This document shows positions 1 to 64,000 of a stretch of DNA of 64,000 nucleotides, in pieces. This DNA comes from Thermosynechococcus sp. CL-1 (lineage in GTDB: Bacteria > Cyanobacteriota > Cyanobacteriia > Thermosynechococcales > Thermosynechococcaceae), in the NCBI RefSeq assembly GCF_008386235.1, contig NZ_CP040671.1:1676001-1740000 (forward strand). Reading direction: 5' to 3'. Below the pieces are notes generated by a model. It was not told the DNA's origin. It did no database searches and worked only from the letters and a program-made list of their open reading frames with translations. Each line of letters opens with the position of its first letter. Within the stretch, counting starts at the first letter, position 1. A program made the translations under genes and the position numbers.

Positions 1-144
1 CATTAGCAGATGGATATGACCGCGCTGGACTTGCAGGTTAATGCCCTGAAGAACAGGGGTCTCGTGATGGCCAGAACGATAAACTTTAGTCAGATTGGTG
101 GTGGCGATCGCCAGCCCAGTTGTTGTCACAGTGGCAAGTCTCAT
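1..144 (-). CDS. ABC transporter ATP-binding protein, N-terminal fragment (DevA/LolD-like)
   Basis: The first 48 codons of an ATPase gene run off the left edge. The protein opens with a short tail and then reads LTKVYRSG and VLQGINLQVQRG, the usual first strands of an ABC nucleotide-binding domain. It ends at HLLM, just where a Walker A loop is expected in DevA/LolD-type exporter ATPases. The ATG at 144 is taken as the start. It lies 19 nt after the stop of get3d on the same strand, so the two may be cotranscribed. The family assignment rests on sequence pattern alone, and the Walker motifs are outside the window. Confidence 0.7.
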   Translation of the reverse strand, partial: MRLATVTTTGLAIATTNLTKVYRSGHHETPVLQGINLQVQRGHIHLLM

Positions 145-163
145 CAATCATTGATTAGCCGCA

Positions 164-1351
164 TTAGCCACGGGTGGCACTAGCAAAGCGGATTTTCAGG
201 TAGTCCGCCTCCATTTTCGCGCCCACCGGTTGCAGTGCTGCTAATCCTTGGGGGAGCACCATATTACGACGATGGTTACCAATGCGGATATTCAACTCAT
301 CTGCCGTCTTGTTCAGTTCAATTTTTTCCTTGGGTACCCCCGGTAGATAGAGTTCAAGGCTGTACTGGCCATCACTGGGCACCACCCGAATCGTTTGCTC
401 TTGGTAATAGACCTGAGCTGGATCTTCATCAGCGTAGAGGGTCTCCTTCAGGCGGTGCAGTGCCGCTAAACCACAGAGTTCCTCAGCAAACAGGGGCACT
501 TCCTTCACCGGTAGCGGGCGGAAATTGTCGTGAATTTCTTGACGGTATTGCTGCTGCATTTCTTTCCAGCGGGCAAAGAAGGGATCCTGTACCGTGTTCG
601 GCAGAATACGGTTTGCAATGACTAAGTCGGTGGCCACGTTATAGAGGCTGAGATAGGCATGGGCGCGCAGCGACTCCTTAATGACCATCTTTTCTGGATT
701 GGTGACCAAGCGCACTGAGGTTTGGGTGTTGTCGGTGAGGACTTTTTCAAGGGCTTCAATCTGCTCATAGAATTCATAGGGCGCATCCATCACCTCTTGA
801 TCGGGCAAAGAGAACCCCACCAAGGGCTTGAAAATTGGCTCCACAATCGGTCGCAAGGCCACAGACATCCGCTGCAAAGGCTTATAGAAACGACGCATAT
901 ACCAGCCGCTCACCTCGGGTAGGCTCAACAGCCGCAGTGCTGTGCCTGTGGGGGCAGAGTCAATAATTAAGACATCGTATTGGCCTTCGTCATAGTGGCG
1001 TTTCATGCGCACAAGGGCAAAAATTTCATCCATTCCCGGCAAAATTGCCAGTTCCTCGGCTTGAACGCCCTCTAGCCCGCGCGCTTGCAAGACTTGGGTA
1101 ATGTAGCGTTTGACAGCGCCCCAATTGTCCTCTAGTTCCATGAGGGCATCGAGTTCGGCTCCCCAGAGATTTTTGGCCACAGGCACAGGCACATGCCCCA
1201 ATTCGAGGTCAAAACTATCGGCAAGGGAGTGGGCAGGATCGGTGCTCAGCACCAGCGTTTTGTACCCCAGCTCAGCACAGCGTAACCCCGTTGCTGCCGC
1301 CACTGAGGTTTTACCAACGCCACCTTTGCCAGTCATTAAAATTACGCGCAT
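164..1351 (-). CDS. get3d: Get3d-type ArsA/GET3 ATPase with C-terminal alpha-crystallin-like domain
   Basis: This is a 395-residue P-loop ATPase of the ArsA/GET3 family. The deviant Walker A is GKGGVGKT at residues 8-15, followed by the switch I-type DPAHS at 38-42. Unlike GET3 proper there is no CxxC zinc pair. From about residue 320 to the end the chain looks like a small Hsp20/alpha-crystallin fold ([25 protein letters not shown]). That layout is the one described for Get3d, a paralogue found in cyanobacteria and plastids whose client is unknown. An arsenite-pump role is unlikely because no arsB or arsenic gene is nearby. The ATG at 1351 is the obvious start. Confidence 0.85.
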
Positions 1352-1614
1352 GGGAAGGCTCTGCCCTAAACACGGTTGCTTAAAACATCTTAACCCTTGA
1401 GCTTGTCCTCAGGGGGGGCGATCGCTCGCAATCAATGGAAATAAAATCATTAAGAAAAATAAATAAATACAACTACTTATTTAGCTTTACTAACAATAAT
1501 TTAGGCCTCTCCCCGATCCCTTGGGGCAAATATTAAGTTAATGCTTAAGCCCTTGCAGTTTATAACTGTTTTCAAGGGTTTGTAACGGGAAATATATTTG
1601 GACTTATCACGACT
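1352..1614 (+). promoter_or_regulatory. psbA1 upstream region
   Basis: This 263-nt gap separates the divergent get3d and psbA1 starts. It has a very AT-rich stretch at about 1440-1500. A possible -10 element TATAAC lies at 1561-1566, about 50 nt before the psbA1 ATG. No convincing -35 at 17 nt was found. The last bases before ATG (cacgact) closely match those before psbA2 (aacgact), so the two leaders share their start-proximal sequence. Confidence 0.4.
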
Positions 1615-2697
1615 ATGACCACAACTCTCCAACGTCGCGAAAGCGCGAATTTGTGGGAGCGGTTTTGTAACTGGGTGACCAGCACCGATAACCGCCTCTA
1701 TGTGGGCTGGTTCGGTGTGATTATGATCCCCACCCTGCTGGCCGCAACCATTTGCTTTGTGATTGCTTTCATCGCTGCTCCCCCTGTGGACATCGATGGC
1801 ATTCGTGAGCCTGTTTCTGGCTCCTTGCTCTATGGCAACAACATCATCACCGGTGCAGTGGTGCCCACCAGCAACGCCATTGGCTTGCACTTCTACCCCA
1901 TTTGGGAAGCTGCTTCCCTTGATGAGTGGCTCTACAATGGTGGCCCCTACCAGTTGATTGTCTTCCACTTCCTATTGGGTGCCTCCTGCTACATGGGTCG
2001 CCAGTGGGAACTCAGCTACCGTCTTGGCATGCGGCCTTGGATCTGCGTGGCCTACTCTGCCCCCTTGGCCTCTGCCTTTGCGGTCTTCTTGATCTACCCC
2101 ATTGGTCAAGGCAGCTTCTCTGACGGGATGCCCCTCGGTATCTCCGGTACCTTCAACTTCATGATTGTGTTCCAAGCTGAGCACAACATCCTCATGCACC
2201 CCTTCCACCAATTGGGTGTGGCCGGTGTCTTTGGTGGCGCACTGTTTTCCGCCATGCACGGTTCGCTGGTGACCTCCAGCCTGATCCGTGAAACCACCGA
2301 AACGGAATCCACCAACTACGGCTACAAGTTTGGTCAAGAGGAAGAAACCTACAACATCGTGGCTGCCCACGGTTACTTTGGTCGCTTGATCTTCCAATAC
2401 GCCAGCTTCAACAACAGCCGTGCGCTGCACTTCTTCCTCGCCGCTTGGCCTGTGGTCGGGGTTTGGTTCACCGCTCTGGGTATCAGCACGATGGCCTTCA
2501 ACCTCAACGGGTTTAACTTCAACCACTCGGTCATTGATGCCAAGGGCAACGTGATCAACACTTGGGCTGACATCATCAACCGTGCCAACTTGGGTATGGA
2601 AGTGATGCACGAGCGCAATGCTCACAACTTCCCCCTCGACTTGGCCAGCGCTGAGTCTGCTCCTGTGGCCATGATTGCTCCCAGCATCAACGGCTAA
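1615..2697 (+). CDS. psbA1: Photosystem II D1 protein, isoform PsbA1
   Basis: This is a complete 360-residue D1 reaction-centre subunit with five membrane helices. It binds P680 and pheophytin, QB and the Mn4CaO5 cluster. Visible functional residues are Tyr161 (TyrZ), Asp170, Glu189, His190, His198, His332, Glu333, His337, Asp342 and Ala344. A 16-residue C-terminal extension after Ala344 would be removed by CtpA. Isoform markers are Gly80, Gln130, Cys144, Phe158, Pro173 and Thr286, which match the standard-condition PsbA1 of Thermosynechococcus. It is followed by an intrinsic terminator and then by psbA2 on the same strand. Confidence 0.98.
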
Positions 2698-2727
2698 GTA
2701 ACGCTCATCTGCTGAACTTTGACACAG

Positions 2728-2754
2728 CCGCTCCTGCACTAGGGGCGGTTTTTT
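2728..2754 (+). terminator. Intrinsic terminator after psbA1
   Basis: CCGCTCC (2728-2734) pairs with GGGGCGG (2742-2748) around a 7-nt loop, with one G-T pair, and is followed by six T. It starts 30 nt after the psbA1 stop, so psbA1 and psbA2 are probably separate transcription units. Confidence 0.8.
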
Positions 2755-2909
2755 ATTGCGTTATAGCCCACAGGCATTAACACGCTCAACACGGTAAAAA
2801 ACCAAGTCTCAGAGACGCTGCTACCCGCCCAACGTCAATCTAAAAGATTGATAAAAGTCAATGGATAGATAAAGGTTTTTTGATTCTGTAAAAGTTGACC
2901 TCAAACCTC

Positions 2910-2937
2910 TTGCTGTTCAGAAATATAACCATATAAT
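2910..2937 (+). promoter_or_regulatory. Candidate psbA2 promoter
   Basis: A perfect -10 TATAAT lies at 2932-2937. A weak -35 TTGCTG sits at 2910-2915, giving 16-nt spacing. The psbA2 ATG is at 3010, leaving a leader of roughly 65 nt. The rest of the psbA1-psbA2 gap (2698-3009) holds only the psbA1 terminator and AT-rich sequence. Confidence 0.5.
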
Positions 2938-3009
2938 CAATAAATAAGAGCTTGCAGCGTTCATTGCTGCTGCTTAAGTTCTGTTGTTATTCATGGATTC
3001 ATAACGACT

Positions 3010-4092
3010 ATGACTACAGTTCTGCAACGTCGTCAGACAGCGAATCTGTGGGAGCGTTTTTGTGATTGGATTACCAGCACCGAAAACCGCCTTTATATTG
3101 GCTGGTTTGGGGTAATCATGATCCCGACGCTCCTTGCCGCAACGATTTGCTTTGTCATTGCCTTTATTGCGGCGCCCCCCGTGGATATTGATGGCATCCG
3201 TGAGCCTGTCTCTGGCTCCTTGCTCTATGGCAACAACCTCATTACAGCCTCAGTGGTACCCTCCTCTAATGCCATTGGCTTGCACCTCTACCCCATTTGG
3301 GATGCTGCTTCTCTGGATGAGTGGCTCTACAATGGCGGCCCTTACCAACTGATTATTTTCCACTTCCTTATCGGTATCTTTGCCTACATGGGTCGCCAAT
3401 GGGAACTCAGCTACCGTCTTGGCATGCGCCCTTGGATTCCGGTCGCTTACTCTGCGCCCGTTTCCGCCGCCACTGCCGTGCTGTTGATCTACCCCATTGG
3501 TCAAGGTAGCTTTTCTGATGGCTTGATGCTGGGGGTTTCTGGTACGTTCAATTTTATGATTGTGTTCCAAGCGGAGCACAATATCCTGATGCATCCCTTC
3601 CACATGCTGGGTGTGGCCGGCGTCTTTGGCGGTGCCCTCTTCTCTGCCATGCACGGTTCGCTGGTAACCTCCAGCCTGATCCGTGAAACTACAGAAACCG
3701 AGTCCACCAACTACGGCTACAAGTTTGGTCAAGAGGAAGAAACCTACAACATCGTGGCGGCTCACGGTTACTTTGGGCGCCTGATCTTCCAATACGCCAG
3801 TTTCAACAACAGCCGCTCGCTGCACTTCTTCCTCGCCGCTTGGCCAGTGGTGGGTATCTGGTTTGCTGCCCTTGGCATTAGCACGATGGCCTTTAACCTC
3901 AATGGCTTCAACTTCAACCACTCCGTTGTGGATGCGCAAGGGAATGTCATCAATACTTGGGCCGACATCATCAACCGCGCCAACATTGGTATTGAGGTGA
4001 TGCACGAACGCAATGCCCACAACTTCCCCCTCGACTTGGCAAGCGGTGAATCGGCTCCTGTGGCGATGATTGCCCCAAGCATTGAAGCCTAA
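3010..4092 (+). CDS. psbA2: Photosystem II D1 protein, isoform PsbA2 (low-oxygen D1' type)
   Basis: This is a second full-length D1 of 360 residues with all the cofactor ligands kept (Tyr161, Asp170, Glu189, His190, His198, His332, Glu333, His337, Asp342, Ala344). It differs from PsbA1 at many positions. Ala80, Leu158 and Ala286 are the three substitutions described for the D1' isoform induced under micro-oxic conditions in cyanobacteria. Pro144 and Met173 are the changes reported near TyrZ in Thermosynechococcus PsbA2. Residue 130 is Gln, as in PsbA1, so this is not the high-light PsbA3 form, which has Glu. It has its own promoter and terminator. Confidence 0.97.
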
Positions 4093-4134
4093 ACAGGTCG
4101 CTCCTAAACCTCTCTAGTGATAAGTCCAAATATC

Positions 4135-4158
4135 GCTCCCCACAGGGGGGCTTTTTTT
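4135..4158 (+). terminator. Intrinsic terminator after psbA2
   Basis: GCTCCCC (4135-4141) pairs with GGGGGGC (4145-4151) around a 3-nt loop and is followed by seven T. It sits in the 73-nt gap between psbA2 and the convergent bciB stop. Confidence 0.85.
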
Positions 4159-4165
4159 GTCGCGA

Positions 4166-5356
4166 TTATTGAGCAGGGAGTTGATACTGATCAACAATTT
4201 TTTTGGCAAAGGGGGGCACGTGAGCAGCCAGTTTTTGGGGATAGTTGCGCCGCACATAGAGATAGTTGCGGGTGAAGTGGGAGTCAATGGAAAAGCGGGC
4301 ATATTCAAGCCCTTTGGGACCAATGCGCTCAATTACTAGGCCGACTAGTTTCGCCGCCCACATGGGGAGCGTGACGCCTTTATCGTAGGCAGGAATGCTT
4401 TGTTGCACGGCAGCGTGGCGATCGCCGGCACTCGTAACGGGCTGCGTTTCCAATTGATCGCGCACGAGGTCAAGCATTTCTTGGCCAAGCTCATTGCGCA
4501 CCACCAGCCACTGCCAACCAAAGGGGGCGCCCATGTAGCCCACGACCAGATCGGCAAGGCCATTCACGTAGTCAAAGCAACTCATACACGAGGGGGCAAA
4601 GACATCCTTGAGTTGATTCGTTTTGAGGCCAAAGAAGGGCACCGTCTCTGTGGAGCCGTCGCTGTGCTTGAAATGCACCCGAAAGTCCTGCATGAATTCG
4701 TAGTAAATGACGGTTTCGGGCGATCGGCTGGTGGTTTTAAGGAATTTTTGCAGACCCGCACGGGTGACATTGTCCACGCAGGGAGTGCCCAGGACGTAGA
4801 GCTTTTCAAGACCCAGTTTGTCCTGTACCGCTCGCAGCGCCTGAATTTGACAGCCAACCCCAATCACCAACAGGCGTTTGAGGCCGCATTGCTCCACCTG
4901 CTCGAGAACCGATAGATTGGGAGACAGGGTCGGTTTATTGACGCGAGCGGCCAGAATCTCTTCACGAGTGCGGGCAATCACGGGCTTGGGGGTAAAGCGA
5001 TCGCTTTCGCTATTTTGAACGCAGACAACGCCCTCGACCCGTCCCGACTCCAACATGGCAATGGCAATACTGCTGACGATGCCCGTCCACTGCGCCCCCG
5101 CAATGGGTTCGGTTTTGCGAGCCGCTATCATCTGCTGGTGAACGCCAAAGTAGCACTCGTCCCAATTGTCAAGATCACGGGCACGGCCATGACTTTGCTG
5201 CTCGAGAGTCTCAAACTGCTGATTGAGGAAGGCGCAGGCCTCCTTGACGTAGTGGATATAGTAGGTGTCGCAGAGACCACACTCACTGCACAGCGCCTTG
5301 GCGGGGCGGGGGCTACCGGGCTTGAGGGCACGGGCTTTTTGATGGGCGGCAGTCAT
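4166..5356 (-). CDS. bciB: Ferredoxin-dependent divinyl (proto)chlorophyllide 8-vinyl reductase
   Basis: This 396-residue protein belongs to the F420-hydrogenase beta-subunit family (Synechocystis slr1923 / plant HCAR group). In cyanobacteria this family is the ferredoxin-dependent 8-vinyl reductase of chlorophyll synthesis. A CSECGLC cluster near the N-terminus (about residues 23-29) and further cysteines in APSCMSCFDY fit the two 4Fe-4S clusters and FAD of the family. ATG at 5356 is preferred. A GTG at 5362 lies directly after the stop of the upstream TPP-enzyme gene, so the pair is very likely cotranscribed. The plant homologue reduces 7-hydroxymethyl chlorophyll, but the cyanobacterial clade is the vinyl reductase. 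Confidence 0.88.
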   Translation of the reverse strand: MTAAHQKARALKPGSPRPAKALCSECGLCDTYYIHYVKEACAFLNQQFETLEQQSHGRARDLDNWDECYFGVHQQMIAARKTEPIAGAQWTGIVSSIAIAMLESGRVEGVVCVQNSESDRFTPKPVIARTREEILAARVNKPTLSPNLSVLEQVEQCGLKRLLVIGVGCQIQALRAVQDKLGLEKLYVLGTPCVDNVTRAGLQKFLKTTSRSPETVIYYEFMQDFRVHFKHSDGSTETVPFFGLKTNQLKDVFAPSCMSCFDYVNGLADLVVGYMGAPFGWQWLVVRNELGQEMLDLVRDQLETQPVTSAGDRHAAVQQSIPAYDKGVTLPMWAAKLVGLVIERIGPKGLEYARFSIDSHFTRNYLYVRRNYPQKLAAHVPPFAKKIVDQYQLPAQ

Positions 5357-5362
5357 GGGCAC

Positions 5363-7588
5363 TTACTTCAGGAGTGAGCGGGCGCGATCGCAAATCGCTT
5401 CGGGGGTGAGGCCATTGTAGGCCATGAGTTCGGCGGGGCTAGCCGTCGTTTCTCCCCGTTGCCAAGCCAACACATCGCGGGGACAGGTGGCACGCAAAAG
5501 AATTGGCTCCAACAGTGCCGCAGGGCCGCCCGTGACTCCCAAAAGGGCATCACCACCAAAAAGTCGTTGGAAGGTGGCCTCATCGGCAAAACCACCATCG
5601 GGTTCAGCACAGGTTTGCCAAGCAACATCCGTGGGGCGGTACAGTCGCCGGGGATTGATCACCGAGACAATCCGCACCCGATAGCCAAGCTGCTCCAACT
5701 GGGGCAGGGCATTATACACGGGTTGCAAAATCATGTCCCCCAGCACCGCCAGTACCAATGTGGCACGACCAGCGGCAGACTCGTAGAGGGTTACTGCACC
5801 GTCATCAAGGGCCTGTTCGGTTTGGGCAAAGGTGGTGCGCACCGGTAGGGATGTTTTACTGGCAAAGATGGCAATTCCCTTGTTTTGTGCTGTGAGTGCC
5901 CAGCGGTAGCACACTTGAATGCTGTTGGCATCCGGCGGAAAGAGGACAAAGACATTGCCATTGCGCAACAGGGCAGCGTAGTAGGCTTCAATTTCCGGGC
6001 GTTGGTGCGTCCAGCCATTGCGCCCCTGCTCAAGGGCACCCGCAGTATAAAGGGTCACTGTGGCGGGTGTGGGACGACGGAGTTCAGCCATGGCTTGGGT
6101 AACCGTTTGCCAAATGGGAAGGCCGTTAATGGCAAAGGATTCGTAGGAGCACCAAAGGCTGCGGCTCCCCATCAAGCACAGCCCTGCCGCCAGACCCGCA
6201 CAGGCATCTTCGCTCAGGGGTTCATAGACTTGGCCATTGGGCACTTGGTTGTAGAGGGGATCCGTGGTCGGGTGAATGATCTTCAGGGCTTGGTTGATGT
6301 TGCCAATGCCAGAGGCCTCATTGCCATCGGCATTCGTGACCAGATAGCGGCGATCGCGCTGTCCCACTTCTGCCACCATGCGCCCCATCGCCGTTGTGGC
6401 TACTTTGTTTTCACCCAAGGCATAGGCCTCAAGGGCAACCTCCCCAAGGGGCGGTAAATCTAAGACCTGCTCAGTAACCACCACCTCTGCCGCAGGCCCA
6501 CCGGCCGCAGCAACACAGTTTTGGCGCACCAGTTCCCAAGCAGCGGGGGAAAGGGCACGGGCTTTGAGAGCATTGACAATATCAGGGTTGTCGAGGGTGT
6601 GCTGGGCGTAGAGATTGTGGGATTTTGCCCCCTTGGCATGCACGCCGGCGCCTTTCAGTTGCTTGAGGATAAAAACCGTTAACTTGCCGGAGAGAGCCGA
6701 TCGCGCCGCCTCCTGTACCCCCTTGAGCACCGCCTGCATGAAGGCCAATCGCTGACCAAAGGAAAAGAGCGTGCTATCAACGTAATCCCCTTCTTGGTCG
6801 CTGTCGTCAAAGTCCTTGGCATCCACCAGCACCACCTCTTGGAAGCCATTGCCGTGCCAGTAGGCCATCATTTCGGGATTGGTTTTGCGGGAGACCATAC
6901 TGTGGTGCTCTTGGCTAAAGCCGTTCCACACGAGGATGGGCAGGAAGTTGGTCACCTCAGGAAAAGCGGTGTGGAAGTGGGCCATACTGCTCATCACATA
7001 GGGTTCCCCTAGGCCACCATCCCCCAAGGTGAAGGGAAAGAGGGTTTGGCGGTGCAACCAAGCGGCGGCCATGGCAAAGTGCTGCCCCTGTCCGAGGGGA
7101 CCAGCGGGGGCCAGAACCCCCGGAATATAGCCAGAGAGGTGGCCAAGGAGGCCATGTTTTTCGCGGAAGCGATCGCGCAGGTCTTGAACCGTATAAATAC
7201 CCATCTTTTCGAGGGAGCGATCCAAGAACAGGGCGGCATAAAAGCCGGGGGCGTGGTGCCCTACTTCGGTGATGATGTTCTTGTGCCCCAGCATTACTAG
7301 GGCGGCATAAGCTTCCGCTTGGCTGGCAAAACCACCGGGGTGACCTGAGGCTTTACTGCCGGTCATCTGTAAAATTAGATAGCGCAGGGCGTCGGCATAG
7401 AGGAGCGTTTGATAGGCAGCCGCAGGGGTGTCTAAGTCTGTGAGGGTGCTCTGTTGGTCATTGAGGAGGGGGCTTTGACCATACCGTTGCCAATCTGGCC
7501 AATCGTCGCCGAAATACTGGATTCCTTCACAGAAACTGGGCACCGAAGTTACCGCTGTCATAGACCCTGACCCAACTGTTGACTGCAC
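5363..7588 (-). CDS. Divergent thiamine-diphosphate enzyme, transketolase/phosphoketolase-like
   Basis: This 741-residue enzyme joins features of two TPP families. Transketolase-like motifs are SGHPGG (81-86) and GPLGQG (163-168), and the TPP loop is GDGGLGEP (189-196). After it comes NFLPILVWNG, which resembles the LPILHLNG of phosphoketolases. Canonical phosphoketolase signatures such as GDGEAETGP are absent. The second half has a pyrimidine-binding domain (VTNADGNEASGI) and a transketolase-type C-terminal domain. It looks like the cyanobacterial group of Synechocystis sll0529. The GTG at 7588 is favoured because AGGAG lies 7 nt upstream; an ATG at 7561 is the alternative. It abuts bciB. 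Family membership is clear, but the substrate is not. Confidence 0.75.
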   Translation of the reverse strand: MQSTVGSGSMTAVTSVPSFCEGIQYFGDDWPDWQRYGQSPLLNDQQSTLTDLDTPAAAYQTLLYADALRYLILQMTGSKASGHPGGFASQAEAYAALVMLGHKNIITEVGHHAPGFYAALFLDRSLEKMGIYTVQDLRDRFREKHGLLGHLSGYIPGVLAPAGPLGQGQHFAMAAAWLHRQTLFPFTLGDGGLGEPYVMSSMAHFHTAFPEVTNFLPILVWNGFSQEHHSMVSRKTNPEMMAYWHGNGFQEVVLVDAKDFDDSDQEGDYVDSTLFSFGQRLAFMQAVLKGVQEAARSALSGKLTVFILKQLKGAGVHAKGAKSHNLYAQHTLDNPDIVNALKARALSPAAWELVRQNCVAAAGGPAAEVVVTEQVLDLPPLGEVALEAYALGENKVATTAMGRMVAEVGQRDRRYLVTNADGNEASGIGNINQALKIIHPTTDPLYNQVPNGQVYEPLSEDACAGLAAGLCLMGSRSLWCSYESFAINGLPIWQTVTQAMAELRRPTPATVTLYTAGALEQGRNGWTHQRPEIEAYYAALLRNGNVFVLFPPDANSIQVCYRWALTAQNKGIAIFASKTSLPVRTTFAQTEQALDDGAVTLYESAAGRATLVLAVLGDMILQPVYNALPQLEQLGYRVRIVSVINPRRLYRPTDVAWQTCAEPDGGFADEATFQRLFGGDALLGVTGGPAALLEPILLRATCPRDVLAWQRGETTASPAELMAYNGLTPEAICDRARSLLK

Positions 7589-7717
7589 GCTTAGTCTCCT
7601 ATCTTACAGGGGTGGGGGGCGCTCTCACGGCGGCTGGGGCAGGGAATCTCCCTGAAATGCAGGCATTGCGATGGATTGTGGCCATAGATTGATTTTTCTT
7701 GGGGAACGGGATTAACG

Positions 7718-9043
7718 ATGGCATTGGTGATAGCGGGCGATCGCAGTGGTGTCGGCAAAACAACGGTTGCTTTGGCCTTGAATGCAGCCTTAACGGCACG
7801 GGGGCAGCGCGTCCAAACATTTAAGGTGGGGCCTGACTACATTGATCCCCTGTTTCACAGCGCCATCAGTGGCCGCCCTTGCCGTAACCTTGACGTGGTG
7901 TTGACCAGTGCTGACTATGTCCGCGCCTGTGTGGGCTATTACAGTCAGGGTATGGATGCAGTGCTCATTGAGGGGGTGATGGGGCTGTTTGATGGTCGAG
8001 GGGGCAGCCATGAGGGCAGTACGGCACACATTGCCCAACTCTTGCAGGCTCCCATCCTACTGGTTGTGGATGTGCAAAAACAGGCAGCTTCGGTGGCGGC
8101 CTTGGTCTATGGCTTTTGCCACTATGATCCCTCCCTCCAGATTGCCGGCGTGGTCTTAAATCGCGTGGCCAGCGATCGCCATCGGCAAATGTTAGAAGCT
8201 GCCCTTGCCCCCCTTGGGGTGCCCATTCTCGGCATCATCTATCGCGATCAGGCCTTGGCACTCCCCAGTCGCCACCTCGGCTTAGTGCCGCCCCACGAAT
8301 CAGGGGAATTTCAGCACCTCGGCGATCGCCTTGCCCATTTAGGAAACACCTATTTTGACTGGGAGCGCCTCACGCCACTCCTTGCCCCAGCCCCCACCCC
8401 CGCAGCCCCCCCTTTTAGCGTTTCCCCCCTGACTCCAGTCACCCTTGGCATTGCCCAAGATGCCGCCTTTCAGTTTTACTACGCTGACACCCTTGATCTG
8501 CTCCACGCTTTAGGGGCAACGTTAATTCCGGTCTCACCCCTGCGGGATGCCCACTTGCCCACCGGTCTACAGGGGTTGATCCTAGGGGGTGGCTTTCCAG
8601 AGGTGTTTGCCCCAGAGCTAGCGGCGAATCACTCGTTCCTTGAATCACTGCGGCAGGCCATTGAAGGGGGCTTAGCCCTCTATGCCGAGTGTGGTGGCCT
8701 CATGTACCTCAGCCAAGGCATCCAAACCTGTGAGGGACACTACTATCCTTTGGTGGGATACTTGCCGACGGTTGCCCGCATGGGTAAAAAACTCACCCTC
8801 GGCTATCGCCAAGCCACGGCTTTGCAAACAACGGTGTGTCTGCGGGCAGGAGAGAGGGTTCAAGGCCATGAATTTCACTATTCCTGTTTGAGTGTGCCGC
8901 CGCCAACGCCGCTGTGGCAATTGGACGGTCAAGCCGAGGGCTGGGGCAGTTCTCGACTCCACGCCAGTTATCTCCATCTCCATTGGGGCGGCAATCCGCA
9001 GTGGGCGATTCGCTTTCTGCAGCAGGCAGCAAAGGTTGGATAA
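7718..9043 (+). CDS. cobB: Cobyrinate a,c-diamide synthase
   Basis: This 441-residue CobB/CbiA enzyme uses ATP and glutamine to amidate the a and c side chains of cobyrinate in B12 synthesis. The N-terminal dethiobiotin-synthetase-like domain has a P-loop GDRSGVGKTT at residues 7-16, then KVGPDYIDP and EGVMGLFDG. The C-terminal class I glutamine amidotransferase domain carries the nucleophile Cys325 in YAECGGLMYLS. It starts 129 nt from the divergent TPP-enzyme gene. No cobalamin riboswitch was recognised upstream. cobW is about 50 kb away in the same window. Confidence 0.95.
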   Translation: MALVIAGDRSGVGKTTVALALNAALTARGQRVQTFKVGPDYIDPLFHSAISGRPCRNLDVVLTSADYVRACVGYYSQGMDAVLIEGVMGLFDGRGGSHEGSTAHIAQLLQAPILLVVDVQKQAASVAALVYGFCHYDPSLQIAGVVLNRVASDRHRQMLEAALAPLGVPILGIIYRDQALALPSRHLGLVPPHESGEFQHLGDRLAHLGNTYFDWERLTPLLAPAPTPAAPPFSVSPLTPVTLGIAQDAAFQFYYADTLDLLHALGATLIPVSPLRDAHLPTGLQGLILGGGFPEVFAPELAANHSFLESLRQAIEGGLALYAECGGLMYLSQGIQTCEGHYYPLVGYLPTVARMGKKLTLGYRQATALQTTVCLRAGERVQGHEFHYSCLSVPPPTPLWQLDGQAEGWGSSRLHASYLHLHWGGNPQWAIRFLQQAAKVG

Positions 9044-9104
9044 TGCGACTCACGGCAGCGTAATTTTTGAAGGTATTTTTGTAGGGTGGTGTTGGGGAAG
9101 GTCA

Positions 9105-10259
9105 ATGCCAAAACAATACCGCGACGGGCTATACCTTTGCCTTGGGCTGCTAGTGATGCTAGGCGTGACTTTGGCGGCTTGGGCAACGGCGCCCTCCCAA
9201 AACTTGGCGTATTGGCAGCGGGTGATCCAACAACATCAGCAGCACCAGCAGGCGGTGGGTCAGCAGCGTCAACAACTCGAACGCCTTGAGGCAGCGGCGA
9301 GCGATCGCCTTGAGAGTTTGGAAACCAATGTGGATACGACAACGCAGCAATTAATGGCGGCCAGCGATCGCCTGCAAGCAGCGGAAAAACTGCTCAAAGA
9401 CCTCAAGGAACAGCAACAAACCCTCAGCCAGCGCTACGAAGCCAGTGTGGCCGTGATTAGCGATCGCCTGCGGCGGCTCCAACGCTACCGTGAGATTCCC
9501 CAGTGGGCAATGATCTTTGAAGCGGAAACGCTCAATGACTGGTTTGAGCAGCAGGGGCGTCTGCGTCAAGTCTATGAGCGCGATCGCCAGCACTTGGCCG
9601 CCTTGGTTCGCGATCGCGAGCGACTTCAGCAGCAGGAGCGACAAATTCAAATGCAACAGCGCTTCATTCAAGCCCTACGCCAACAACTGCAACAGCAACA
9701 GGCCGTCTATGAGCGCGAAGCTGCAAACCAACGGCAACTCATTGCTCGCCTCCGGAGCGATCGCCAAGCCCTTGCCTCCATTGAAGCCCAACTCGCCCGT
9801 GATAGTGCCGCCATTCAGCAGCTCATTAACCAACGCCTCGGTTATGTCCCTAGGGGCGCCCCACCCCTTCCCCGCAGTGGTCGTCTTGCCTACCCCATTC
9901 AAGCACCGCTGACCAGTCCCTTTGGTTGGCGGATTCACCCAATTTTAGGCACACAGCGATTTCATGCTGGGGTGGATTTTGGGGCAGATTTTGGCACCCT
10001 CATCTTTGCTGCTGAAGCGGGCACCGTGATCTTTGCCGGTTGGTCAGGGGGCTACGGCCAAACTGTGATTCTGGATCATGGCGGCGGCATGACAACCCTC
10101 TATGCCCATGCCCAGCGATTGCTCGTACGGGAAGGTGAATTTGTGCGGCAGGGACAGCCCATTGCTGAGGTTGGCTCGACGGGACTCTCAACAGGCCCCC
10201 ACCTCCACTTTGAAGTGCGCCTGAACGGTGAACCCAGCGATCCCTTGGCCTATCTCTAG
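9105..10259 (+). CDS. Murein hydrolase activator EnvC/NlpD-like M23 peptidase
   Basis: This is a 384-residue envelope protein. It has an N-terminal signal or anchor segment (residues 10-30), then a long Gln-rich coiled coil (about 35-240), then a C-terminal LytM/M23 domain. The zinc motifs are complete: HAGVD at 287-291 and HLH at 366-368. This layout is that of EnvC-type proteins, which either cut peptidoglycan or activate amidases at the division site. The ATG at 9105 is chosen over in-frame upstream codons inside cobB because GGGGAAG precedes it and the signal segment then begins correctly. Its stop overlaps that of the convergent glycosidase-like gene. Confidence 0.88.
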   Translation: MPKQYRDGLYLCLGLLVMLGVTLAAWATAPSQNLAYWQRVIQQHQQHQQAVGQQRQQLERLEAAASDRLESLETNVDTTTQQLMAASDRLQAAEKLLKDLKEQQQTLSQRYEASVAVISDRLRRLQRYREIPQWAMIFEAETLNDWFEQQGRLRQVYERDRQHLAALVRDRERLQQQERQIQMQQRFIQALRQQLQQQQAVYEREAANQRQLIARLRSDRQALASIEAQLARDSAAIQQLINQRLGYVPRGAPPLPRSGRLAYPIQAPLTSPFGWRIHPILGTQRFHAGVDFGADFGTLIFAAEAGTVIFAGWSGGYGQTVILDHGGGMTTLYAHAQRLLVREGEFVRQGQPIAEVGSTGLSTGPHLHFEVRLNGEPSDPLAYL

Positions 10260-11983
10260 GGGGTTGGCTGCCAAAAGACACCAATGGCGTTGTTCACCCG
10301 CGTCGTTGTCACCGAATGGCGATCCACCAAGACCCCACCAATGTAGAGAGCCGTGGAACTGCCACCATCCAGATTGACGGCATTGATCAAGCCCAACTGG
10401 CGGACAATTTGTGCCCATTCGGCGAGGGTTGGCCCCATACCCCCAACACGGTTGTGGGTGGTGACCCAGACAATGCTGCCATCATTGCGATTGCCCATGG
10501 CACTGCGGGGGGCTGCCTGCGCATCTAAACCCGCTCCAAATTGCTCCAGTGCCGCATTCAAGACCACTCGCCCCTGATCCACCAGTAGGGGACCTGCACC
10601 AACAATATTGGGAATGCTATTAAAAACAGCGGGCACAGCCGTGGTTTCCAGTTGCACGGAAGCTCCCGGTGGGAAGTTTGCCAAGGCGGAATTAAAGTTA
10701 CGCGCCACCAGTAGAAAGCCATCTGCAGGAATAGGAATCGCTTGATTGTTATTGATCGGTTGCTGCCCCACCACCTGCTGATTGCGCACCGTAATCACCA
10801 CTTCGCTGCCCGTTTTCCCTTGGTAGCTCGCGCCCCAACTGGGGGTATAAAGGGCAAGACCGGCTTGGACATAGCCAGAATTGAACGTGACAATGGGCAC
10901 CGTACCGGCCGGCGTCCTCACCCGCTGCTGCAAACTAAGGCGACCGACAACCATCTGGCCGCGATCGTCCCAGCCAATGGCACCGCGATTGAGAATCGGA
11001 CCTGAGAGCCAGTTGCCCTCACTGCGAATGGCCCCCAAGGGAGCTTGGCGATCGCGATTAAAGAATCCAGCATTAATGGCGGCTGCGGCTTGCCAGCGTT
11101 GAGCCAGTTCGGGCACCGTTGCTAAGCCCACCAAGGTTGTGGGGGTCATGCCGAGGGGACGCAGACGCAGCCCCGGCTGCTGAGGGTTAATGATCAGCAG
11201 ATCCACAGGAAACTGACGACTGCCGAGGGTAACGGTTTGCTGTTGCCAACGTAGCCCCGGTGCCCATTGAATCGTACGCGGGGGGGGCGCATCCCTGCGA
11301 AAATCAATCACCAGACGCGGTGGATTGAGCAGCATTGAGGCCACTGGGCGAGTTGTGCTAGGAATTTGTGTTTCCAAGACTGTGCGATTGGGGGTAGCTG
11401 TAATTTTGACATTGGGAATCGTGGCCAACTGTCCCGTCGCCTCAATCGTCAGGCTAAGATCGCGGGGAGCGAGACCAGTACGACTAAAGGTGAGCCGATT
11501 CACTTGCCAAGGGGTAGGGCGATCCAATTCAAAGACCCAGCGATCGCCCCAAGGTTGTCGTCCCTGCCGCCAACTGAGAATCCGTGCCGGGGGGGTACTG
11601 ATCTGGAGCGTATTGCCTTGGGGTTGCACCTGCCACTGATATTGCTCAATCCACGGTGTAATGTCCAAGTAGCGATACATGCCGTTGGGGCTAAAGCGCA
11701 CCGCCAAGGGGCTAAATTGCGGCTGAAACCAAGCCACTGGTTGCTGAAACGGGTCTGTAGTATCCCCAAGGAGCACCCCGAAGCGATTGGCAAGGCCACC
11801 ATCGCTAATCCCTATGCGCAGTTGATTTTGGTCATCGCGCCACTGCTGCCAAGCCACTGCATAGTCGCGGCCATTTAAGTTCAGGCGATCGCCGGCGATA
11901 ACCTGCGCCATTGCCATTGTTGAGGGAGCGATCGCGACAGCAATTGCACTCCCAAAAACTAAACAAACAGACCTTGAAACCAC
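10256..11983 (-). CDS. Secreted phosphodiester glycosidase (NAGPA)-family protein
   Basis: This 575-residue protein has a signal peptide (residues 1-27, ending AMAQ). A beta-rich N-terminal part follows, resembling AMIN-type sequence (for example LVIDFRRDAP after a proline-rich stretch). From about residue 285 it has a phosphodiester-glycosidase/NAGPA domain containing NAGFFN, MGNRNDG and NAVNLDGGSS near the end. It probably acts in the periplasm or cell wall. The C-terminal stop shares CTAG with the stop of the convergent M23 gene, leaving no room for a terminator between them. A short dyad lies upstream at 12002-12022. Confidence 0.8.
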   Translation of the reverse strand: MVSRSVCLVFGSAIAVAIAPSTMAMAQVIAGDRLNLNGRDYAVAWQQWRDDQNQLRIGISDGGLANRFGVLLGDTTDPFQQPVAWFQPQFSPLAVRFSPNGMYRYLDITPWIEQYQWQVQPQGNTLQISTPPARILSWRQGRQPWGDRWVFELDRPTPWQVNRLTFSRTGLAPRDLSLTIEATGQLATIPNVKITATPNRTVLETQIPSTTRPVASMLLNPPRLVIDFRRDAPPPRTIQWAPGLRWQQQTVTLGSRQFPVDLLIINPQQPGLRLRPLGMTPTTLVGLATVPELAQRWQAAAAINAGFFNRDRQAPLGAIRSEGNWLSGPILNRGAIGWDDRGQMVVGRLSLQQRVRTPAGTVPIVTFNSGYVQAGLALYTPSWGASYQGKTGSEVVITVRNQQVVGQQPINNNQAIPIPADGFLLVARNFNSALANFPPGASVQLETTAVPAVFNSIPNIVGAGPLLVDQGRVVLNAALEQFGAGLDAQAAPRSAMGNRNDGSIVWVTTHNRVGGMGPTLAEWAQIVRQLGLINAVNLDGGSSTALYIGGVLVDRHSVTTTRVNNAIGVFWQPTP

Positions 11984-12001
11984 ACTTAACCCTGCACATC
12001 C

Positions 12002-12022
12002 ATACTGAAACTACGTCAGTAT
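12002..12022. repeat. Inverted repeat between secA and the glycosidase-like gene
   Basis: ATACTGA (12002-12008) is the exact reverse complement of TCAGTAT (12016-12022), with a 7-nt spacer. It lies 18 nt upstream of the minus-strand gene starting at 11983. A T-tract is not present, so an operator is more likely than a terminator. Confidence 0.4.
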
Positions 12023-12083
12023 AGTTGACCCCGCAGCGTTAAAGATTGCTCCAAGCCAAAGACGGTGATCTGAGAAAACGAAG

Positions 12084-14861
12084 CTAGGCCTGATCTGAGG
12101 ACGAGGATGCCGGTGCCACTTGGGGCTGGAACTGGAAGAGAGAATACACGACATTGCGGCGAATCATCACCATCATGTCCAAGAACAATTCGTAGCCCTC
12201 CCGTTTGTACTCCACCAAGGGATCCTCTTGGCCATAGCCCCGTAGGCCGACCGACTCGCGCAGGGCATCCATTTGTTGTAGGTGCTCCCGCCACAGCAGG
12301 TCAATCTGTTGTAGGATAAAGAACCGCTCCGCTTGTCGCATCAGACCCGTTTGAATGCGCTCAATTTCTGCTTCTTTTTGCTCGTAGGCGGTGCGCACTT
12401 GCTCATGCAAAAAGGCCTGCATCTCCGGTACGCTGAGATGAGCCAGATGCTCAGGGCGTAGATCCGACAGCAAATAGACAAATTCCTGTACTTTGGCCAC
12501 CAAGCCCTCTAAATCCCATTCCTCTGGCGGCAGATCGGGATTGACATAGGCGGCAATGATGTCGTCCATGGTTTTTTCGGCGTACTCCAGCACCCGATCC
12601 TTGAGGTCTTCCCCTTCCAGCACTCGCCGCCGCTCAGCATAGATGGCACGCCGCTGGTTATTCATCACCTCGTCGTATTCAAAGACCTGCTTACGGATGT
12701 CATAGTAGTAGGTTTCCACCTTGCGCTGGGCATTTTCCAAGCTGCGGGTAAGGAGTCCCGACTCAATGGGCATATCCTCGTCAACGCGCAGGGCATTCAT
12801 AATACTGGCGACGCGATCGCCCCCGAAGATGCGCAGCAGGTTATCCTCCAAGCTCAGGAAAAAGCGCGTGGATCCGGGGTCGCCTTGGCGTCCTGCCCGT
12901 CCCCGCAACTGGTTATCAATCCGCCGCGATTCATGGCGTTCTGTCCCAATCACGTGCAAACCACCGAGAGCCACCACTTCTTCATGTTCTTTCTTGGTGA
13001 CCACCTCATATTCTTCGCGGATACGGTTAAAGGCATCCCGCAGGGCTTGAATCACAGGGTCTTGGGTCGGTGCTTTCTCCGAGGCGATCGCCAGCATATC
13101 CTCCGCCTGCAACTCCGGCAGACTGCGCTCCCCATAGGTCTTGACCGCCACATCCACCGCATGGCGCAGCAGCTTTTCCGCATCCTGACTAATTTCGCAG
13201 GGGAAGAGTCCCGGTGAGGCTTTCCAGTTTTTCTGCGCCGCCTGACTAAAGCCTTGGCCACCGCCGCGATCCATTTTCAGCCCCAATAGCATCATCGGGT
13301 CGTCACTGGGGGGCATGACAATGCGAGGCATAAAGTATTCCCGCACCTTGAGGCGTGCCATATAGTCGGCATTCCCCCCTAGGATAATGTCGGTGCCTCG
13401 GCCTGCCATGTTGGTTGAGATCGTCACTGCGCCCTTGCGGCCGGCTTGGGCAATGATCTCCGACTCTCGCTCCACATTTTCAGGTTTGGCATTCAGCAGG
13501 TTATGGGGAATTTCCAACTCCCGCAGCAGTTGCGACAGTAGCTCCGACTTTTCAACACTGGTGGTACCCACGAGCACGGGGCGACCCGTAGCGTGAATCT
13601 CGGCACATTCAGAGGCCACGGCCAGCCATTTACCCCGCTCGGTTTTATAGACCACATCGGGAAAGTCCCGCCGCTGACTGGGGCGATTGGTGGGCACCAC
13701 CGTCACTTCTAGCTTGTAGATTTTCTCGAATTCTGCCTCTTCGGTCTTGGCTGTCCCCGTCATCCCCGCCAACTTGGGATAGAGCAAAAAGAGATTTTGG
13801 TAGGTAATTGTGGCGAGGGTTTGGGACTCATTTTGAATGTCGAGGCCTTCTTTGGCTTCGATCGCCTGATGCAGGCCATCACTCCAGCGGCGACCCACCA
13901 TGACTCGTCCCGTGAATTCATCTACAATCACCACTTCACCATTGCGGACGATGTAGTTCACATCCCGCTGAAAGAGTTCCTTGGCCTTGATGGCATTAAA
14001 GATATAGTGTGCCCAAGGGTCTTGGGGGTCATAGAGATCGCTTACCCCCAATAGTTTTTCAGCTTCGATAAACCCCTCATCGGTCATGAGGACATTACGA
14101 GCCTTTTCATCCACCTCGTAGTGCTCGTCCTTTTTCAGGAGGCGGGCAACTTCAGCTGCCTTGAGGTACTTCTCGGTGGGACGCTCCACTTGACCTGAAA
14201 TAATCAGGGGCGTGCGGGCTTCGTCAATCAGTACCGAATCCACCTCGTCAATGATGCAGTAGTTGAAGGGACGCTGCACCACCTCAGCCATGGACGTAGC
14301 CATATTGTCCCGCAGGTAGTCAAAGCCAATTTCGCTGTTGGTGGCATAGGTGATATCGCAGGCATAGCTTTTCTGCCGCTCTTGGGGAGCCATGTGCTGC
14401 TGAATCAGCCCGACCGTCAGACCCAAAAAGCGATGCACCTGTCCCATCCATTCCGCATCCCGCCGTGCCAGATAGTCGTTGACCGTAACAATGTGCACCC
14501 CTTTCCCCGTCAGGGCATTCAGGTAGGCCGGCAGCGTGGCCACGAGGGTTTTTCCTTCCCCCGTTTTCATTTCGGCAATCTGGCCATCGTGGAGAATCAT
14601 GCCACCGATGAGCTGGACATCAAAGTGGCGCATCCCCAGTACCCGTCGTGAAGCTTCGCGCACCACGGCAAAAGCCTCGGGCAGTAAATCATCGAGGGTC
14701 TCGCCATTGTCGAGTCGCTGCCGAAACTCAGCCGTTTTCGCCTGTAGCTCACTATCGCTTAGGGGCTGAATTTGCTCCTCCAGCAGGTTGATCTCGACCA
14801 CAAGGGGTTGATACTTTTTAACCTTGCGCTGATTGGGATCGCCAAATAGGGCTTTCAGCAT
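12084..14861 (-). CDS. secA: Preprotein translocase ATPase SecA
   Basis: This 925-residue motor drives proteins through SecYEG in the plasma and thylakoid membranes. Walker A is MKTGEGKT (98-105) and Walker B is IIDEVD (203-208). The NBD2 motifs [10 protein letters not shown] and [13 protein letters not shown] are intact. The helical scaffold and wing domain follow. The C-terminus ends in a Ser-rich tail without the zinc-binding CxCxSGxxxxxCH motif of proteobacterial SecA, as is usual in cyanobacteria. A single copy is seen here, with an upstream gap of only 66 nt to the next gene. Confidence 0.98.
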
Positions 14862-14927
14862 GCGACGGGCACCATGGATACAAAGCTATACATTTTAATC
14901 GTATAGCAACTGCAAGTTCCTCGCTGC

Positions 14928-15215
14928 CTAGACGTATTGGCTGATGTCCTCTTGGCAGACATCGCTGAGGTAGGTGAGGGCACGAAACCGCAGCATCACG
15001 ACTTCTTCATAAAAGGGATTGAGTTTACACAGAGGGGGAATGCTGATGACTGGCCGACCAAAGAGGGAGAGGGTGCGGGCAAAGGGACATTGGGCTGGAA
15101 TAAGGCGGCAAATGCGGTGGGCGATCGCTGGCGTTGTGATCGGATAAGTCATTAGCCACTGACGGATTTTGGTCGTTAAAGAAGTAGGCGTGCGTTGGGC
15201 AAGGCGTTGATTCAT
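14928..15215 (-). CDS. Small Mo-dependent nitrogenase C-terminal-like protein
   Basis: This 95-residue protein matches the short cyanobacterial family named after the C-terminus of Mo nitrogenase. The recognisable core is CPFARTLSLFG, PPLCKLNPFYEE and LRFRALTYL. The ATG at 15215 is preferred over the upstream one at 15239 because GAGGAT lies just before it. No nif genes are in the window, so the family name does not indicate nitrogen fixation here. Its actual role is unknown. It is transcribed in the same direction as secA and 66 nt upstream of it. Confidence 0.7.
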   Translation of the reverse strand: MNQRLAQRTPTSLTTKIRQWLMTYPITTPAIAHRICRLIPAQCPFARTLSLFGRPVISIPPLCKLNPFYEEVVMLRFRALTYLSDVCQEDISQYV

Positions 15216-15495
15216 GGGGCTATCCTCACAATTGCGCATACCCTCACGGTAAAAGATAATCTAGGCAAATAGTAATACGCTTTTAATATAAAAAATCTTT
15301 ATCAATAATAAGCATTGCTAAACTTGCAGCCGCTTCAGGGATAGATCTCCATTCCTCAGCTCAGCAGAGTGCTAAACTGTTCAGCAACTCAAACTCTGAT
15401 GAAGTTTTGTCTAGAAATTTTTCAATTGCTTGCATAAACTCATTGACTGCTTTATTCATTTTGGCCTTGCTTGAATTCGTTAAGGAAGAGACTCA
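15216..15495. promoter_or_regulatory. Divergent intergenic region before the radical SAM operon
   Basis: This 280-nt AT-rich gap lies between divergent genes, so it must hold both promoters. A ribosome site AGGAAGAG is seen at about 15482-15489 for the radical SAM gene. The sequence tgctaaact occurs twice (around 15316 and 15371). No clear -35/-10 pair or RNA gene was found. Confidence 0.4.
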
Positions 15496-16503
15496 ATGCG
15501 TCCACTGGTTGCTAACTACTACCTGACCTACCGCTGTAACGCCCGCTGCCACTTTTGCGACATTTGGGCACTGGAACCGGGCAAAGAAGCTGATTTTAGC
15601 GCCATCCAAACCAATCTCCGCGATTTGAAACGTTTGGGGGTCAAATATGTGGACTTTACGGGGGGTGAACCGCTGCTGCGTGCCGATGCCCCAGCCATCT
15701 ACCGGGAAGCCAAGCGTCTCGGCTTCATGACTAGCATGACGACAAATACGATTCTCTATCCCCGCCGTGCTAGGGAAATTCAGGGCTTGGTGGATTTCTT
15801 GAACTTCTCCCTCGATGGGCCTGATGCGGCCACCCATGATCAGTCGCGGGGCGTGAAAATTTTTGACACGTTGGTGGAGTCCGTCAAAATTGCCCTTGAG
15901 CTTGGTGAATATCCAGTGCTGAATCACACCGTCACTGCCCAAAATTATGAACGGATTGGTGAGGTGGCCGAATTTGCCCAAAGTCTAGGGGTACGGGTTT
16001 GGTTGAACCCCGCCTTTACCGCCCATGAAAACTACAACGACAAGAAGAACCCCACCCCTGAAATTGCCGACCACATTGAACAAAATGCGAAGAAGTATAA
16101 CAATGTTGGTTACAATAAGGCAGCATTAGCCCTCATCCGTGCGGGGGGAAACAATACCCAAAATCCCCGTTGCAAGGCGGTGGATGCAGTCATTGCTATT
16201 TCCCCCAATGATGAGTTGCTGCTACCGTGCTACCACTTTGCGCAGAAGGGAGTCCCCATCAATGGTCGCCTGTACGAGCTGTACAAGTCCTCCGAGGTGG
16301 TAGAGGAGTATCGCCGCTCCCAAGGCCGACTCTCCGTCTGCGAAGGCTGCACAGTGTGGTGTTATCTCATTCCCAGCTTCTTTAAGGGAGTGGATAAGTA
16401 CTGGTTTCTCAATCAGGTGACCTATGCCGGAGAATTCCTGGCCCGAAAACAGTTTCTACAACGAAGCCGATCCCCTCGACGAACTCCTGTCGGAGTGGGT
16501 TGA
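15496..16503 (+). CDS. Radical SAM protein with SPASM-like C-terminal cysteines
   Basis: This 335-residue enzyme has the CxxxCxxC cluster site at Cys14, Cys18 and Cys21 (TYRCNARCHFC), followed by DFTGGEPLLR and a TIM-barrel core. A later set of cysteines (NPRCKAVD, LLPCYHF, CEGCTVWC) suggests an auxiliary Fe-S cluster of the SPASM/twitch type. The substrate cannot be read from the sequence. The gene overlaps the next one by 80 nt in another frame. Its last residues (RSRSPRRTPVGVG) look like a non-conserved tail read through the start of that gene. An AGGAAGAG ribosome site precedes the ATG. Confidence 0.85.
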   Translation: MRPLVANYYLTYRCNARCHFCDIWALEPGKEADFSAIQTNLRDLKRLGVKYVDFTGGEPLLRADAPAIYREAKRLGFMTSMTTNTILYPRRAREIQGLVDFLNFSLDGPDAATHDQSRGVKIFDTLVESVKIALELGEYPVLNHTVTAQNYERIGEVAEFAQSLGVRVWLNPAFTAHENYNDKKNPTPEIADHIEQNAKKYNNVGYNKAALALIRAGGNNTQNPRCKAVDAVIAISPNDELLLPCYHFAQKGVPINGRLYELYKSSEVVEEYRRSQGRLSVCEGCTVWCYLIPSFFKGVDKYWFLNQVTYAGEFLARKQFLQRSRSPRRTPVGVG

Positions 16504-17788
16504 TGCCCCAGAGAGTCCTCCATTACAACCGCGTTCTGAGGGTCGCCGTCGCAAGGCTTTCCTAGCGCTCTCTCTGATTTGGGGGAGCACGATCGCCCTG
16601 CATCTGATTGTGGGTGGCATTTGGCTGATCTATGCCCTAACGCTGCTCATGAGCTGGCAAACACTGCGCTACTGGCGAGCTAAGCCGCAAACGCTACCTG
16701 CATTAGAGGCCACAGAAAGTGTGCAGCCAATGGTGTCTTTGGTGGTAGCGGCGAAAAATGAAGAGGCGGTGATTGGTCGCCTCGTCAAAAACCTTTGCCG
16801 CTTGGATTATCCCCACTACGAGGTGTGGATTATTGATGACAACAGTAGCGATCGCACCCCCGATATTTTGAGTGAACTACAAAAGCAATATCCTCACCTC
16901 AAAGTGCTGCGGCGGCTGCCGGGGGCGGGCGGGGGTAAGTCCGGTGCCCTCAATCAAGTCCTGCCCTTGACACGGGGAGAAATTATTGGCGTCTTTGATG
17001 CCGATGCCACCGTACCCCAAGATCTACTGCAACAGGTGGTCAACCGCTTTCAGGTGGCCAGTGTTGGCGCGGTGCAAGTGCGCAAAGCAATTAGTAATGC
17101 CGACATCAATTTGCTGACCCAAGGCCAAGCGGCAGAAATGATCCTCGATGCCTACTATCAACAGCAGCGGGTGGCCTGTGGCGGTATGGGCGAACTGCGG
17201 GGCAATGGCCAATTTGTGCGGCGGCAAGCTCTAGAGCGCTGTGGTGGCTGGAATGAAGAAACCATTACTGACGATCTGGATCTCAGTCTGAAGCTGCATC
17301 TCCACGGTTGGCAGATTGACGTGCTGATGAATCCAGCGGTACAGGAAGAAGGCGTGACCACACTCGTGGCACTGTGGCACCAACGCAATCGCTGGGGCGA
17401 GGGCGGCTACCAAAGCTATCTCGACTACTGGCAACCCTTGCTGCGCAATCGCCTTGGCTGGCAAAAAAGCTGGGATGTGCTCTGCTGGTTTTTGATCAAA
17501 TACGCCATTCCCACGGCCACAATTCCCGACCTGCTGATGGCTCTACTGCGTCACCGCAGCCCGATGCTAGTACCCCTGACGACACTGAGCTTTACGCTTT
17601 CAATGGTGGGGATGCTGCGAGGGATTCCTCAAACGCAGTCGCTGGGGATTTGGCAACTATTTTGGCAGAGTTTGCGGGGTACCCTCTACATGCTCCATTG
17701 GTTGCCTGTGGTGAGTACAACAACACTGCGTATGGCCGTACGCGCCAAGCGTCTTAAGTGGGTAAAAACCGTGCACCACGGCATCTAA
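16424..17788 (+). CDS. GT2 glycosyltransferase, probable beta-monoglucosyldiacylglycerol synthase
   Basis: This 454-residue membrane glycosyltransferase of the processive GT2 type has an acidic N-terminal tail and a hydrophobic segment at about 46-75. The catalytic motifs are DDN (138-140), DAD (192-194), TDDLD (282-286) and QRNRW (320-324), with more membrane helices at about 345-430. This layout and the RRRKAFLALSLIWG entry to the first helix resemble the cyanobacterial MGlcDG synthase (Synechocystis sll1377). That enzyme makes the glucolipid precursor of galactolipids. The assignment is by pattern; another GT2 substrate is possible. Translation is probably coupled to the overlapping radical SAM gene. 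Confidence 0.65.
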   Translation: MPENSWPENSFYNEADPLDELLSEWVDAPESPPLQPRSEGRRRKAFLALSLIWGSTIALHLIVGGIWLIYALTLLMSWQTLRYWRAKPQTLPALEATESVQPMVSLVVAAKNEEAVIGRLVKNLCRLDYPHYEVWIIDDNSSDRTPDILSELQKQYPHLKVLRRLPGAGGGKSGALNQVLPLTRGEIIGVFDADATVPQDLLQQVVNRFQVASVGAVQVRKAISNADINLLTQGQAAEMILDAYYQQQRVACGGMGELRGNGQFVRRQALERCGGWNEETITDDLDLSLKLHLHGWQIDVLMNPAVQEEGVTTLVALWHQRNRWGEGGYQSYLDYWQPLLRNRLGWQKSWDVLCWFLIKYAIPTATIPDLLMALLRHRSPMLVPLTTLSFTLSMVGMLRGIPQTQSLGIWQLFWQSLRGTLYMLHWLPVVSTTTLRMAVRAKRLKWVKTVHHGI

Positions 17789-17868
17789 ACCTAAACATTG
17801 GCCAAAAAAAGATCCGTGCGGGGACAACCTTGAGCTAGGCTAGGGGCAGAGTTTTGACTGGTTCTGCC

Positions 17869-18915
17869 ATGTCTCGCAATAGCAACCTGCTGCCTTTGCT
17901 GGTGTCTCTTGTCCTCACCTGTGGTCTATTGGGGGTGGGGGCGGTGCTCGTGATTCGGTTACTGGGCAATCAAAATCCCCTTGAACAGGTGACTGAAAAC
18001 TTGGGGGTACCCCAGAGTACGCCAGAGATGGCGGCTGCGAATTTCAGCGATGTCAGCAATGTTCCCAGTGGTACGTTTCAATACGGGGGCAGTACGACGT
18101 GGGCACCGATTCGCCGCGATGTCGATCCCCTGATTCAGTCAGCTTGGCCCAATTTTCGCCTGCGCTACACCAACCCCCCCACCGGCACGCCAGGCTCGGG
18201 CAGTGGCATTCGCATGGTTCTCAATAATCAACTTGCCTTTGCCCAGTCCTCGCGCCCCCTCAATCCACAGGAGCGGCAGCAGGCGCAGAGTCAAGGGATA
18301 AAATTGCTGGAACTACCGGTGGCGATCGATGGCATCGCGATCGCTGTCAATCCCAACCTCCAGATTCCCGGTCTCACTGTGCAACAAGTGGTTGATATTT
18401 ACACGGGCAAACTGACGAACTGGAGCCAAGTGGGCGGTCCGAATCTAGCCATTACTCCCTTTTCACGGCGGCTGGAAGATGGCGGAACGGTAGAGTTTTT
18501 CGTCCAAGATGTCTTGGGGAACCAGCCATTCAGTCCCAAGGTGGTGATGGTGCGGGATACCACAGATGCCCTACGGCGGGTGGGGGCAACCTCCGGCGGC
18601 ATTTACTATGCCTCGGCACCGGAAATTGTTGGTCAGTGCAGTGTGCGACCCTTGCCTTTGGGGCGGCAGCCCAATCAGTACGTTCCTCCCTATCAGGAAC
18701 CCTATGTGGATTCTGCCCAATGTCCACAGCGGCGGAATACATTGAACTATCGTGCCTTTCAGGAGGGCAGTTACCCCATTACCCGTCGCCTGTTTGTCAT
18801 TGCCAAGGATGACAATAGCCCGGATGCCCAAGCCGGTCGTGCCTATGCAGCCCTGTTATTAACGGATCAGGGTCAAGCCACAATTGAAAAAGCCGGCTAT
18901 GTCCGCTTGCGCTAG
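17869..18915 (+). CDS. PstS-like phosphate-binding-family protein, membrane anchored
   Basis: This 348-residue protein has an N-terminal membrane segment (about residues 5-28). A PBP-like domain of the PstS type follows: FQYGGSTTWAPI, then GSGSGIRMV and FAQSSRPLN, then DGIAIAVNPN and LTVQQVVDIYTGKLTNWSQVG. Anion-contact loops typical of phosphate binders are therefore present. No pstC, pstA or pstB is next to it, so a sensing or scaffold role is possible. The ATG at 17869 is preferred to the TTG at 17854. It is followed after 9 nt by an unknown membrane-protein gene and is probably cotranscribed with it. Confidence 0.75.
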   Translation: MSRNSNLLPLLVSLVLTCGLLGVGAVLVIRLLGNQNPLEQVTENLGVPQSTPEMAAANFSDVSNVPSGTFQYGGSTTWAPIRRDVDPLIQSAWPNFRLRYTNPPTGTPGSGSGIRMVLNNQLAFAQSSRPLNPQERQQAQSQGIKLLELPVAIDGIAIAVNPNLQIPGLTVQQVVDIYTGKLTNWSQVGGPNLAITPFSRRLEDGGTVEFFVQDVLGNQPFSPKVVMVRDTTDALRRVGATSGGIYYASAPEIVGQCSVRPLPLGRQPNQYVPPYQEPYVDSAQCPQRRNTLNYRAFQEGSYPITRRLFVIAKDDNSPDAQAGRAYAALLLTDQGQATIEKAGYVRLR

Positions 18916-18924
18916 GGGAGCCAG

Positions 18925-20415
18925 ATGTTTGATAAACCATTGAATCGAACCTATGAGCGGATCATGGTGGCCATTGCCAGCGCCAATTTTCTGTTGGTGC
19001 TCTTTGATCTCACCTATATTCCCCTACGGGACTTCTGGCTTTTGGGAAAAGTCCGCATTCCCCTGATTCAGCGGGTGATTTATCTGCCCCAGCCTTTGCC
19101 GATTACCCCTCTCTATGACCCCATTAAGGGAATCGAACCCCACCGGGCAACCCAGCAGTACATCAACACGGTCAACCAACTCCGGCAAACCATTGCCGCT
19201 GAAGGGGTCGATGCGCCAGCTACTCAAGCACTCTTGGCTGAGTTGCGCAAGCAGAGCAAAACCATGGTGGATACTAACCCCTTTGCCCTTGCCAATAAGA
19301 CTGGCACCCTTGAGCGGATCAAGAACCTGATGCGGCTGCGGGTCTTTGGCGATCGCAATGCCTCCTCTAAACAGTCCTTTGAGCGTTTTTGGAGTGACGA
19401 GTACATCAATGAGGGGGACTGGCAGACCAACCTTGCTTGGTTTGAGGCGCAGATCATTCCCCTGATGGCTACCAATTATTGGCGCCGCTACGGTGAAGAT
19501 GGGGATTTTATTGACCACTTTGATGCCATTGATATTCCCTTTAATCTCCTCTTCTTTGTGGAATTCTTGGGACGCACGTTTTGGCTGAGTCGCCAATATC
19601 GCGGTGCCCGCTGGCGGGATGCTATGTTCTGGCGCTGGTACGATGTGCTGCTCTTTTTCCCCTTTTGGTGGCTGGCACCCACTTGGGCGTGGCTACGGAT
19701 TATCCCGGTCACGATTCGCCTTGATCAAGCGGATATTATTTGCCTTGATAGTCTTGAACGGCAGGCCTCTCAGGGCTTAGTGGCAGCGATCGCCACCGAT
19801 ATTTCGGAAGTGGTTGTCCTGCAAGTCCTCACCCAACTGCAAAAAGCAATCCGTCGCGGCCAATTGAGTCGCTGGCTACCGCGTGTCTCTGGCGGCCAAG
19901 GGAGCAAGACGCTCAATGACATTGATGAACTGGGGGAACTGGCAGCCTTGGTTGGGCAGGTGGTGATTTACCGCGTGATCCCCCAACTGCGACCAGAAGT
20001 GGAAGGCTTAGTGGCCTACAGTGTCGATCAAGTGCTGCGGCAAGCGCCCCCCTATCGGCGGTTATTGGAAATTCCATCCCTTGAGGCCTTACCCCGCCAC
20101 TGGCACCAATCCCTTGCCAAGGAGATTAGCGATCGCCTCTTTCTGCTATTGGAGCAAGCGAGCAAAAACCAAGGCAATCCACCCCGCGAAGGGGCATTAC
20201 TGGTGAGTCAACTGGCGCAAAAATTTGGCCAAACCCTCAGCGCCGAACTCCAAGAGGAACAGGTGGGCAAGGTGATTCAAGATCTGCTGGTGGTGTGGCT
20301 AGAGGAAATCAAAATTAATTTTGTGCGGCAGACCCACCTTGAAGGCATTGAAACGGTTTTGGATGAAACCCGTGCCCTGCAGGAAAGCTTAGAACAGGGA
20401 CGGCTCAAACCTTAG
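18925..20415 (+). CDS. Conserved cyanobacterial membrane protein of unknown function
   Basis: I do not recognise a characterised family for this 496-residue protein. It has a hydrophobic N-terminal segment (about 13-35) and a soluble stretch. A second hydrophobic region with unusual Trp/Arg/Phe clusters lies at about 205-270 (FNLLFFVEFLGR, LLFFPFWWLAPTWAW, reminiscent of voltage-sensor or ion-transport S1-S4 segments). A long mostly helical C-terminal half follows. GGGGAG before the ATG is a good ribosome site. It lies 9 nt after the PstS-like gene, which suggests the two work together. No catalytic motif was seen. Confidence 0.75.
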   Translation: MFDKPLNRTYERIMVAIASANFLLVLFDLTYIPLRDFWLLGKVRIPLIQRVIYLPQPLPITPLYDPIKGIEPHRATQQYINTVNQLRQTIAAEGVDAPATQALLAELRKQSKTMVDTNPFALANKTGTLERIKNLMRLRVFGDRNASSKQSFERFWSDEYINEGDWQTNLAWFEAQIIPLMATNYWRRYGEDGDFIDHFDAIDIPFNLLFFVEFLGRTFWLSRQYRGARWRDAMFWRWYDVLLFFPFWWLAPTWAWLRIIPVTIRLDQADIICLDSLERQASQGLVAAIATDISEVVVLQVLTQLQKAIRRGQLSRWLPRVSGGQGSKTLNDIDELGELAALVGQVVIYRVIPQLRPEVEGLVAYSVDQVLRQAPPYRRLLEIPSLEALPRHWHQSLAKEISDRLFLLLEQASKNQGNPPREGALLVSQLAQKFGQTLSAELQEEQVGKVIQDLLVVWLEEIKINFVRQTHLEGIETVLDETRALQESLEQGRLKP

Positions 20416-20416
20416 G

Positions 20417-21247
20417 CTATTCAAGGGGTTGGAGCAGCCAGAGAGCCGTGTAGGTGGTGTCATTGGGAGTCGGTTGGATGAGGAGAAAGTGCAGACCCTG
20501 AGTGGCGCGCAGGCGATCGCGAAAGAGTTCTCCCGCTTGGGAAATCTCAGCATTGTCAAACGTCAAAAAGACCCAGCGATCGCGCAAGCCGCTGTGCAAC
20601 ACCACCCCACAGGGTCGCCCCGGCACAAACTCTAAGCGATAGGGCAGTTGCTCTTGGAACCACCGCGCCAGCTTCAGGGACTTGCGACCGCCATAGAGAA
20701 TAATTCCCGGAATCAACGTATCGGGAGCCAAGCCCAAAGCCTCTGGCAACATTGCCATTTCAAAGGCCAGAATCCGCAGCGGATATTGCATCAGTTGTGC
20801 CAAGTCGGGGGGAGTAATTGCTGCAAACTGCCAAGAATCTCCCCAAATATCCTCGGGCAGGGGCAATGGCGGCGGCTGCTCAATGGCCAATGGATCGTAG
20901 GCTTCACCGGTGTAGGTTTTTAGACTGGGATACGCCTGAGCACGTTGGCACAGGTAGTGCTTTAGAGCCGGGGTGCGGCGGGTGGCTTCGAGGGGAAGGT
21001 TGAGTTCTTGGCAAACCACTTCCACGAGGCCTAAACTCTGGGGACGAAAAACCTGTACCCGCTGCGGTAGGGGCTGCCCGCAACTTTTGAACTCTGTGGC
21101 CAGCCATGAACTGCTCACGAGGGGTTCTGGGCAAAAAGCCGTGTAGTAAAAATTTTCCTCAGGGTCACAAATCACGAGTTCCCACAGATCAAGGCCACTG
21201 GGGGTACGCAAAGGCCGACGGTAAAGGTCAACTTGCCAACAGGACAT
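20417..21247 (-). CDS. Tab2/Atab2-family RNA-binding protein
   Basis: This 276-residue protein belongs to the Tab2 family. The family is named after the Chlamydomonas factor needed for psaB mRNA translation and its Arabidopsis homologue ATAB2, which affects both photosystems. The start WQVDLYRRPL, the internal LWELVICD, and the late FDNAEISQAGELFRD and GLHFLLIQP segments fit the family. The cyanobacterial role is presumed to be in photosystem protein synthesis. It is convergent with the unknown membrane-protein gene (1-nt gap) and lies downstream of cydB with a 176-nt gap. Confidence 0.8.
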   Translation of the reverse strand: MSCWQVDLYRRPLRTPSGLDLWELVICDPEENFYYTAFCPEPLVSSSWLATEFKSCGQPLPQRVQVFRPQSLGLVEVVCQELNLPLEATRRTPALKHYLCQRAQAYPSLKTYTGEAYDPLAIEQPPPLPLPEDIWGDSWQFAAITPPDLAQLMQYPLRILAFEMAMLPEALGLAPDTLIPGIILYGGRKSLKLARWFQEQLPYRLEFVPGRPCGVVLHSGLRDRWVFLTFDNAEISQAGELFRDRLRATQGLHFLLIQPTPNDTTYTALWLLQPLE

Positions 21248-21423
21248 GGACGGAAATGAGCAGCAAAGGAAGTTAACAGCCTTTTCACAACCATTGAAAG
21301 CCGCTCAGCTTGCCGCTAATTCTGTTGATGCGTCCTCAAGCGAGAGAAAAAGGCTATCTGTTGCTATTGTGCCTTGTTTTGCCTCCTCGGCTAGGGTGTT
21401 TTAGGCCTGAATTCCTTCTATAC

Positions 21424-22437
21424 CTAGGCCACAACTTTGCCACGAAAGACGAGGTAATTATAGAGGTTATAAGCCAGCATAATCGGGATTAAGAAAGCGA
21501 CGAAAATCAGCATAAAGACTTGGGCACTGGGAGAGGCTGAAGCTTCGTAAATGGTGACGCTGGGGGGAATGATGTTCGGAAAAATCACAAAGCCCAAGCC
21601 AATAAATGACAGGAGAAACAGTAAAAACGTCCACACCAAGGGCATGACTTCTTCACGCTTTTGTAAACTACGCAGCAATAGAAAAATCAGCAACACCCCC
21701 AAAATGGGAATCGCGGCAAAAATGTAGAATAACGGTGGCTGAAACAGTTGGGCACGCAGGTGCTCATGGAAAATGGGGGCGCTAATGGTAATCAACACAG
21801 CACCGATAAACGTTGTCCAAGCTGCAATCGTGGCCGTGCGGTAGTGGGTTTGCTGCAACTCACCTGTGGTTTTGTAAATCAGATAGGTTGACCCAATCAG
21901 CACATAGCCCTGAATCAGCGTCAGTGCCACCAACACCGAGTGCCACGTCAGCCAATCCCACATGCCGCCCGCAAAGTGACCCGCAGCATCTACTTTGATG
22001 CCCTCAAAAACAGTGCCCACCGCAAAGCCCTGCCCCAAGGCGGCCAAAAAACTGCCAATGCCAAAGGCAAGGTTCCACACCCGTTTATTATTGGCATTCT
22101 CGCGAAACTCAAAGGACACTGCCCGCAAAATTAGCCCCACCACCATAATCACTGCGGGTAGGTAAAGGGCATTGAGGATGGTGGCATAGGCCAAGGGAAA
22201 AGCACCAAAGAGCGACCCACCCATCAGCACCAACCACGTCTCATTGGCATCCCAAACATTGCCAAGGCTGGTCATGAGGATATTGCGGCGCCGTTCATCG
22301 CTACTGGTGAGGGAGAGAATGCCAATGCCTAGGTCAAAGCCATCTAGGAGAATGTAGAGAAAGAGGAACAACCCTAGGATAAAAAACCATACCTGCGGCA
22401 AAAAGTGCTCCAAGGGTGCAAGGGGATTCGGTTCCAT
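21424..22437 (-). CDS. cydB: Cytochrome bd-type quinol oxidase subunit II
   Basis: This 337-residue integral membrane subunit begins with LPQVWFFILGLFLFLYILLDGFDLGIG, the conserved CydB entry helix with GFDLG. ANETWLVLMGG, another CydB signature, follows. About eight to nine hydrophobic helices are visible. It starts 11 nt after the cydA stop, so the two form one operon. Together they give a quinol oxidase that removes oxygen and accepts electrons from the plastoquinone pool. Confidence 0.95.
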   Translation of the reverse strand: MEPNPLAPLEHFLPQVWFFILGLFLFLYILLDGFDLGIGILSLTSSDERRRNILMTSLGNVWDANETWLVLMGGSLFGAFPLAYATILNALYLPAVIMVVGLILRAVSFEFRENANNKRVWNLAFGIGSFLAALGQGFAVGTVFEGIKVDAAGHFAGGMWDWLTWHSVLVALTLIQGYVLIGSTYLIYKTTGELQQTHYRTATIAAWTTFIGAVLITISAPIFHEHLRAQLFQPPLFYIFAAIPILGVLLIFLLLRSLQKREEVMPLVWTFLLFLLSFIGLGFVIFPNIIPPSVTIYEASASPSAQVFMLIFVAFLIPIMLAYNLYNYLVFRGKVVA

Positions 22438-22448
22438 GGTGTACTCCC

Positions 22449-23900
22449 TTATTGTTGAGTTTCTAGGGGACGGCGATCCGGTTGGTGCTCTGCTAGTTTG
22501 ATGCGGATTTCCAGTTGTTCAGCATTGTGCAGCCCCGGCACCGGCAAGGCAACATTGGGGCCTTTTTGGATGATGCGACTGCCAAAGAAAAGAGCCGCAA
22601 AGAAGAAAATGGTGTACAGGGCAACCAAGCCACTAAGGGAAAAAAGCACCACTTGGGGCGGTAAATTGGAGGCCGCTTCTGCTGTCCGCAACTGGCCATA
22701 GACAATCCACGGTTGACGCCCGACACAGCGGACAATCCAACCGGCTTCGACGGCAAGGTATCCCAAGGGTCCTGCAGAGATCCAGCCCCACCAGAGCCAC
22801 TGGTAATTGCGCAGGCGATCGCCCTCGAGGCCAGTGCGCCACCAGACAAAAACAGTGAGGATCACGAGAGCCGCGAGGTACAGACCAATGGCCACCATCA
22901 GGCGAAAGGAATAGTAAATCAGGCCAATCAAATGGGGGCGATCGCTAGCGTTCCACTCCTTCAAGCCCAAGATCGGTGTGTCTAACTGCGGTTTCAACTC
23001 CAGTAGGTAGCTCAGCAGGCCGGGAATTTTCACTTCCAAGCTATTTGCTTGGGCGGCCTCATTGGGTAAGGCAATCACACTCCAGTCCGCAGGTGTACCC
23101 GCTGGCACCGTTTCCCACAGGGCTTCCATGGCGGCTAATTTGGCGGGTTGGTAGTGATAGACCTGCTCAGCACTGAGGTGACCGACAAACACCTGTAGGG
23201 GGGCAATCACCAAGGCCATCACCAACACCACCTTCAGGGATTTCGTGAAGAAATTGGGCAGGCGGTTTTGCAGTAGATACCAAGCACTAATGCCGCCAAT
23301 AACAAACAGCGAGGTTTCTAGGGTGGCAAAGAACATGTGGAAAAAACTCTTGACCATGAAGGGGTTGGCAATGGCTTGGAAGTAGTCTTGAACGCGGAAC
23401 TTACCCTCGACAAAGACGCCCCCCGCAGGGGTTTGCAGCCATGAGTTGGCCGAGAGAATCCAGAAGGTGGAGAGATTGGCACCAAAGGCGACACAGATGG
23501 TCGAAATCCAGTGCATCACTGGCGGTACCCGTTGCCAGCCAAAAATCATAATGCCCAAGAAGCTGGCTTCCAGCATGAAGGCCATGGTGCCCTCAAACCC
23601 CAAGACGGTACCGAAGAAATCCCCCACTGCTTCTGAGAAGGGTGCCCAGTTGAGGCCAAATTGAAAGGCCATGGGCAACCCGGAAGCCACGCCAATCCCG
23701 AAGTTGAGGATATACAGCTTTGACCAAAAGCGAGCATGGTGATAGTAGGTCAGGTTTTTGGTTTTTAGCCACAGTCCCTCAATGACCACGAGATAAATGC
23801 TCATCCCCGTGGTGAGGACGGGCCAGAGCATATGGAAAATGGCTGTGAGGGCAAATTGCCAACGGGAGAGAACAACGGTATCGAGACTAGCCAAGGTCAT
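22449..23900 (-). CDS. cydA: Cytochrome bd-type quinol oxidase subunit I
   Basis: This 483-residue haem-bearing subunit carries the conserved His23 in AIFHMLWP, GFEGTMAFMLEASFLGIMIFGW (glutamates of the proton/haem d site, read in parts), a second haem-ligand region SFFHMFFATLE, and the GRQPW motif of quinol oxidases. The Q loop is short, as in the cyanide-insensitive branch common in cyanobacteria. It is the first gene of cydAB, with a 96-nt gap from the gcvP stop on the same strand. Expression under low oxygen would fit the micro-oxic D1 isoform at 3010, but no regulator site was recognised. Confidence 0.95.
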   Translation of the reverse strand: MTLASLDTVVLSRWQFALTAIFHMLWPVLTTGMSIYLVVIEGLWLKTKNLTYYHHARFWSKLYILNFGIGVASGLPMAFQFGLNWAPFSEAVGDFFGTVLGFEGTMAFMLEASFLGIMIFGWQRVPPVMHWISTICVAFGANLSTFWILSANSWLQTPAGGVFVEGKFRVQDYFQAIANPFMVKSFFHMFFATLETSLFVIGGISAWYLLQNRLPNFFTKSLKVVLVMALVIAPLQVFVGHLSAEQVYHYQPAKLAAMEALWETVPAGTPADWSVIALPNEAAQANSLEVKIPGLLSYLLELKPQLDTPILGLKEWNASDRPHLIGLIYYSFRLMVAIGLYLAALVILTVFVWWRTGLEGDRLRNYQWLWWGWISAGPLGYLAVEAGWIVRCVGRQPWIVYGQLRTAEAASNLPPQVVLFSLSGLVALYTIFFFAALFFGSRIIQKGPNVALPVPGLHNAEQLEIRIKLAEHQPDRRPLETQQ

Positions 23901-23996
23901 AACACCACCCTAGGAGTTGATCTGCCTTACTTTTAGCAACCCCTTTTTGGCTTCGACAAGGCAAATCGGCAACTGCCGCAAAAATTTCAGCTTTGC

Positions 23997-26867
23997 TTAA
24001 GAGTCGGCAGTGGTCATGGGCACTGCACAGGTACATAGAAGGTGGCGATCGCCATAGGCATTGTCAATGCGGGCTACCGCTGGCCAGAATTTGTACTCCC
24101 GCAGCCAAGGGGCGGGGTAGGCGGCCACTTGCCGTGAATAGGGGTAAGGCCATGGCTCTGTGGCCAGCATCAGGGCGGGATGGGGGGCATTTTTCAGGGG
24201 ATTTTGCTGGCGATCGCTGACGCCGGCCTCAATTTCAGCAATTTCGGCGCGAATGGCAATCATCGCCTCACAAAAGCGATCCAATTCCGCCTTGGTTTCA
24301 CTTTCAGTGGGTTCAATCATCAGCGTGCCCGGCACCGGCCAAGAAATGGTGGGGGCATGGAAGCCATAGTCCATCAGCCGCTTGGCAATATCTTCCACCT
24401 CAATTCCCGCGGATTTTTTCAGCGGACGCAGATCAAGAATGCACTCGTGGGCCACCAAACCGTGGGCACCTTTGTAGAGAACCGGGTAGTAGGGTTCAAG
24501 GCGTTTGGCAATGTAGTTAGCATTGAGGATGGCAATTGCGGTGGCGCGTGTCAACCCCACCCCCCCCATCAGGGTAATGTACATCCACGAAATCGGCAAA
24601 ATACTGGCACTGCCCCAAGGGGCGGCAGTCACCGGGCGAATTTCCGATCCTTGGGGAATCAGCTGTGTGGTTGGCAAGAAGGGGGCTAAATGCGCCTTGA
24701 CCCCGATGGGTCCCACCCCCGGCCCACCGCCGCCGTGGGGAATACAAAAGGTTTTGTGGAGGTTGAGATGGCAGACATCGGCACCAAAGTCCGCCGGACG
24801 GCACAGCCCCACTTGGGCATTCATATTGGCACCATCCATATAGACTTGACCGCCGTAGCGATGGATGATCTCACAAATTTGGCGAATTCCCGTTTCAAAG
24901 ACGCCGTGGGTCGAGGGATAGGTGATCATCAAGGCCCCTAGGCGATCGCTATAGGTTTCCGCCTTGGCCGCCAGATCCGCCACATCAATATTGCCCTCGG
25001 CATCGCAATTGACTGCCACCACCTGCATGCCAGCCATGACCGCACTGGCAGGGTTGGTGCCATGGGCAGAGGTGGGAATCAAACACACATTGCGCTGGCT
25101 TTCGCCGCGGCTGTGGTGGTATTGGCGAATCACCAAGAGTCCGGCATATTCCCCTTGGGAACCGGCATTGGGTTGTAGGGAAATGGCATCAAAGCCGGTA
25201 ATTTCTGCCAGCATTGCCTCTAGCTCACGGAACAGCTGCTGATAGCCTTGGGCTTGCTCAGCCGGGGCAAAGGGATGCAGTTGATTGAATTCTGGCCAAC
25301 TGATGGGCAGCATTTCCGCAGTGGCATTGAGCTTCATGGTGCAGGAGCCAAGGGGAATCATCGAGGTGGTGAGGGAGAGATCCTTGGCCTGAAGGCGGTG
25401 AATGTAGCGCAGCAGGGCGTGTTCGCTGTGGTAGTCCTGAAAGACGGGGTGCTGCAGGTAAGCAGATTGGCGTTTCAGGGTTGGCGGCAGGCGATCGCCC
25501 GCGGCAACCGCCGCAGGACTTGTGCCAAAGAGCGCCAGTAAATCCGCCACATCTTTCTCGGTAGTGGTCTCATCCAAACTGATGCCGACACTGCCATCCT
25601 CAAAGTAATGCAGGTTGATTTGCGCCGCTGCCGCCCGCTCCTTGAGCACCTGTACTGGCAGGTTCCCCAAGCCAATGCGTAGGGTGTCAAAAAACTCAGA
25701 ATGGTAGAGTGGATAGCCCGCTGCTGCTAAGCCTGCTGCTAGGGTCACTGCCCGTTGATGGATGCGCTCAGCGATTTGCCGCAGCCCCGCGGCTCCATGA
25801 TAGACGGCGTACATACTGGCAACAACTGCGAGGAGAACTTGGGCAGTGCAGATGTTACTGGTGGCCTTTTCGCGGCGGATATGCTGCTCACGGGTTTGCA
25901 GGGCAAGGCGCAATGCTTTTTGACCCAAGGCATCGTGGGAAACCCCCACTAGTCGTCCGGGTAATTGCCGCTTAAAGTCTTCCCGGATGGCAAAGAAGGC
26001 GGCGTGAGGCCCCCCATAGCCCAAGGGCACACCAAAACGCTGGGAGCTGCCGACGGCAATATCCGCCCCCAATTCTCCCGGCGGTGTCAGCAATGTCAAG
26101 GCCAGCAAATCAGTGGCCACCGTCACCAAGAGTCCCCGTTCATGGGCAGCGGCAATCAGGGCTTCAGGCGATCGCACCGCACCATCGCTGGCGGGATATT
26201 GCAAGAGCAGGCCAAAGGCATTCTCCCAAGGCAATTCACTGGCGATCGGGTCAATGGGTACAATCTCAATGCCAAGGGGCAGGGCACGGGTGCGCAGCAC
26301 TGCTAGGGTTTGGGGATGGCTATCCTGCGCCACCAAGAAGCGGTTGGCTCCCTTTTGACGGCAGGCATTCAAGCTCAGCGTCATGGCTTCGGCGGCAGCC
26401 GTCGCCTCATCAAGGAGAGAGGCATTGGCAATGGGCAAGCCCGTTAGATCGCTGACAAGGGTTTGAAAGTTGAGGAGGGCTTCGAGGCGTCCTTGGGCAA
26501 TTTCCGCTTGGTAAGGGGTGTACTGGGTGTACCAGCCGGGGTTTTCCAGAATGTTGCGCTGAATTACCGCCGGCGTAATGCAGTTGTAATAGCCCATGCC
26601 GATGTAGCTGCGCCAAACTTGGTTTTGCTGGGCAAGGGTGCGTAATTTTTGCAGGGCTGCTGTTTCACTGAGACCTTCACCCAGAGCGAGAGGGCGTTGC
26701 AAGCGAATTTCCGGGGGAATGACGGCAGTGATCAGCTCCTTGAGGCTGCCATACCCCAACAGGGTCAACATTTTGGGAAGATCGTTGGGCGTGATACCAA
26801 TGTGCCGCGCGACAAATTCGGCATCGGTCTCTAAGTTGATCTCCAGTTGGGGCAGTGAACTAACCAT
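23997..26867 (-). CDS. gcvP: Glycine decarboxylase P protein
   Basis: This 956-residue single-chain P protein is the PLP-dependent subunit of the glycine cleavage system, central to photorespiratory glycine use. It has both halves of the ancestral duplication. The PLP lysine is Lys705 in [18 protein letters not shown]. The N-terminus [15 protein letters not shown] is typical of the family. No gcvT or gcvH gene is adjacent. It lies between a methyltransferase gene (36-nt gap) and cydA (96-nt gap), all on the minus strand. No glycine riboswitch fits in the short upstream gap. glcD, another photorespiratory gene, is at 58.5-60 kb. Confidence 0.97.
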
Positions 26868-26903
26868 CGCTATCGCACTCGTGTTGTAAATCGTTCATAT
26901 ATC

Positions 26904-27542
26904 TTAATTCTTTGGGCAGGGTTTGCGGGCATGGAGAACCTGCAAGCTGCGCCCGAGGTGGTAGGTCTGCCGCTCCACAGTGAAGCCCTGTAACCGTAGC
27001 TGCTCAGCTAAGTCCGTTTGCAGCAGTTGCCAAGCGGTTTCCGTTTCAAAGAGCCAGAAAAAAAGAGCCATCCCCGGCCAAAAGAGGGGCACTTGGGGAC
27101 GATGAAAATCAATCAGGGCAAACCAGCCACCGGGCTTGAGAACCCGCCACACTTCCGCCACAATGGCACGCAGTTGTTCCGCAGTCATTTCATGCAGCGC
27201 CATGCTAGTGTGTACCAGATCAAAGGTGGCATCGCCAAAGGGCATCTTCTCCGCAAAGGCTTCCACATAGGTGGCTTGGGGCAGGCGCTGCCGAGCACGG
27301 GCGATCGCCTTCGGGGAAGCATCTAAACCAGTGACCTGATCAAAGGCTTGAGTTAAGGCTTGAGTGACAACGCCATGGGCACAGCAGAGATCTAAAACCA
27401 CGGCACTGCGGGGTAAGTCCAAATCTTGCCAAGCCAACCGATGCAGGCGATCGCTCCCCCCCACCGTTATTGCTGCGAGGTCACTAATGGTGTCGTAGAG
27501 CCACGGATATTGATAGCTCCAAGTGCGTAAAATGGTTGCCAC
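26904..27542 (-). CDS. Class I SAM-dependent methyltransferase
   Basis: This 212-residue protein has a Rossmann methyltransferase fold. Motif I is VLDLCCAHGVV, the acidic motif II is VTGLDASP, and VLKPGGWFALIDFH is the UbiE/MenG-type post-motif. The C-terminal stretch with FWPGMALFFWLFE is hydrophobic and could contact a lipid-like substrate or membrane. The exact substrate is unknown. It is the probable first gene of the unit leading to gcvP and starts 147 nt from the divergent tolC. Confidence 0.75.
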   Translation of the reverse strand: MATILRTWSYQYPWLYDTISDLAAITVGGSDRLHRLAWQDLDLPRSAVVLDLCCAHGVVTQALTQAFDQVTGLDASPKAIARARQRLPQATYVEAFAEKMPFGDATFDLVHTSMALHEMTAEQLRAIVAEVWRVLKPGGWFALIDFHRPQVPLFWPGMALFFWLFETETAWQLLQTDLAEQLRLQGFTVERQTYHLGRSLQVLHARKPCPKN

Positions 27543-27689
27543 AGCGCTGGATCAAGCCTTGAATTTTGCAGAATTGGAACCAGTTGAGTGTCAGTGTACC
27601 GCCTTTTTGGCAACGATTCCTTGAGAAAGGACTGTTATAGTCTTATGTGGTAGCGAGAATCCGTAGTTGTAACGGTGTCGGGAGTGAGC

Positions 27690-29129
27690 ATGGGTCAACC
27701 ATCCATCTGCCAACAAAGCAGTCTGCTGCTGGGGAGCCTTGTGGGGGTCTTGATCACCATGAGCGGGGGGGCGATCGCCCAACCCAACCCTACGGCCACC
27801 GATCTCCTGCCCTTCAATCCCAATCCCGATCCCCTCTATCTCCCCAGTCGTCCCGATCAAGTAAAAATTGATTTGGATCGCCCCATTACCCTCAACGAAG
27901 CGATTGAACTGGCGCGGCGGAATAACCGCCAACTGCAAATCCTTGAGGCACAACTGCAACAAAGTCGGGCCGTTCTGCGCCAAGCGGCGGCGGCTCTCTA
28001 TCCCAGCATCTCCTTGCAATTGGGGATTAGTCGCACAGATTCAGCAGCGATTCGGCTGCAAAATGCCCAACTACCACCCCCCTTGCGAACCAACCCCACC
28101 AGCAATACTTGGACCAGCACGGTGCAACTGGGCTACAACATTTTCACCTCTGGCCAACGGGATGGCAGTATCAAAGCAGCACAGGAACAGGTGCGCAATG
28201 CCGAACTGGATCTGCAGCGAGAATTTGAACAACTGCGGCAGGATGTCACCAATGCCTACTACAACATTCAACAGGCGGAGGCGCTGGTGCGCATTGGCGA
28301 AGCAGCGGTACAAAACTCGCAAATTAGTCTACGGGATGCGATCGCCCGCGAACGGGCTGGCTTAGGCACACAATTTGATGTCCTCACAGCACAGGTGCAA
28401 CTGGCCAATAACCAACAGCAACTCGTGCAAGCCCAAAGCCAACTGCAAACGGCTCAACGCCAACTGGCACAGCTGCTCAGTCTCAATGACAAAGCCAATG
28501 TGCGGGCGGCTGACCCCATTCGGGTAGTTGGAGAATGGAAACTCTCCCTTGAGGAGAGCATTGCCCTCGCCTTTCGCAATCGCGTGGAACTGGAACAACA
28601 ACTGACCCAACGGAATGCAGCACTGCAGCAGCGCCGGGTGGCCTTGGGGAATCTAGGACCGCAGTTGGTGGCCGGCGGAAGTTTTAACACCCTTGATAGC
28701 CTCACAGATGGGAGGGCACCCCGTTGGGGATATACCGTTGGGGGTCAAATGAACCTGACCCTCTTTGATGGCGGGGTCTCCCGTGCCAGTGCTGCCCAGC
28801 AGGAAAGCGCTGCCGCGATCGCTGAAGCTCAGTATGCCGCCTTTCGCAACTTAATTCGTTTCCAAGTGGAGCAGGCCTACTACACGCTCAAATCCAGCCA
28901 AGAAAATATCCGCACCAATGAAGTGGCGGTGCGCCAAGCCACGGAGGGACTCCGCCTTGCCCGTCTGCGCTTCCAAGCAGGGATTGGCACCCAAGCGGAG
29001 GTGAGCAATGCAGAAACGGCTCTGATTCAAGCCCAGAGCAACCTGTTGAGTTCTACCATTGACTACAACCGAGCGATCGCTGCCCTGCAACGCTTTGTGA
29101 GTGGCTTACCCTTGACGGCAACGCCTTGA
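27690..29129 (+). CDS. tolC: TolC-family outer membrane efflux protein
   Basis: This 479-residue outer-membrane channel protein forms the exit duct for RND or ABC export and type I secretion. A signal peptide (up to AIAQ) and a proline-rich linker precede two OEP repeats of long helices with beta strands. The first begins [12 protein letters not shown] and the second [12 protein letters not shown]. The ATG at 27690 is preferred over the GTG at 27675 because GGGAG lies just before it. Its stop overlaps the truB start (TGATG). The RND pump at 47-52 kb lacks an adjacent outer-membrane partner and could use this one. Confidence 0.9.
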
Positions 29130-29992
29130 TGTTTGGTTTTTTGAATCTGAATAAACCTGCTGGCTGCACTTCCCACGACTGCATTAACGAACTGCGAAAG
29201 CGGCTGCGGCTCAAACGCATCGGTCATGGGGGCACCTTGGATCCGATGGCTACAGGGGTACTGCCGATCGCCCTTGGTGCAGCGACGCGACTCCTCCCCT
29301 ATTTAAGCGATCGCAAGGCCTATATTGGCACGGTGCGCTTTGGCATCACCACAACCACGGATGACATTACGGGTGACATTTGCCAAGAACAATCTGCCAG
29401 TTACCTCACCCTTGAGGCCATTGAGGAACAGCTTCCCCAATTCATTGGCGAGATTGAGCAATATCCCCCCGCCTATAGTGCGATTCAAGTGGATGGTCAG
29501 CGGCTCTATGCCCGTGCCCGTGCGGGTGAAGCCGTGAGCGTGCCGCCGCGGATCGTTGAGGTGTACAGCATTGATGTCTTAGATTGGCAAGCAGGATGCT
29601 ACCCAGAATTGACCCTGCGCATTACCTGTGGCGGTGGCACCTATATTCGCGCCCTTGCCCGCGATTTGGGGGCGGCACTGGGGGTAGGGGGAACGCTGGC
29701 AGCCCTGCAACGGATTGAAAGTGGTGGCCTGAGGATTGAGGAGAGCCATTCCCTAGAAAGCATTTCGCCAGAGCATTTACCACTGCGCCCGCCCCAAGCG
29801 GTTCTCTCACATCTACCGTGGCTTGAACTCAATGCAGTACAACTCAACGACTGGTATCATGGCCGCGCCGTGATTGGTGAGGGGCTACCGCCGGCGGAGA
29901 GTTTCGTGGGCGTCACCTTTGCCACTACCTGTGTGGGGATCGGAGTGAGTGGGGGCGATCGCCTGCATCCTAAGGTGGTTCTCAAGGCATAA
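29129..29992 (+). CDS. truB: tRNA pseudouridine-55 synthase
   Basis: This 287-residue enzyme makes pseudouridine 55 in the T loop of tRNAs. It starts [14 protein letters not shown], and the catalytic Asp lies in [28 protein letters not shown] and [16 protein letters not shown] are further TruB motifs. The ATG at 29129 overlaps the tolC stop by one base, so translational coupling is likely. A TTG at 29126 is the alternative start. The C-terminal PUA-like part is short. Confidence 0.96.
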
Positions 29993-30057
29993 CGGTGTCT
30001 TCCGAAACATTTTTCTAGTGCTAGCTTAGGAAAAAGAAGCAATCAGCAGGTGAAGGA

Positions 30058-31296
30058 ATGGGGGTTCGTTGGCTGCAACGTCTCATTTGTTGTTTAGTGG
30101 TCTTGGTGGGAGTCTGGGGCATTTTCCCCACTGACTCGGCGATCGCCCTAACGGAGGAACAAAAACTCTTTAATGAGGCATGGCGCATTGTCAACCAAGC
30201 CTACGTGGATCCCTCTTTTAATGGCCAAAACTGGTGGCTGGTGCGCGAAAAGGCGCTGAAACGTCCCCTACCCAATCGCGAGGCGACCTATGAGGCCATT
30301 GAAACCATGCTAGCAAGCCTTGAGGATCCCTTTACACGCCTGCTGCGCCCCGCCCAATTTCGTAGCCTGCAAACCACCACGGCTGGGGAACTCACTGGTG
30401 TCGGCTTGCAAATTAGCACTGACCCAGAAACCGGTGTCCTCGAAGTCATTGCCCCCATTGATGGCTCCCCGGCTGCCGAAGCGGGGATTCAACCCCGCGA
30501 TCGCATTCTTGCCATTGATGGCGTCTCCACCACCCAGCTCAGCCTTGATGAAGCCGCCGAAAGAATGCGGGGAGCCGCCGGTTCTGCTGTGCATTTGTTG
30601 TTACAACGGGGCAGTGAAGCTCCTCAAGAAATCACCCTGAAACGGGGACACATTGAGATTAATCCGGTCATGGCTGAGGTTCGCCAAGTGCAGGGGCACA
30701 CCGTTGGCTATATTCGCCTTGGTCAATTTAGCGCTATGGCGGTCACAGAGATGCGCAAAGCCATTCAAATGCTAGAGCAGCAGGGAGTGGAGGAGTACAT
30801 TCTTGATCTGCGCAATAATCCGGGGGGACTGTTGCAGGCGGGGGTGGAAATTGCTCAACTGTGGTTGGATTCGGGGGTCATTGTCTATACCGTCGATCGC
30901 CAAGGGATCATTGATAGCCTCAATGCCAATGGCGGTGCCCTCACCCATGACCCGCTCGTCGTCCTCGTGAATGGCGGAACCGCCAGTGCCAGTGAGATTT
31001 TAGCCGCTGCCCTGCAAGATCATGGCCGTGCTCGACTGGTGGGCGATCGCACCTTTGGCAAAGGCTCGATTCAGTCCCTCTTTAACCTCAGTGATGGCTC
31101 TGGCCTTGCGGTTACCATTGCCCACTACGAAACCCCTAATCACCACAACATCAACAAAGTGGGGATTGAGCCAGATTGGCGGGTTCTCGATGCTCCCGAG
31201 AGTCTGGTGGCCATGGGTACAGCAGCAGATCCCCAATATCTGGCGGCCCTAGAGCTGCTCCACAGTCCGGTTCAAGTCGCTGCTAACGCAGGGTGA
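30058..31296 (+). CDS. ctpA: D1 C-terminal processing protease CtpA
   Basis: This 412-residue protease removes the D1 C-terminal extension after Ala344 on the lumenal side, which is needed to assemble the Mn cluster. A signal peptide ends near SAIA (about residue 30). A PDZ domain covers about 105-190. The Ser/Lys dyad is Ser310 (TASASE) and Lys335 (TFGKGSIQ), with the 25-residue spacing known for the plant/algal enzyme. The NQAYVDPSFNGQNWW start matches CtpA rather than CtpB or CtpC. Both D1 substrates are encoded in this window. The 3' end overlaps the convergent glutathione reductase gene by 14 nt. Confidence 0.95.
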   Translation: MGVRWLQRLICCLVVLVGVWGIFPTDSAIALTEEQKLFNEAWRIVNQAYVDPSFNGQNWWLVREKALKRPLPNREATYEAIETMLASLEDPFTRLLRPAQFRSLQTTTAGELTGVGLQISTDPETGVLEVIAPIDGSPAAEAGIQPRDRILAIDGVSTTQLSLDEAAERMRGAAGSAVHLLLQRGSEAPQEITLKRGHIEINPVMAEVRQVQGHTVGYIRLGQFSAMAVTEMRKAIQMLEQQGVEEYILDLRNNPGGLLQAGVEIAQLWLDSGVIVYTVDRQGIIDSLNANGGALTHDPLVVLVNGGTASASEILAAALQDHGRARLVGDRTFGKGSIQSLFNLSDGSGLAVTIAHYETPNHHNINKVGIEPDWRVLDAPESLVAMGTAADPQYLAALELLHSPVQVAANAG

Positions 31297-32668
31297 CAAA
31301 CTCCTCCGCCGTCGAGGGATGAATGGCCATCGTGGCATCAAAGTCCTTCTTGGTGGCGCCCATTTTGAGGGCGATCGCGATCCCTTGAATAATCTCAGCC
31401 GCATGATCCCCCACCATGTGGGCACCGAGCACCCACTCCGTATTTTTCTCCACCACCAATTTGACGATCACCTTTTCATCTCGACCCGTGAGACTGTGGT
31501 ACATCGGGCGAAAGGCCGCACGGTAGATTCTCACATTCTCTTCCCCCAATTTCGCCTTGGCCTGCGCCTCAGACAGCCCCACCGAAGCCGCCTCCGGCTG
31601 GGAAAACACCGCCGAGGGAATATTCTCATAGCTGAGGGTGCGCGGTAGATTACCAAATTGCGTATCAGCAAAGGCGCGTCCTTCGGCAATGGCTACGGGA
31701 GTGAGGTTGACGCGGTTAGTGCAGTCCCCCACAGCAAAAATGTGTTCTTGATTGGTGCGGTAGTATTCATCCACAGCAATGGCGACAATCCCTTGACTAT
31801 TGGCCGTAAGATGCACCCCCGCCTGATCAAGACCCAGCCCCTGCAAGTTGGGCGCACGCCCCACGGCACACAGCACCGTATCAACTTTAGTTTCACAGGC
31901 TTGCCCCTGCTGTTCGTAGCGAATGCGGATATTGCCCTTCTTGGTGAGCTTCAAGCCTGTAATGTGGCACTGGGGACGGACATCAATGCCGTGGCGAAGC
32001 ATCCCCTCATAGACACCATCTTGAATGTCTTGATCAAAGCCGCGCAGGGGGCGATCGCCCCGCAGAAAGTGAATGACTTCCGTGCCGAGTCCCTGCATAA
32101 TGCCGGCAAACTCAACACTGATGTAGCCGCCCCCAAGGATAGCCATGCGCTTTGGCTGCTTGGGCAACAAAAACATCTCCCGCGAGGTAATGCTGTGTTC
32201 AATGCCCGGCACATTGGGCTTAATCGCTTCCCCCCCGACGGCAATCAAGATTTTCGCCGCTGTCACTCGCTGCTGTACCTGTCCTTGGCGATCCACGAGT
32301 TCTAGGGTGTGGGGGTCAGCAAAGCGGGCAAAAAAGGGCAGCAGTTCGACCCCGGCTTTGGCAAGGTAGCTAATGTGCAGTTGGCTGAGACGATTTACCT
32401 CTTGGTTCACTGCTTGAATCAGTCGCTCCCAGTTCAACTTGGCTTCAACGGGGCGCCAGCCATAGCCGACAGCGTCTTCAAAGAGGTGGCTAAACTTGGA
32501 GCCATAGACCATGAGCTTTTTAGGGACACACCCCCGAATCACACAGGTACCGCCAACTTTATCCCCTTCGGCAATGGCCACCCTAGCGCCGTAGGAAGCT
32601 GCCCGCTTTGAGGCCGCCAAGCCACCGGAGCCGGCACCAATCACAAATAGGTCATAGTCGTAGCTCAT
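31283..32668 (-). CDS. gor: Glutathione reductase (NADPH)
   Basis: This 461-residue flavoprotein disulfide reductase regenerates GSH. Its redox-active pair is Cys42/Cys47 in GGTCVIRGCVPKK. It has two Rossmann motifs: FVIGAGSGGLAASKRA for FAD and LGGGYISVEFAG for the dinucleotide, followed by an Arg-rich stretch. The catalytic His450 is in AIHPSTAEEF. The variant CVIRGC instead of CVNVGC is typical of cyanobacterial and plastid glutathione reductases. It overlaps the convergent ctpA by 14 nt. Confidence 0.93.
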   Translation of the reverse strand: MSYDYDLFVIGAGSGGLAASKRAASYGARVAIAEGDKVGGTCVIRGCVPKKLMVYGSKFSHLFEDAVGYGWRPVEAKLNWERLIQAVNQEVNRLSQLHISYLAKAGVELLPFFARFADPHTLELVDRQGQVQQRVTAAKILIAVGGEAIKPNVPGIEHSITSREMFLLPKQPKRMAILGGGYISVEFAGIMQGLGTEVIHFLRGDRPLRGFDQDIQDGVYEGMLRHGIDVRPQCHITGLKLTKKGNIRIRYEQQGQACETKVDTVLCAVGRAPNLQGLGLDQAGVHLTANSQGIVAIAVDEYYRTNQEHIFAVGDCTNRVNLTPVAIAEGRAFADTQFGNLPRTLSYENIPSAVFSQPEAASVGLSEAQAKAKLGEENVRIYRAAFRPMYHSLTGRDEKVIVKLVVEKNTEWVLGAHMVGDHAAEIIQGIAIALKMGATKKDFDATMAIHPSTAEEFVTLR

Positions 32669-32715
32669 CCTTGCTCCCCAAAACCTAGCCTCAGTCTAGC
32701 GAAATCTGGATCGGG

Positions 32716-32997
32716 TTACATGAAGGCTTGGCGATGAATCGCTTGTAGGGCTTGGTATTCAGCAGTTTTGCCAAGACGGCGCAGCGATCGCAACCGCTGT
32801 TCAATGAGCATGCGCGCATCAGTTCGACTAATCGATTCAAACGCCATCCCCGTCGGCCGCTGGTTGACGATAAAGAAAAGCCGCTGGGCATACAACGTTG
32901 TAAAGAGTTGCCGATGCTCATCAATAGGGCACACCCCATAAAGCAAGCCAAAGGTGGGGTGATTGAGATACTGCTCAGCGGTCATCGAGGGTTTCAT
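32716..32997 (-). CDS. pipX: PII-interacting protein X, NtcA coactivator
   Basis: This 93-residue regulator swaps between the nitrogen signalling protein PII (GlnB) and the transcription factor NtcA according to 2-oxoglutarate. The family core is clear: EQYLNHPTFGLLYGVC, LFTTLYAQRLFFIV and DARMLIEQRLRSLRR. The ATG at 32997 gives the usual length. A second ATG at 32988 and an upstream in-frame codon at 33021 are alternatives. glnB and ntcA are not in the window. It is divergent from the S49 peptidase gene. Confidence 0.92.
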   Translation of the reverse strand: MKPSMTAEQYLNHPTFGLLYGVCPIDEHRQLFTTLYAQRLFFIVNQRPTGMAFESISRTDARMLIEQRLRSLRRLGKTAEYQALQAIHRQAFM

Positions 32998-33156
32998 TAG
33001 TAGAGAGAATCTACCTCGCAAAAGGATCGTGACAGGTCAACACGGCAAGGGTGGCTTGTGAGGGGCAAAAACAGAAGAAAACCGCAAGTGGCGGCTAAAA
33101 TAAGTAAAACATTTAACTGAAAACTTTTCAGATCATACTAAACCCTTTCCTCCTCT

Positions 33157-34266
33157 ATGACGCGCTCCCTTCCCCCCTTTTGGCCCAGTGTGTTTCACCG
33201 CTGTGGTGTGATCTTTTTTGGCACGCTGACGTTTTTTTTCACGTTGGGGGTGGTGGGCTTCAGTGCCACGATCTTCTTTGCCCTCCTCGGAGTCTTGTTG
33301 GCACCTGCTAGTGAAACCAGTCCCTACGAGCACGTCAGCGGCAAGGAGAGCAGTCGCGATCGCATTCTCAGAATTGACATTACTGGGCCAATTCTCGGTA
33401 GCCCGCAAAACGAAGAAGATAGCTTCTTTGCGCCCCTTGTCGGTGTCACCTACGGCTATGAAGTGCAGCAGCAGTTGGCAGAGGCCGCTAAGGACGAAAC
33501 GATTAAAGCCGTCTTTGTTAATATCAGCACTCCCGGCGGCACGATCTTTGGCTCCCAGGCGATCGCCGAAGGTATTAGGAGCTACCGCGCAGCCACCCAA
33601 AAACCGGTCTATGCCTTTATTGAGGGCATTTCTGCCTCCGGTGGCGTTTGGGCTATGGTGACAGCGGATCGGATCTACGCTGATCACGGCAGCATGATTG
33701 GCAGTATTGGCATTCTCGGCCCTAGTGTTTTCTACTACGATCGCCCCACCAGTCTCGATAATGGCCTATTGATGGGAGGCGTTACTGCCAACAGTATTGA
33801 AGAACGGACACTGAGCGCCGGTCGTAGCAAAGATATTGGCAATCCCTTCCGTCGCCTCACCCCCCAAGAAATTGAGGTCTTCCAAGCCGGCCTTGAACAG
33901 GAGTACAGCAAGTTTATTAATCATGTGGCGCAGGCACGGGGCATTGATCCCAGCGTTATTCGCAACGAAATGGGTGCGATGATTTTCAGTAACGAGCAGG
34001 CGCAGCGCTATCGCCTCATTGATGGCACCCGCAGCCGTCCAGACACCCTCAGTGCCCTTGCTAGTGCTGCCAAGCTCAAGGAAGGAGAGTATGCGGTCGT
34101 ACGTTTTCGGCGCGATCGCTCCCCTTTGATCAATCAACTCTTTGGCATTCAGTCACCTCCCCCAGCACCAGAAACCCAGCAGGTGTGGAAACAAGAGCAA
34201 CTGTGTGCCCTCAGCCAATTGCGCGCCCTTGCCTACTATGGTTCCCTGTCGTGCCGTCCCCAGTGA
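33157..34266 (+). CDS. sppA: Signal peptide peptidase SppA-type S49 protease
   Basis: This 369-residue membrane protease has an N-terminal hydrophobic segment (about 17-48). The S49 domain has the nucleophile Ser161 in GISASGGVWAM and a probable general-base Lys225 in SAGRSKDIGNPF. GSIGILGP is also characteristic. It is a single-domain form of about half the length of E. coli SppA. No purine-rich ribosome site precedes the ATG (cctcct instead). Its stop overlaps the trmD start in TGATG. Confidence 0.88.
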   Translation: MTRSLPPFWPSVFHRCGVIFFGTLTFFFTLGVVGFSATIFFALLGVLLAPASETSPYEHVSGKESSRDRILRIDITGPILGSPQNEEDSFFAPLVGVTYGYEVQQQLAEAAKDETIKAVFVNISTPGGTIFGSQAIAEGIRSYRAATQKPVYAFIEGISASGGVWAMVTADRIYADHGSMIGSIGILGPSVFYYDRPTSLDNGLLMGGVTANSIEERTLSAGRSKDIGNPFRRLTPQEIEVFQAGLEQEYSKFINHVAQARGIDPSVIRNEMGAMIFSNEQAQRYRLIDGTRSRPDTLSALASAAKLKEGEYAVVRFRRDRSPLINQLFGIQSPPPAPETQQVWKQEQLCALSQLRALAYYGSLSCRPQ

Positions 34267-34988
34267 TGCGTTTCGATATTATTACCCTCTTTCCAGAGTT
34301 CTTTGCCTCCCCCCTCAGCAGTGGCTTAATGGCCAAAGCCTTGGCACGGGGGATTGCCGAGGTCGTCCTGACCAATCCGCGTGACTTTAGTACTGATAAG
34401 CACCAGCGGGTGGATGATGAACCCTACGGGGGGGGTGTGGGCATGGTGATGAAGCCTGAACCCCTGTTTGCGGCGGTGGAATCGCTGCCCTCCTTGCCCC
34501 GCCGTGAAGTGATCTATGTCACCCCCCAAGGGCAACCCCTGACCCAACAGCACCTCTGGCATTGGTCGCAGGAGCGAGATCAACTAGTGATTCTCTGTGG
34601 TCACTATGAGGGCGTGGATGAGCGGGTCGTCGAGCATTTGGTGACCCAAGAAATCTCCATTGGCGATTTTGTCCTGACCTGTGGGGAAATTCCAGCTCTG
34701 GTGATTCTCAATGGTGTGCTGCGACTGCTGCCCGGCACGGTGGGCAAAGCGGCTTCCCTGCATCAAGACAGTTTTGAGGACGGTCTATTGGACTATCCCC
34801 ACTACACTCGACCCGCAGAGTTTCGGGGGTGGACGGTACCGCCGGTCTTACTTTCTGGTCACCATGGGGAAATTGCGGCTTGGCGGCGGGCACAGCAAAT
34901 TGAACGCACTCACCAACGCCGCCCAGATCTGTATGCGCGCTGGCTGGCTCAGCAGGAAGCCACACTCAAAACCAAGGAAGGAGAATAG
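34266..34988 (+). CDS. trmD: tRNA (guanine-37-N1)-methyltransferase
   Basis: This 240-residue SPOUT enzyme makes m1G37, which prevents frameshifting. Typical motifs are MRFDIITLFPEFF at the start, DDEPYGGGVGMVMKPEP, LCGHYEGVDERV and GDFVLTCGEIPALV of the trefoil knot, and YPHYTRP. The ATG at 34266 gives the family's standard N-terminus and overlaps the sppA stop by one base. Upstream in-frame codons are inside sppA and are rejected. Confidence 0.97.
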   Translation: MRFDIITLFPEFFASPLSSGLMAKALARGIAEVVLTNPRDFSTDKHQRVDDEPYGGGVGMVMKPEPLFAAVESLPSLPRREVIYVTPQGQPLTQQHLWHWSQERDQLVILCGHYEGVDERVVEHLVTQEISIGDFVLTCGEIPALVILNGVLRLLPGTVGKAASLHQDSFEDGLLDYPHYTRPAEFRGWTVPPVLLSGHHGEIAAWRRAQQIERTHQRRPDLYARWLAQQEATLKTKEGE

Positions 34989-35150
34989 GAAATTACTTTA
35001 TACTTCTTAAGAAAATCAGTTATAAATCAGTTATATGTCAAAAAAAAAAAAAAAATAATAGCAAGTATCATCGTAATTATAATGTCTAATCCGAAAGCTG
35101 CTGCGGTTAGCTTTAGTAAGGAACCCCAGTAACTTCCTACGATTAATCCT
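34989..35150 (+). promoter_or_regulatory. AT-rich leader with tandem repeat and poly-A tract
   Basis: The gap before the GGDEF/EAL gene has an exact 11-nt tandem repeat (AATCAGTTATA at 35014-35024 and 35025-35035). A run of 16 A follows at 35040-35055, then a candidate -10 TATAAT at 35078-35083. Poly-A next to a -10 could bend DNA or act as an UP-like element. No -35 was seen. Confidence 0.45.
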
Positions 35151-38100
35151 ATGGATAGTTTGTCCCCTGCTTTCCTAAGGCCTGCCACCCCCAATGCCAG
35201 TGGCGGTGCAGCTCCAATGATCGACCTATTAGGTGGAATGGGGGAAAGTGATGGGGAGCCCTACCTAACAGCAATCCTAGGGGCGCTACCGATTGCTGTG
35301 GCTCTTGCTGATCCTGCGGGGGAAATTTGCTACATTAACCCCTTTGGCCGAAGGCTCTTGGCGGTGACGGATCCCCAAGTGGCGGCAGCCGACATTTGGG
35401 CAAATCTGCAGGTTTATTACTGCGGTAGCGATCGCCCCTATCCCAAGGAGGAGTTGCCCAATAGGCAAGTCCACCAGCGTTTAGAACCCTGTTCCGTGGC
35501 CGTAGATCTGCTGTTGAGCGATCGGCGATTAACCCTAGCAATCCAAGCCCGCCCCATCTTTGATCCCAGCAGCAATCTGCAGTGTATTGTGCTCACGTTT
35601 CAGGACATTACTGGGCGCCAACCTCAGGAAACACAGCCCCAAGGGCTTGCCTGTTCTCGTCAGCAGCAGCCCGATTCTGGGCAGTGTGACTCCGGCATCT
35701 TCCAAGACCAAGGTGATTTTCTTTTATTCCTGCACCCAGATACCACCATCCTATTTGCCAATGAGGCCTTCTGTCGCTTCTTTAACTGTTCTGCTGCTGA
35801 AGTCATTGGTCGCCCCTTAGGGGAGTTGGTCTGCTGTGAAGATGCCGTCTGTTTCCAAGCACAGGTGATGCAGCTTACACCCACTGCGCCCCTATTTACC
35901 TGCGAAAGTTGCCTACCTCATCCCCAAAAAGGGAGTCGCTGGATCCAGTGGCTGAATTCAGGGATTTTTACGGCTGATGGTTCCCTCAGTGGGATTCAAT
36001 CCGTCGGCCGAGATGTTACTGCGCTCAAAAATCAATTACTGCGTGAGCAGGCTCTCAATCGGGTCATCCAAGCCCTGCGCAATTCCCTTGACCTTGAAAC
36101 CATCTTTGGCACCGCTGTGCGGGAAATTGTGGAAATAGGGCTGGGATGGGATGCCTGTGTGGTTCGCTACCTTCCGCAAAGGCAGGTGTGGCAGCCGGTT
36201 GCTGAATATCACAGCGATGCCAATGCGCCGCGGTTTCTTGGCTTTGAAATCCCAGATCAGGACAATCCCTTGGCCACACGGCTGAAGGCAGGAGAAGTGG
36301 TTGCCATCGCCGACACCTGCCAACTGACCGATGCGGTGAATCGAGCCCTTGCGGAACAATTGCCGGGGGCATGGTTACTGGTGCCTTTGATTGTTAAAGA
36401 GCGCCCTTGGGGCAGCCTGAGTTTGTTTATGCCGCACCAAACCCATGCGTGGTCAGAAGTGGAAATCAATTTTATGCGTACCATTGCCACCCAACTGGAG
36501 GTGGCGGTTTACCAGGCCAATCTATACGCCCAAGCCCGCAAAGAACTGGCTAAACGTTCCCGTCTTGCCGCGGCATTGCGCAAGAGTGAAGAACGGTTTC
36601 GCTTGACGGCTCTTCACCTCCCTGGTGCCCTGTTTCGCTATGAACAGTACCCCGATGGTCGCAATCGGGTATTTTATCTGAATCCAATGTGCGAACGTCT
36701 TTGGGGCATCCCGGCGGCGGTGGCTGCTGAGGATGGTGAAAGTTTGTGGCAGCTGGTACATCCAGAGGATCGGGAAGCCACATGGCAATCGGTTCTCTGT
36801 TCTGCGGCAAATTTGACGCCATGGTTTTGGCAATGGCGCATTATTCATCCCACCAGCGGTGAAGTGCGCTGGCTAGAGGGCGCCGGACAGCCCACAGCGG
36901 CGGCTAATGGGGCCGTGGTCTGGTACACCGTGATCTTGGATGTCACTGAGCGCCATTTGGCCGAAGAGCGCCTCAAGGAGCAGCAGGCCCAGTTAGAGGT
37001 GGCTATCCGTGCTTCCAAGATTGGCTTTTATTTTCATGACCTCTCTACAGGAACCATGCTTGTTTCGCCGACCCACAGAGCTCAGCTGGGCGACCTGCCT
37101 AGGACTGAAGCGTTCAGTTGTGCAGATTGGCAGGAGCGACTGTACCCTGAGGATCGCGATCGCGCCCTTGCGGCCTACGAGCAATTTCTGCGCGGTGAAG
37201 CGGACTATGACATTGATTTTCGCCTGCGCCACCGGGATGGTAGCTACCGCTGGTTCCACAGCAATGCCGTGTTAATTCGGGATGCCCAGGGTCGCCCCTG
37301 TAAGGTGGTGGGTACCCATATTGATATTACCGAACGCAAAGCTGCTGAACTGGCGCTGCGCGAAAGCGAAGAACGCTATCGACTGCTGGCGGAAAACATG
37401 ACCGATATTGTGTGCCTTTTAGATCGGGAAGGCCGGTGTTTGTATGTTAGTCCCTCCTATGAAACCCTCTTGGGTTGGTCTTCTAGGATGCTCATTGGTC
37501 AGCATTTTACGCAATTGTGCCATCCCCAAGAGCGATCGCGGGTCAAGCAGGAACTGCAACAGATGATTCAGCAGCAGCGGTTTTGGCCCATCACCCATCG
37601 AGCCTGTACAGCGAATCGGGAGTTGCTCTGGCTAGAAACCCTCTTCAAGCCCCGCTACGACAGTCAGGGACAATTGCAACAGTTGCAGACCAGTTCCCGC
37701 GATGTCACCAGTCGGGTACAGGTGCAATTGCAGCTAGAGCATGAGGCCTATCACGATCCCCTGACAGGGTTGCCCAACCGCCTCTACTTCATGGAGCAGT
37801 TGGCAGCCACAATTGCCGCAGCTCAAAGCAATCCTGAGCTTCACTATGCGGTGCTGTTTTTGGATGTGGATCGCTTTAAGGTGATCAATGACAGCCTCGG
37901 CCATGCAGTGGGCGATCGCCTGCTCATTGCCTTTGCCACTTTGCTGCGGCGTCTCATCGAAAATAGGCATATTGTGGCTCGCCTCGGCGGAGATGAGTTT
38001 GTGATTTTGGCAACCGCTTTACCTCACTTGGAGAGTGCCATTGCCCTTTGCGAGCAAATTACCCGTTGCCTCCAAGAACCCTTGGTCGTAGAGGAGCGGC

Positions 38101-39035
38101 AAATTTTCCTCAGCAGTAGTATTGGTGTGGTCTTTGCCCAAAACGACTATGAAACGGCTTTTGCTGTCCTCAGGGATGCCGATATTGCCCTGTATCAAGC
38201 CAAGGCTCATCCCACAAGACGCTACGCCATCTTTAACGCCCAGATGTACGAACAGGTGCTAGAGCGCCTCCACCTTGAACACGATCTGCGCCATGCCCTC
38301 AGCCATGGAGAACTGCAGCTGTTTTATCAGCCCTTTTTTAATTTGGCGGATCAACAACTGGTGGGCATGGAAGCCTTGGTGCGTTGGCAACATCCTGAAC
38401 GGGGACTGATTCTGCCGGGTGCTTTCATTTCAATTGCTGAGGATACGGGGCTGATTGTTGACCTTGACAAGTGGGTTCTGGAGCAGGCTTGTCGACAGTT
38501 TTGGTTGTGGCAACAGCAGTCCCAAGTAGCAGCCAACGCGATCCTGAGTGTGAATGTCTCGGCCAAGACCCTGAAGCATCCCAGTTTCCGCCACCACCTT
38601 AGCCGCATTCAGCAACAGTATCCCCTGGGCAGAGGACAGTTGGTTCTAGAACTCACCGAAAGCATCGCCCTTGAATTGGGCAGTGAAATGCTGCGTCTCC
38701 TAGAGTCACTGCGGGAGCGCCACATTGAAATTAGTATTGACGATTTTGGAACGGGCTATTCCTGCCTGAGCTATCTCCACAGCCTACCGATTCACCATCT
38801 AAAGGTGGATCGCGCCTTTGTCCAGCAATTGGAAAACAACCAACGCAACCTCAAAATTACCAAGATGATTTTAGTCCTTGCTCAGGAGTTGGGCTACCGC
38901 GTCATTGCCGAAGGGATTGAAACCCACGAGCAACTGCACATCCTGCAGCGACTGGGGTGTGATTATGGTCAAGGGTATCTCTTTGCCCGACCCATGCCTG
39001 CTGAAGCCCTCGCATCCCTCCTGAAAGCCCACTAA
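35151..39035 (+). CDS. PAS/GAF multi-sensor c-di-GMP enzyme (GGDEF and EAL)
   Basis: This 1294-residue cytoplasmic protein has several sensor modules: PAS-like domains at about 40-155 and 180-295, a GAF domain at about 305-460, and three more PAS/PAC units at about 480-870. A GGDEF domain follows from about 865, with its signature intact at 946-950. An EAL domain has EAL at 1074-1076 plus ELTES, DDFGTGYS and KVDRAF. Both domains look catalytically competent. The RxxD inhibitory site expected before GGDEF is replaced by ENRH. No transmembrane segment was seen. Signals sensed are unknown. The GAF domain lacks an obvious bilin-binding cysteine context. Confidence 0.9.
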   Translation: MDSLSPAFLRPATPNASGGAAPMIDLLGGMGESDGEPYLTAILGALPIAVALADPAGEICYINPFGRRLLAVTDPQVAAADIWANLQVYYCGSDRPYPKEELPNRQVHQRLEPCSVAVDLLLSDRRLTLAIQARPIFDPSSNLQCIVLTFQDITGRQPQETQPQGLACSRQQQPDSGQCDSGIFQDQGDFLLFLHPDTTILFANEAFCRFFNCSAAEVIGRPLGELVCCEDAVCFQAQVMQLTPTAPLFTCESCLPHPQKGSRWIQWLNSGIFTADGSLSGIQSVGRDVTALKNQLLREQALNRVIQALRNSLDLETIFGTAVREIVEIGLGWDACVVRYLPQRQVWQPVAEYHSDANAPRFLGFEIPDQDNPLATRLKAGEVVAIADTCQLTDAVNRALAEQLPGAWLLVPLIVKERPWGSLSLFMPHQTHAWSEVEINFMRTIATQLEVAVYQANLYAQARKELAKRSRLAAALRKSEERFRLTALHLPGALFRYEQYPDGRNRVFYLNPMCERLWGIPAAVAAEDGESLWQLVHPEDREATWQSVLCSAANLTPWFWQWRIIHPTSGEVRWLEGAGQPTAAANGAVVWYTVILDVTERHLAEERLKEQQAQLEVAIRASKIGFYFHDLSTGTMLVSPTHRAQLGDLPRTEAFSCADWQERLYPEDRDRALAAYEQFLRGEADYDIDFRLRHRDGSYRWFHSNAVLIRDAQGRPCKVVGTHIDITERKAAELALRESEERYRLLAENMTDIVCLLDREGRCLYVSPSYETLLGWSSRMLIGQHFTQLCHPQERSRVKQELQQMIQQQRFWPITHRACTANRELLWLETLFKPRYDSQGQLQQLQTSSRDVTSRVQVQLQLEHEAYHDPLTGLPNRLYFMEQLAATIAAAQSNPELHYAVLFLDVDRFKVINDSLGHAVGDRLLIAFATLLRRLIENRHIVARLGGDEFVILATALPHLESAIALCEQITRCLQEPLVVEERQIFLSSSIGVVFAQNDYETAFAVLRDADIALYQAKAHPTRRYAIFNAQMYEQVLERLHLEHDLRHALSHGELQLFYQPFFNLADQQLVGMEALVRWQHPERGLILPGAFISIAEDTGLIVDLDKWVLEQACRQFWLWQQQSQVAANAILSVNVSAKTLKHPSFRHHLSRIQQQYPLGRGQLVLELTESIALELGSEMLRLLESLRERHIEISIDDFGTGYSCLSYLHSLPIHHLKVDRAFVQQLENNQRNLKITKMILVLAQELGYRVIAEGIETHEQLHILQRLGCDYGQGYLFARPMPAEALASLLKAH

Positions 39036-39044
39036 AATATTGGC

Positions 39045-42044
39045 ATGGCTGTTTTCCGTGGGACGTGGCTGGCAACGCCGACGCCGCGCTTTTTTGTATG
39101 GGCAGAAGAATGGCGATCGCTCACTCAGGCAATCACGCCTTGGGTTCCGACTGCTGTGCCTGTTTATCCCTATGCCACCCAACTGAAGACCCCTCCGCTT
39201 GTCAATGCCGATCCGAGTGTTGCCTATGCTGCTTTGCCCGCACAGATTCAGGAGCATCACCTGTTACCGCCTCCCCTAGCGGAAGTCAACGGCGAACCGC
39301 TGTTTCTCTGGCAGGTGCCGGGTTGGGCGATTCCTGCCTCAGGGGTTTTAGAGCAACTACATCAACTGGGTCTTCAGGGTCGCGAAAGCGCTGCTATTGG
39401 CGATGATCTGCGCTATTGGCTGCACGTTAGTCGCTGGTTACTGGATTTAATTGTGCGCGGCCAATACTTGCCTACGGCTGAAGGGTGGCGGATTCTGCTC
39501 ACCCACGGGGGCGATCGCGATCGCTTTCGCCAATTTAGCCAACGGATGCCGCATCTGTGTCGTTGTTACCAAGGGGATGCCACGGCGCTGCGGTTTCCGC
39601 CCCATGCCACCGATCTATTGGCGGATTTTTTACACCACACGTTGCAGGGCTATCTCCACGCTGTCCTCGCCTCCCTAGAGCTGCCCAAAGTGGGCTTAGC
39701 CAAAGCCCACAGCCACTGGCTGACTTTCCTCAAAACAGGGCAAGCAACGGAACTGCCGCCTTCTTTTGTGGAACGGCTCCAGCGTTGGCAAGAACCCTAC
39801 CGCGAGCAGTTGGATCTGCGCCCCCAATGGCGCTTGGCACTGCAACTGGTTCCCCCGGCCACCGCTGATGGTGACTGGTACTTGGCCTTTGGCCTACAAA
39901 CGGAGGGCGAAACGGAAACGATGCTGGCGGCGGCAGAGATTTGGCAATGTACGCAAGAGTCCCTCCTCTATCACGGACAAGTGCTCTGGCAGCCCCAAGA
40001 AACCCTGCTGCGGGGACTGGGTTTGGCCTCACGCATTTATCGTCCCCTCGATCGCAGTCTCCAAGAACCCTCCCCTGTGGGTCTGACGCTGCAAACCACG
40101 GAAGTTTATGCCTTCTTGCAAAGTGCCATTCCGCTCCTTGAGCAGCAGGGGGTTGCGATTATTGTGCCGCCGAGTTTGCGCCGCAATAGCGCCCAGCATC
40201 GCTTGGGTCTGAGGATGATTGCTTCATTGCCGCCCACCGCCACCAGCGGCTTGAGTATTGAGAGCTTGATGCAGTTTCAGTGGCAATTACAGTTGGGGCA
40301 GCATCCCCTCTCGGAAGCAGATTTTGATCAACTGCGCCGCCAAGAGAGTCCCCTTGTTTATCTCAATGGTGAGTGGGTGCTGCTGCGTCCCCAAGAGGTC
40401 AAGGCCGCTCAAGAGTTTCTCCAGTCTCCCCAAAAGACCCAGCTCTCCCTTGCCGATACGCTGCGCATTGCCACCGGGGATACGGTGACGGTGGCCAAGT
40501 TACCCATTCTCGGCCTAGACGCCAATGATGCTCTTCAGGCACTACTCGATGGCCTCACGGGTAAACAAACCCTTGATCCAGTGCCGACACCGCAGGAATT
40601 TTGTGGTGAACTGCGTCCCTACCAAGCGCGAGGGGTGGCGTGGTTGAGTTTCTTGGAACGCTGGCGGTTGGGGGCTTGCTTGGCCGATGATATGGGCTTA
40701 GGGAAAACGATTCAACTGTTGGCCTTTTTGCTCCACCTCAAGGAAGCAGGACGTGCCTACCGACCGACACTGTTGATCTGTCCCACCTCAGTACTGGGCA
40801 ACTGGCTACGGGAGTGCCAAAAATTTGCACCGACATTGCGTGCCTATGTCCACCACGGCAGCGATCGCCCCAAGGGCAAGGCATTTCTGAAAAAAGTCGA
40901 AACTCACGATCTGATTCTCACCAGTTATGCCCTTCTCCAGCGCGATCGCACCACCTTGCAACAGGTGTCATGGCAGCATCTGGTCCTCGATGAAGCCCAA
41001 AACATCAAGAATGCCAACACCCAGCAGTCCCAAGCGGCACGGGAACTCTCCGCCCAGTTTCGCATTGCCCTGACGGGAACCCCCCTAGAGAATCGTCTCC
41101 TTGAACTCTGGTCGATTATGGACTTTCTGCATCCGGGGTACTTGGGCAATCGCACCTACTTTCAGCACCGCTATGTGCGACCCATTGAACGCTATGGTGA
41201 CACTACCTCCCTCAACGCCCTGCGCACCTACGTTCAGCCCTTCATTCTACGGCGCCTGAAAACTGACCGCAGCATTATCCAAGACCTGCCCGAAAAACAG
41301 GAGATGCTGGTCTATTGCGGTCTCACCTTGGAGCAGATGCAGCTTTACAGTGCGGTGGTGGCAGACTCCCTTGCTGCCATTGAAAATAGTGAAGGTATCC
41401 AGCGGCGGGGGAATATCTTAGCCACCCTCACCAAGCTGAAGCAAATCTGTAACCACCCGGCGCAGTATCTCAAGCAGGAAGACTATGCCCCCGATCGCTC
41501 GGGTAAATTGCAACGCCTGATAGAAATGCTGCAAGAGCTTCAGGAAGTGGGCGATCGCGCCCTTGTCTTTACCCAATTTGCCGAATTTGGCACCCACCTG
41601 AAAACCTATCTCGAAAAGGCGCTACAGATGGAGGTCTTTTTCCTGTCGGGACGCACCCCCAAAGCCCAGCGAGAACTCATGGTGGAACGCTTTCAGCACG
41701 ATCCTGAGGCACCCACGGTCTTTATTCTTTCCCTAAAAGCGGGGGGCGTGGGCTTAAATCTCACCCGTGCCAATCATGTCTTTCACTACGATCGCTGGTG
41801 GAACCCTGCCGTTGAAAATCAGGCCAGCGATCGCGCCTTCCGCATTGGCCAAGCCCGCACTGTCCAAATCCACAAATTTGTCTGCACGGGTACCCTTGAA
41901 GAAAAGATCCACGAGCAAATTGAGCAGAAAAAAGCGCTTGCGGACATGATTGTGGGCAGTGGCGAACAGTGGTTAACCGAACTCAATCTCGATCAACTGC
42001 GGCAACTGCTCACCCTGGACAAAGAGCGGGTGATCACACTCTAG
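39045..42044 (+). CDS. SNF2-family DNA helicase/ATPase
   Basis: This 999-residue protein has an N-terminal SNF2-associated bacterial region (about 1-500). A helicase core follows: Walker A DDMGLGKTIQ with Lys554, DEAQNIKN as motif II, LTGTPLENR as motif III, and the C-terminal helicase half with GVGLNLTRANHV and DRAFRIGQ. Members resemble RapA/HepA-type or DISARM-like SNF2 ATPases, but no defence genes are adjacent. It starts 9 nt after the GGDEF/EAL gene. Its stop shares CTAG with the convergent YaaW-family gene. Confidence 0.92.
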   Translation: MAVFRGTWLATPTPRFFVWAEEWRSLTQAITPWVPTAVPVYPYATQLKTPPLVNADPSVAYAALPAQIQEHHLLPPPLAEVNGEPLFLWQVPGWAIPASGVLEQLHQLGLQGRESAAIGDDLRYWLHVSRWLLDLIVRGQYLPTAEGWRILLTHGGDRDRFRQFSQRMPHLCRCYQGDATALRFPPHATDLLADFLHHTLQGYLHAVLASLELPKVGLAKAHSHWLTFLKTGQATELPPSFVERLQRWQEPYREQLDLRPQWRLALQLVPPATADGDWYLAFGLQTEGETETMLAAAEIWQCTQESLLYHGQVLWQPQETLLRGLGLASRIYRPLDRSLQEPSPVGLTLQTTEVYAFLQSAIPLLEQQGVAIIVPPSLRRNSAQHRLGLRMIASLPPTATSGLSIESLMQFQWQLQLGQHPLSEADFDQLRRQESPLVYLNGEWVLLRPQEVKAAQEFLQSPQKTQLSLADTLRIATGDTVTVAKLPILGLDANDALQALLDGLTGKQTLDPVPTPQEFCGELRPYQARGVAWLSFLERWRLGACLADDMGLGKTIQLLAFLLHLKEAGRAYRPTLLICPTSVLGNWLRECQKFAPTLRAYVHHGSDRPKGKAFLKKVETHDLILTSYALLQRDRTTLQQVSWQHLVLDEAQNIKNANTQQSQAARELSAQFRIALTGTPLENRLLELWSIMDFLHPGYLGNRTYFQHRYVRPIERYGDTTSLNALRTYVQPFILRRLKTDRSIIQDLPEKQEMLVYCGLTLEQMQLYSAVVADSLAAIENSEGIQRRGNILATLTKLKQICNHPAQYLKQEDYAPDRSGKLQRLIEMLQELQEVGDRALVFTQFAEFGTHLKTYLEKALQMEVFFLSGRTPKAQRELMVERFQHDPEAPTVFILSLKAGGVGLNLTRANHVFHYDRWWNPAVENQASDRAFRIGQARTVQIHKFVCTGTLEEKIHEQIEQKKALADMIVGSGEQWLTELNLDQLRQLLTLDKERVITL

Positions 42045-42823
42045 GCCATTGCCCACTGGGATGCCTGCTCACCGCGTAGGAGGCGAATTTGGGCGATCGC
42101 GAAAATGGTGGGAATAATGCGCGCATAGTTGGTGGAAATGGCACGCCAACCCAAGTCGGCAATAAACCACACCCACAAAGCTGTACTGGCAAAGGCTAAG
42201 ACGCTGCGACCGAGGGCAAATTTAGCGGCTCCCACGGCAGCGCCCCGAGACACCAAGGGAGTGATGGAGAGCTTGTACCCAGCAAAGTGAATGGCAAATT
42301 GACGAGCCACCTGCTGCACCACCATGGAGCGGACAACAGAACTGATGGCGATCGCCGCGCCTCCCTCTAGGATCAGGCGTACAGTTTCCATGGAAATCGG
42401 GTGGCCGTTGCGCAGTTCGGGCAAGCTATCTTGGATTTGGGCAGCCAAGACCTTGCGATCTTCATCCCCCAGCTTTTTCCACATCCGCTGCAACACATTC
42501 AAGAAGATTTCCATTTCCAGTTCGGGGACTGTCCAACTGGGGGAAAACTTAATTTTCAGATAGCGACAGACCCGCATCAACGTTTGCCGATAGCTGATTT
42601 GCTGTGCTTTGCCCTTGAGTACTGTCAGACCATCTGCCGCCAAAAAGCGAAACCGCTCCTCAATATCATCCAGCCATGCTTGGCGATCCTGAGCTTGGAC
42701 GGCAATGGGATCCGGCGTTGTGAGATAGTCCAAGGGATTGAGCCGACGACGAAACAGAATTTCTGTTAGGTCTTGCAACTCCTCCTCCGTCGCCAATTCC
42801 AGCGCAGCCCGTAGCTCGTTCAT
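42041..42823 (-). CDS. YaaW-family (DUF3944-like) protein
   Basis: This 260-residue protein begins MNELRAALELATEEELQDLTEILF, the helical opening common to the YaaW family. Helices at about 130-230 are hydrophobic (IAISSVVRSMVVQQVARQF, LAFASTALWVWFIADLGW), which suggests membrane association. The ATG at 42823 is chosen over an upstream codon because GGAG precedes it and the N-terminus then fits the family. The function is unknown. It is convergent with the SNF2 gene and divergent from ccsA. Confidence 0.7.
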   Translation of the reverse strand: MNELRAALELATEEELQDLTEILFRRRLNPLDYLTTPDPIAVQAQDRQAWLDDIEERFRFLAADGLTVLKGKAQQISYRQTLMRVCRYLKIKFSPSWTVPELEMEIFLNVLQRMWKKLGDEDRKVLAAQIQDSLPELRNGHPISMETVRLILEGGAAIAISSVVRSMVVQQVARQFAIHFAGYKLSITPLVSRGAAVGAAKFALGRSVLAFASTALWVWFIADLGWRAISTNYARIIPTIFAIAQIRLLRGEQASQWAMA

Positions 42824-42871
42824 GGGGTTCTCGCTCCAGCAGCAGCACAATAGAACATGATGATTCTTCAC

Positions 42872-43006
42872 CCCTGATTATAGGGATTCAGGCTGAAATT
42901 GTGGTACAGCCCTTTTCACAAGAATGGGAGATGCGCCACTATCCCAGAAAAGCACGGTTCGGACAGTACAATACAAAAGAGTAGCAGGCTGGCAAAATAA
43001 AAAGCT
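42872..43006. promoter_or_regulatory. Divergent gap with a repeated 15-mer
   Basis: Between the YaaW-family gene and ccsA lies TACAGCCCTTTTCAC (42905-42919). This is an exact 15-nt copy, in inverted orientation, of the sequence at 61545-61559. A slightly shorter relative lies at 21275-21290. No RNA gene or clear promoter pair was recognised. Confidence 0.4.
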
Positions 43007-43966
43007 ATGGATTTATTAACCCTAGAAGGTTGGCTCGATAACACGGCCTTTGCGGTGCTTTTGATCACGATGTTGCTCTACTGGTGTGGGGCAGCGTTTC
43101 CCCAATGGCCTGTTCTCACGGCTGCGGGTCGCACGGGGATGGCGATCGCCAATCTCTGTATTACGGGCCTGCTGGCGGCGCGTTGGATTGAGGGGGGCTA
43201 CTTTCCCATCAGCAATCTCTATGAATCCCTCTTTTTCCTGTGCTGGGGTTTGACAGCCATGCACTTTGTCGCCGAGTCCATCAGTGGCCAGCGCCTTGTG
43301 GGGGTTGTTACTGCACCCGTTGCCATGGGAATTACGGCTTTTGCGGCTCTCTCGCTCCCCCCGGAAATGCAACAGTCAGCGCCTCTGGTGCCTGCCCTGA
43401 AGTCCAACTGGTTAATGATGCACGTCAGTGTGATGATGCTCAGCTATGCCACCTTGATGGTGGGGTCACTGCTGGCGATCGCCTTCCTAGTGGTCACATG
43501 GGGCAAACCCGTCAGCCTTAAGGGCAGCTCCGTGGGCACAGGCAGCTTCCGCAGTCGCACGCCAGAACCTTCCTTAGAACCCTCGACTGGGGGCGGCGGC
43601 ACCACGGTACTCACCCAACCCACCCTGCAATTGAGTTTGCAACGCCTCACCTTGGCTGAAACCCTCGATAACTTGAGCTACCGCATGATTGGTCTTGGCT
43701 TCCCACTGCTAACCATCGGCATTATCTCTGGGGCAGTATGGGCAAATGAGGCTTGGGGGGCGCCTTGGAGTTGGGATCCCAAAGAAACTTGGGCACTGAT
43801 TGTCTGGCTGGTGTATGCAGCTTATCTCCATGCCCGCATGACCCGCGATTGGCAGGGACGCAAGCCCGCGATTCTCGCTACCGTTGGTTTTGGGGTGGTC
43901 TGGGTCTGCTACTTAGGGGTGAACCTACTGGGGAAAGGCCTACACTCCTACGGTTGGTTCTTCTAG
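43007..43966 (+). CDS. ccsA: Cytochrome c biogenesis protein CcsA (system II)
   Basis: This 319-residue multispanning thylakoid protein ligates haem to c-type cytochromes on the lumenal side together with Ccs1/CcsB. The haem-handling motif [14 protein letters not shown] lies near residue 250. Conserved histidines are seen in MMHVSVMM and near the C-terminus (GLHSYGWFF). An inserted hydrophilic loop rich in Gly/Ser/Thr falls at about 165-205. tilS starts 7 nt after its stop. The partner ccs1 is not in the window. Confidence 0.93.
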
Positions 43967-43973
43967 TCGGTTA

Positions 43974-45014
43974 TTGCAAGTGTGGGGCATCTACCACGCC
44001 CGCCTGCATACCACCTTAAAAACCCAACAATGGCTCCCTGTGGGGTCACGCATCCTCATTGCTCTGTCGGGGGGTCAAGACTCCGTTTGTTTAACGCGCC
44101 TGCTACTGGATCTACAGCTCCACTGGCAGTGGTTTTTGGTGGCTGTCCACTGTGATCACCGCTGGCGGGCAGATAGCGCTGCCAATGCAAATTTTGTCCA
44201 AGCGCTAGCGCAGCAATGGCATCTACCCTGTGAGGTGGTGAGTGCGCCGCCGCTGCCGAAAACTGAGGCTGCAGCCCGTTCATGGCGTTACCAAGTCTTT
44301 GAGACCGTGGCCAAGGCTCTGAATTGTACCCATGTGGTGACCGCCCACACCCAGAGCGATCGCGCCGAAAGTCTCCTACTACATCTACTGCGCGGCACCA
44401 GCCCCGATGGCCTAGCCACCCTCTTACCTAGCCGTGCTTTGGGTGCGATTCAGTTAGTACGTCCACTCCTAGGGATGACGCGAGCGGAAACGGCTGCCTT
44501 TTGCCAAACCTACGGGTTACCCGTCTGGCAGGATGCAACGAACCACCATCTCAACTATCGCCGCAATCGGCTGCGTTTGGAGTTAATTCCCTATCTGCAA
44601 GCGCACTTTAATCCGAATGTGGAAGAGGTGCTTGCCCAAACCGCTGAACTGCTGGCTAGCGATCGCGCCTATTTCGAGGCTGAGGTGGAGCGTCTTGCCC
44701 CCACCGTGATCCGCGAGCATCCCCCTGCCTTGGAGCGGCTGCGCCTACGGGAATTGCCCCTTGCGCTGCAACGCCGCTTGATCCAGCGATTTTTGCGTCA
44801 GCACCTGAAACGGGGCATTGATTTCAGCCTAATTGAAGCGGTGCGTCCTCTGATCACGGCAGGTAATGGCAGCCAAACCTCAACGCTGCCGGGGGGGTAC
44901 CACCTGCGGGTCTGTGGTCAGTGGCTTGAACTGATCAGACCAACGGCACCACCGCCTGAATCTGTTCCTGCGGATCAAGGGGAGCGATCGCCACCCCCAC
45001 CGCCTCTTTATTGA
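43974..45014 (+). CDS. tilS: tRNA(Ile)-lysidine synthetase
   Basis: This 346-residue enzyme converts the wobble C34 of tRNA-Ile(CAU) to lysidine. The PP-loop ATP motif is SGGQDS at 32-37, and [20 protein letters not shown] and [13 protein letters not shown] are family signatures. The start is a TTG at 43974, or a GTG at 43980, just after ccsA, with no strong ribosome site. The 3' end overlaps the convergent topoisomerase gene by 80 nt, and the last residues ([19 protein letters not shown]) look like a non-conserved tail. The C-terminal TilS domain is short. Confidence 0.9.
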
Positions 45015-47370
45015 GGATGGGGATCTCCTCGCCGTTGGTGATCCAGGCTCGCTCTTGGTTCGTCACCAGTGCCAGGGGGCTACCGCCACGGCCAATGCCC
45101 GCCAAGCGATCCGCTTTTTGCCGCAGGGGCATCGCCAACTGGCCTAAATGACCAAGGGGCACAACTTCCATTAGGGGCAGCGGCACTTGTTTACCAAGGC
45201 CTGAAGTGGTAACGAGGATCACATTCTCCGGTTCCGACAGGGCGATCGCCCCCACCAAGGTTTCTTGCCCACTGAGGCGCACCGCCGCTTGACCTTGATT
45301 CAGCCGCCCTAAAGTAGGAATGTCGGGGATGAAAAAGTGAAAGACCCGCCCCCGCGAGGTGGCCAACACTAAGTGATCCGTATCTGCAGGCAGTACCCAA
45401 CCGAGGGCATCCCCCGCCTTGAGTTTCATCAGTTGCAGACCGCGCCCGCTCAGGTCTTGCAGATCTGAGATTGGAATGACCTTAATGCGGCCTTGGCGCG
45501 TCAGCAAAATCAGCTTCTCTGCTGGGGCTTGACTGGGCAAGACCGTCAGGAGGGTTTCCCCTTGCGCCGACTCCGGCAAGAGAGTCAGTAGGGGTTGACC
45601 GCGATCGCTCTCACGGCGGCTGCTAACGGGTAATCGCTCTAAGGGCAGCGGATAGACCTTGCCACTTTCCGTAAACACCCACAGGCGATCCTTGGCCTGT
45701 ACCGAGAAGGCCAAAGGCAATGGCTCTGACCACGGTAGCCACGTTTGCAATTGGAGACTCCCCCGACTGCGCTGGGACAGACAGCGCCCGTAACCGCGAT
45801 GGTTCACTTCGACCCAGAGGGGCGTATCGTCACAATCATTGGTCTCCACGGGGGTGGGGAGCGGCGGCGCTGCCGTGAGGATTTGAGTGCGGCGGGGATC
45901 GGCAAAGGCTTTCTTTAACTGCCGCAATTCTTTCTTCAGTGCCTTGAGGCGCTCAGGACGCTGGCTAATCAGGGTTTCCAACTGGGCAATCCGCGCTTGT
46001 AGCTCCGCCTGTTCCCGTTCTAGGTCTTGGCGCTCCTGTTGGGTGAGGCGGCGTAGGGGCATGGCAATCAGGGCACTGGCTTGGCGATCGCTCAAACCCA
46101 AGCGGGTCATCAATTCCCGCTGGGCAGTACTGCCATCCGCTGCCGATCGCAAAATCTCAATCACCTGATCCACGGCATTGAGGCCGATTAAGAGTCCCGT
46201 CACCACATGCTGGCGGGCTTGAGCCGTTTCGAGATCATGGCGATATTGCCGTAGCAGGGTCTGCTCGCGAAATTGAAGAAACTCACTGAGAATCTCCTTG
46301 AGGGAGAGTTGGCGGGGTTGATTGCCCACCAGTGCCATCAAGTTGATGCCATAGGTCACTTGTAGTGCGGTTAGGCGGTAGAGTTGCTCCAAGAGTTGTG
46401 CCGCTGAGGCATCCCGCTTCAGTTCAATGACCACCCGCAGCCCCTCGCGATCGCTTTCGTCCCGCAGATCGGCAATGCCCTCAAGGCGACCTTGATTCAC
46501 CAAATCCGCCACCTTCTCAATCCATGCCGCCTTATTCACCTGATAGGGTAGCTCTGTCACCACAATGGCTTGGCGACGGTGGCGGCCGCGTCCGGGCTGA
46601 ATATCCTCAAGGGTGGCCACCCCCCGCAGGGTGATCGTCCCTCGACCCGTGGCGTAGGCGCGCAGCAATGCTGCCCCATCCACAATCACACCCCCCGTGG
46701 GAAAGTCCGGTCCCGGCAGGTGGGTGAGCAGTTCTTCTAGGCAGAGATGGGGACGGTCAATAAGCGCAATCAGAGCATCCACCACTTCCCCCAGATTGTG
46801 GGGTGGAATGTTTGTGGCCATGCCCACAGCAATTCCCGTTGCGCCATTCAACAGCAAAATTGGCAGTTGCGCCGGCAGCACCAAGGGCTCCTCTTGGGAA
46901 CTGTCAAAGTTGGGGACAAAATCCACAATGGCGTCGCTGATATTCTCCAGTAGCGTGCGGTGGGCGATCGCTGCCAAGCGCGTTTCCGTATAGCGCATTG
47001 CCGCCGCAGGATCATCATCAATGGAGCCAAAATTGCCATGCCCTGCCAAGAGGGGATAGCGACTGCTAAAGGGCTGCACCAAGCGCACCAGTGCCTCATA
47101 GACCGCTTGATCCCCATGGGGGTGATATTTCCCCAGCACATCCCCCACCACCCGTGCACACTTGCGAAAGGGGCGATCGGGCGTCAACCCCAACTCATAC
47201 ATGGCATAGAGAATCCGCCGATGCACTGGTTTTAGCCCATCCCGCACATCTGGTAGTGCCCGCCCCACAATCACACTCATGGCGTACTCCAGATAGGAGC
47301 GTTGCATTTCACTGTGCAGTGGTGTTGGGATCACCTGTCCAGAGGTCAGCAAATCCAGTTGTTTGGGCAT
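44935..47370 (-). CDS. Type II topoisomerase subunit A (GyrA/ParC)
   Basis: This 811-residue DNA breakage-reunion subunit has [21 protein letters not shown] at the start in parts and the catalytic pair Arg-Tyr in [11 protein letters not shown] (Tyr near residue 127). The GGFL-type coiled coil is present, as is a C-terminal beta-propeller. The GyrA box expected in gyrase (QRRGGKG type) is not intact: the matching position reads [10 protein letters not shown] ParC-like relaxing/decatenating role is thus possible, and cyanobacteria usually carry two such genes. The ATG at 47370 is preferred to the GTG at 47376. The 3' end overlaps tilS by 80 nt. Confidence 0.88.
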
Positions 47371-47433
47371 GATCACGAACGAGCCAAAGGATCATTCCCC
47401 ACGATACAAGAGTTTTGCGAATTGTAAAGTAAG

Positions 47434-50400
47434 TTAAGACTCCGTTGGGGTTGCTTCCTCAAGCTTCTCCTTGGTCAGCCGCGCCACTAGTTCCTTAATG
47501 AGGATGTAAATGATCGGCACCACAAAGAAACTGAGAAATGTGGCTGCAAGCATGCCACCTGTGACACTTGTTCCCAAGGAGTGACGGGATTTTGCCCCAG
47601 CACCCGTAGCAATGACCAGCGGGAAAATGCCCAGAATAAAGGAGATGGCCGTCATCAAAATGGGGCGCAGCCGTTCCTCGGCGGCATTGATCACCGACTT
47701 GACAATGGACGTGCCCTTGCTTTCGCGAATTTGGTTGGCAAACTCCACGATCAAAATCGCATTCTTACTGGCGAGGCCAATCAGCATCACCAAACCAATT
47801 TGGCAAAATACATCATTACTCAGCCCCCGCAACCACTGTGCCAACAAAGCGCCCATGATCGCCAAAGGCACCGAAAGGATAATGATCAAGGGGTCAATAT
47901 AGCTTTCGTACTGCGCCGAGAGCACGAGGAATACAAACACGAGACCAAGGCCAAAAATCAACGGTGCTTGGCCTGCGGAGCGGGTGGACTCTAGGGATAA
48001 CCCCGTCCAGCTATAGCCGATGCCATTGGGGAGAACCTCCTGAGCCAAGGATGCCATTGTCATCATCGCTTGACTATCACTGAGGGGTGGCACATTTTGA
48101 CCAGTCACCTCCGCCGAACGGAACAAGTTATGGTGATAAATAATCGGCGGTGCCGAGACCTGTTCAATCGTGACGAGATTACTGAGGGGAATGAGCGCAT
48201 TTTGCTCCGAGCGTACATAGATGCGGTTGATGTCATCGGGATTCGAGCGAAACTGCTTATCCGCCTGCACAATCACTTGGTAACTGCGGGCAAAAATCGT
48301 GAATTGGTTAACGTATAACGACCCCAAGTAAATCTGCATGGCATTAAAAATGTCCTTGAGGGGAATCCCCAAGGCAAGGGCGCGGGTGCGATCGACCGTT
48401 ACATTTAACTGGGGGGCATTAATGGCAAAGGGGGTATTCACTGACACAAGGCCAGGGGTTGCATTGGCTTTGAGGATTAGCTCGTTCACTGAACTCGCAA
48501 GGGCTTCAAGGCCGAGACCCTGCTGATCCATCACCTGCATATCAAAGCCGCCAAGGCCGCTGCCACCAAGGTTAATGGTCGGCACATTGGATGCAAACAC
48601 CACTGCTCCGAGTTCACCCACGACGGCCTTCTGAAACTGGGGCAGCAACTGATCAAGGGTTGGCCGCTGTGACCAAGGCTTGAGACTCGTAAAGATAATC
48701 CCCTTGTCTGAACCTGTGCCGAAGAAGCTAAAACCGCCAATGGCAAAGGTATGTTCGACCGCTGGATTTTGGGCGATCGCGTCCGCTGCTTTGAAGACAA
48801 TATTGCTCGTGTATTCGAGGGACACCCCCTGAGGCGATTGCACAAGGGTAACAAAATAACCTTGATCCTCTTGGGGGACAAAGCCACCGGGAACAATCTG
48901 AAACAGCCCGTAGGTCACCCCCAGCAGTGCCACAAAGCCTGCCAGCACCCAGTATTTTAGGCGCACGACCACAGTCAGGTTGCGTTCATAGCCCCGTCGC
49001 ATTGTATCGAGAAAGCGGTTAATCCAGCGAAACAAAATAAAGTTCGCCATCGGGGGGCGTTCCCGCCGCAGGAGCAGGGCGCACAAAGGGGGAGAGAGGG
49101 TTAAAGCATTAAACGTAGAAAGGGCGATCGCAAAAACAATCGTCAAAGCAAACTGCTGATAGAGCCGCCCAGTGACCCCCGGAAAAAAGGCCACAGGGAT
49201 AAAGACCGCCATCATCACCAACGAGGTGGCAATCAGTGCCCCTGTCACTTCCTCCATCGAGCGACTGGCAGCTTCTTGGGGGGTCATGCCCTCGTCTTCC
49301 ATCAGGCGAGTGACATTTTCCACGACCACAATGGCATCATCCACCACCAGCCCCGTGGCCAGCACCAGACCAAACATGGTCAAGCTATTGATTGAGAAGT
49401 CAAAAGCCTTCATAAAGGCAAAGGTGCCCACCAAGGAAACGGGAATCGTGATCGAGGGAATGATCGTGGCACGCCAATCCTGCAAGAACAAAAAGATCAC
49501 GGCAATGACAAGGATGATGGCCACAATGAGTGTAATGACCACCTCTTTGATTGATTCCTGTACCGCATCCGTGGTGCTAAATCCCACGCTCCACTTCAGA
49601 CCGGGGGGAAATTTCTCAGCTAAAACAGCCATCTCCGCTTCGACAGCGCGGGCAATGTCGAGGGCATTGGCACCACTGAGTTGATAGATACCAATCCCAA
49701 CGGCGTCACGGCCATCAAACTGAAAGTTGGTGTTGTAGTTTTGTGCTCCTAGCTCGGTGCGACCGACATCGCGAATGCGAATCACAGAACCATCGTCGCC
49801 GCGCTGAATAATAATGTCGGCAAACTCTTCTTCTGAGGCCAAGCGACTTTGGGCTTGAATGGAAATTTGAAACTCCTGTCCCTCTGGTGCTGGGGGGGCA
49901 CCAATAATCCCGGCTCCCACTTGGACATTTTGATCGGAGAGGGCACGCACCACATCCTGAGCCGTCAGACCGCGACTGGCTAAGCGATTGGGATCAAGCC
50001 AAATCCGCATGGCATAGGTGCGTTGACCAAAGACCTGAACCTGCCCTACCCCCTTCAGACGTTGCAGGGGTTGCACCACGTAGAGGGTCGCGTAGTTACT
50101 AATGAATGTGGCGTCGTAGTTGTATCCCTCCTCTGGGTATAGGGCTAGGGCCAAAACAATCTGATTTGTGGATTTCCTGACATTTACCCCAGTGTTGATG
50201 ACCTCTGGTGGCAGTTGGGAGGTGACTGATGCCACTAAGTTATTCACATCCACCGCTGCAATGTTTTCGTCGTAGCCCTCAGTGAAGGTGATCGTGATAT
50301 TGCTGTTGCCAAAGCTGTTACTGCTGGAGTCAATGTAATCCATCCCCTCCACGCCATTAATTTGCGTTTCTAAGATCGTGGTGACATTCGTTTCAACGGT

Positions 50401-50568
50401 TTCAGCGTTGGCACCTGCATAGTTGGCAGACACCTGAATTGTTGGCGGTGTAACGTTAGGGTAATACTCAATGGGCAGCGTTGGCAGCGCGATCGTCCCC
50501 ACCAGAATAATCAGCAGAGAACAAACCGTGGCAAAAACCGGGCGCTTAATAAAAAAATCGCTAATCAT
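47434..50568 (-). CDS. RND efflux transporter, HAE1/AcrB family
   Basis: This 1044-residue inner-membrane pump exports hydrophobic compounds in exchange for protons. It opens FFIKRPVFATVCSLLIILVG and has twelve predicted helices in two halves with large periplasmic loops. The proton-relay Asp pair is in GLVVDDAIVVVENV. ATGAGAKSRHSLGTSV near the end is an AcrB signature. It starts 6 nt after the membrane-fusion gene, so the two are one operon. No outer-membrane gene is adjacent; the tolC homologue at 27690 may serve. Confidence 0.95.
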   Translation of the reverse strand: MISDFFIKRPVFATVCSLLIILVGTIALPTLPIEYYPNVTPPTIQVSANYAGANAETVETNVTTILETQINGVEGMDYIDSSSNSFGNSNITITFTEGYDENIAAVDVNNLVASVTSQLPPEVINTGVNVRKSTNQIVLALALYPEEGYNYDATFISNYATLYVVQPLQRLKGVGQVQVFGQRTYAMRIWLDPNRLASRGLTAQDVVRALSDQNVQVGAGIIGAPPAPEGQEFQISIQAQSRLASEEEFADIIIQRGDDGSVIRIRDVGRTELGAQNYNTNFQFDGRDAVGIGIYQLSGANALDIARAVEAEMAVLAEKFPPGLKWSVGFSTTDAVQESIKEVVITLIVAIILVIAVIFLFLQDWRATIIPSITIPVSLVGTFAFMKAFDFSINSLTMFGLVLATGLVVDDAIVVVENVTRLMEDEGMTPQEAASRSMEEVTGALIATSLVMMAVFIPVAFFPGVTGRLYQQFALTIVFAIALSTFNALTLSPPLCALLLRRERPPMANFILFRWINRFLDTMRRGYERNLTVVVRLKYWVLAGFVALLGVTYGLFQIVPGGFVPQEDQGYFVTLVQSPQGVSLEYTSNIVFKAADAIAQNPAVEHTFAIGGFSFFGTGSDKGIIFTSLKPWSQRPTLDQLLPQFQKAVVGELGAVVFASNVPTINLGGSGLGGFDMQVMDQQGLGLEALASSVNELILKANATPGLVSVNTPFAINAPQLNVTVDRTRALALGIPLKDIFNAMQIYLGSLYVNQFTIFARSYQVIVQADKQFRSNPDDINRIYVRSEQNALIPLSNLVTIEQVSAPPIIYHHNLFRSAEVTGQNVPPLSDSQAMMTMASLAQEVLPNGIGYSWTGLSLESTRSAGQAPLIFGLGLVFVFLVLSAQYESYIDPLIIILSVPLAIMGALLAQWLRGLSNDVFCQIGLVMLIGLASKNAILIVEFANQIRESKGTSIVKSVINAAEERLRPILMTAISFILGIFPLVIATGAGAKSRHSLGTSVTGGMLAATFLSFFVVPIIYILIKELVARLTKEKLEEATPTES

Positions 50569-50574
50569 GCTCTT

Positions 50575-51783
50575 TTAAGACTCAGGAGTAATGGGCACAC
50601 CATCGCGCAGGCGCTGAATTCCCGAGACAACAATTTGCTCTCCCGGTTTGAGGCCTTCAAAAACTTGATATCTATTTCCTTGGATTGCCCCTACTTGAAT
50701 GGGCTTTTGTTTGGCAATCATTTTGCCCTCGGCGTCTTTTTCGGCAACAAAGACAAAGTTTTGGCCGGCAAGATTGGAGACAGCCGTGGTCGGCACCAAA
50801 ATCCCCGGTTGCTGATCGAGAATAATGCGGGCTTGAATTTGTTGATCGGCACGGAGATTATTCCGCGTATTGTCGTAGAGCGCTTTCACTAAAATGGTTT
50901 GGGTATTGTTTGTGGTATTGGGGGCAATGAAAAAGACGGAACTCGTACCGACGACATTGCCATTCATGTCTATTAATTCCACTGGCGTCCCCATCCGAAT
51001 GCGGGGGATTTGCTCAATGGGCACTTGGATATAGACTTCTAGGGGTTGATTTGAGGTCAGGGTGAGGAGGTCGGTTTGGGGCGTTACAAAATCGCCCACT
51101 TTGGGGGGAATATTGCCGACAACACCACTAAAGGGAGCACGCACCTGAAACCAATTCAGGACAACGGCCTGCTGCTGGGCATTGGCTTGGGCAGCCAAGA
51201 GGACTTTTTCTAACTGGGCAATGGTAGCCTGTTGGGCACGAATATCCCCCTCGGTTTGTTGGAGTGCTGCTTGGGCAGTGCGAAAGCTGGTGATGAAGGA
51301 TTGCGCTTGTTCTTTGGAAACAGCCCCTTCTTCAAAGAGTGCTGTATAGCGTTCCGCTTGAATCCGATTGAACTCTACGGTGGCCAGATTGGAGCGGCGC
51401 TGGGCTTCAAGGGCGCGGAGGATCGAGCGGGCATTCTCTACATTGGCTTGGGCGGATTGAATCGCAGCTAAGTTGCTGGCCACAACGGCTTGCTGTTCTG
51501 AGGGGTCAATGAGAAGGAGGGGCTGACCTTGAGTGACAAACTGGCCGTTTTGAACATTGATTTGCGCAATTCGACCGGAAACTTGGGGTTGTAGCGTGAT
51601 CGACTCACGGGATTGCAAAGAGGCATTGTAAACAGCGGTTTGCGAAAGGGTTTCCGTTTGAACCGCCGCAAGTTTCACCCGTGCCGCTGGTGGGGGAGCC
51701 GTTGCCTTTGGTTGGCCACAGGCGGTAGCGAGGAAGCAAAGACTGCCTAGGAGAGCTGACGTGAACAGTTGCCGTTGCACCAT
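50575..51783 (-). CDS. RND membrane fusion lipoprotein
   Basis: This 402-residue AcrA-like periplasmic adaptor has a lipobox (LATAC, Cys22), so it is probably a lipoprotein. The barrel-sandwich/lipoyl halves flank an alpha-helical hairpin at about 90-190. The beta-barrel and membrane-proximal domains follow, ending LKPGEQIVVSGIQRLRDG. It is the first gene of the pump operon, upstream of the HAE1 gene. No TetR-type repressor gene is next to it. The divergent neighbour is infC. Confidence 0.93.
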   Translation of the reverse strand: MVQRQLFTSALLGSLCFLATACGQPKATAPPPAARVKLAAVQTETLSQTAVYNASLQSRESITLQPQVSGRIAQINVQNGQFVTQGQPLLLIDPSEQQAVVASNLAAIQSAQANVENARSILRALEAQRRSNLATVEFNRIQAERYTALFEEGAVSKEQAQSFITSFRTAQAALQQTEGDIRAQQATIAQLEKVLLAAQANAQQQAVVLNWFQVRAPFSGVVGNIPPKVGDFVTPQTDLLTLTSNQPLEVYIQVPIEQIPRIRMGTPVELIDMNGNVVGTSSVFFIAPNTTNNTQTILVKALYDNTRNNLRADQQIQARIILDQQPGILVPTTAVSNLAGQNFVFVAEKDAEGKMIAKQKPIQVGAIQGNRYQVFEGLKPGEQIVVSGIQRLRDGVPITPES

Positions 51784-52023
51784 ACCTCAGACCTTAAATG
51801 TCACCCAGAGTGGGCAATAAATATCCTCAGTCTAGCCTAGGGGCGCCTATGGCGAGTGCTGCTTTGATAATTAGTTTCTGTGTATCTAGGCGAAATAGAG
51901 AATAGCTCCTATTGGCACTCCTCCGCTAAGATGTAGAGCAAGGGGCAGGGGGTCATTGCTGGCTCACCTTAGAGGCTAGGACAGTCCTTGCGCCAACCTT
52001 TATCAACGACAGTACAGGTACCA
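51784..52023. promoter_or_regulatory. Divergent region between the efflux operon and infC
   Basis: This 240-nt region must carry promoters for both sides. I see no strong promoter pair, terminator or RNA gene. In-frame codons run upstream from the infC GTG to a TTG at 51988, so the exact leader length is uncertain. Confidence 0.35.
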
Positions 52024-52554
52024 GTGGCTCTTACCAAGAAAACACAGCAAGAACAACCCATGATTAATGAGCGCATCCGTTTTCCTCGGGTGCGGGTGGT
52101 GGATAGTGATGGTTCCCAATTGGGGATTATGTCGTCCCAAGAGGCGATCGCGATCGCCCGTGAAAAGGAACTTGATCTTGTTCTCGTCAGTGACAAGGCA
52201 GATCCACCCGTTTGCAAAATTATTGACTACGGCAAGTTTCGCTTTGAGCAGGAAAAGAAGGCGCGGGAAGCCCGCAAAAAGCAGCACACCTCCGATGTCA
52301 AAGAGGTGAAGATGCGCTACAAAATCGAAGAACACGATTACAACGTTTGCATCAACCGCGCCGAGCGTTTCCTTAAGGCTGGAGACAAGGTGAAGGCCAC
52401 TGTGACCTTCCGAGGGCGGGAAATTCAACACTCCCATTTGGCAGAAGAACTCCTCAACCGCATGGCCAATGACCTGCAAGCGGTGGCCGAAGTGCAGCAG
52501 GCACCAAAGCAAGAGGGGCGCAATATGATCATGTTTTTGGCACCGAAGCGGTAA
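52024..52554 (+). CDS. infC: Translation initiation factor IF-3
   Basis: This 176-residue factor keeps ribosomal subunits apart and checks the start codon. [26 protein letters not shown] and [21 protein letters not shown] form the N-domain. The C-domain has [16 protein letters not shown] and [12 protein letters not shown]. The start is unsure: GTG 52024 gives MALTKKTQ, ATG 52060 starts just before INERIRF, and a TTG at 51988 gives a longer form. Rare infC starts are used for autoregulation in other bacteria, so a GTG is plausible. An M50-like gene follows after 17 nt. Confidence 0.93.
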
Positions 52555-52571
52555 TCAATGCTGGGGGGCGT

Positions 52572-53315
52572 ATGTTTGGCTTTCGTCCAGACTCCAAATC
52601 TACCCCGCTGGATATTTCAGACCATGAGAAACCCCGTTCGGCACTGCTGCTAGCGATCGCCGCCCTTGTCACGATTCTTCTTTGGCAGATTCCCTTGGGG
52701 AACTATCTGCTGTATCCCTTTACAATCTTGGCCACATGGTTCCACGAGATGGGGCATGGCCTGACGGCGATTCTGTTGGGGGGCTACTTTCGCGAATTAG
52801 TCATCTATCCCAGTGGTTCAGGATTTGCGCGCTATGGGGGCGAGGTGCTGCTGGGCAATTTGGGACATGGCTTAGTCGCCATTGGCGGACCTCTAGGACC
52901 GGCGATCGCTGGCAGTGTCTTTATTTTGTCGAGCCGCTCTCATCGCGCCACAGATATTTGCCTCAAAGCCCTAGGAATAATGATTCTCGCCTCAGTGCTG
53001 CTGTGGGTGCGATCGCTCTTTGGCATTGTCTTCATGACGTTGGTGGGGATTGCCATTCTGCTGGTGGCCTATCGCGGCAATCGCTGGCTCAAGGGCATTT
53101 CGATTCAATTCCTTGGGGTGCAGGCCTGTATTAGCACATTTCAGCAGGTGGACTACCTCTTTACCTATGCCATGCCGGGGGGGCAGCTTTCCGATACAGG
53201 GCTTCTCCAACAGTACCTCTGGCTCCCCTATTGGCTGTGGGGGGCGCTGATTTCTGTGATGACCTTGGGGTTGCTGCTGTGGAGTCTCAAGGTGGCCTAT
53301 ACCCGGTCTAAGTAA
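52572..53315 (+). CDS. M50-like membrane metalloprotease
   Basis: This 247-residue membrane protein has a zinc motif HEMGH at His58-His62 at the end of a hydrophobic helix, followed by more helices. It resembles small M50B/site-2-like peptidases found widely in cyanobacteria. No PDZ domain is present. The second zinc ligand (an Asp in a DxP-type motif) is not obvious, so activity is uncertain. It follows infC closely, and its end overlaps the convergent MnmC-like gene by 8 nt. Confidence 0.7.
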   Translation: MFGFRPDSKSTPLDISDHEKPRSALLLAIAALVTILLWQIPLGNYLLYPFTILATWFHEMGHGLTAILLGGYFRELVIYPSGSGFARYGGEVLLGNLGHGLVAIGGPLGPAIAGSVFILSSRSHRATDICLKALGIMILASVLLWVRSLFGIVFMTLVGIAILLVAYRGNRWLKGISIQFLGVQACISTFQQVDYLFTYAMPGGQLSDTGLLQQYLWLPYWLWGALISVMTLGLLLWSLKVAYTRSK

Positions 53316-54210
53316 TGCCCCAGCGGTGTCGCCAACGACTGGTGGATTCACGGTTAGCGGTTTGTTGCTCCGCTTGGCGGCGCGATCGAATCATCTCCGC
53401 ACTATCCCGCAGGTGCGGATCGCGGTAGGGAATACCCGCGCGGGTTTGCAAATGTTCCTGCTCCATCAGCGACAGGGGAATAAGCTGATCGGCTTGCCAG
53501 CGAGCCACGGTTCCCTGTGCCCATTCATGGCTGTGCTGGGGGGCAACAATCGGCAGCGTCCCAAGGTGTAAACCCGCCGCCTGCAAAGCAGAACGAACGG
53601 CAGCAGCACGACAATAGGTGGCCAAATGCCCCGCAGGCGCCAAACACTGAGCCACTAGACGCAAAAATTCTACCGTCCAGAGTTGCGGACAGCGCTGCGG
53701 TGAAAAGGGATCAAGAAAAATCGCATCTGCTTGGAATCCTTGGCGAACAAGGTCTTGAATGGTTTGGCGGGCATCACCAATTAAAAGCCGTGCCTCACAG
53801 GAGGGGGTGGTCACCTGCTGTTGCTGAGCGAGTCCCTCAAGAATCCCTTGAACCGATGCTGGCCAAGGGGGCATGACCGCTAAAGCTGCTTGGGGAACGC
53901 CCAGATCCAGTTCTAGACCGATGACGGTGACCTGACAGGTGGGATTGTGCTGCCAAATAACCTCTAACGCAGCGGCTGTGTTGTAGCCCAAACCATAGCA
54001 GATGTCCAAAAGGCGCAGATGAGAAGCTTGGGCTTTGCGGGGCAGATCGGTGGCGATCGCGAACTTTTCAAAGGCTTCCTGACGCGCTCCCCCAAGACTA
54101 TGGAACGTTTCGCCAAACTCTGGAGAATAAAACGTAAAAGAGCCGTCTGCTGTGGGTTGGGGTTGCCACATTGAGTGCAAGGCAGCAGCTAAGTTTTGGG
54201 AATAGGCCAT
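53308..54210 (-). CDS. MnmC-like tRNA 5-aminomethyl-uridine methyltransferase domain protein
   Basis: This 300-residue protein corresponds to the methyltransferase half of MnmC (DUF752), acting on wobble uridine derivatives of tRNA. FTFYSPEFGETFHS, LLDICYGLGYNTAAALE (SAM motif I), VIGLELD and AIFLDPFSPQRCPQLW are the signature segments. The oxidase half is absent. The ATG at 54210 overlaps the stop of the FHA gene (TGATG) and gives the proper N-terminus; earlier in-frame codons lie inside that gene. The C-terminal end overlaps the M50-like gene by 8 nt. Confidence 0.85.
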   Translation of the reverse strand: MAYSQNLAAALHSMWQPQPTADGSFTFYSPEFGETFHSLGGARQEAFEKFAIATDLPRKAQASHLRLLDICYGLGYNTAAALEVIWQHNPTCQVTVIGLELDLGVPQAALAVMPPWPASVQGILEGLAQQQQVTTPSCEARLLIGDARQTIQDLVRQGFQADAIFLDPFSPQRCPQLWTVEFLRLVAQCLAPAGHLATYCRAAAVRSALQAAGLHLGTLPIVAPQHSHEWAQGTVARWQADQLIPLSLMEQEHLQTRAGIPYRDPHLRDSAEMIRSRRQAEQQTANRESTSRWRHRWGIT

Positions 54211-54848
54211 CACTGGGTTTGCGTGGGGGGCTCTGGTTGGGGGGCAGGTGGTCGGTTCATGGTCACAACGCCAATTCCCGTGATCAAAAGGACAATGACG
54301 ATGCCGCCAACAATCAGTAACCAAGGGGGAGAGGATTTAGGGGCGGGTGCTGACTCTGGGGTAGCATTGGCTGGCAGCGATGGGGGCGTGGCATTAAATT
54401 CCGTTTCTTCTTCTGCACCTTCCTCAGCTTGGGTAATCGTTGAGGTCATGGGCACGGCCTTAATGCTGTGATAGTTGACGCTCTTCAAATACTTAATAAA
54501 CTCCGCCTCGCCCATGGACACAGTGGCATAGTGCGCCTTAACGGATCCGCCAAAGTTAATTTCATCTCCATCTTTTAGCTCATGGCTTTGCACCCGCTGG
54601 CCATTCACTAGGATACCGTTGGCACTGGGCTTACCATCGGCATTCCCATCCACGACGCGATAGCGATAGCCATTTGGTGAGGGAATCCGCAGCAGCAGGG
54701 CGTGTTGCCGTGAAACCGTATGACCATGAATCACGATCGCATTGGTGACATCGCGGCCAATGGAGTAGGTTGCCGCATCCAAAGGAATCGTGCGCTTACC
54801 CGTTTCATCCTCAATGTTGAGTAGATGGTGCTCACGGTTACCACTCAT
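54210..54848 (-). CDS. FHA-domain protein with C-terminal membrane anchor
   Basis: This 212-residue protein has an N-terminal FHA phosphothreonine-binding domain: YSIGRD at 28-33, SRQHA at 46-50 and SANGILVNG later. A Pro/Ala/Glu-rich linker follows (about 130-170), then one hydrophobic helix at about 174-196 and a short Pro-rich tail. It probably docks phosphorylated partners at the membrane, so a Ser/Thr kinase partner is expected but is not in the window. Translation is probably coupled to the overlapping MnmC-like gene. Confidence 0.88.
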   Translation of the reverse strand: MSGNREHHLLNIEDETGKRTIPLDAATYSIGRDVTNAIVIHGHTVSRQHALLLRIPSPNGYRYRVVDGNADGKPSANGILVNGQRVQSHELKDGDEINFGGSVKAHYATVSMGEAEFIKYLKSVNYHSIKAVPMTSTITQAEEGAEEETEFNATPPSLPANATPESAPAPKSSPPWLLIVGGIVIVLLITGIGVVTMNRPPAPQPEPPTQTQ

Positions 54849-55132
54849 GGGAACAACTTAGATTAATTGACGATTGCTAATCAATATCTTAGCCTGAGGA
54901 CTAGAATTCCCAAAGATACTACAAAAGCTAAGGGCAACAATCATCCCCTCTCAACATCAGGAACTAGAACCTAAACGTGGAGCGCAAAACTCCGACCCCT
55001 ATTATTTAGATAGAACATTTATCGTTCTAAATAATCAGACTAGCACTCTGTGTCATAATGCCAAAATCAATTTATTCGCAATTTATTCGATCTGTTCGAT
55101 AATGTAGAGCGATAGGTGAGGCCGATTTTCAC
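54849..55132. other. Intergenic region with AT-rich hairpin
   Basis: This 284-nt gap lies between two minus-strand genes. ATTATTTAGA (55001-55010) is the exact reverse complement of TCTAAATAAT (55026-55035), and the inner AC/GT can extend the stem. TAGGTGA (55113-55119) pairs with TCACCTA (55129-55135), which includes the upstream gene's stop. Neither has a T-tract on the minus strand. The FHA promoter should lie near 54850-54900. Confidence 0.45.
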
Positions 55133-57469
55133 CTACGCGGTTTCCTGAGCCACCAAAGGAAAGAGGCGCACAGGGGCTAGGGCTTGCAGTTGTTGACCGA
55201 GGCGAAAGGCTTGGGGTTCGTAAAGTGCGAGGGTCAGTGTCGCAGGCAGTTGCTGGATAAAGGTGCGCGATCGCGGCAGGGGCAGACCCGTAATCTTGGT
55301 GATCAGATTGCCAATTTCTAGGGCAGCTTCCGCGTTGCGCGGTTGACCGACCCAAAGCCGCCAGAGACGGCGGGGCGCCATTTTGCCCTGTTCAATGCGC
55401 CGTAGGCCATCAATGGTTGCTAAAACAATCAGGCGATCGCCCACCGTGAGTTGCAGCGTATCACTGGGCAAAAACTGATGACTGATCTCACCGCCGAGGA
55501 ACTGCTCATGGCGATTGTAGAAAATGGGGATGACTGCATAACCATAGGCCACCTCGCCAATCAACTTGCCCTCAAGGGTGTCGCCGGCAGTAACGGTGTA
55601 ATCGGCAATCAGTACCGTCTGCTGATCAATTTGAAACAGACCCAACATTGTTTCGCCAAAGGCGGCACCGGCAAAGGCCTCAGCAGCAAGGGCATAGGCA
55701 CAGAGGGGGCGGGCACGGGGTAGGAGATCCCGCAGATCATTAGTAAGGCTGGGATCATAGATGCCAATGACCAACCCAATGGGGGATTCCCGCTGCTCCG
55801 TGGCTTGGCGGGCAATTAGGGCTGCCTCTAGATTCAACATTTCATCAGCAGTGGTGAGAACCACACTTTTGGCGGTCTCCAAATGGGCTTGGGGGAGCTT
55901 TTCTGGAATGTTGCCAAGGAGCATGGGCAGGTCTTCAAAAAGCTGAGTTTGCTCTGGGTTGTCCACCAGTAGCACGAGGGGTTGACGGAAGGCACGTAGG
56001 ATTTGCACCACCTGTTGACCAATGCGATCTAAGCCAACAACAATCACGTGATCCGCCGTGGGCAGGGGGGGACGTTTCTTGAGAAAGTCAAACCGCGCTT
56101 GCAGCAGCTTTTCCGCCAAAAGTCCCAAGACACCGACAATAAAGAGGAGACTAACGATCGCCACCAAAATACAGACCACCAGCAGCCAAGGGGGAATCGG
56201 ATCGTTTTCTAGCCCGCCAAAGACATCGCCAAAGCCCCCCAAAAGGAGAATAAAGCCGGCAGCAAAGGCCTTTTGCCATGTGAGTTCGGGGACGTTGTAG
56301 CGCAGCAGGATCGCGGTCACAAGCCACAGACCACTGCCCATCCAAAGGCCATTGAAGATCAACTCACGAGAGCGATCGCCATGGATCCACTGCCAGAATT
56401 GTTCTACCTGCTCAGGCAGTTGGCGCACCTGCTGAATGAGGCGCTGGATGGGATTGGGGTCAGGGATGGGCAAGGATTTCACCACTTCTACCCGTTCAAT
56501 CCAAATCGGGCGATCGCCCACCTCAAAGAGTAAATCCGGTGGCCAATGGTTAAAAAGGCGGTGGGGACGAGTCGGCTGGAAGATTGAGGATTGGGAATGG
56601 CAGGCGCGAATACTAATCAGGCGTTGGTGACGGCGCTGCCAGCGGTGGGCAGGCGTACCCACGAGGGGACTCTCAGCGGTAATCGTTTGTTGCAACACCC
56701 GAAACTGCTGACCCTCAATCGTAAACGCAGCAAGGATATTTTCCTCAAGGGCTGCGAGGGCGAAGGCAGGAGCTGGTAGTTCCGTGGGATTGAGCGCCAC
56801 AAAGCTCCCCAGTTTTTTCTCTAGAAGGGCGTTGAGATTATCGCGACTAGAGCGCACCACAAGATGGACATCGGGATTTAAGCGCCGAGCCACAATCGCC
56901 GTGGCAATATTGGTGGCCTCATCACTCGTAACTGCTAATAAGGTACGACAGCGATCAATCCCAGCCGCTTTCAGAACCGCCTCTTGCCGGCAATCACCGA
57001 TGATCACAGGTTCACTGAGCAACTCCGTCAACTGCGGAATTTCCCACTCAATGTTGGCGTGGCGTTCAATGGCACGAATCTCTAGGGTCAAATGCTCACC
57101 TGCAAAGCGGCGCAGACTTTGGATACAAAATTGCCCCAAACTGCCAAGGCCGCAGATAATAAAGCGATCGCCCGCAGTCGTTTCGCCTATTTGAGTGGCC
57201 TGCGGTGTGGCTGAGGCAACAGACCAGGATGTCCACCAGTAGGGAAACGGTTGACGAGGCTCAGCAGCAAAAATAAGAACACTACCCCGTTGCCACTGCT
57301 GCCAAAGGGTCTTGCCCCACCTAGATAGGCGATCTAAATCTCTTGGCTCTAAAGTTGTCGATTCAACCCAGATGCTGAGGTGGCGATCGCCGATATCAAT
57401 GAACCAAGTGGCCTTGCTGCCCAACAGTTGGCGCAGTTGGCGGTCAATGACATCCTCAAGGCTGGCCAT
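55133..57469 (-). CDS. RCK/TrkA-N protein with central two-helix pore-like segment
   Basis: This 778-residue protein has an N-terminal RCK-type Rossmann domain (about 100-245, FIICGLGSLGQFCIQSL). A linker is followed by a helix-loop-helix segment (about 375-465) with GGFGD at 411-415 in the loop. A second RCK domain (about 475-610, VIVVGLDRIGQQVVQIL) and a TrkA_C-like part complete it. The middle matches the TM1-pore-TM2 layout of potassium channels, but the usual TVGYGD filter is replaced. It is third in a glcD-cobW operon, with a 6-nt gap. It could be a channel or a non-conducting NAD(H) sensor. Confidence 0.75.
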   Translation of the reverse strand: MASLEDVIDRQLRQLLGSKATWFIDIGDRHLSIWVESTTLEPRDLDRLSRWGKTLWQQWQRGSVLIFAAEPRQPFPYWWTSWSVASATPQATQIGETTAGDRFIICGLGSLGQFCIQSLRRFAGEHLTLEIRAIERHANIEWEIPQLTELLSEPVIIGDCRQEAVLKAAGIDRCRTLLAVTSDEATNIATAIVARRLNPDVHLVVRSSRDNLNALLEKKLGSFVALNPTELPAPAFALAALEENILAAFTIEGQQFRVLQQTITAESPLVGTPAHRWQRRHQRLISIRACHSQSSIFQPTRPHRLFNHWPPDLLFEVGDRPIWIERVEVVKSLPIPDPNPIQRLIQQVRQLPEQVEQFWQWIHGDRSRELIFNGLWMGSGLWLVTAILLRYNVPELTWQKAFAAGFILLLGGFGDVFGGLENDPIPPWLLVVCILVAIVSLLFIVGVLGLLAEKLLQARFDFLKKRPPLPTADHVIVVGLDRIGQQVVQILRAFRQPLVLLVDNPEQTQLFEDLPMLLGNIPEKLPQAHLETAKSVVLTTADEMLNLEAALIARQATEQRESPIGLVIGIYDPSLTNDLRDLLPRARPLCAYALAAEAFAGAAFGETMLGLFQIDQQTVLIADYTVTAGDTLEGKLIGEVAYGYAVIPIFYNRHEQFLGGEISHQFLPSDTLQLTVGDRLIVLATIDGLRRIEQGKMAPRRLWRLWVGQPRNAEAALEIGNLITKITGLPLPRSRTFIQQLPATLTLALYEPQAFRLGQQLQALAPVRLFPLVAQETA

Positions 57470-57475
57470 AGCCTC

Positions 57476-58492
57476 CTAGCCAAAATGGGACAGCAACTCC
57501 TGTGGATCCAACTGACGACCAATCACCACCACACGAGTTTGGCGTGACTCTGCCGCTTGCCACGGGCGATCGTAAAACAAGTCTAACCGTTGACCCACCC
57601 CTTGCACCACCAGACGCATCGGCTTGCCCTCAATGGCCGCAAAGCCCTTAATGCGGTAAATGTCAGGTACTTGCAGCAATCGCTCGAGGGATTGACGTAG
57701 GCGTTGCAGATCCCAAGCCCCCAGCTCTAAACAAACCGCTTGAATCTCCGCGTCGTGGTCATGCTCCTCCTCAAAGTCATGATGGCTGGGTCGCTGCCCC
57801 AAATTCTCCTCCACCGCTGCATTAAATCCCAGCAGCAGATCCGCCGGCACCTGTCCTTGGTGAGCCGCCAGCAGCTTAATCCGTGGGGGCAATTGAGTGC
57901 GCAGTTCAGCGATGAGCAGCTCTGCCTGATCGGGAGTCAGTTGATCCGCCTTGCTGAGGATGACCAAGTCGGCACAGGCCAGTTGATCATTAAAGAGTTC
58001 CTCAAGGGGGGTGTCCTCATGCTCCAAGCTAGGATCAGCGGCCTTTTGGGCAAAGAGCGCCTCCAGATCAGCACTCACTTGACCAGCTGCTAAGGCAACG
58101 CCATCCACCACTGTCACCACCCCATCAACGGTTGCCGCATGGCGCACCTCCGGCCAACGAAAAGCCATCACGAGCGGCTTGGGTAAGGCGAGTCCAGAGG
58201 TTTCAATCACAATGTGATCAATCTCCTGCCGCCGTGCCAAGAGGGTCTGCATCGTTGGCAAAAATTCCTCCTGCACTGTGCAACACAGACAGCCGTTGGT
58301 GAGTTCCCAAATGCCCGCTGTGCGATCGCAACAGGACTGCAACAACTCGCTATCAATACCGACATCGCCAAACTCATTCACAATCACAGCAATGCGCCTG
58401 CCCGCTGCCTTCTGAAGCAACTGCCGAATCAGGGTCGTCTTACCACTGCCAAGAAAGCCGGTAATAATCGTGACTGGGATTTTTGCACTCAT
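57476..58492 (-). CDS. cobW: CobW-family GTP-dependent metal chaperone
   Basis: This 338-residue G3E GTPase has a P-loop GFLGSGKT at 12-19. The metal-binding GCLCC is at 67-71, SKAD is the base-recognition motif, and a His/Asp-rich loop (HHDFEEEHDHD) precedes the C-terminal domain. The VNEFGDVGID switch resembles the cobalamin-associated CobW subgroup, which supplies cobalt to aerobic cobaltochelatase. A zinc role is the alternative. Its ATG overlaps the glcD stop (TAATG). It is consistent with cobB elsewhere in the window. Confidence 0.88.
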   Translation of the reverse strand: MSAKIPVTIITGFLGSGKTTLIRQLLQKAAGRRIAVIVNEFGDVGIDSELLQSCCDRTAGIWELTNGCLCCTVQEEFLPTMQTLLARRQEIDHIVIETSGLALPKPLVMAFRWPEVRHAATVDGVVTVVDGVALAAGQVSADLEALFAQKAADPSLEHEDTPLEELFNDQLACADLVILSKADQLTPDQAELLIAELRTQLPPRIKLLAAHQGQVPADLLLGFNAAVEENLGQRPSHHDFEEEHDHDAEIQAVCLELGAWDLQRLRQSLERLLQVPDIYRIKGFAAIEGKPMRLVVQGVGQRLDLFYDRPWQAAESRQTRVVVIGRQLDPQELLSHFG

Positions 58493-59955
58493 TAAAATGC
58501 CTCAATGTTGGGAAAGTCTTTGAGTTGATGAGCCGCTTCCCCACAGGTTCGCGGTGTCGGAAACACTTTTTCAGGGTTGGCCAGACGTTTGGGATCAAAG
58601 GCGCAGCGCACCTGCTGCATCGTTTCTAAATCTGCTGGGCTAAACATCTCACCCATGAAACAGGCCTTATCACTACCAATGCCATGTTCCCCAGAAATAC
58701 TGCCCCCCAAGCGCACACAGAGCTTGAGAATTTCCCCCCCCAAGGCCTCCACCTCCGCAAGCGCGCCCGGTACTGCCTGATCGTAGAGAATCAAGGGATG
58801 CAGATTGCCATCCCCAGCATGGAAGACATTGGCAATGCGATAGCCACTGCGCTGACTCAGTTGTTCAATTTCCCTGAGGACGGTGGCCAGTTGACTGCGG
58901 GGAATCACCCCATCTTGGACAAAATAATTGGGACTGAGACGACCAGCAGCCGCAAAAGCCGCTTTGCGCCCTTTCCAAAGGCGGAGGCGATCTTCAGCTT
59001 CTGTAGCAACGGTTACATGGCGTGCCCCCTGTTCATAGCAAATACGTGTGACTCGCTCCTGCAAAATCGGTACTTCTGACTCCAAGCCATCGACTTCCAC
59101 CAGCAAGACCGCGCCGGCATCGCGGGGGTAGCAATTGGTGGCCACCACGTCCTCAACGGCATTGATACTCAGGTTGTCCATAATTTCCATGCCAGCGGGA
59201 ATGATACCGGCACGGATAATGGCGGAAACTGTTTCCCCGGCCGCTTCAATGGTGGTGAAGTCCGCCAATAGCACAGCGATCGCCTCCGCCTGTTTGAGAA
59301 TGCGCAGCCGAATTTCCGTGGCAATCCCGAGAGTGCCCTCAGACCCGACAAAAACCCCCATAAGATCATAGCCGGGCATTTCTGGCGCCGCACCCCCCAG
59401 TTCAACAATCTCACCATTGGGCAACACCACCGTCAGTCCCAGCACATGATTCGTGGTCACGCCATACTTCAGGCAATGGACACCGCCGGAGTTCTCGGCG
59501 ACATTGCCGCCAATGGAGCAAATAATTTGACTGGAGGGATCGGGGGCATAGTAAAACCCCTGATCGGCTACCGCTTGAGTGACCCACGCATTAATCACCC
59601 CCGGCTGCACCACCACCTGCTGATTGGCCAGATCAATGTCTAAAATCTGGTTCATGCGAGAAGTGACGATGAGAATCCCCTCGGTGTGGGGTAAGGCTCC
59701 CCCCGATAGCCCCGTCCCTGAGCCACGGGCAACAAAGGGAATCCGATAGCGATCGCACACCTTGAGGATGGCAGAGACTTGGGCAGTGGTTTGCGGTAGC
59801 ACGACCAGTTTGGGTCGTTGCCGATACATGGATAGCCCATCGCACTCATACACAAGGGCTTCTGCTGCATCACTGATGACGCTCCCCTTGCCGACAATGG
59901 CTGTTAGCTCCTCTGTGACCCGCTGCCAAGGGGTAATTTGCTGTAGTGTGGACAT
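58492..59955 (-). CDS. glcD: Glycolate/lactate dehydrogenase FAD subunit
   Basis: This 487-residue FAD-linked oxidase of the GlcD family has PFVARGSGTGLSGGALPH and GVFVGSEGTLGIATEI of the FAD-binding PP domain, and an FAD-oxidase C-domain with VFHAGDGNLHP and SGEHGIGSDK. In cyanobacteria it oxidises photorespiratory glycolate (or lactate) to glyoxylate. glcE and glcF are not adjacent. It is the first gene of a unit with cobW and the RCK protein. The gcvP gene at 24 kb acts later in the same pathway. Confidence 0.92.
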   Translation of the reverse strand: MSTLQQITPWQRVTEELTAIVGKGSVISDAAEALVYECDGLSMYRQRPKLVVLPQTTAQVSAILKVCDRYRIPFVARGSGTGLSGGALPHTEGILIVTSRMNQILDIDLANQQVVVQPGVINAWVTQAVADQGFYYAPDPSSQIICSIGGNVAENSGGVHCLKYGVTTNHVLGLTVVLPNGEIVELGGAAPEMPGYDLMGVFVGSEGTLGIATEIRLRILKQAEAIAVLLADFTTIEAAGETVSAIIRAGIIPAGMEIMDNLSINAVEDVVATNCYPRDAGAVLLVEVDGLESEVPILQERVTRICYEQGARHVTVATEAEDRLRLWKGRKAAFAAAGRLSPNYFVQDGVIPRSQLATVLREIEQLSQRSGYRIANVFHAGDGNLHPLILYDQAVPGALAEVEALGGEILKLCVRLGGSISGEHGIGSDKACFMGEMFSPADLETMQQVRCAFDPKRLANPEKVFPTPRTCGEAAHQLKDFPNIEAF

Positions 59956-60027
59956 CCCCAGTGCTCTGAAACTGCCTTCTTTTATCCTAAATTGGCTCTC
60001 CTTTGGAAAAATGGGGGCAGGGGGGAT

Positions 60028-60056
60028 TTGACATTTCTTTACTGAATAGTTATAAA
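60028..60056 (+). promoter_or_regulatory. Near-consensus promoter of the persulfide cluster
   Basis: TTGACA (60028-60033) and TATAAA (60051-60056) are separated by 17 nt. This is the best sigma70-type promoter in the window. AGGAG (60145-60149) is placed 6 nt before the ATG at 60156. Confidence 0.8.
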
Positions 60057-60155
60057 ATTATATTTAGGATCACTAAGCTGAAGTAGTAACCGTTTTAAGT
60101 CTAGCTTTCAGGCTGAATGAGTCCCCTCACGCTTTACCCCATAAAGGAGTCCGCT

Positions 60156-60854
60156 ATGCTATTTCGCCAACTCTTTGACTACGACACTTGGACCTATTCT
60201 TACCTGATTGCCGATGAAGCCACGGGTGAGGCCGCCTTGGTGGATAGCGTCCTTGAACAGGTGGATCGGGATGTGCAGTTAATTGAGCAATTGGGGTTGA
60301 AACTGCGCTACTGCCTCGAAACCCATGTCCACGCCGACCACATTACCGGGGCGGGCAAAGTCCGCGAACGCACAGGCTGCAAAACCCTTGTGCCCGAAAA
60401 TGCCCATGTGGACTGCGCCGATGGCTATATTAAAGACGGTGAAGTGATTCACGTCGGTAGCATTCCGATTCAGGCGATCGCCACCTTGGGGCACACCGAT
60501 AGCCACATGGCCTTCCTCGTGAATGGCACCCACCTATTGACAGGGGATTCCCTCTTTATCCGTGGCTGTGGCCGCACTGATTTCCAAAGTGGCGATGCAG
60601 GCGCAATGTACGATGCGGTAACACAGCGGCTCTTTACGCTCCCAGACACCACATTGGTCTATCCCGGCCATGACTATCGCGGTCACACCGTTTCCACCAT
60701 TGGTGAAGAAAAACGCTTTAATCCCCGCTTTGTCGGTCGCGATCGCCAGCAGTTCATTGAGTTCATGGCCAACCTGAACCTGCCGGATCCTAAGAAAATT
60801 ATGGAAGCGGTGCCCGCTAACCAACAGTGTGGCATGGTTGCCGCTGCCGTCTAG
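60156..60854 (+). CDS. Persulfide dioxygenase (ETHE1-like metallo-beta-lactamase fold)
   Basis: This 232-residue enzyme oxidises glutathione persulfide to sulfite using iron. The MBL motif ETHVHADHITG gives His57, His59, Asp61 and His62. LGHTDSHM and the ETHE1-type GCGRTDFQSGD and YPGHDYRGHTVSTI are specific to persulfide dioxygenases rather than glyoxalase II. The ATG at 60156 is preferred over 60117 because AGGAG lies 6 nt before it. It leads a cluster with rhodanese and a TauE/SafE exporter. Glutathione reductase at 31-33 kb would keep GSH available. Confidence 0.9.
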   Translation: MLFRQLFDYDTWTYSYLIADEATGEAALVDSVLEQVDRDVQLIEQLGLKLRYCLETHVHADHITGAGKVRERTGCKTLVPENAHVDCADGYIKDGEVIHVGSIPIQAIATLGHTDSHMAFLVNGTHLLTGDSLFIRGCGRTDFQSGDAGAMYDAVTQRLFTLPDTTLVYPGHDYRGHTVSTIGEEKRFNPRFVGRDRQQFIEFMANLNLPDPKKIMEAVPANQQCGMVAAAV

Positions 60855-60917
60855 TCCTTTGACCCCTGATCGCCCCTGTCTAGCCAACCCTGAGTAACCA
60901 CTGGAGAACCAACGACT

Positions 60918-61460
60918 ATGACCACAACAACGACTGAGTCTCCCCTCATTTCTGCGGCTGAACTGCACGATGCCCTGCAACGCCAGCAGGTACTGCTCAT
61001 TGATGTGCGGGAGCCAAGCGAATACAACAATGCCCACATTCCGGGAGCGCTGCTCTGTCCTTTGGCCAATGTGAAGGAACTTGAACCCCCCTGTAATTCT
61101 GACACCCCGGTGGTGCTCTACTGTGAATCTGGCCGGCGATCGCGCATGGCCTGCGAAATCCTTGCCCAGCGGGGGTTCGCAAACCTGAAAAACCTTGAAG
61201 GGGGCATTCAACGCTGGCAACAGGGGGGTTACCCGGTCAAGGGTGCCGTCCGCGCCCCCATTAGTCTGATGCGGCAGGTGCAAATTGTTGCCGGCAGTCT
61301 GATTCTCAGCGGGGTGATTCTCGGCTTTGCCGTTCATCCGGGGTTCTTCTTCCTAGCAGGTTTTGTCGGTGCTGGCTTGGTCTTTGCCGGTGTCACAGGA
61401 GTCTGTACCCTGGCGCGGCTGTTGGCGCTGCTGCCCTTCAATCGCCCACAGGTGAAATAA
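60918..61460 (+). CDS. Membrane rhodanese (sulfurtransferase) with DUF2892-type tail
   Basis: This 180-residue protein has one rhodanese domain with catalytic Cys69 in YCESGRRS, and the LLIDVREPSEYNNAHIPGA motif. The C-terminal part has two hydrophobic helices (about 125-165) like YgaP/DUF2892 proteins, so it is probably membrane bound. It would pass persulfide sulfur to or from the dioxygenase encoded 63 nt upstream. The stop codon is the first base pairs of an inverted-repeat element that ends just before the TauE gene. Confidence 0.9.
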   Translation: MTTTTTESPLISAAELHDALQRQQVLLIDVREPSEYNNAHIPGALLCPLANVKELEPPCNSDTPVVLYCESGRRSRMACEILAQRGFANLKNLEGGIQRWQQGGYPVKGAVRAPISLMRQVQIVAGSLILSGVILGFAVHPGFFFLAGFVGAGLVFAGVTGVCTLARLLALLPFNRPQVK

Positions 61461-61558
61461 CAGCCCTTTTCTGAAGCATGAAAAACAGAGAGATGAGATC
61501 CTCTCCTACCCTAGCTTGCAAAGTGGTGAGCGTGATAAATCTTAGTGAAAAGGGCTGT
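61460..61558. repeat. Inverted-repeat (MITE-like) element between rhodanese and TauE genes
   Basis: ACAGCCCTTTTC (61460-61471) is the exact reverse complement of GAAAAGGGCTGT (61547-61558). The arms enclose 75 nt. TAA flanks both ends if the element is taken to start at CAGCC. The right arm plus three bases (61545-61559) recurs exactly at 42905-42919. It could be a small mobile element or a regulatory stem in the operon transcript. Confidence 0.5.
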
Positions 61559-61563
61559 AACCC

Positions 61564-62451
61564 ATGCTGAGCTACTGGATAGGGCATGGTCTGGCGATCG
61601 CCATCGGCTTGAGTCTGGGTCTATTGGGGGGCGGCGGTTCTGTCCTTGCCCTGCCAGTGCTGGTCTATGTCATGGGCATTGAAACCAAGGTCGCGATCCC
61701 GATGACGCTTGTGATTGTCGGCAGCGTCAGTTTACTGGCAGTGATTCCCCAGTGGCGGCGCGGCTACGTTAATTTGCGTCTAGCACTGATTTTTGGTTCC
61801 GCAACCATGATGGGTGCCTATCTCGGGGCGCGACTGGCAGCCTTGCCTTGGATTACCGATACGGTGCAACTCTTACTCTTTGCCGTTGCCATGATGGTGG
61901 CGGCTATTTTAATGATTCGGCGGCAACAGCGTCCCCCTGCCCCTGAACTCACCCCGCCGGAAAGTTCCCTTGAAAGCCAGCTTTATGCCCCCCCAGTCTG
62001 TAAGTACTGTTGGCTGTGGCTACCCACCGAAGGCATTGGTGTGGGTATTCTGACGGGGTTGGTGGGAGTGGGTGGGGGATTTGCCATTGTGCCTGCCCTT
62101 GTTTTATTGGGCAAAATTCCAATGCGGCAGGCGATCGGCACCTCCCTGTTGATTATTGCCGCCAATTCCGTGGCTGCGGTTTGGGGCTATCTGGGCACGG
62201 TTAGCTTGGATCCACGCTTGACCCTGACCCTCACCTTAGCCTCTGCGGGTGGTTCTGTTATCGGTAGCTATCTCAGTCACCGCATTTCTGCCAAGCGACT
62301 TCAGCAGGGCTTTGGTTACTTCTTAATTGGCATTGCGGCCTTTGTGATCCTGAAAACCCTACTGGCACCTCCCCAGCGCAGCAAAAGTTCCTCCCTACCG
62401 CCGAGGCACTACCTTACTGCATCGGTTCCCGCAAGACCAAGCCGCACCTAA
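61564..62451 (+). CDS. TauE/SafE-family sulfite/anion exporter
   Basis: This 295-residue membrane protein has about eight helices and two family repeats: [21 protein letters not shown] near the start in parts, and [24 protein letters not shown] in the second half. Such proteins export sulfite or related anions. It is third in the cluster after the persulfide dioxygenase and the rhodanese, which make sulfite. Its last 4 nt overlap the convergent rbfA stop. Confidence 0.88.
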
Positions 62452-62834
62452 GACGCTGTTTCAGGAGTCTCTGCAGCACTCTGCTGTTGCCCAATTTGAT
62501 TGAGTAGCGAAAGAACGCGACTGCCCCGTTCCAGCGATCGATCCTCAATAAAGACGACCTCCGGTGTCCGCCGCAGGCGAATGCGTTGCCCCAATTCCCG
62601 TCGCACAAAGCCTGAAGCCGCCTTCAATCCAGCCATCGTTGAGCGGCGTACCTCGTCGGTGCTGTAGATACTGACGAAGATCTTGGCGTGCTGCAAATCA
62701 CCGGAAACTTCCACATCGGTGACACTGACCATGCCCGCCCCCACGCGCTCATCGCGGATTTCATACATTAACAACTGGCTTACTTCCCGTTTGATTAATT
62801 CTGCTACCCGTGCCACCCGTCGTTCGGTCGCCAT
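62448..62834 (-). CDS. rbfA: Ribosome-binding factor A
   Basis: This 128-residue KH-type factor matures the 30S subunit and the 5' end of 16S rRNA, and helps cold adaptation. [36 protein letters not shown] and [14 protein letters not shown] are typical. The ATG at 62834 is chosen because AGGAGG lies 6 nt upstream; an earlier codon at 62864 lacks support. It is convergent with the TauE gene and divergent from psbD. Confidence 0.95.
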
Positions 62835-63367
62835 GGCGGGCCTCCTTTTCTCGGTTGTTGGCAAAGACTATCCTGCAACTCTCCTATCTTATCAAGACAG
62901 CTATCCCTCTGTTTCTGGTTGGCGGGCGATCGCTCAAGACTTTTATGGCAGCAACCGCTGGCAGTAGTGTTACAAAAGTTAACATTTCTTGCTGACGTTC
63001 TCTGCAAGTTGAGGACTGAATTTCCTGCTCTCTTGCTAGATTGCCACCCCTGCTCAAAAATGAGAAAGCTGAGAAACTAGGCAACAATCACCTTGATATT
63101 TCGTAAGAATTCCGCTATCACGTTAATATAGTTCTCCCGCAGCAAATGCTGATGGGAAGCTTAACCTACCCTTGGTGAACGCCAACAGCAACTAGGTAAA
63201 ACCACCTACTAGCTCAAGCGTTAGCGAGGGATGGGTTTCTTATTTATGAAGCCAAATTAACAGGATGCTGGAGCGATCGCTCCTAAGTTTTAGAGAGCCG
63301 ATCACGCCCTACCAGCAACTGTAAGGTTCTAAATCTGGCATCTATATCTGCAAGAGGATTTAATTCC
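62835..63367. promoter_or_regulatory. Long rbfA-psbD divergent region and psbD leader
   Basis: This is the longest gap, 533 nt. It holds the rbfA ribosome site (62841-62846), an AT-rich stretch at 63085-63130 that may contain the psbD promoter (TAATAT at 63124-63129, no good -35), and a 14-nt palindrome GGAGCGATCGCTCC (63270-63283) containing HIP1. The psbD ribosome site is GAGGA (63354-63358). No tRNA or small ORF is convincing. A long structured psbD leader is likely. Confidence 0.45.
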
Positions 63368-64000
63368 ATGACGATCGCAATTGGACGAGCGCCAGCAGAA
63401 CGGGGATGGTTTGACATCCTCGACGACTGGCTCAAGCGTGACAGATTTGTCTTTGTCGGCTGGTCAGGCATCCTGCTGTTTCCCTGCGCCTACCTTGCCC
63501 TCGGGGGCTGGCTGACCGGTACCACCTTTGTGACCTCTTGGTACACCCACGGCCTCGCCTCCAGCTACCTCGAAGGCTGCAACTTCCTCACCGTTGCCGT
63601 TTCCACCCCCGCCAACAGCATGGGGCACTCCCTTCTTCTCCTTTGGGGTCCCGAAGCCCAAGGGGACTTCACCCGCTGGTGCCAACTCGGTGGTCTGTGG
63701 ACCTTTATCGCCCTCCACGGCGCCTTTGGCCTCATTGGCTTCATGCTGCGGCAATTTGAAATTGCTCGCTTGGTGGGCATCCGTCCCTACAACGCCATTG
63801 CCTTCAGTGCCCCCATTGCCGTCTTTGTCAGCGTCTTTTTGATCTACCCCTTGGGGCAATCCAGTTGGTTCTTTGCCCCCAGCTTTGGGGTGGCTGCCAT
63901 CTTCCGCTTCCTGCTGTTCTTCCAAGGGTTCCACAACTGGACTTTGAACCCCTTCCACATGATGGGGGTGGCCGGTGTGCTCGGCGGTGCCCTGTTGTGT
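63368..64000 (+). CDS. psbD: Photosystem II D2 protein, N-terminal part
   Basis: The open frame runs 211 codons to the window edge without a stop. It begins [20 protein letters not shown] and continues through [31 protein letters not shown] and [13 protein letters not shown]. Tyr160 in the latter is TyrD, and [10 protein letters not shown] carries His197, the P680 chlorophyll ligand. D2 pairs with D1 to hold the photosystem II cofactors. The remainder, and the overlapping psbC usual in cyanobacteria, would lie outside the window. GAGGA is 9 nt before the ATG. Confidence 0.97.

Follow-up and report, generated by a model that had tools for sequence, protein, structure and literature searches.

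A 778-residue protein of Thermosynechococcus sp. CL-1, encoded within the 64,000-nucleotide stretch of DNA that was analysed (the window, to which all nucleotide positions refer), carries a predicted two-helix P-loop pore between two RCK domains, and in alignments with its relatives the filter loop is strongly constrained and unlike the standard K+ filter. Our preferred reading, to which we give an even chance on the evidence of sequences and models, is that it represents a conserved cyanobacterial family of predicted RCK-gated tetrameric cation channels with a non-canonical filter and weak selectivity. A natural family with its inner filter sites lost and its loop strongly constrained would be the missing counterpart to NaK, in which outer sites are lost; if it conducts, it would offer a natural test of which filter sites create selectivity and an overlooked cyanobacterial ion pathway, and may enlarge the inventory of cyanobacterial ion channels. 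A cyanobacterial RCK-pore-RCK family with an altered filter is apparently undescribed. We found no description of an RCK-pore-RCK family in cyanobacteria in the open-licence literature, and the available portion of a 2026 study of K+ channels in Synechocystis, which counts at least five K+ channel homologues, Sll0536 having no functional data, does not mention such a protein (PMC13099474).

The genome consists of one 2.65-Mb contig. The gene occupies 55133-57469 on the minus strand, as do all features described below, and is an unbroken open reading frame from an ATG at 57469 to a stop codon at 55135-55133. Pfam model TrkA_N scores 98.4 bits against a cut-off of 23.8 over two stretches, the best of them residues 103-221, and TrkA_C scores 27.0 bits, exactly its cut-off, over residues 622-693. 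An AlphaFold2 monomer built with 65 sequences has a mean pLDDT of 89.7 and a pTM of 0.79. Pfam and AlphaFold2 together give the order RCK domain, two-helix P-loop pore, second RCK domain, and small C-terminal domain; the RCK-pore-RCK order proposed in a first-pass annotation of this DNA is borne out, with TM1, pore helix, and TM2 lying between the RCK domains. The chain begins with an extra alpha/beta domain (residues 1-82, 57224..57469; AlphaFold2, pLDDT 88-94 per block over residues 1-80), which in many relatives falls outside a match that begins at about residue 95-103. RCK1 (residues 101-328, 56486..57169) is delimited by Pfam, alignment, and AlphaFold2. It is followed by TM1 (residues 366-392, 56294..56374; AlphaFold2), the pore helix (residues 398-409, 56243..56278; two structure models), and the filter-like motif LGGFGD (residues 410-415, 56225..56242), recognized from alignments, entropy, and residue counts; translation and alignment columns both put GGFGD at residues 411-415, where it was first annotated. 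TM2 (residues 427-464, 56078..56191; AlphaFold2) continues into RCK2 (residues 470-693, 55391..56062; Pfam, alignment, and AlphaFold2), which comprises a TrkA_N-like region and TrkA_C.

Taken together, RCK1 and RCK2 overlay TrkA 4j9u_F (Z 22.8, 4.6 A, 410 aa), GsuK 4gx5_C (Z 23.6, 4.1 A, 339 aa), and the KtrA construct 5but_A (Z 24.1, 3.5 A, 262 aa), and the structural matches of the pair also include the rings of CASTOR (6o7a_B, Z 22.7, rmsd 14.4 over 394 aa) and DMI1 (7vm8, Z 22.2, 5.9 A, 306 aa). As modeled, the two domains fold as the paired unit of the TrkA and GsuK rings despite the pore inserted between them, and the chain looks like TrkA with a pore placed between its halves. TrkA and KtrA likewise have two RCK halves with the GxGxxG fold, but their rings are soluble and the gate is a separate membrane protein, whereas here TM1 and TM2 belong to the same chain, between the halves. 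In Rossmann folds, a GxGxxG fingerprint combined with an acidic residue at the end of the second strand points to a nucleotide site. The RCK1 fingerprint, GLGSLG, has G107, G109, and G112 invariant in 65 of 65 sequences, and residue 135, at the end of the second strand, is acidic in 73 of 81, which suggests a putative nucleotide site in RCK1. In RCK2, G479 and G484 are invariant in the 65, while acidic residue 503 is poorly kept (33/81).

MthK and GsuK share with the 778-residue protein a P-loop pore whose TM2 enters an RCK domain, and paired RCK domains. In both, the RCK domains follow the pore, an order that the match ranges also give for GsuK, and the ring of BK follows its pore in the same way. 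RCK2 conforms to this layout, following TM2, but RCK1 (101-328) precedes TM1, and the protein further departs from MthK and GsuK in the absence of T-V and in a loop one residue shorter.

The pore segment has the TM1, pore helix, and TM2 of the P-loop fold of K+ channels. In a profile comparison with cyanobacterial K+ pores, 98 columns align with an hhalign probability of 96 and a one-residue gap before the filter. A second structural aligner, given the pore alone, placed NaK first (2q69_A, Z 10.0, 2.6 A, 103 aa) followed, at a Z of about 9, by KcsA variants along with other P-loop channels; its own notes caution that a Z of about 10 may be unspecific where models are helical, and KcsA variants account for many of its matches. 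Of the 50 structural matches listed for the pore, 49 are named P-loop channels or receptors, and the other, 9vub, is titled 'channel C'. Together with the profile match, these uphold the P-loop pore of the first-pass annotation, and the modeled pore shares its fold with tetrameric cation channels. A Foldseek search with the pore segment had no match at E <= 0.001; its best value was 0.32, and some of the 50 rows listed are not channels. Apart from a NaK-NavSulP chimera, no Nav or Cav channel occurs among the 50 pore matches listed, an absence we do not count as evidence.

We compared the filter loop with that of K+ channels from the same phylum, collecting 29 new loci with Pfam model Ion_trans_2, 27 of which have a filter readable by the pattern G-[YFLI]-G. 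Being found by that profile and read by that pattern, this control set is biased to canonical filters; L215 and L219 were dropped from it, and it excludes L156, a thirtieth locus, from Thermosynechococcus sp. CL-1 itself. L156 and a second locus of that strain, L157, score above the Ion_trans_2 cut-off yet lack TVGYG, carrying FGIGYSE and SAEPIGAYP. Family members were counted in two sets. The named set of 81 sequences consists of the query and the best 80 of 362 encoding stretches found in named genomes, and leans towards the query. The evenly drawn set of 53 rows (the query and 52 loci, after 17 divergent or other rows were left out) comes from 386 genomes drawn from the phylum and is the less biased sample.

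Spacing, counted from the small residue in the pore helix up to the first Gly of the filter, is 11 residues in all 81 named and all 53 evenly drawn members, against 12 in 27 of 27 K+ controls. Two places before the first Gly, every control has Thr (26) or Ser (1), whereas none of the 81 named members does; there the residue is Leu, Ile, Phe, or Met in all 81, and in the evenly drawn set it is Leu or Ile in 52 of 53 and Thr in one (L009). The odd leucine-rich run ahead of the filter, remarked on in the first-pass annotation, is borne out. One place before the first Gly, the controls have Val, Ile, or Ala (27/27), while residue 411 is Gly in 79/81 named and 52/53 evenly drawn members. At residue 415, 75 of the 81 named members have an acid (72 Asp, 3 Glu), as do 48 of the 53 evenly drawn ones, and Asp or Glu follows GYG in 27 of 27 controls. 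The full motif, LGGYGD or LGGFGD, is carried by 36 of the 52 named members that remain once redundancy is removed, and by 29 of the 53 evenly drawn members. Over those 52, mean entropy is 0.64 bits at residues 408-418 and 1.95 elsewhere in residues 366-464, and residues 408-418 rank 16th by entropy among 549 windows of 11 residues. GFG, part of the loop that the first-pass annotation called unusual, proves ordinary and was rejected as the oddity, since it is found in nearly half of the canonical K+ controls from cyanobacteria (13/27) and, as GFGD, in GsuK. The alignments indicate instead that the real altered step is the T-V half of TVGYGD, which has become a hydrophobic residue plus Gly in a stretch one residue shorter; T-V aligns with L410-G411 when one counts back from the Gly, while counting from the pore helix puts the shift elsewhere. 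By the filter, which in the 778-residue protein reads L-G-G-F-G at spacing 11, the family falls outside the TVGYG K+ channels, though it is homologous to them.

The annotation had counted free variation of the GFG positions among orthologues as evidence against its reading. Such variation is not seen at the first Gly (kept in 80/81 named and 50/53 evenly drawn members) or at the Tyr or Phe that follows it (81/81 and 53/53), but the second Gly is kept in only 70 of 81 named members (otherwise Asp in nine and Ser in two) and 33 of 53 evenly drawn ones (otherwise Ala in nine, Ser in five, Asp in five, and Pro in one).

NaK is not known to have RCK domains; it is the best structural match of the pore, and in both proteins a pore of the K+ type has had one half of its filter altered. 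According to the available part of a study of NaK (PMC9822992), its filter, TVGDG, keeps the inner half (TVG) and alters the outer (DG), leaving only sites S3 and S4 in a non-selective channel, and once its filter is changed to TVGYGD the channel has four sites and selects K+; the 778-residue family, with LGGFGD, does the opposite, altering the inner half and keeping most of the outer. Since the inner T-V is lost and the outer half mostly kept, weak selectivity is expected by analogy with NaK, as far as that source describes it (PMC9822992). Our preferred reading is thus that the filter is probably a rough mirror image of NaK's, and the channel probably weakly selective. Four chains would form an eight-RCK ring beneath the pore, and a nucleotide bound to RCK1 would change that ring. 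RCK1 would link the ring to TM1, and RCK2 would link it to TM2, so movement of the ring would pull both pore helices and open the pore, letting monovalent cations pass with weak selectivity over outer ion sites alone. A channel of this kind may serve osmotic or membrane-potential adjustment. In its full form, as a ligand-gated family across photosynthetic cyanobacteria with the filter of NaK mirrored, S1/S2-like sites only, and a ring that pulls TM1 and TM2, this scheme is tentative and, we think, rather doubtful. With the second Gly so often replaced, the outer sites themselves become doubtful in some members, and a sensor that does not conduct is conceivable. The replacement of this Gly in 20 of 53 evenly drawn members led us to weigh down both K+ selectivity and a mirrored NaK filter, and to weigh up a sensor.

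A non-conducting membrane sensor derived from a pore, in which the P-loop hairpin would do no more than anchor a TrkA-like RCK ring and hold it as a tetramer, with the ring regulating some other target, seems to us unlikely. The TrkA-like ring itself and the loss of the inner sites are what such a protein might have, as are the frequent replacement of the second Gly and the further alteration of the loop in picocyanobacteria. The models would add a predicted helix where K+ channels have the extended filter strand: a short helix lies on FGDVFG in both (residues 413-419 and 413-418; FGDVFGG in the longer version, 56213..56233), separated in the AlphaFold2 model by a three-residue loop from the pore helix (398-409). 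Because these are ion-free monomer models, made without a control fold of a canonical channel, we give that helix little weight. Conservation at residues 408-418, however, far exceeds that of the remaining membrane part, which is hard to square with a mere anchor, and no conserved partner gene adjoins the 80 named loci.

K+ selectivity, the reading implied by the first-pass annotation, would have the GYG carbonyls and some substitute for the T-V sites still select K+. The pore is homologous to K+ pores, most of the matched ring structures come from K+ systems, and LGGYGD or LGGFGD is the loop of many members, as counted above, but the T-V pair is gone, the loop is one residue shorter, and the second Gly gives way to another residue in 11 of the 81 named and 20 of the 53 evenly drawn members, and to Val or Ile in 10 of 10 picocyanobacterial ones. 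A Pfam scan of 65 members at E <= 0.01, moreover, gave no Ion_trans_2 match. Nor does this model appear when the pore segment is scanned at E <= 10, a range in which HMMER's filters drop most matches above 0.1, and a divergent member (L048) matches it weakly, at E 0.53. We consider this reading quite improbable.

Selectivity for a different ion, for instance a divalent cation, as in the Ca2+-selective plant channels CASTOR and DMI1 with their RCK rings and filters without TVGYG, appears equally improbable: residue 415 is mostly acidic, residue 412 is Glu or Asp in 10 of 10 picocyanobacterial members, and the RCK pair matches the CASTOR and DMI1 rings in structure, but an acid after GYG is ordinary, being present in every canonical K+ control, and filter and layout are unlike those of CASTOR. 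In the available part of the report on CASTOR (PMC6697748), it is described as a Ca2+ channel with an RCK ring, a filter AD(S/A)GNHA, and one Asp essential in that filter, which gives a non-K+ pore on an RCK ring a precedent; CASTOR and DMI1 have in common with the 778-residue protein the ring and a P-loop pore without TVGYG, and differ from it in having four TM segments followed by RCK, and in that filter. Membership in the CASTOR/POLLUX/DMI1 family was rejected on layout and filter (LGGFGD against AD(S/A)GNHA), and Castor_Poll_mid has no Pfam match in the protein at E <= 1.

Two further cyanobacterial groups are homologous to the 778-residue family. Family B, a second RCK-pore-RCK family of about 570 residues, aligns with it over 535 columns at an hhalign probability of 100, but has another filter, TGAGGxE, with canonical spacing by eye, and no C-terminal domain. 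TGAGG is found in 21 of 24 aligned family B sequences, the exceptions being L072 and L073, which are canonical, and L183, a piece in which the loop was not found. Searched against solved sequences, the family B profile matches MthK at E 5.1e-10 and NaK from E 2e-5; by eye, its TGAGGHE resembles the CASTOR-type ADAGNHA, and no CASTOR or DMI1 entry is among the 59 solved sequences that the profile matches at E <= 0.01. The other group, a divergent picocyanobacterial branch, aligns with the 778-residue family over 611 columns, also at a probability of 100, and its loop reads G[ED][YFL][VI]D in 10 of 10 members and GE[YF]VDP in 6 of 10. Among the proteins examined, the single full RCK-pore-RCK chain whose filter is canonical (TTTGFGD) is L072; its genome is 7% contaminated and lies outside the class of Thermosynechococcus. 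In the tree, the long branches of L072 and L073 join each other, and the composition of 11 rows is odd, so we make no claim about the direction of the filter change. Two sequences that retain the Thr (L052 and L053, TGGYGD) are placed outside the 778-residue family.

Among the 386 genomes drawn from the phylum, 55 match the protein at E <= 2.3e-75, all of them in the same class as Thermosynechococcus and four with two copies. The best 80 of the 362 named loci come from Thermosynechococcus, Pseudanabaena, Leptolyngbya, Nostoc, Microcystis, Crocosphaera, and others, with the nearest relatives in Thermosynechococcus. All of these 80 yield an alignable open reading frame with some version of the filter loop, and they align from query residue 103 or earlier to residue 754 or later, which speaks against a chance reading frame. 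TrkA_N is found in 65 of 65 family members scanned and TrkA_C in 61. Within Thermosynechococcus, 10 of 11 genomes match at E <= 1e-50; one of the ten (G388) has as its sole match a piece spanning residues 588-775 and interrupted by two TGA codons, and the eleventh genome searched (G089) has no match to the protein. With a fragment in one genome and absence from another, the gene is dispensable there; it occurs widely, yet can be lost. Two of the best 80 named loci lie in metagenome-assembled genomes labelled Pseudomonadota (L107) and Acidobacteriota (L123), the latter branching with Thermosynechococcus at support 99/97; either misbinning or transfer would account for these two occurrences outside cyanobacteria.

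Upstream of the channel gene lie cobW (57476-58492; TIGR02475, 529.5 bits against a cut-off of 332.1) and glcD (58492-59955; TIGR00387, 565.4 bits, just below the cut-off of 567.9), both on the minus strand. The channel gene is the third of this group, its ATG separated by 6 nt from the end of cobW, and the operon with glcD and cobW proposed in the first-pass annotation stands as a tight same-strand cluster in Thermosynechococcus sp. CL-1, but among the named loci the cluster occurs only in Thermosynechococcus (3/80). Among the 80 named loci, glcD is near the channel gene in three, all Thermosynechococcus, and cobW in five, two of which (L094 and L106) have genes 36-37% identical, about 2 kb away. 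We therefore rejected the operon as a functional clue and draw no function from it. Clustering of neighbours at 77 of the 80 loci, with the three Thermosynechococcus loci left out, gave as its commonest family one present in seven loci, six of them Microcystis, a chaperonin by eye.

The C-terminal domain (residues 699-771, 55157..55375; AlphaFold2, HMMER, and hhalign), of b-a-a-b-a-b order, bears a weak likeness to the C-terminal domain of ribosomal protein L7/L12. HMMER gives mitochondrial L12 at E 0.08, and hhalign aligns 24 columns of the domain with 19 cyanobacterial L12 sequences at a probability of 3.8. The hhalign score of 17.4 exceeds the maximum of 13.2 among 100 column shuffles, and we take the likeness as a weak hint only.

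All ten picocyanobacterial members (L054-L063), which form a divergent branch of the window protein's family, carry a filter of the form G[ED][YFL][VI]D, in which the first Gly is replaced by an acidic residue. Two RCK-pore-RCK proteins of about 740 residues that belong to a single family (L052 and L053, family f25) have TGGYGD, with the Thr retained; this is a possible intermediate filter. Family B, the second and homologous set of cyanobacterial RCK-pore-RCK proteins (L167-L182, L184-L186, L050 and L051; about 570 residues), is marked by a nearly invariant TGAGGxE filter of non-K+ type.

Two members of the window protein's family occur inside MAGs labelled Pseudomonadota (L107) and Acidobacteriota (L123), the second of which clusters with Thermosynechococcus in the tree. 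Misbinning or gene transfer may account for both placements.

Other P-loop channels found in the window's own genome, on contig G000:C1, also have odd filters, FGIGYSE (L156, at 1852372) and SAEPIGAYP (L157, at 1265365). The sole canonical filter found among them, TSVGYGD (L158, at 1286663), sits within an open frame of 56 residues, where the Pfam match also crosses a stop.

The window protein has further domains at both ends. Residues 1-82 (57224-57469, minus strand) form an extra N-terminal domain, predicted with confidence by structure modeling and without a match in a Pfam search of the protein; it is common to some relatives, such as those of Pseudanabaena (matches start at residue 6 or 29), and missing from others. 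The C-terminal domain, residues 699-771 (55157-55375, minus strand), has the order b-a-a-b-a-b and a motif resembling the L7/L12 C-terminal domain, and mitochondrial L12 matches it weakly (E 0.08). A Ribosomal_L12-type domain (E 1.9e-8) ends a long cyanobacterial protein, the 788-residue ORF L240, which by eye appears flotillin-like.
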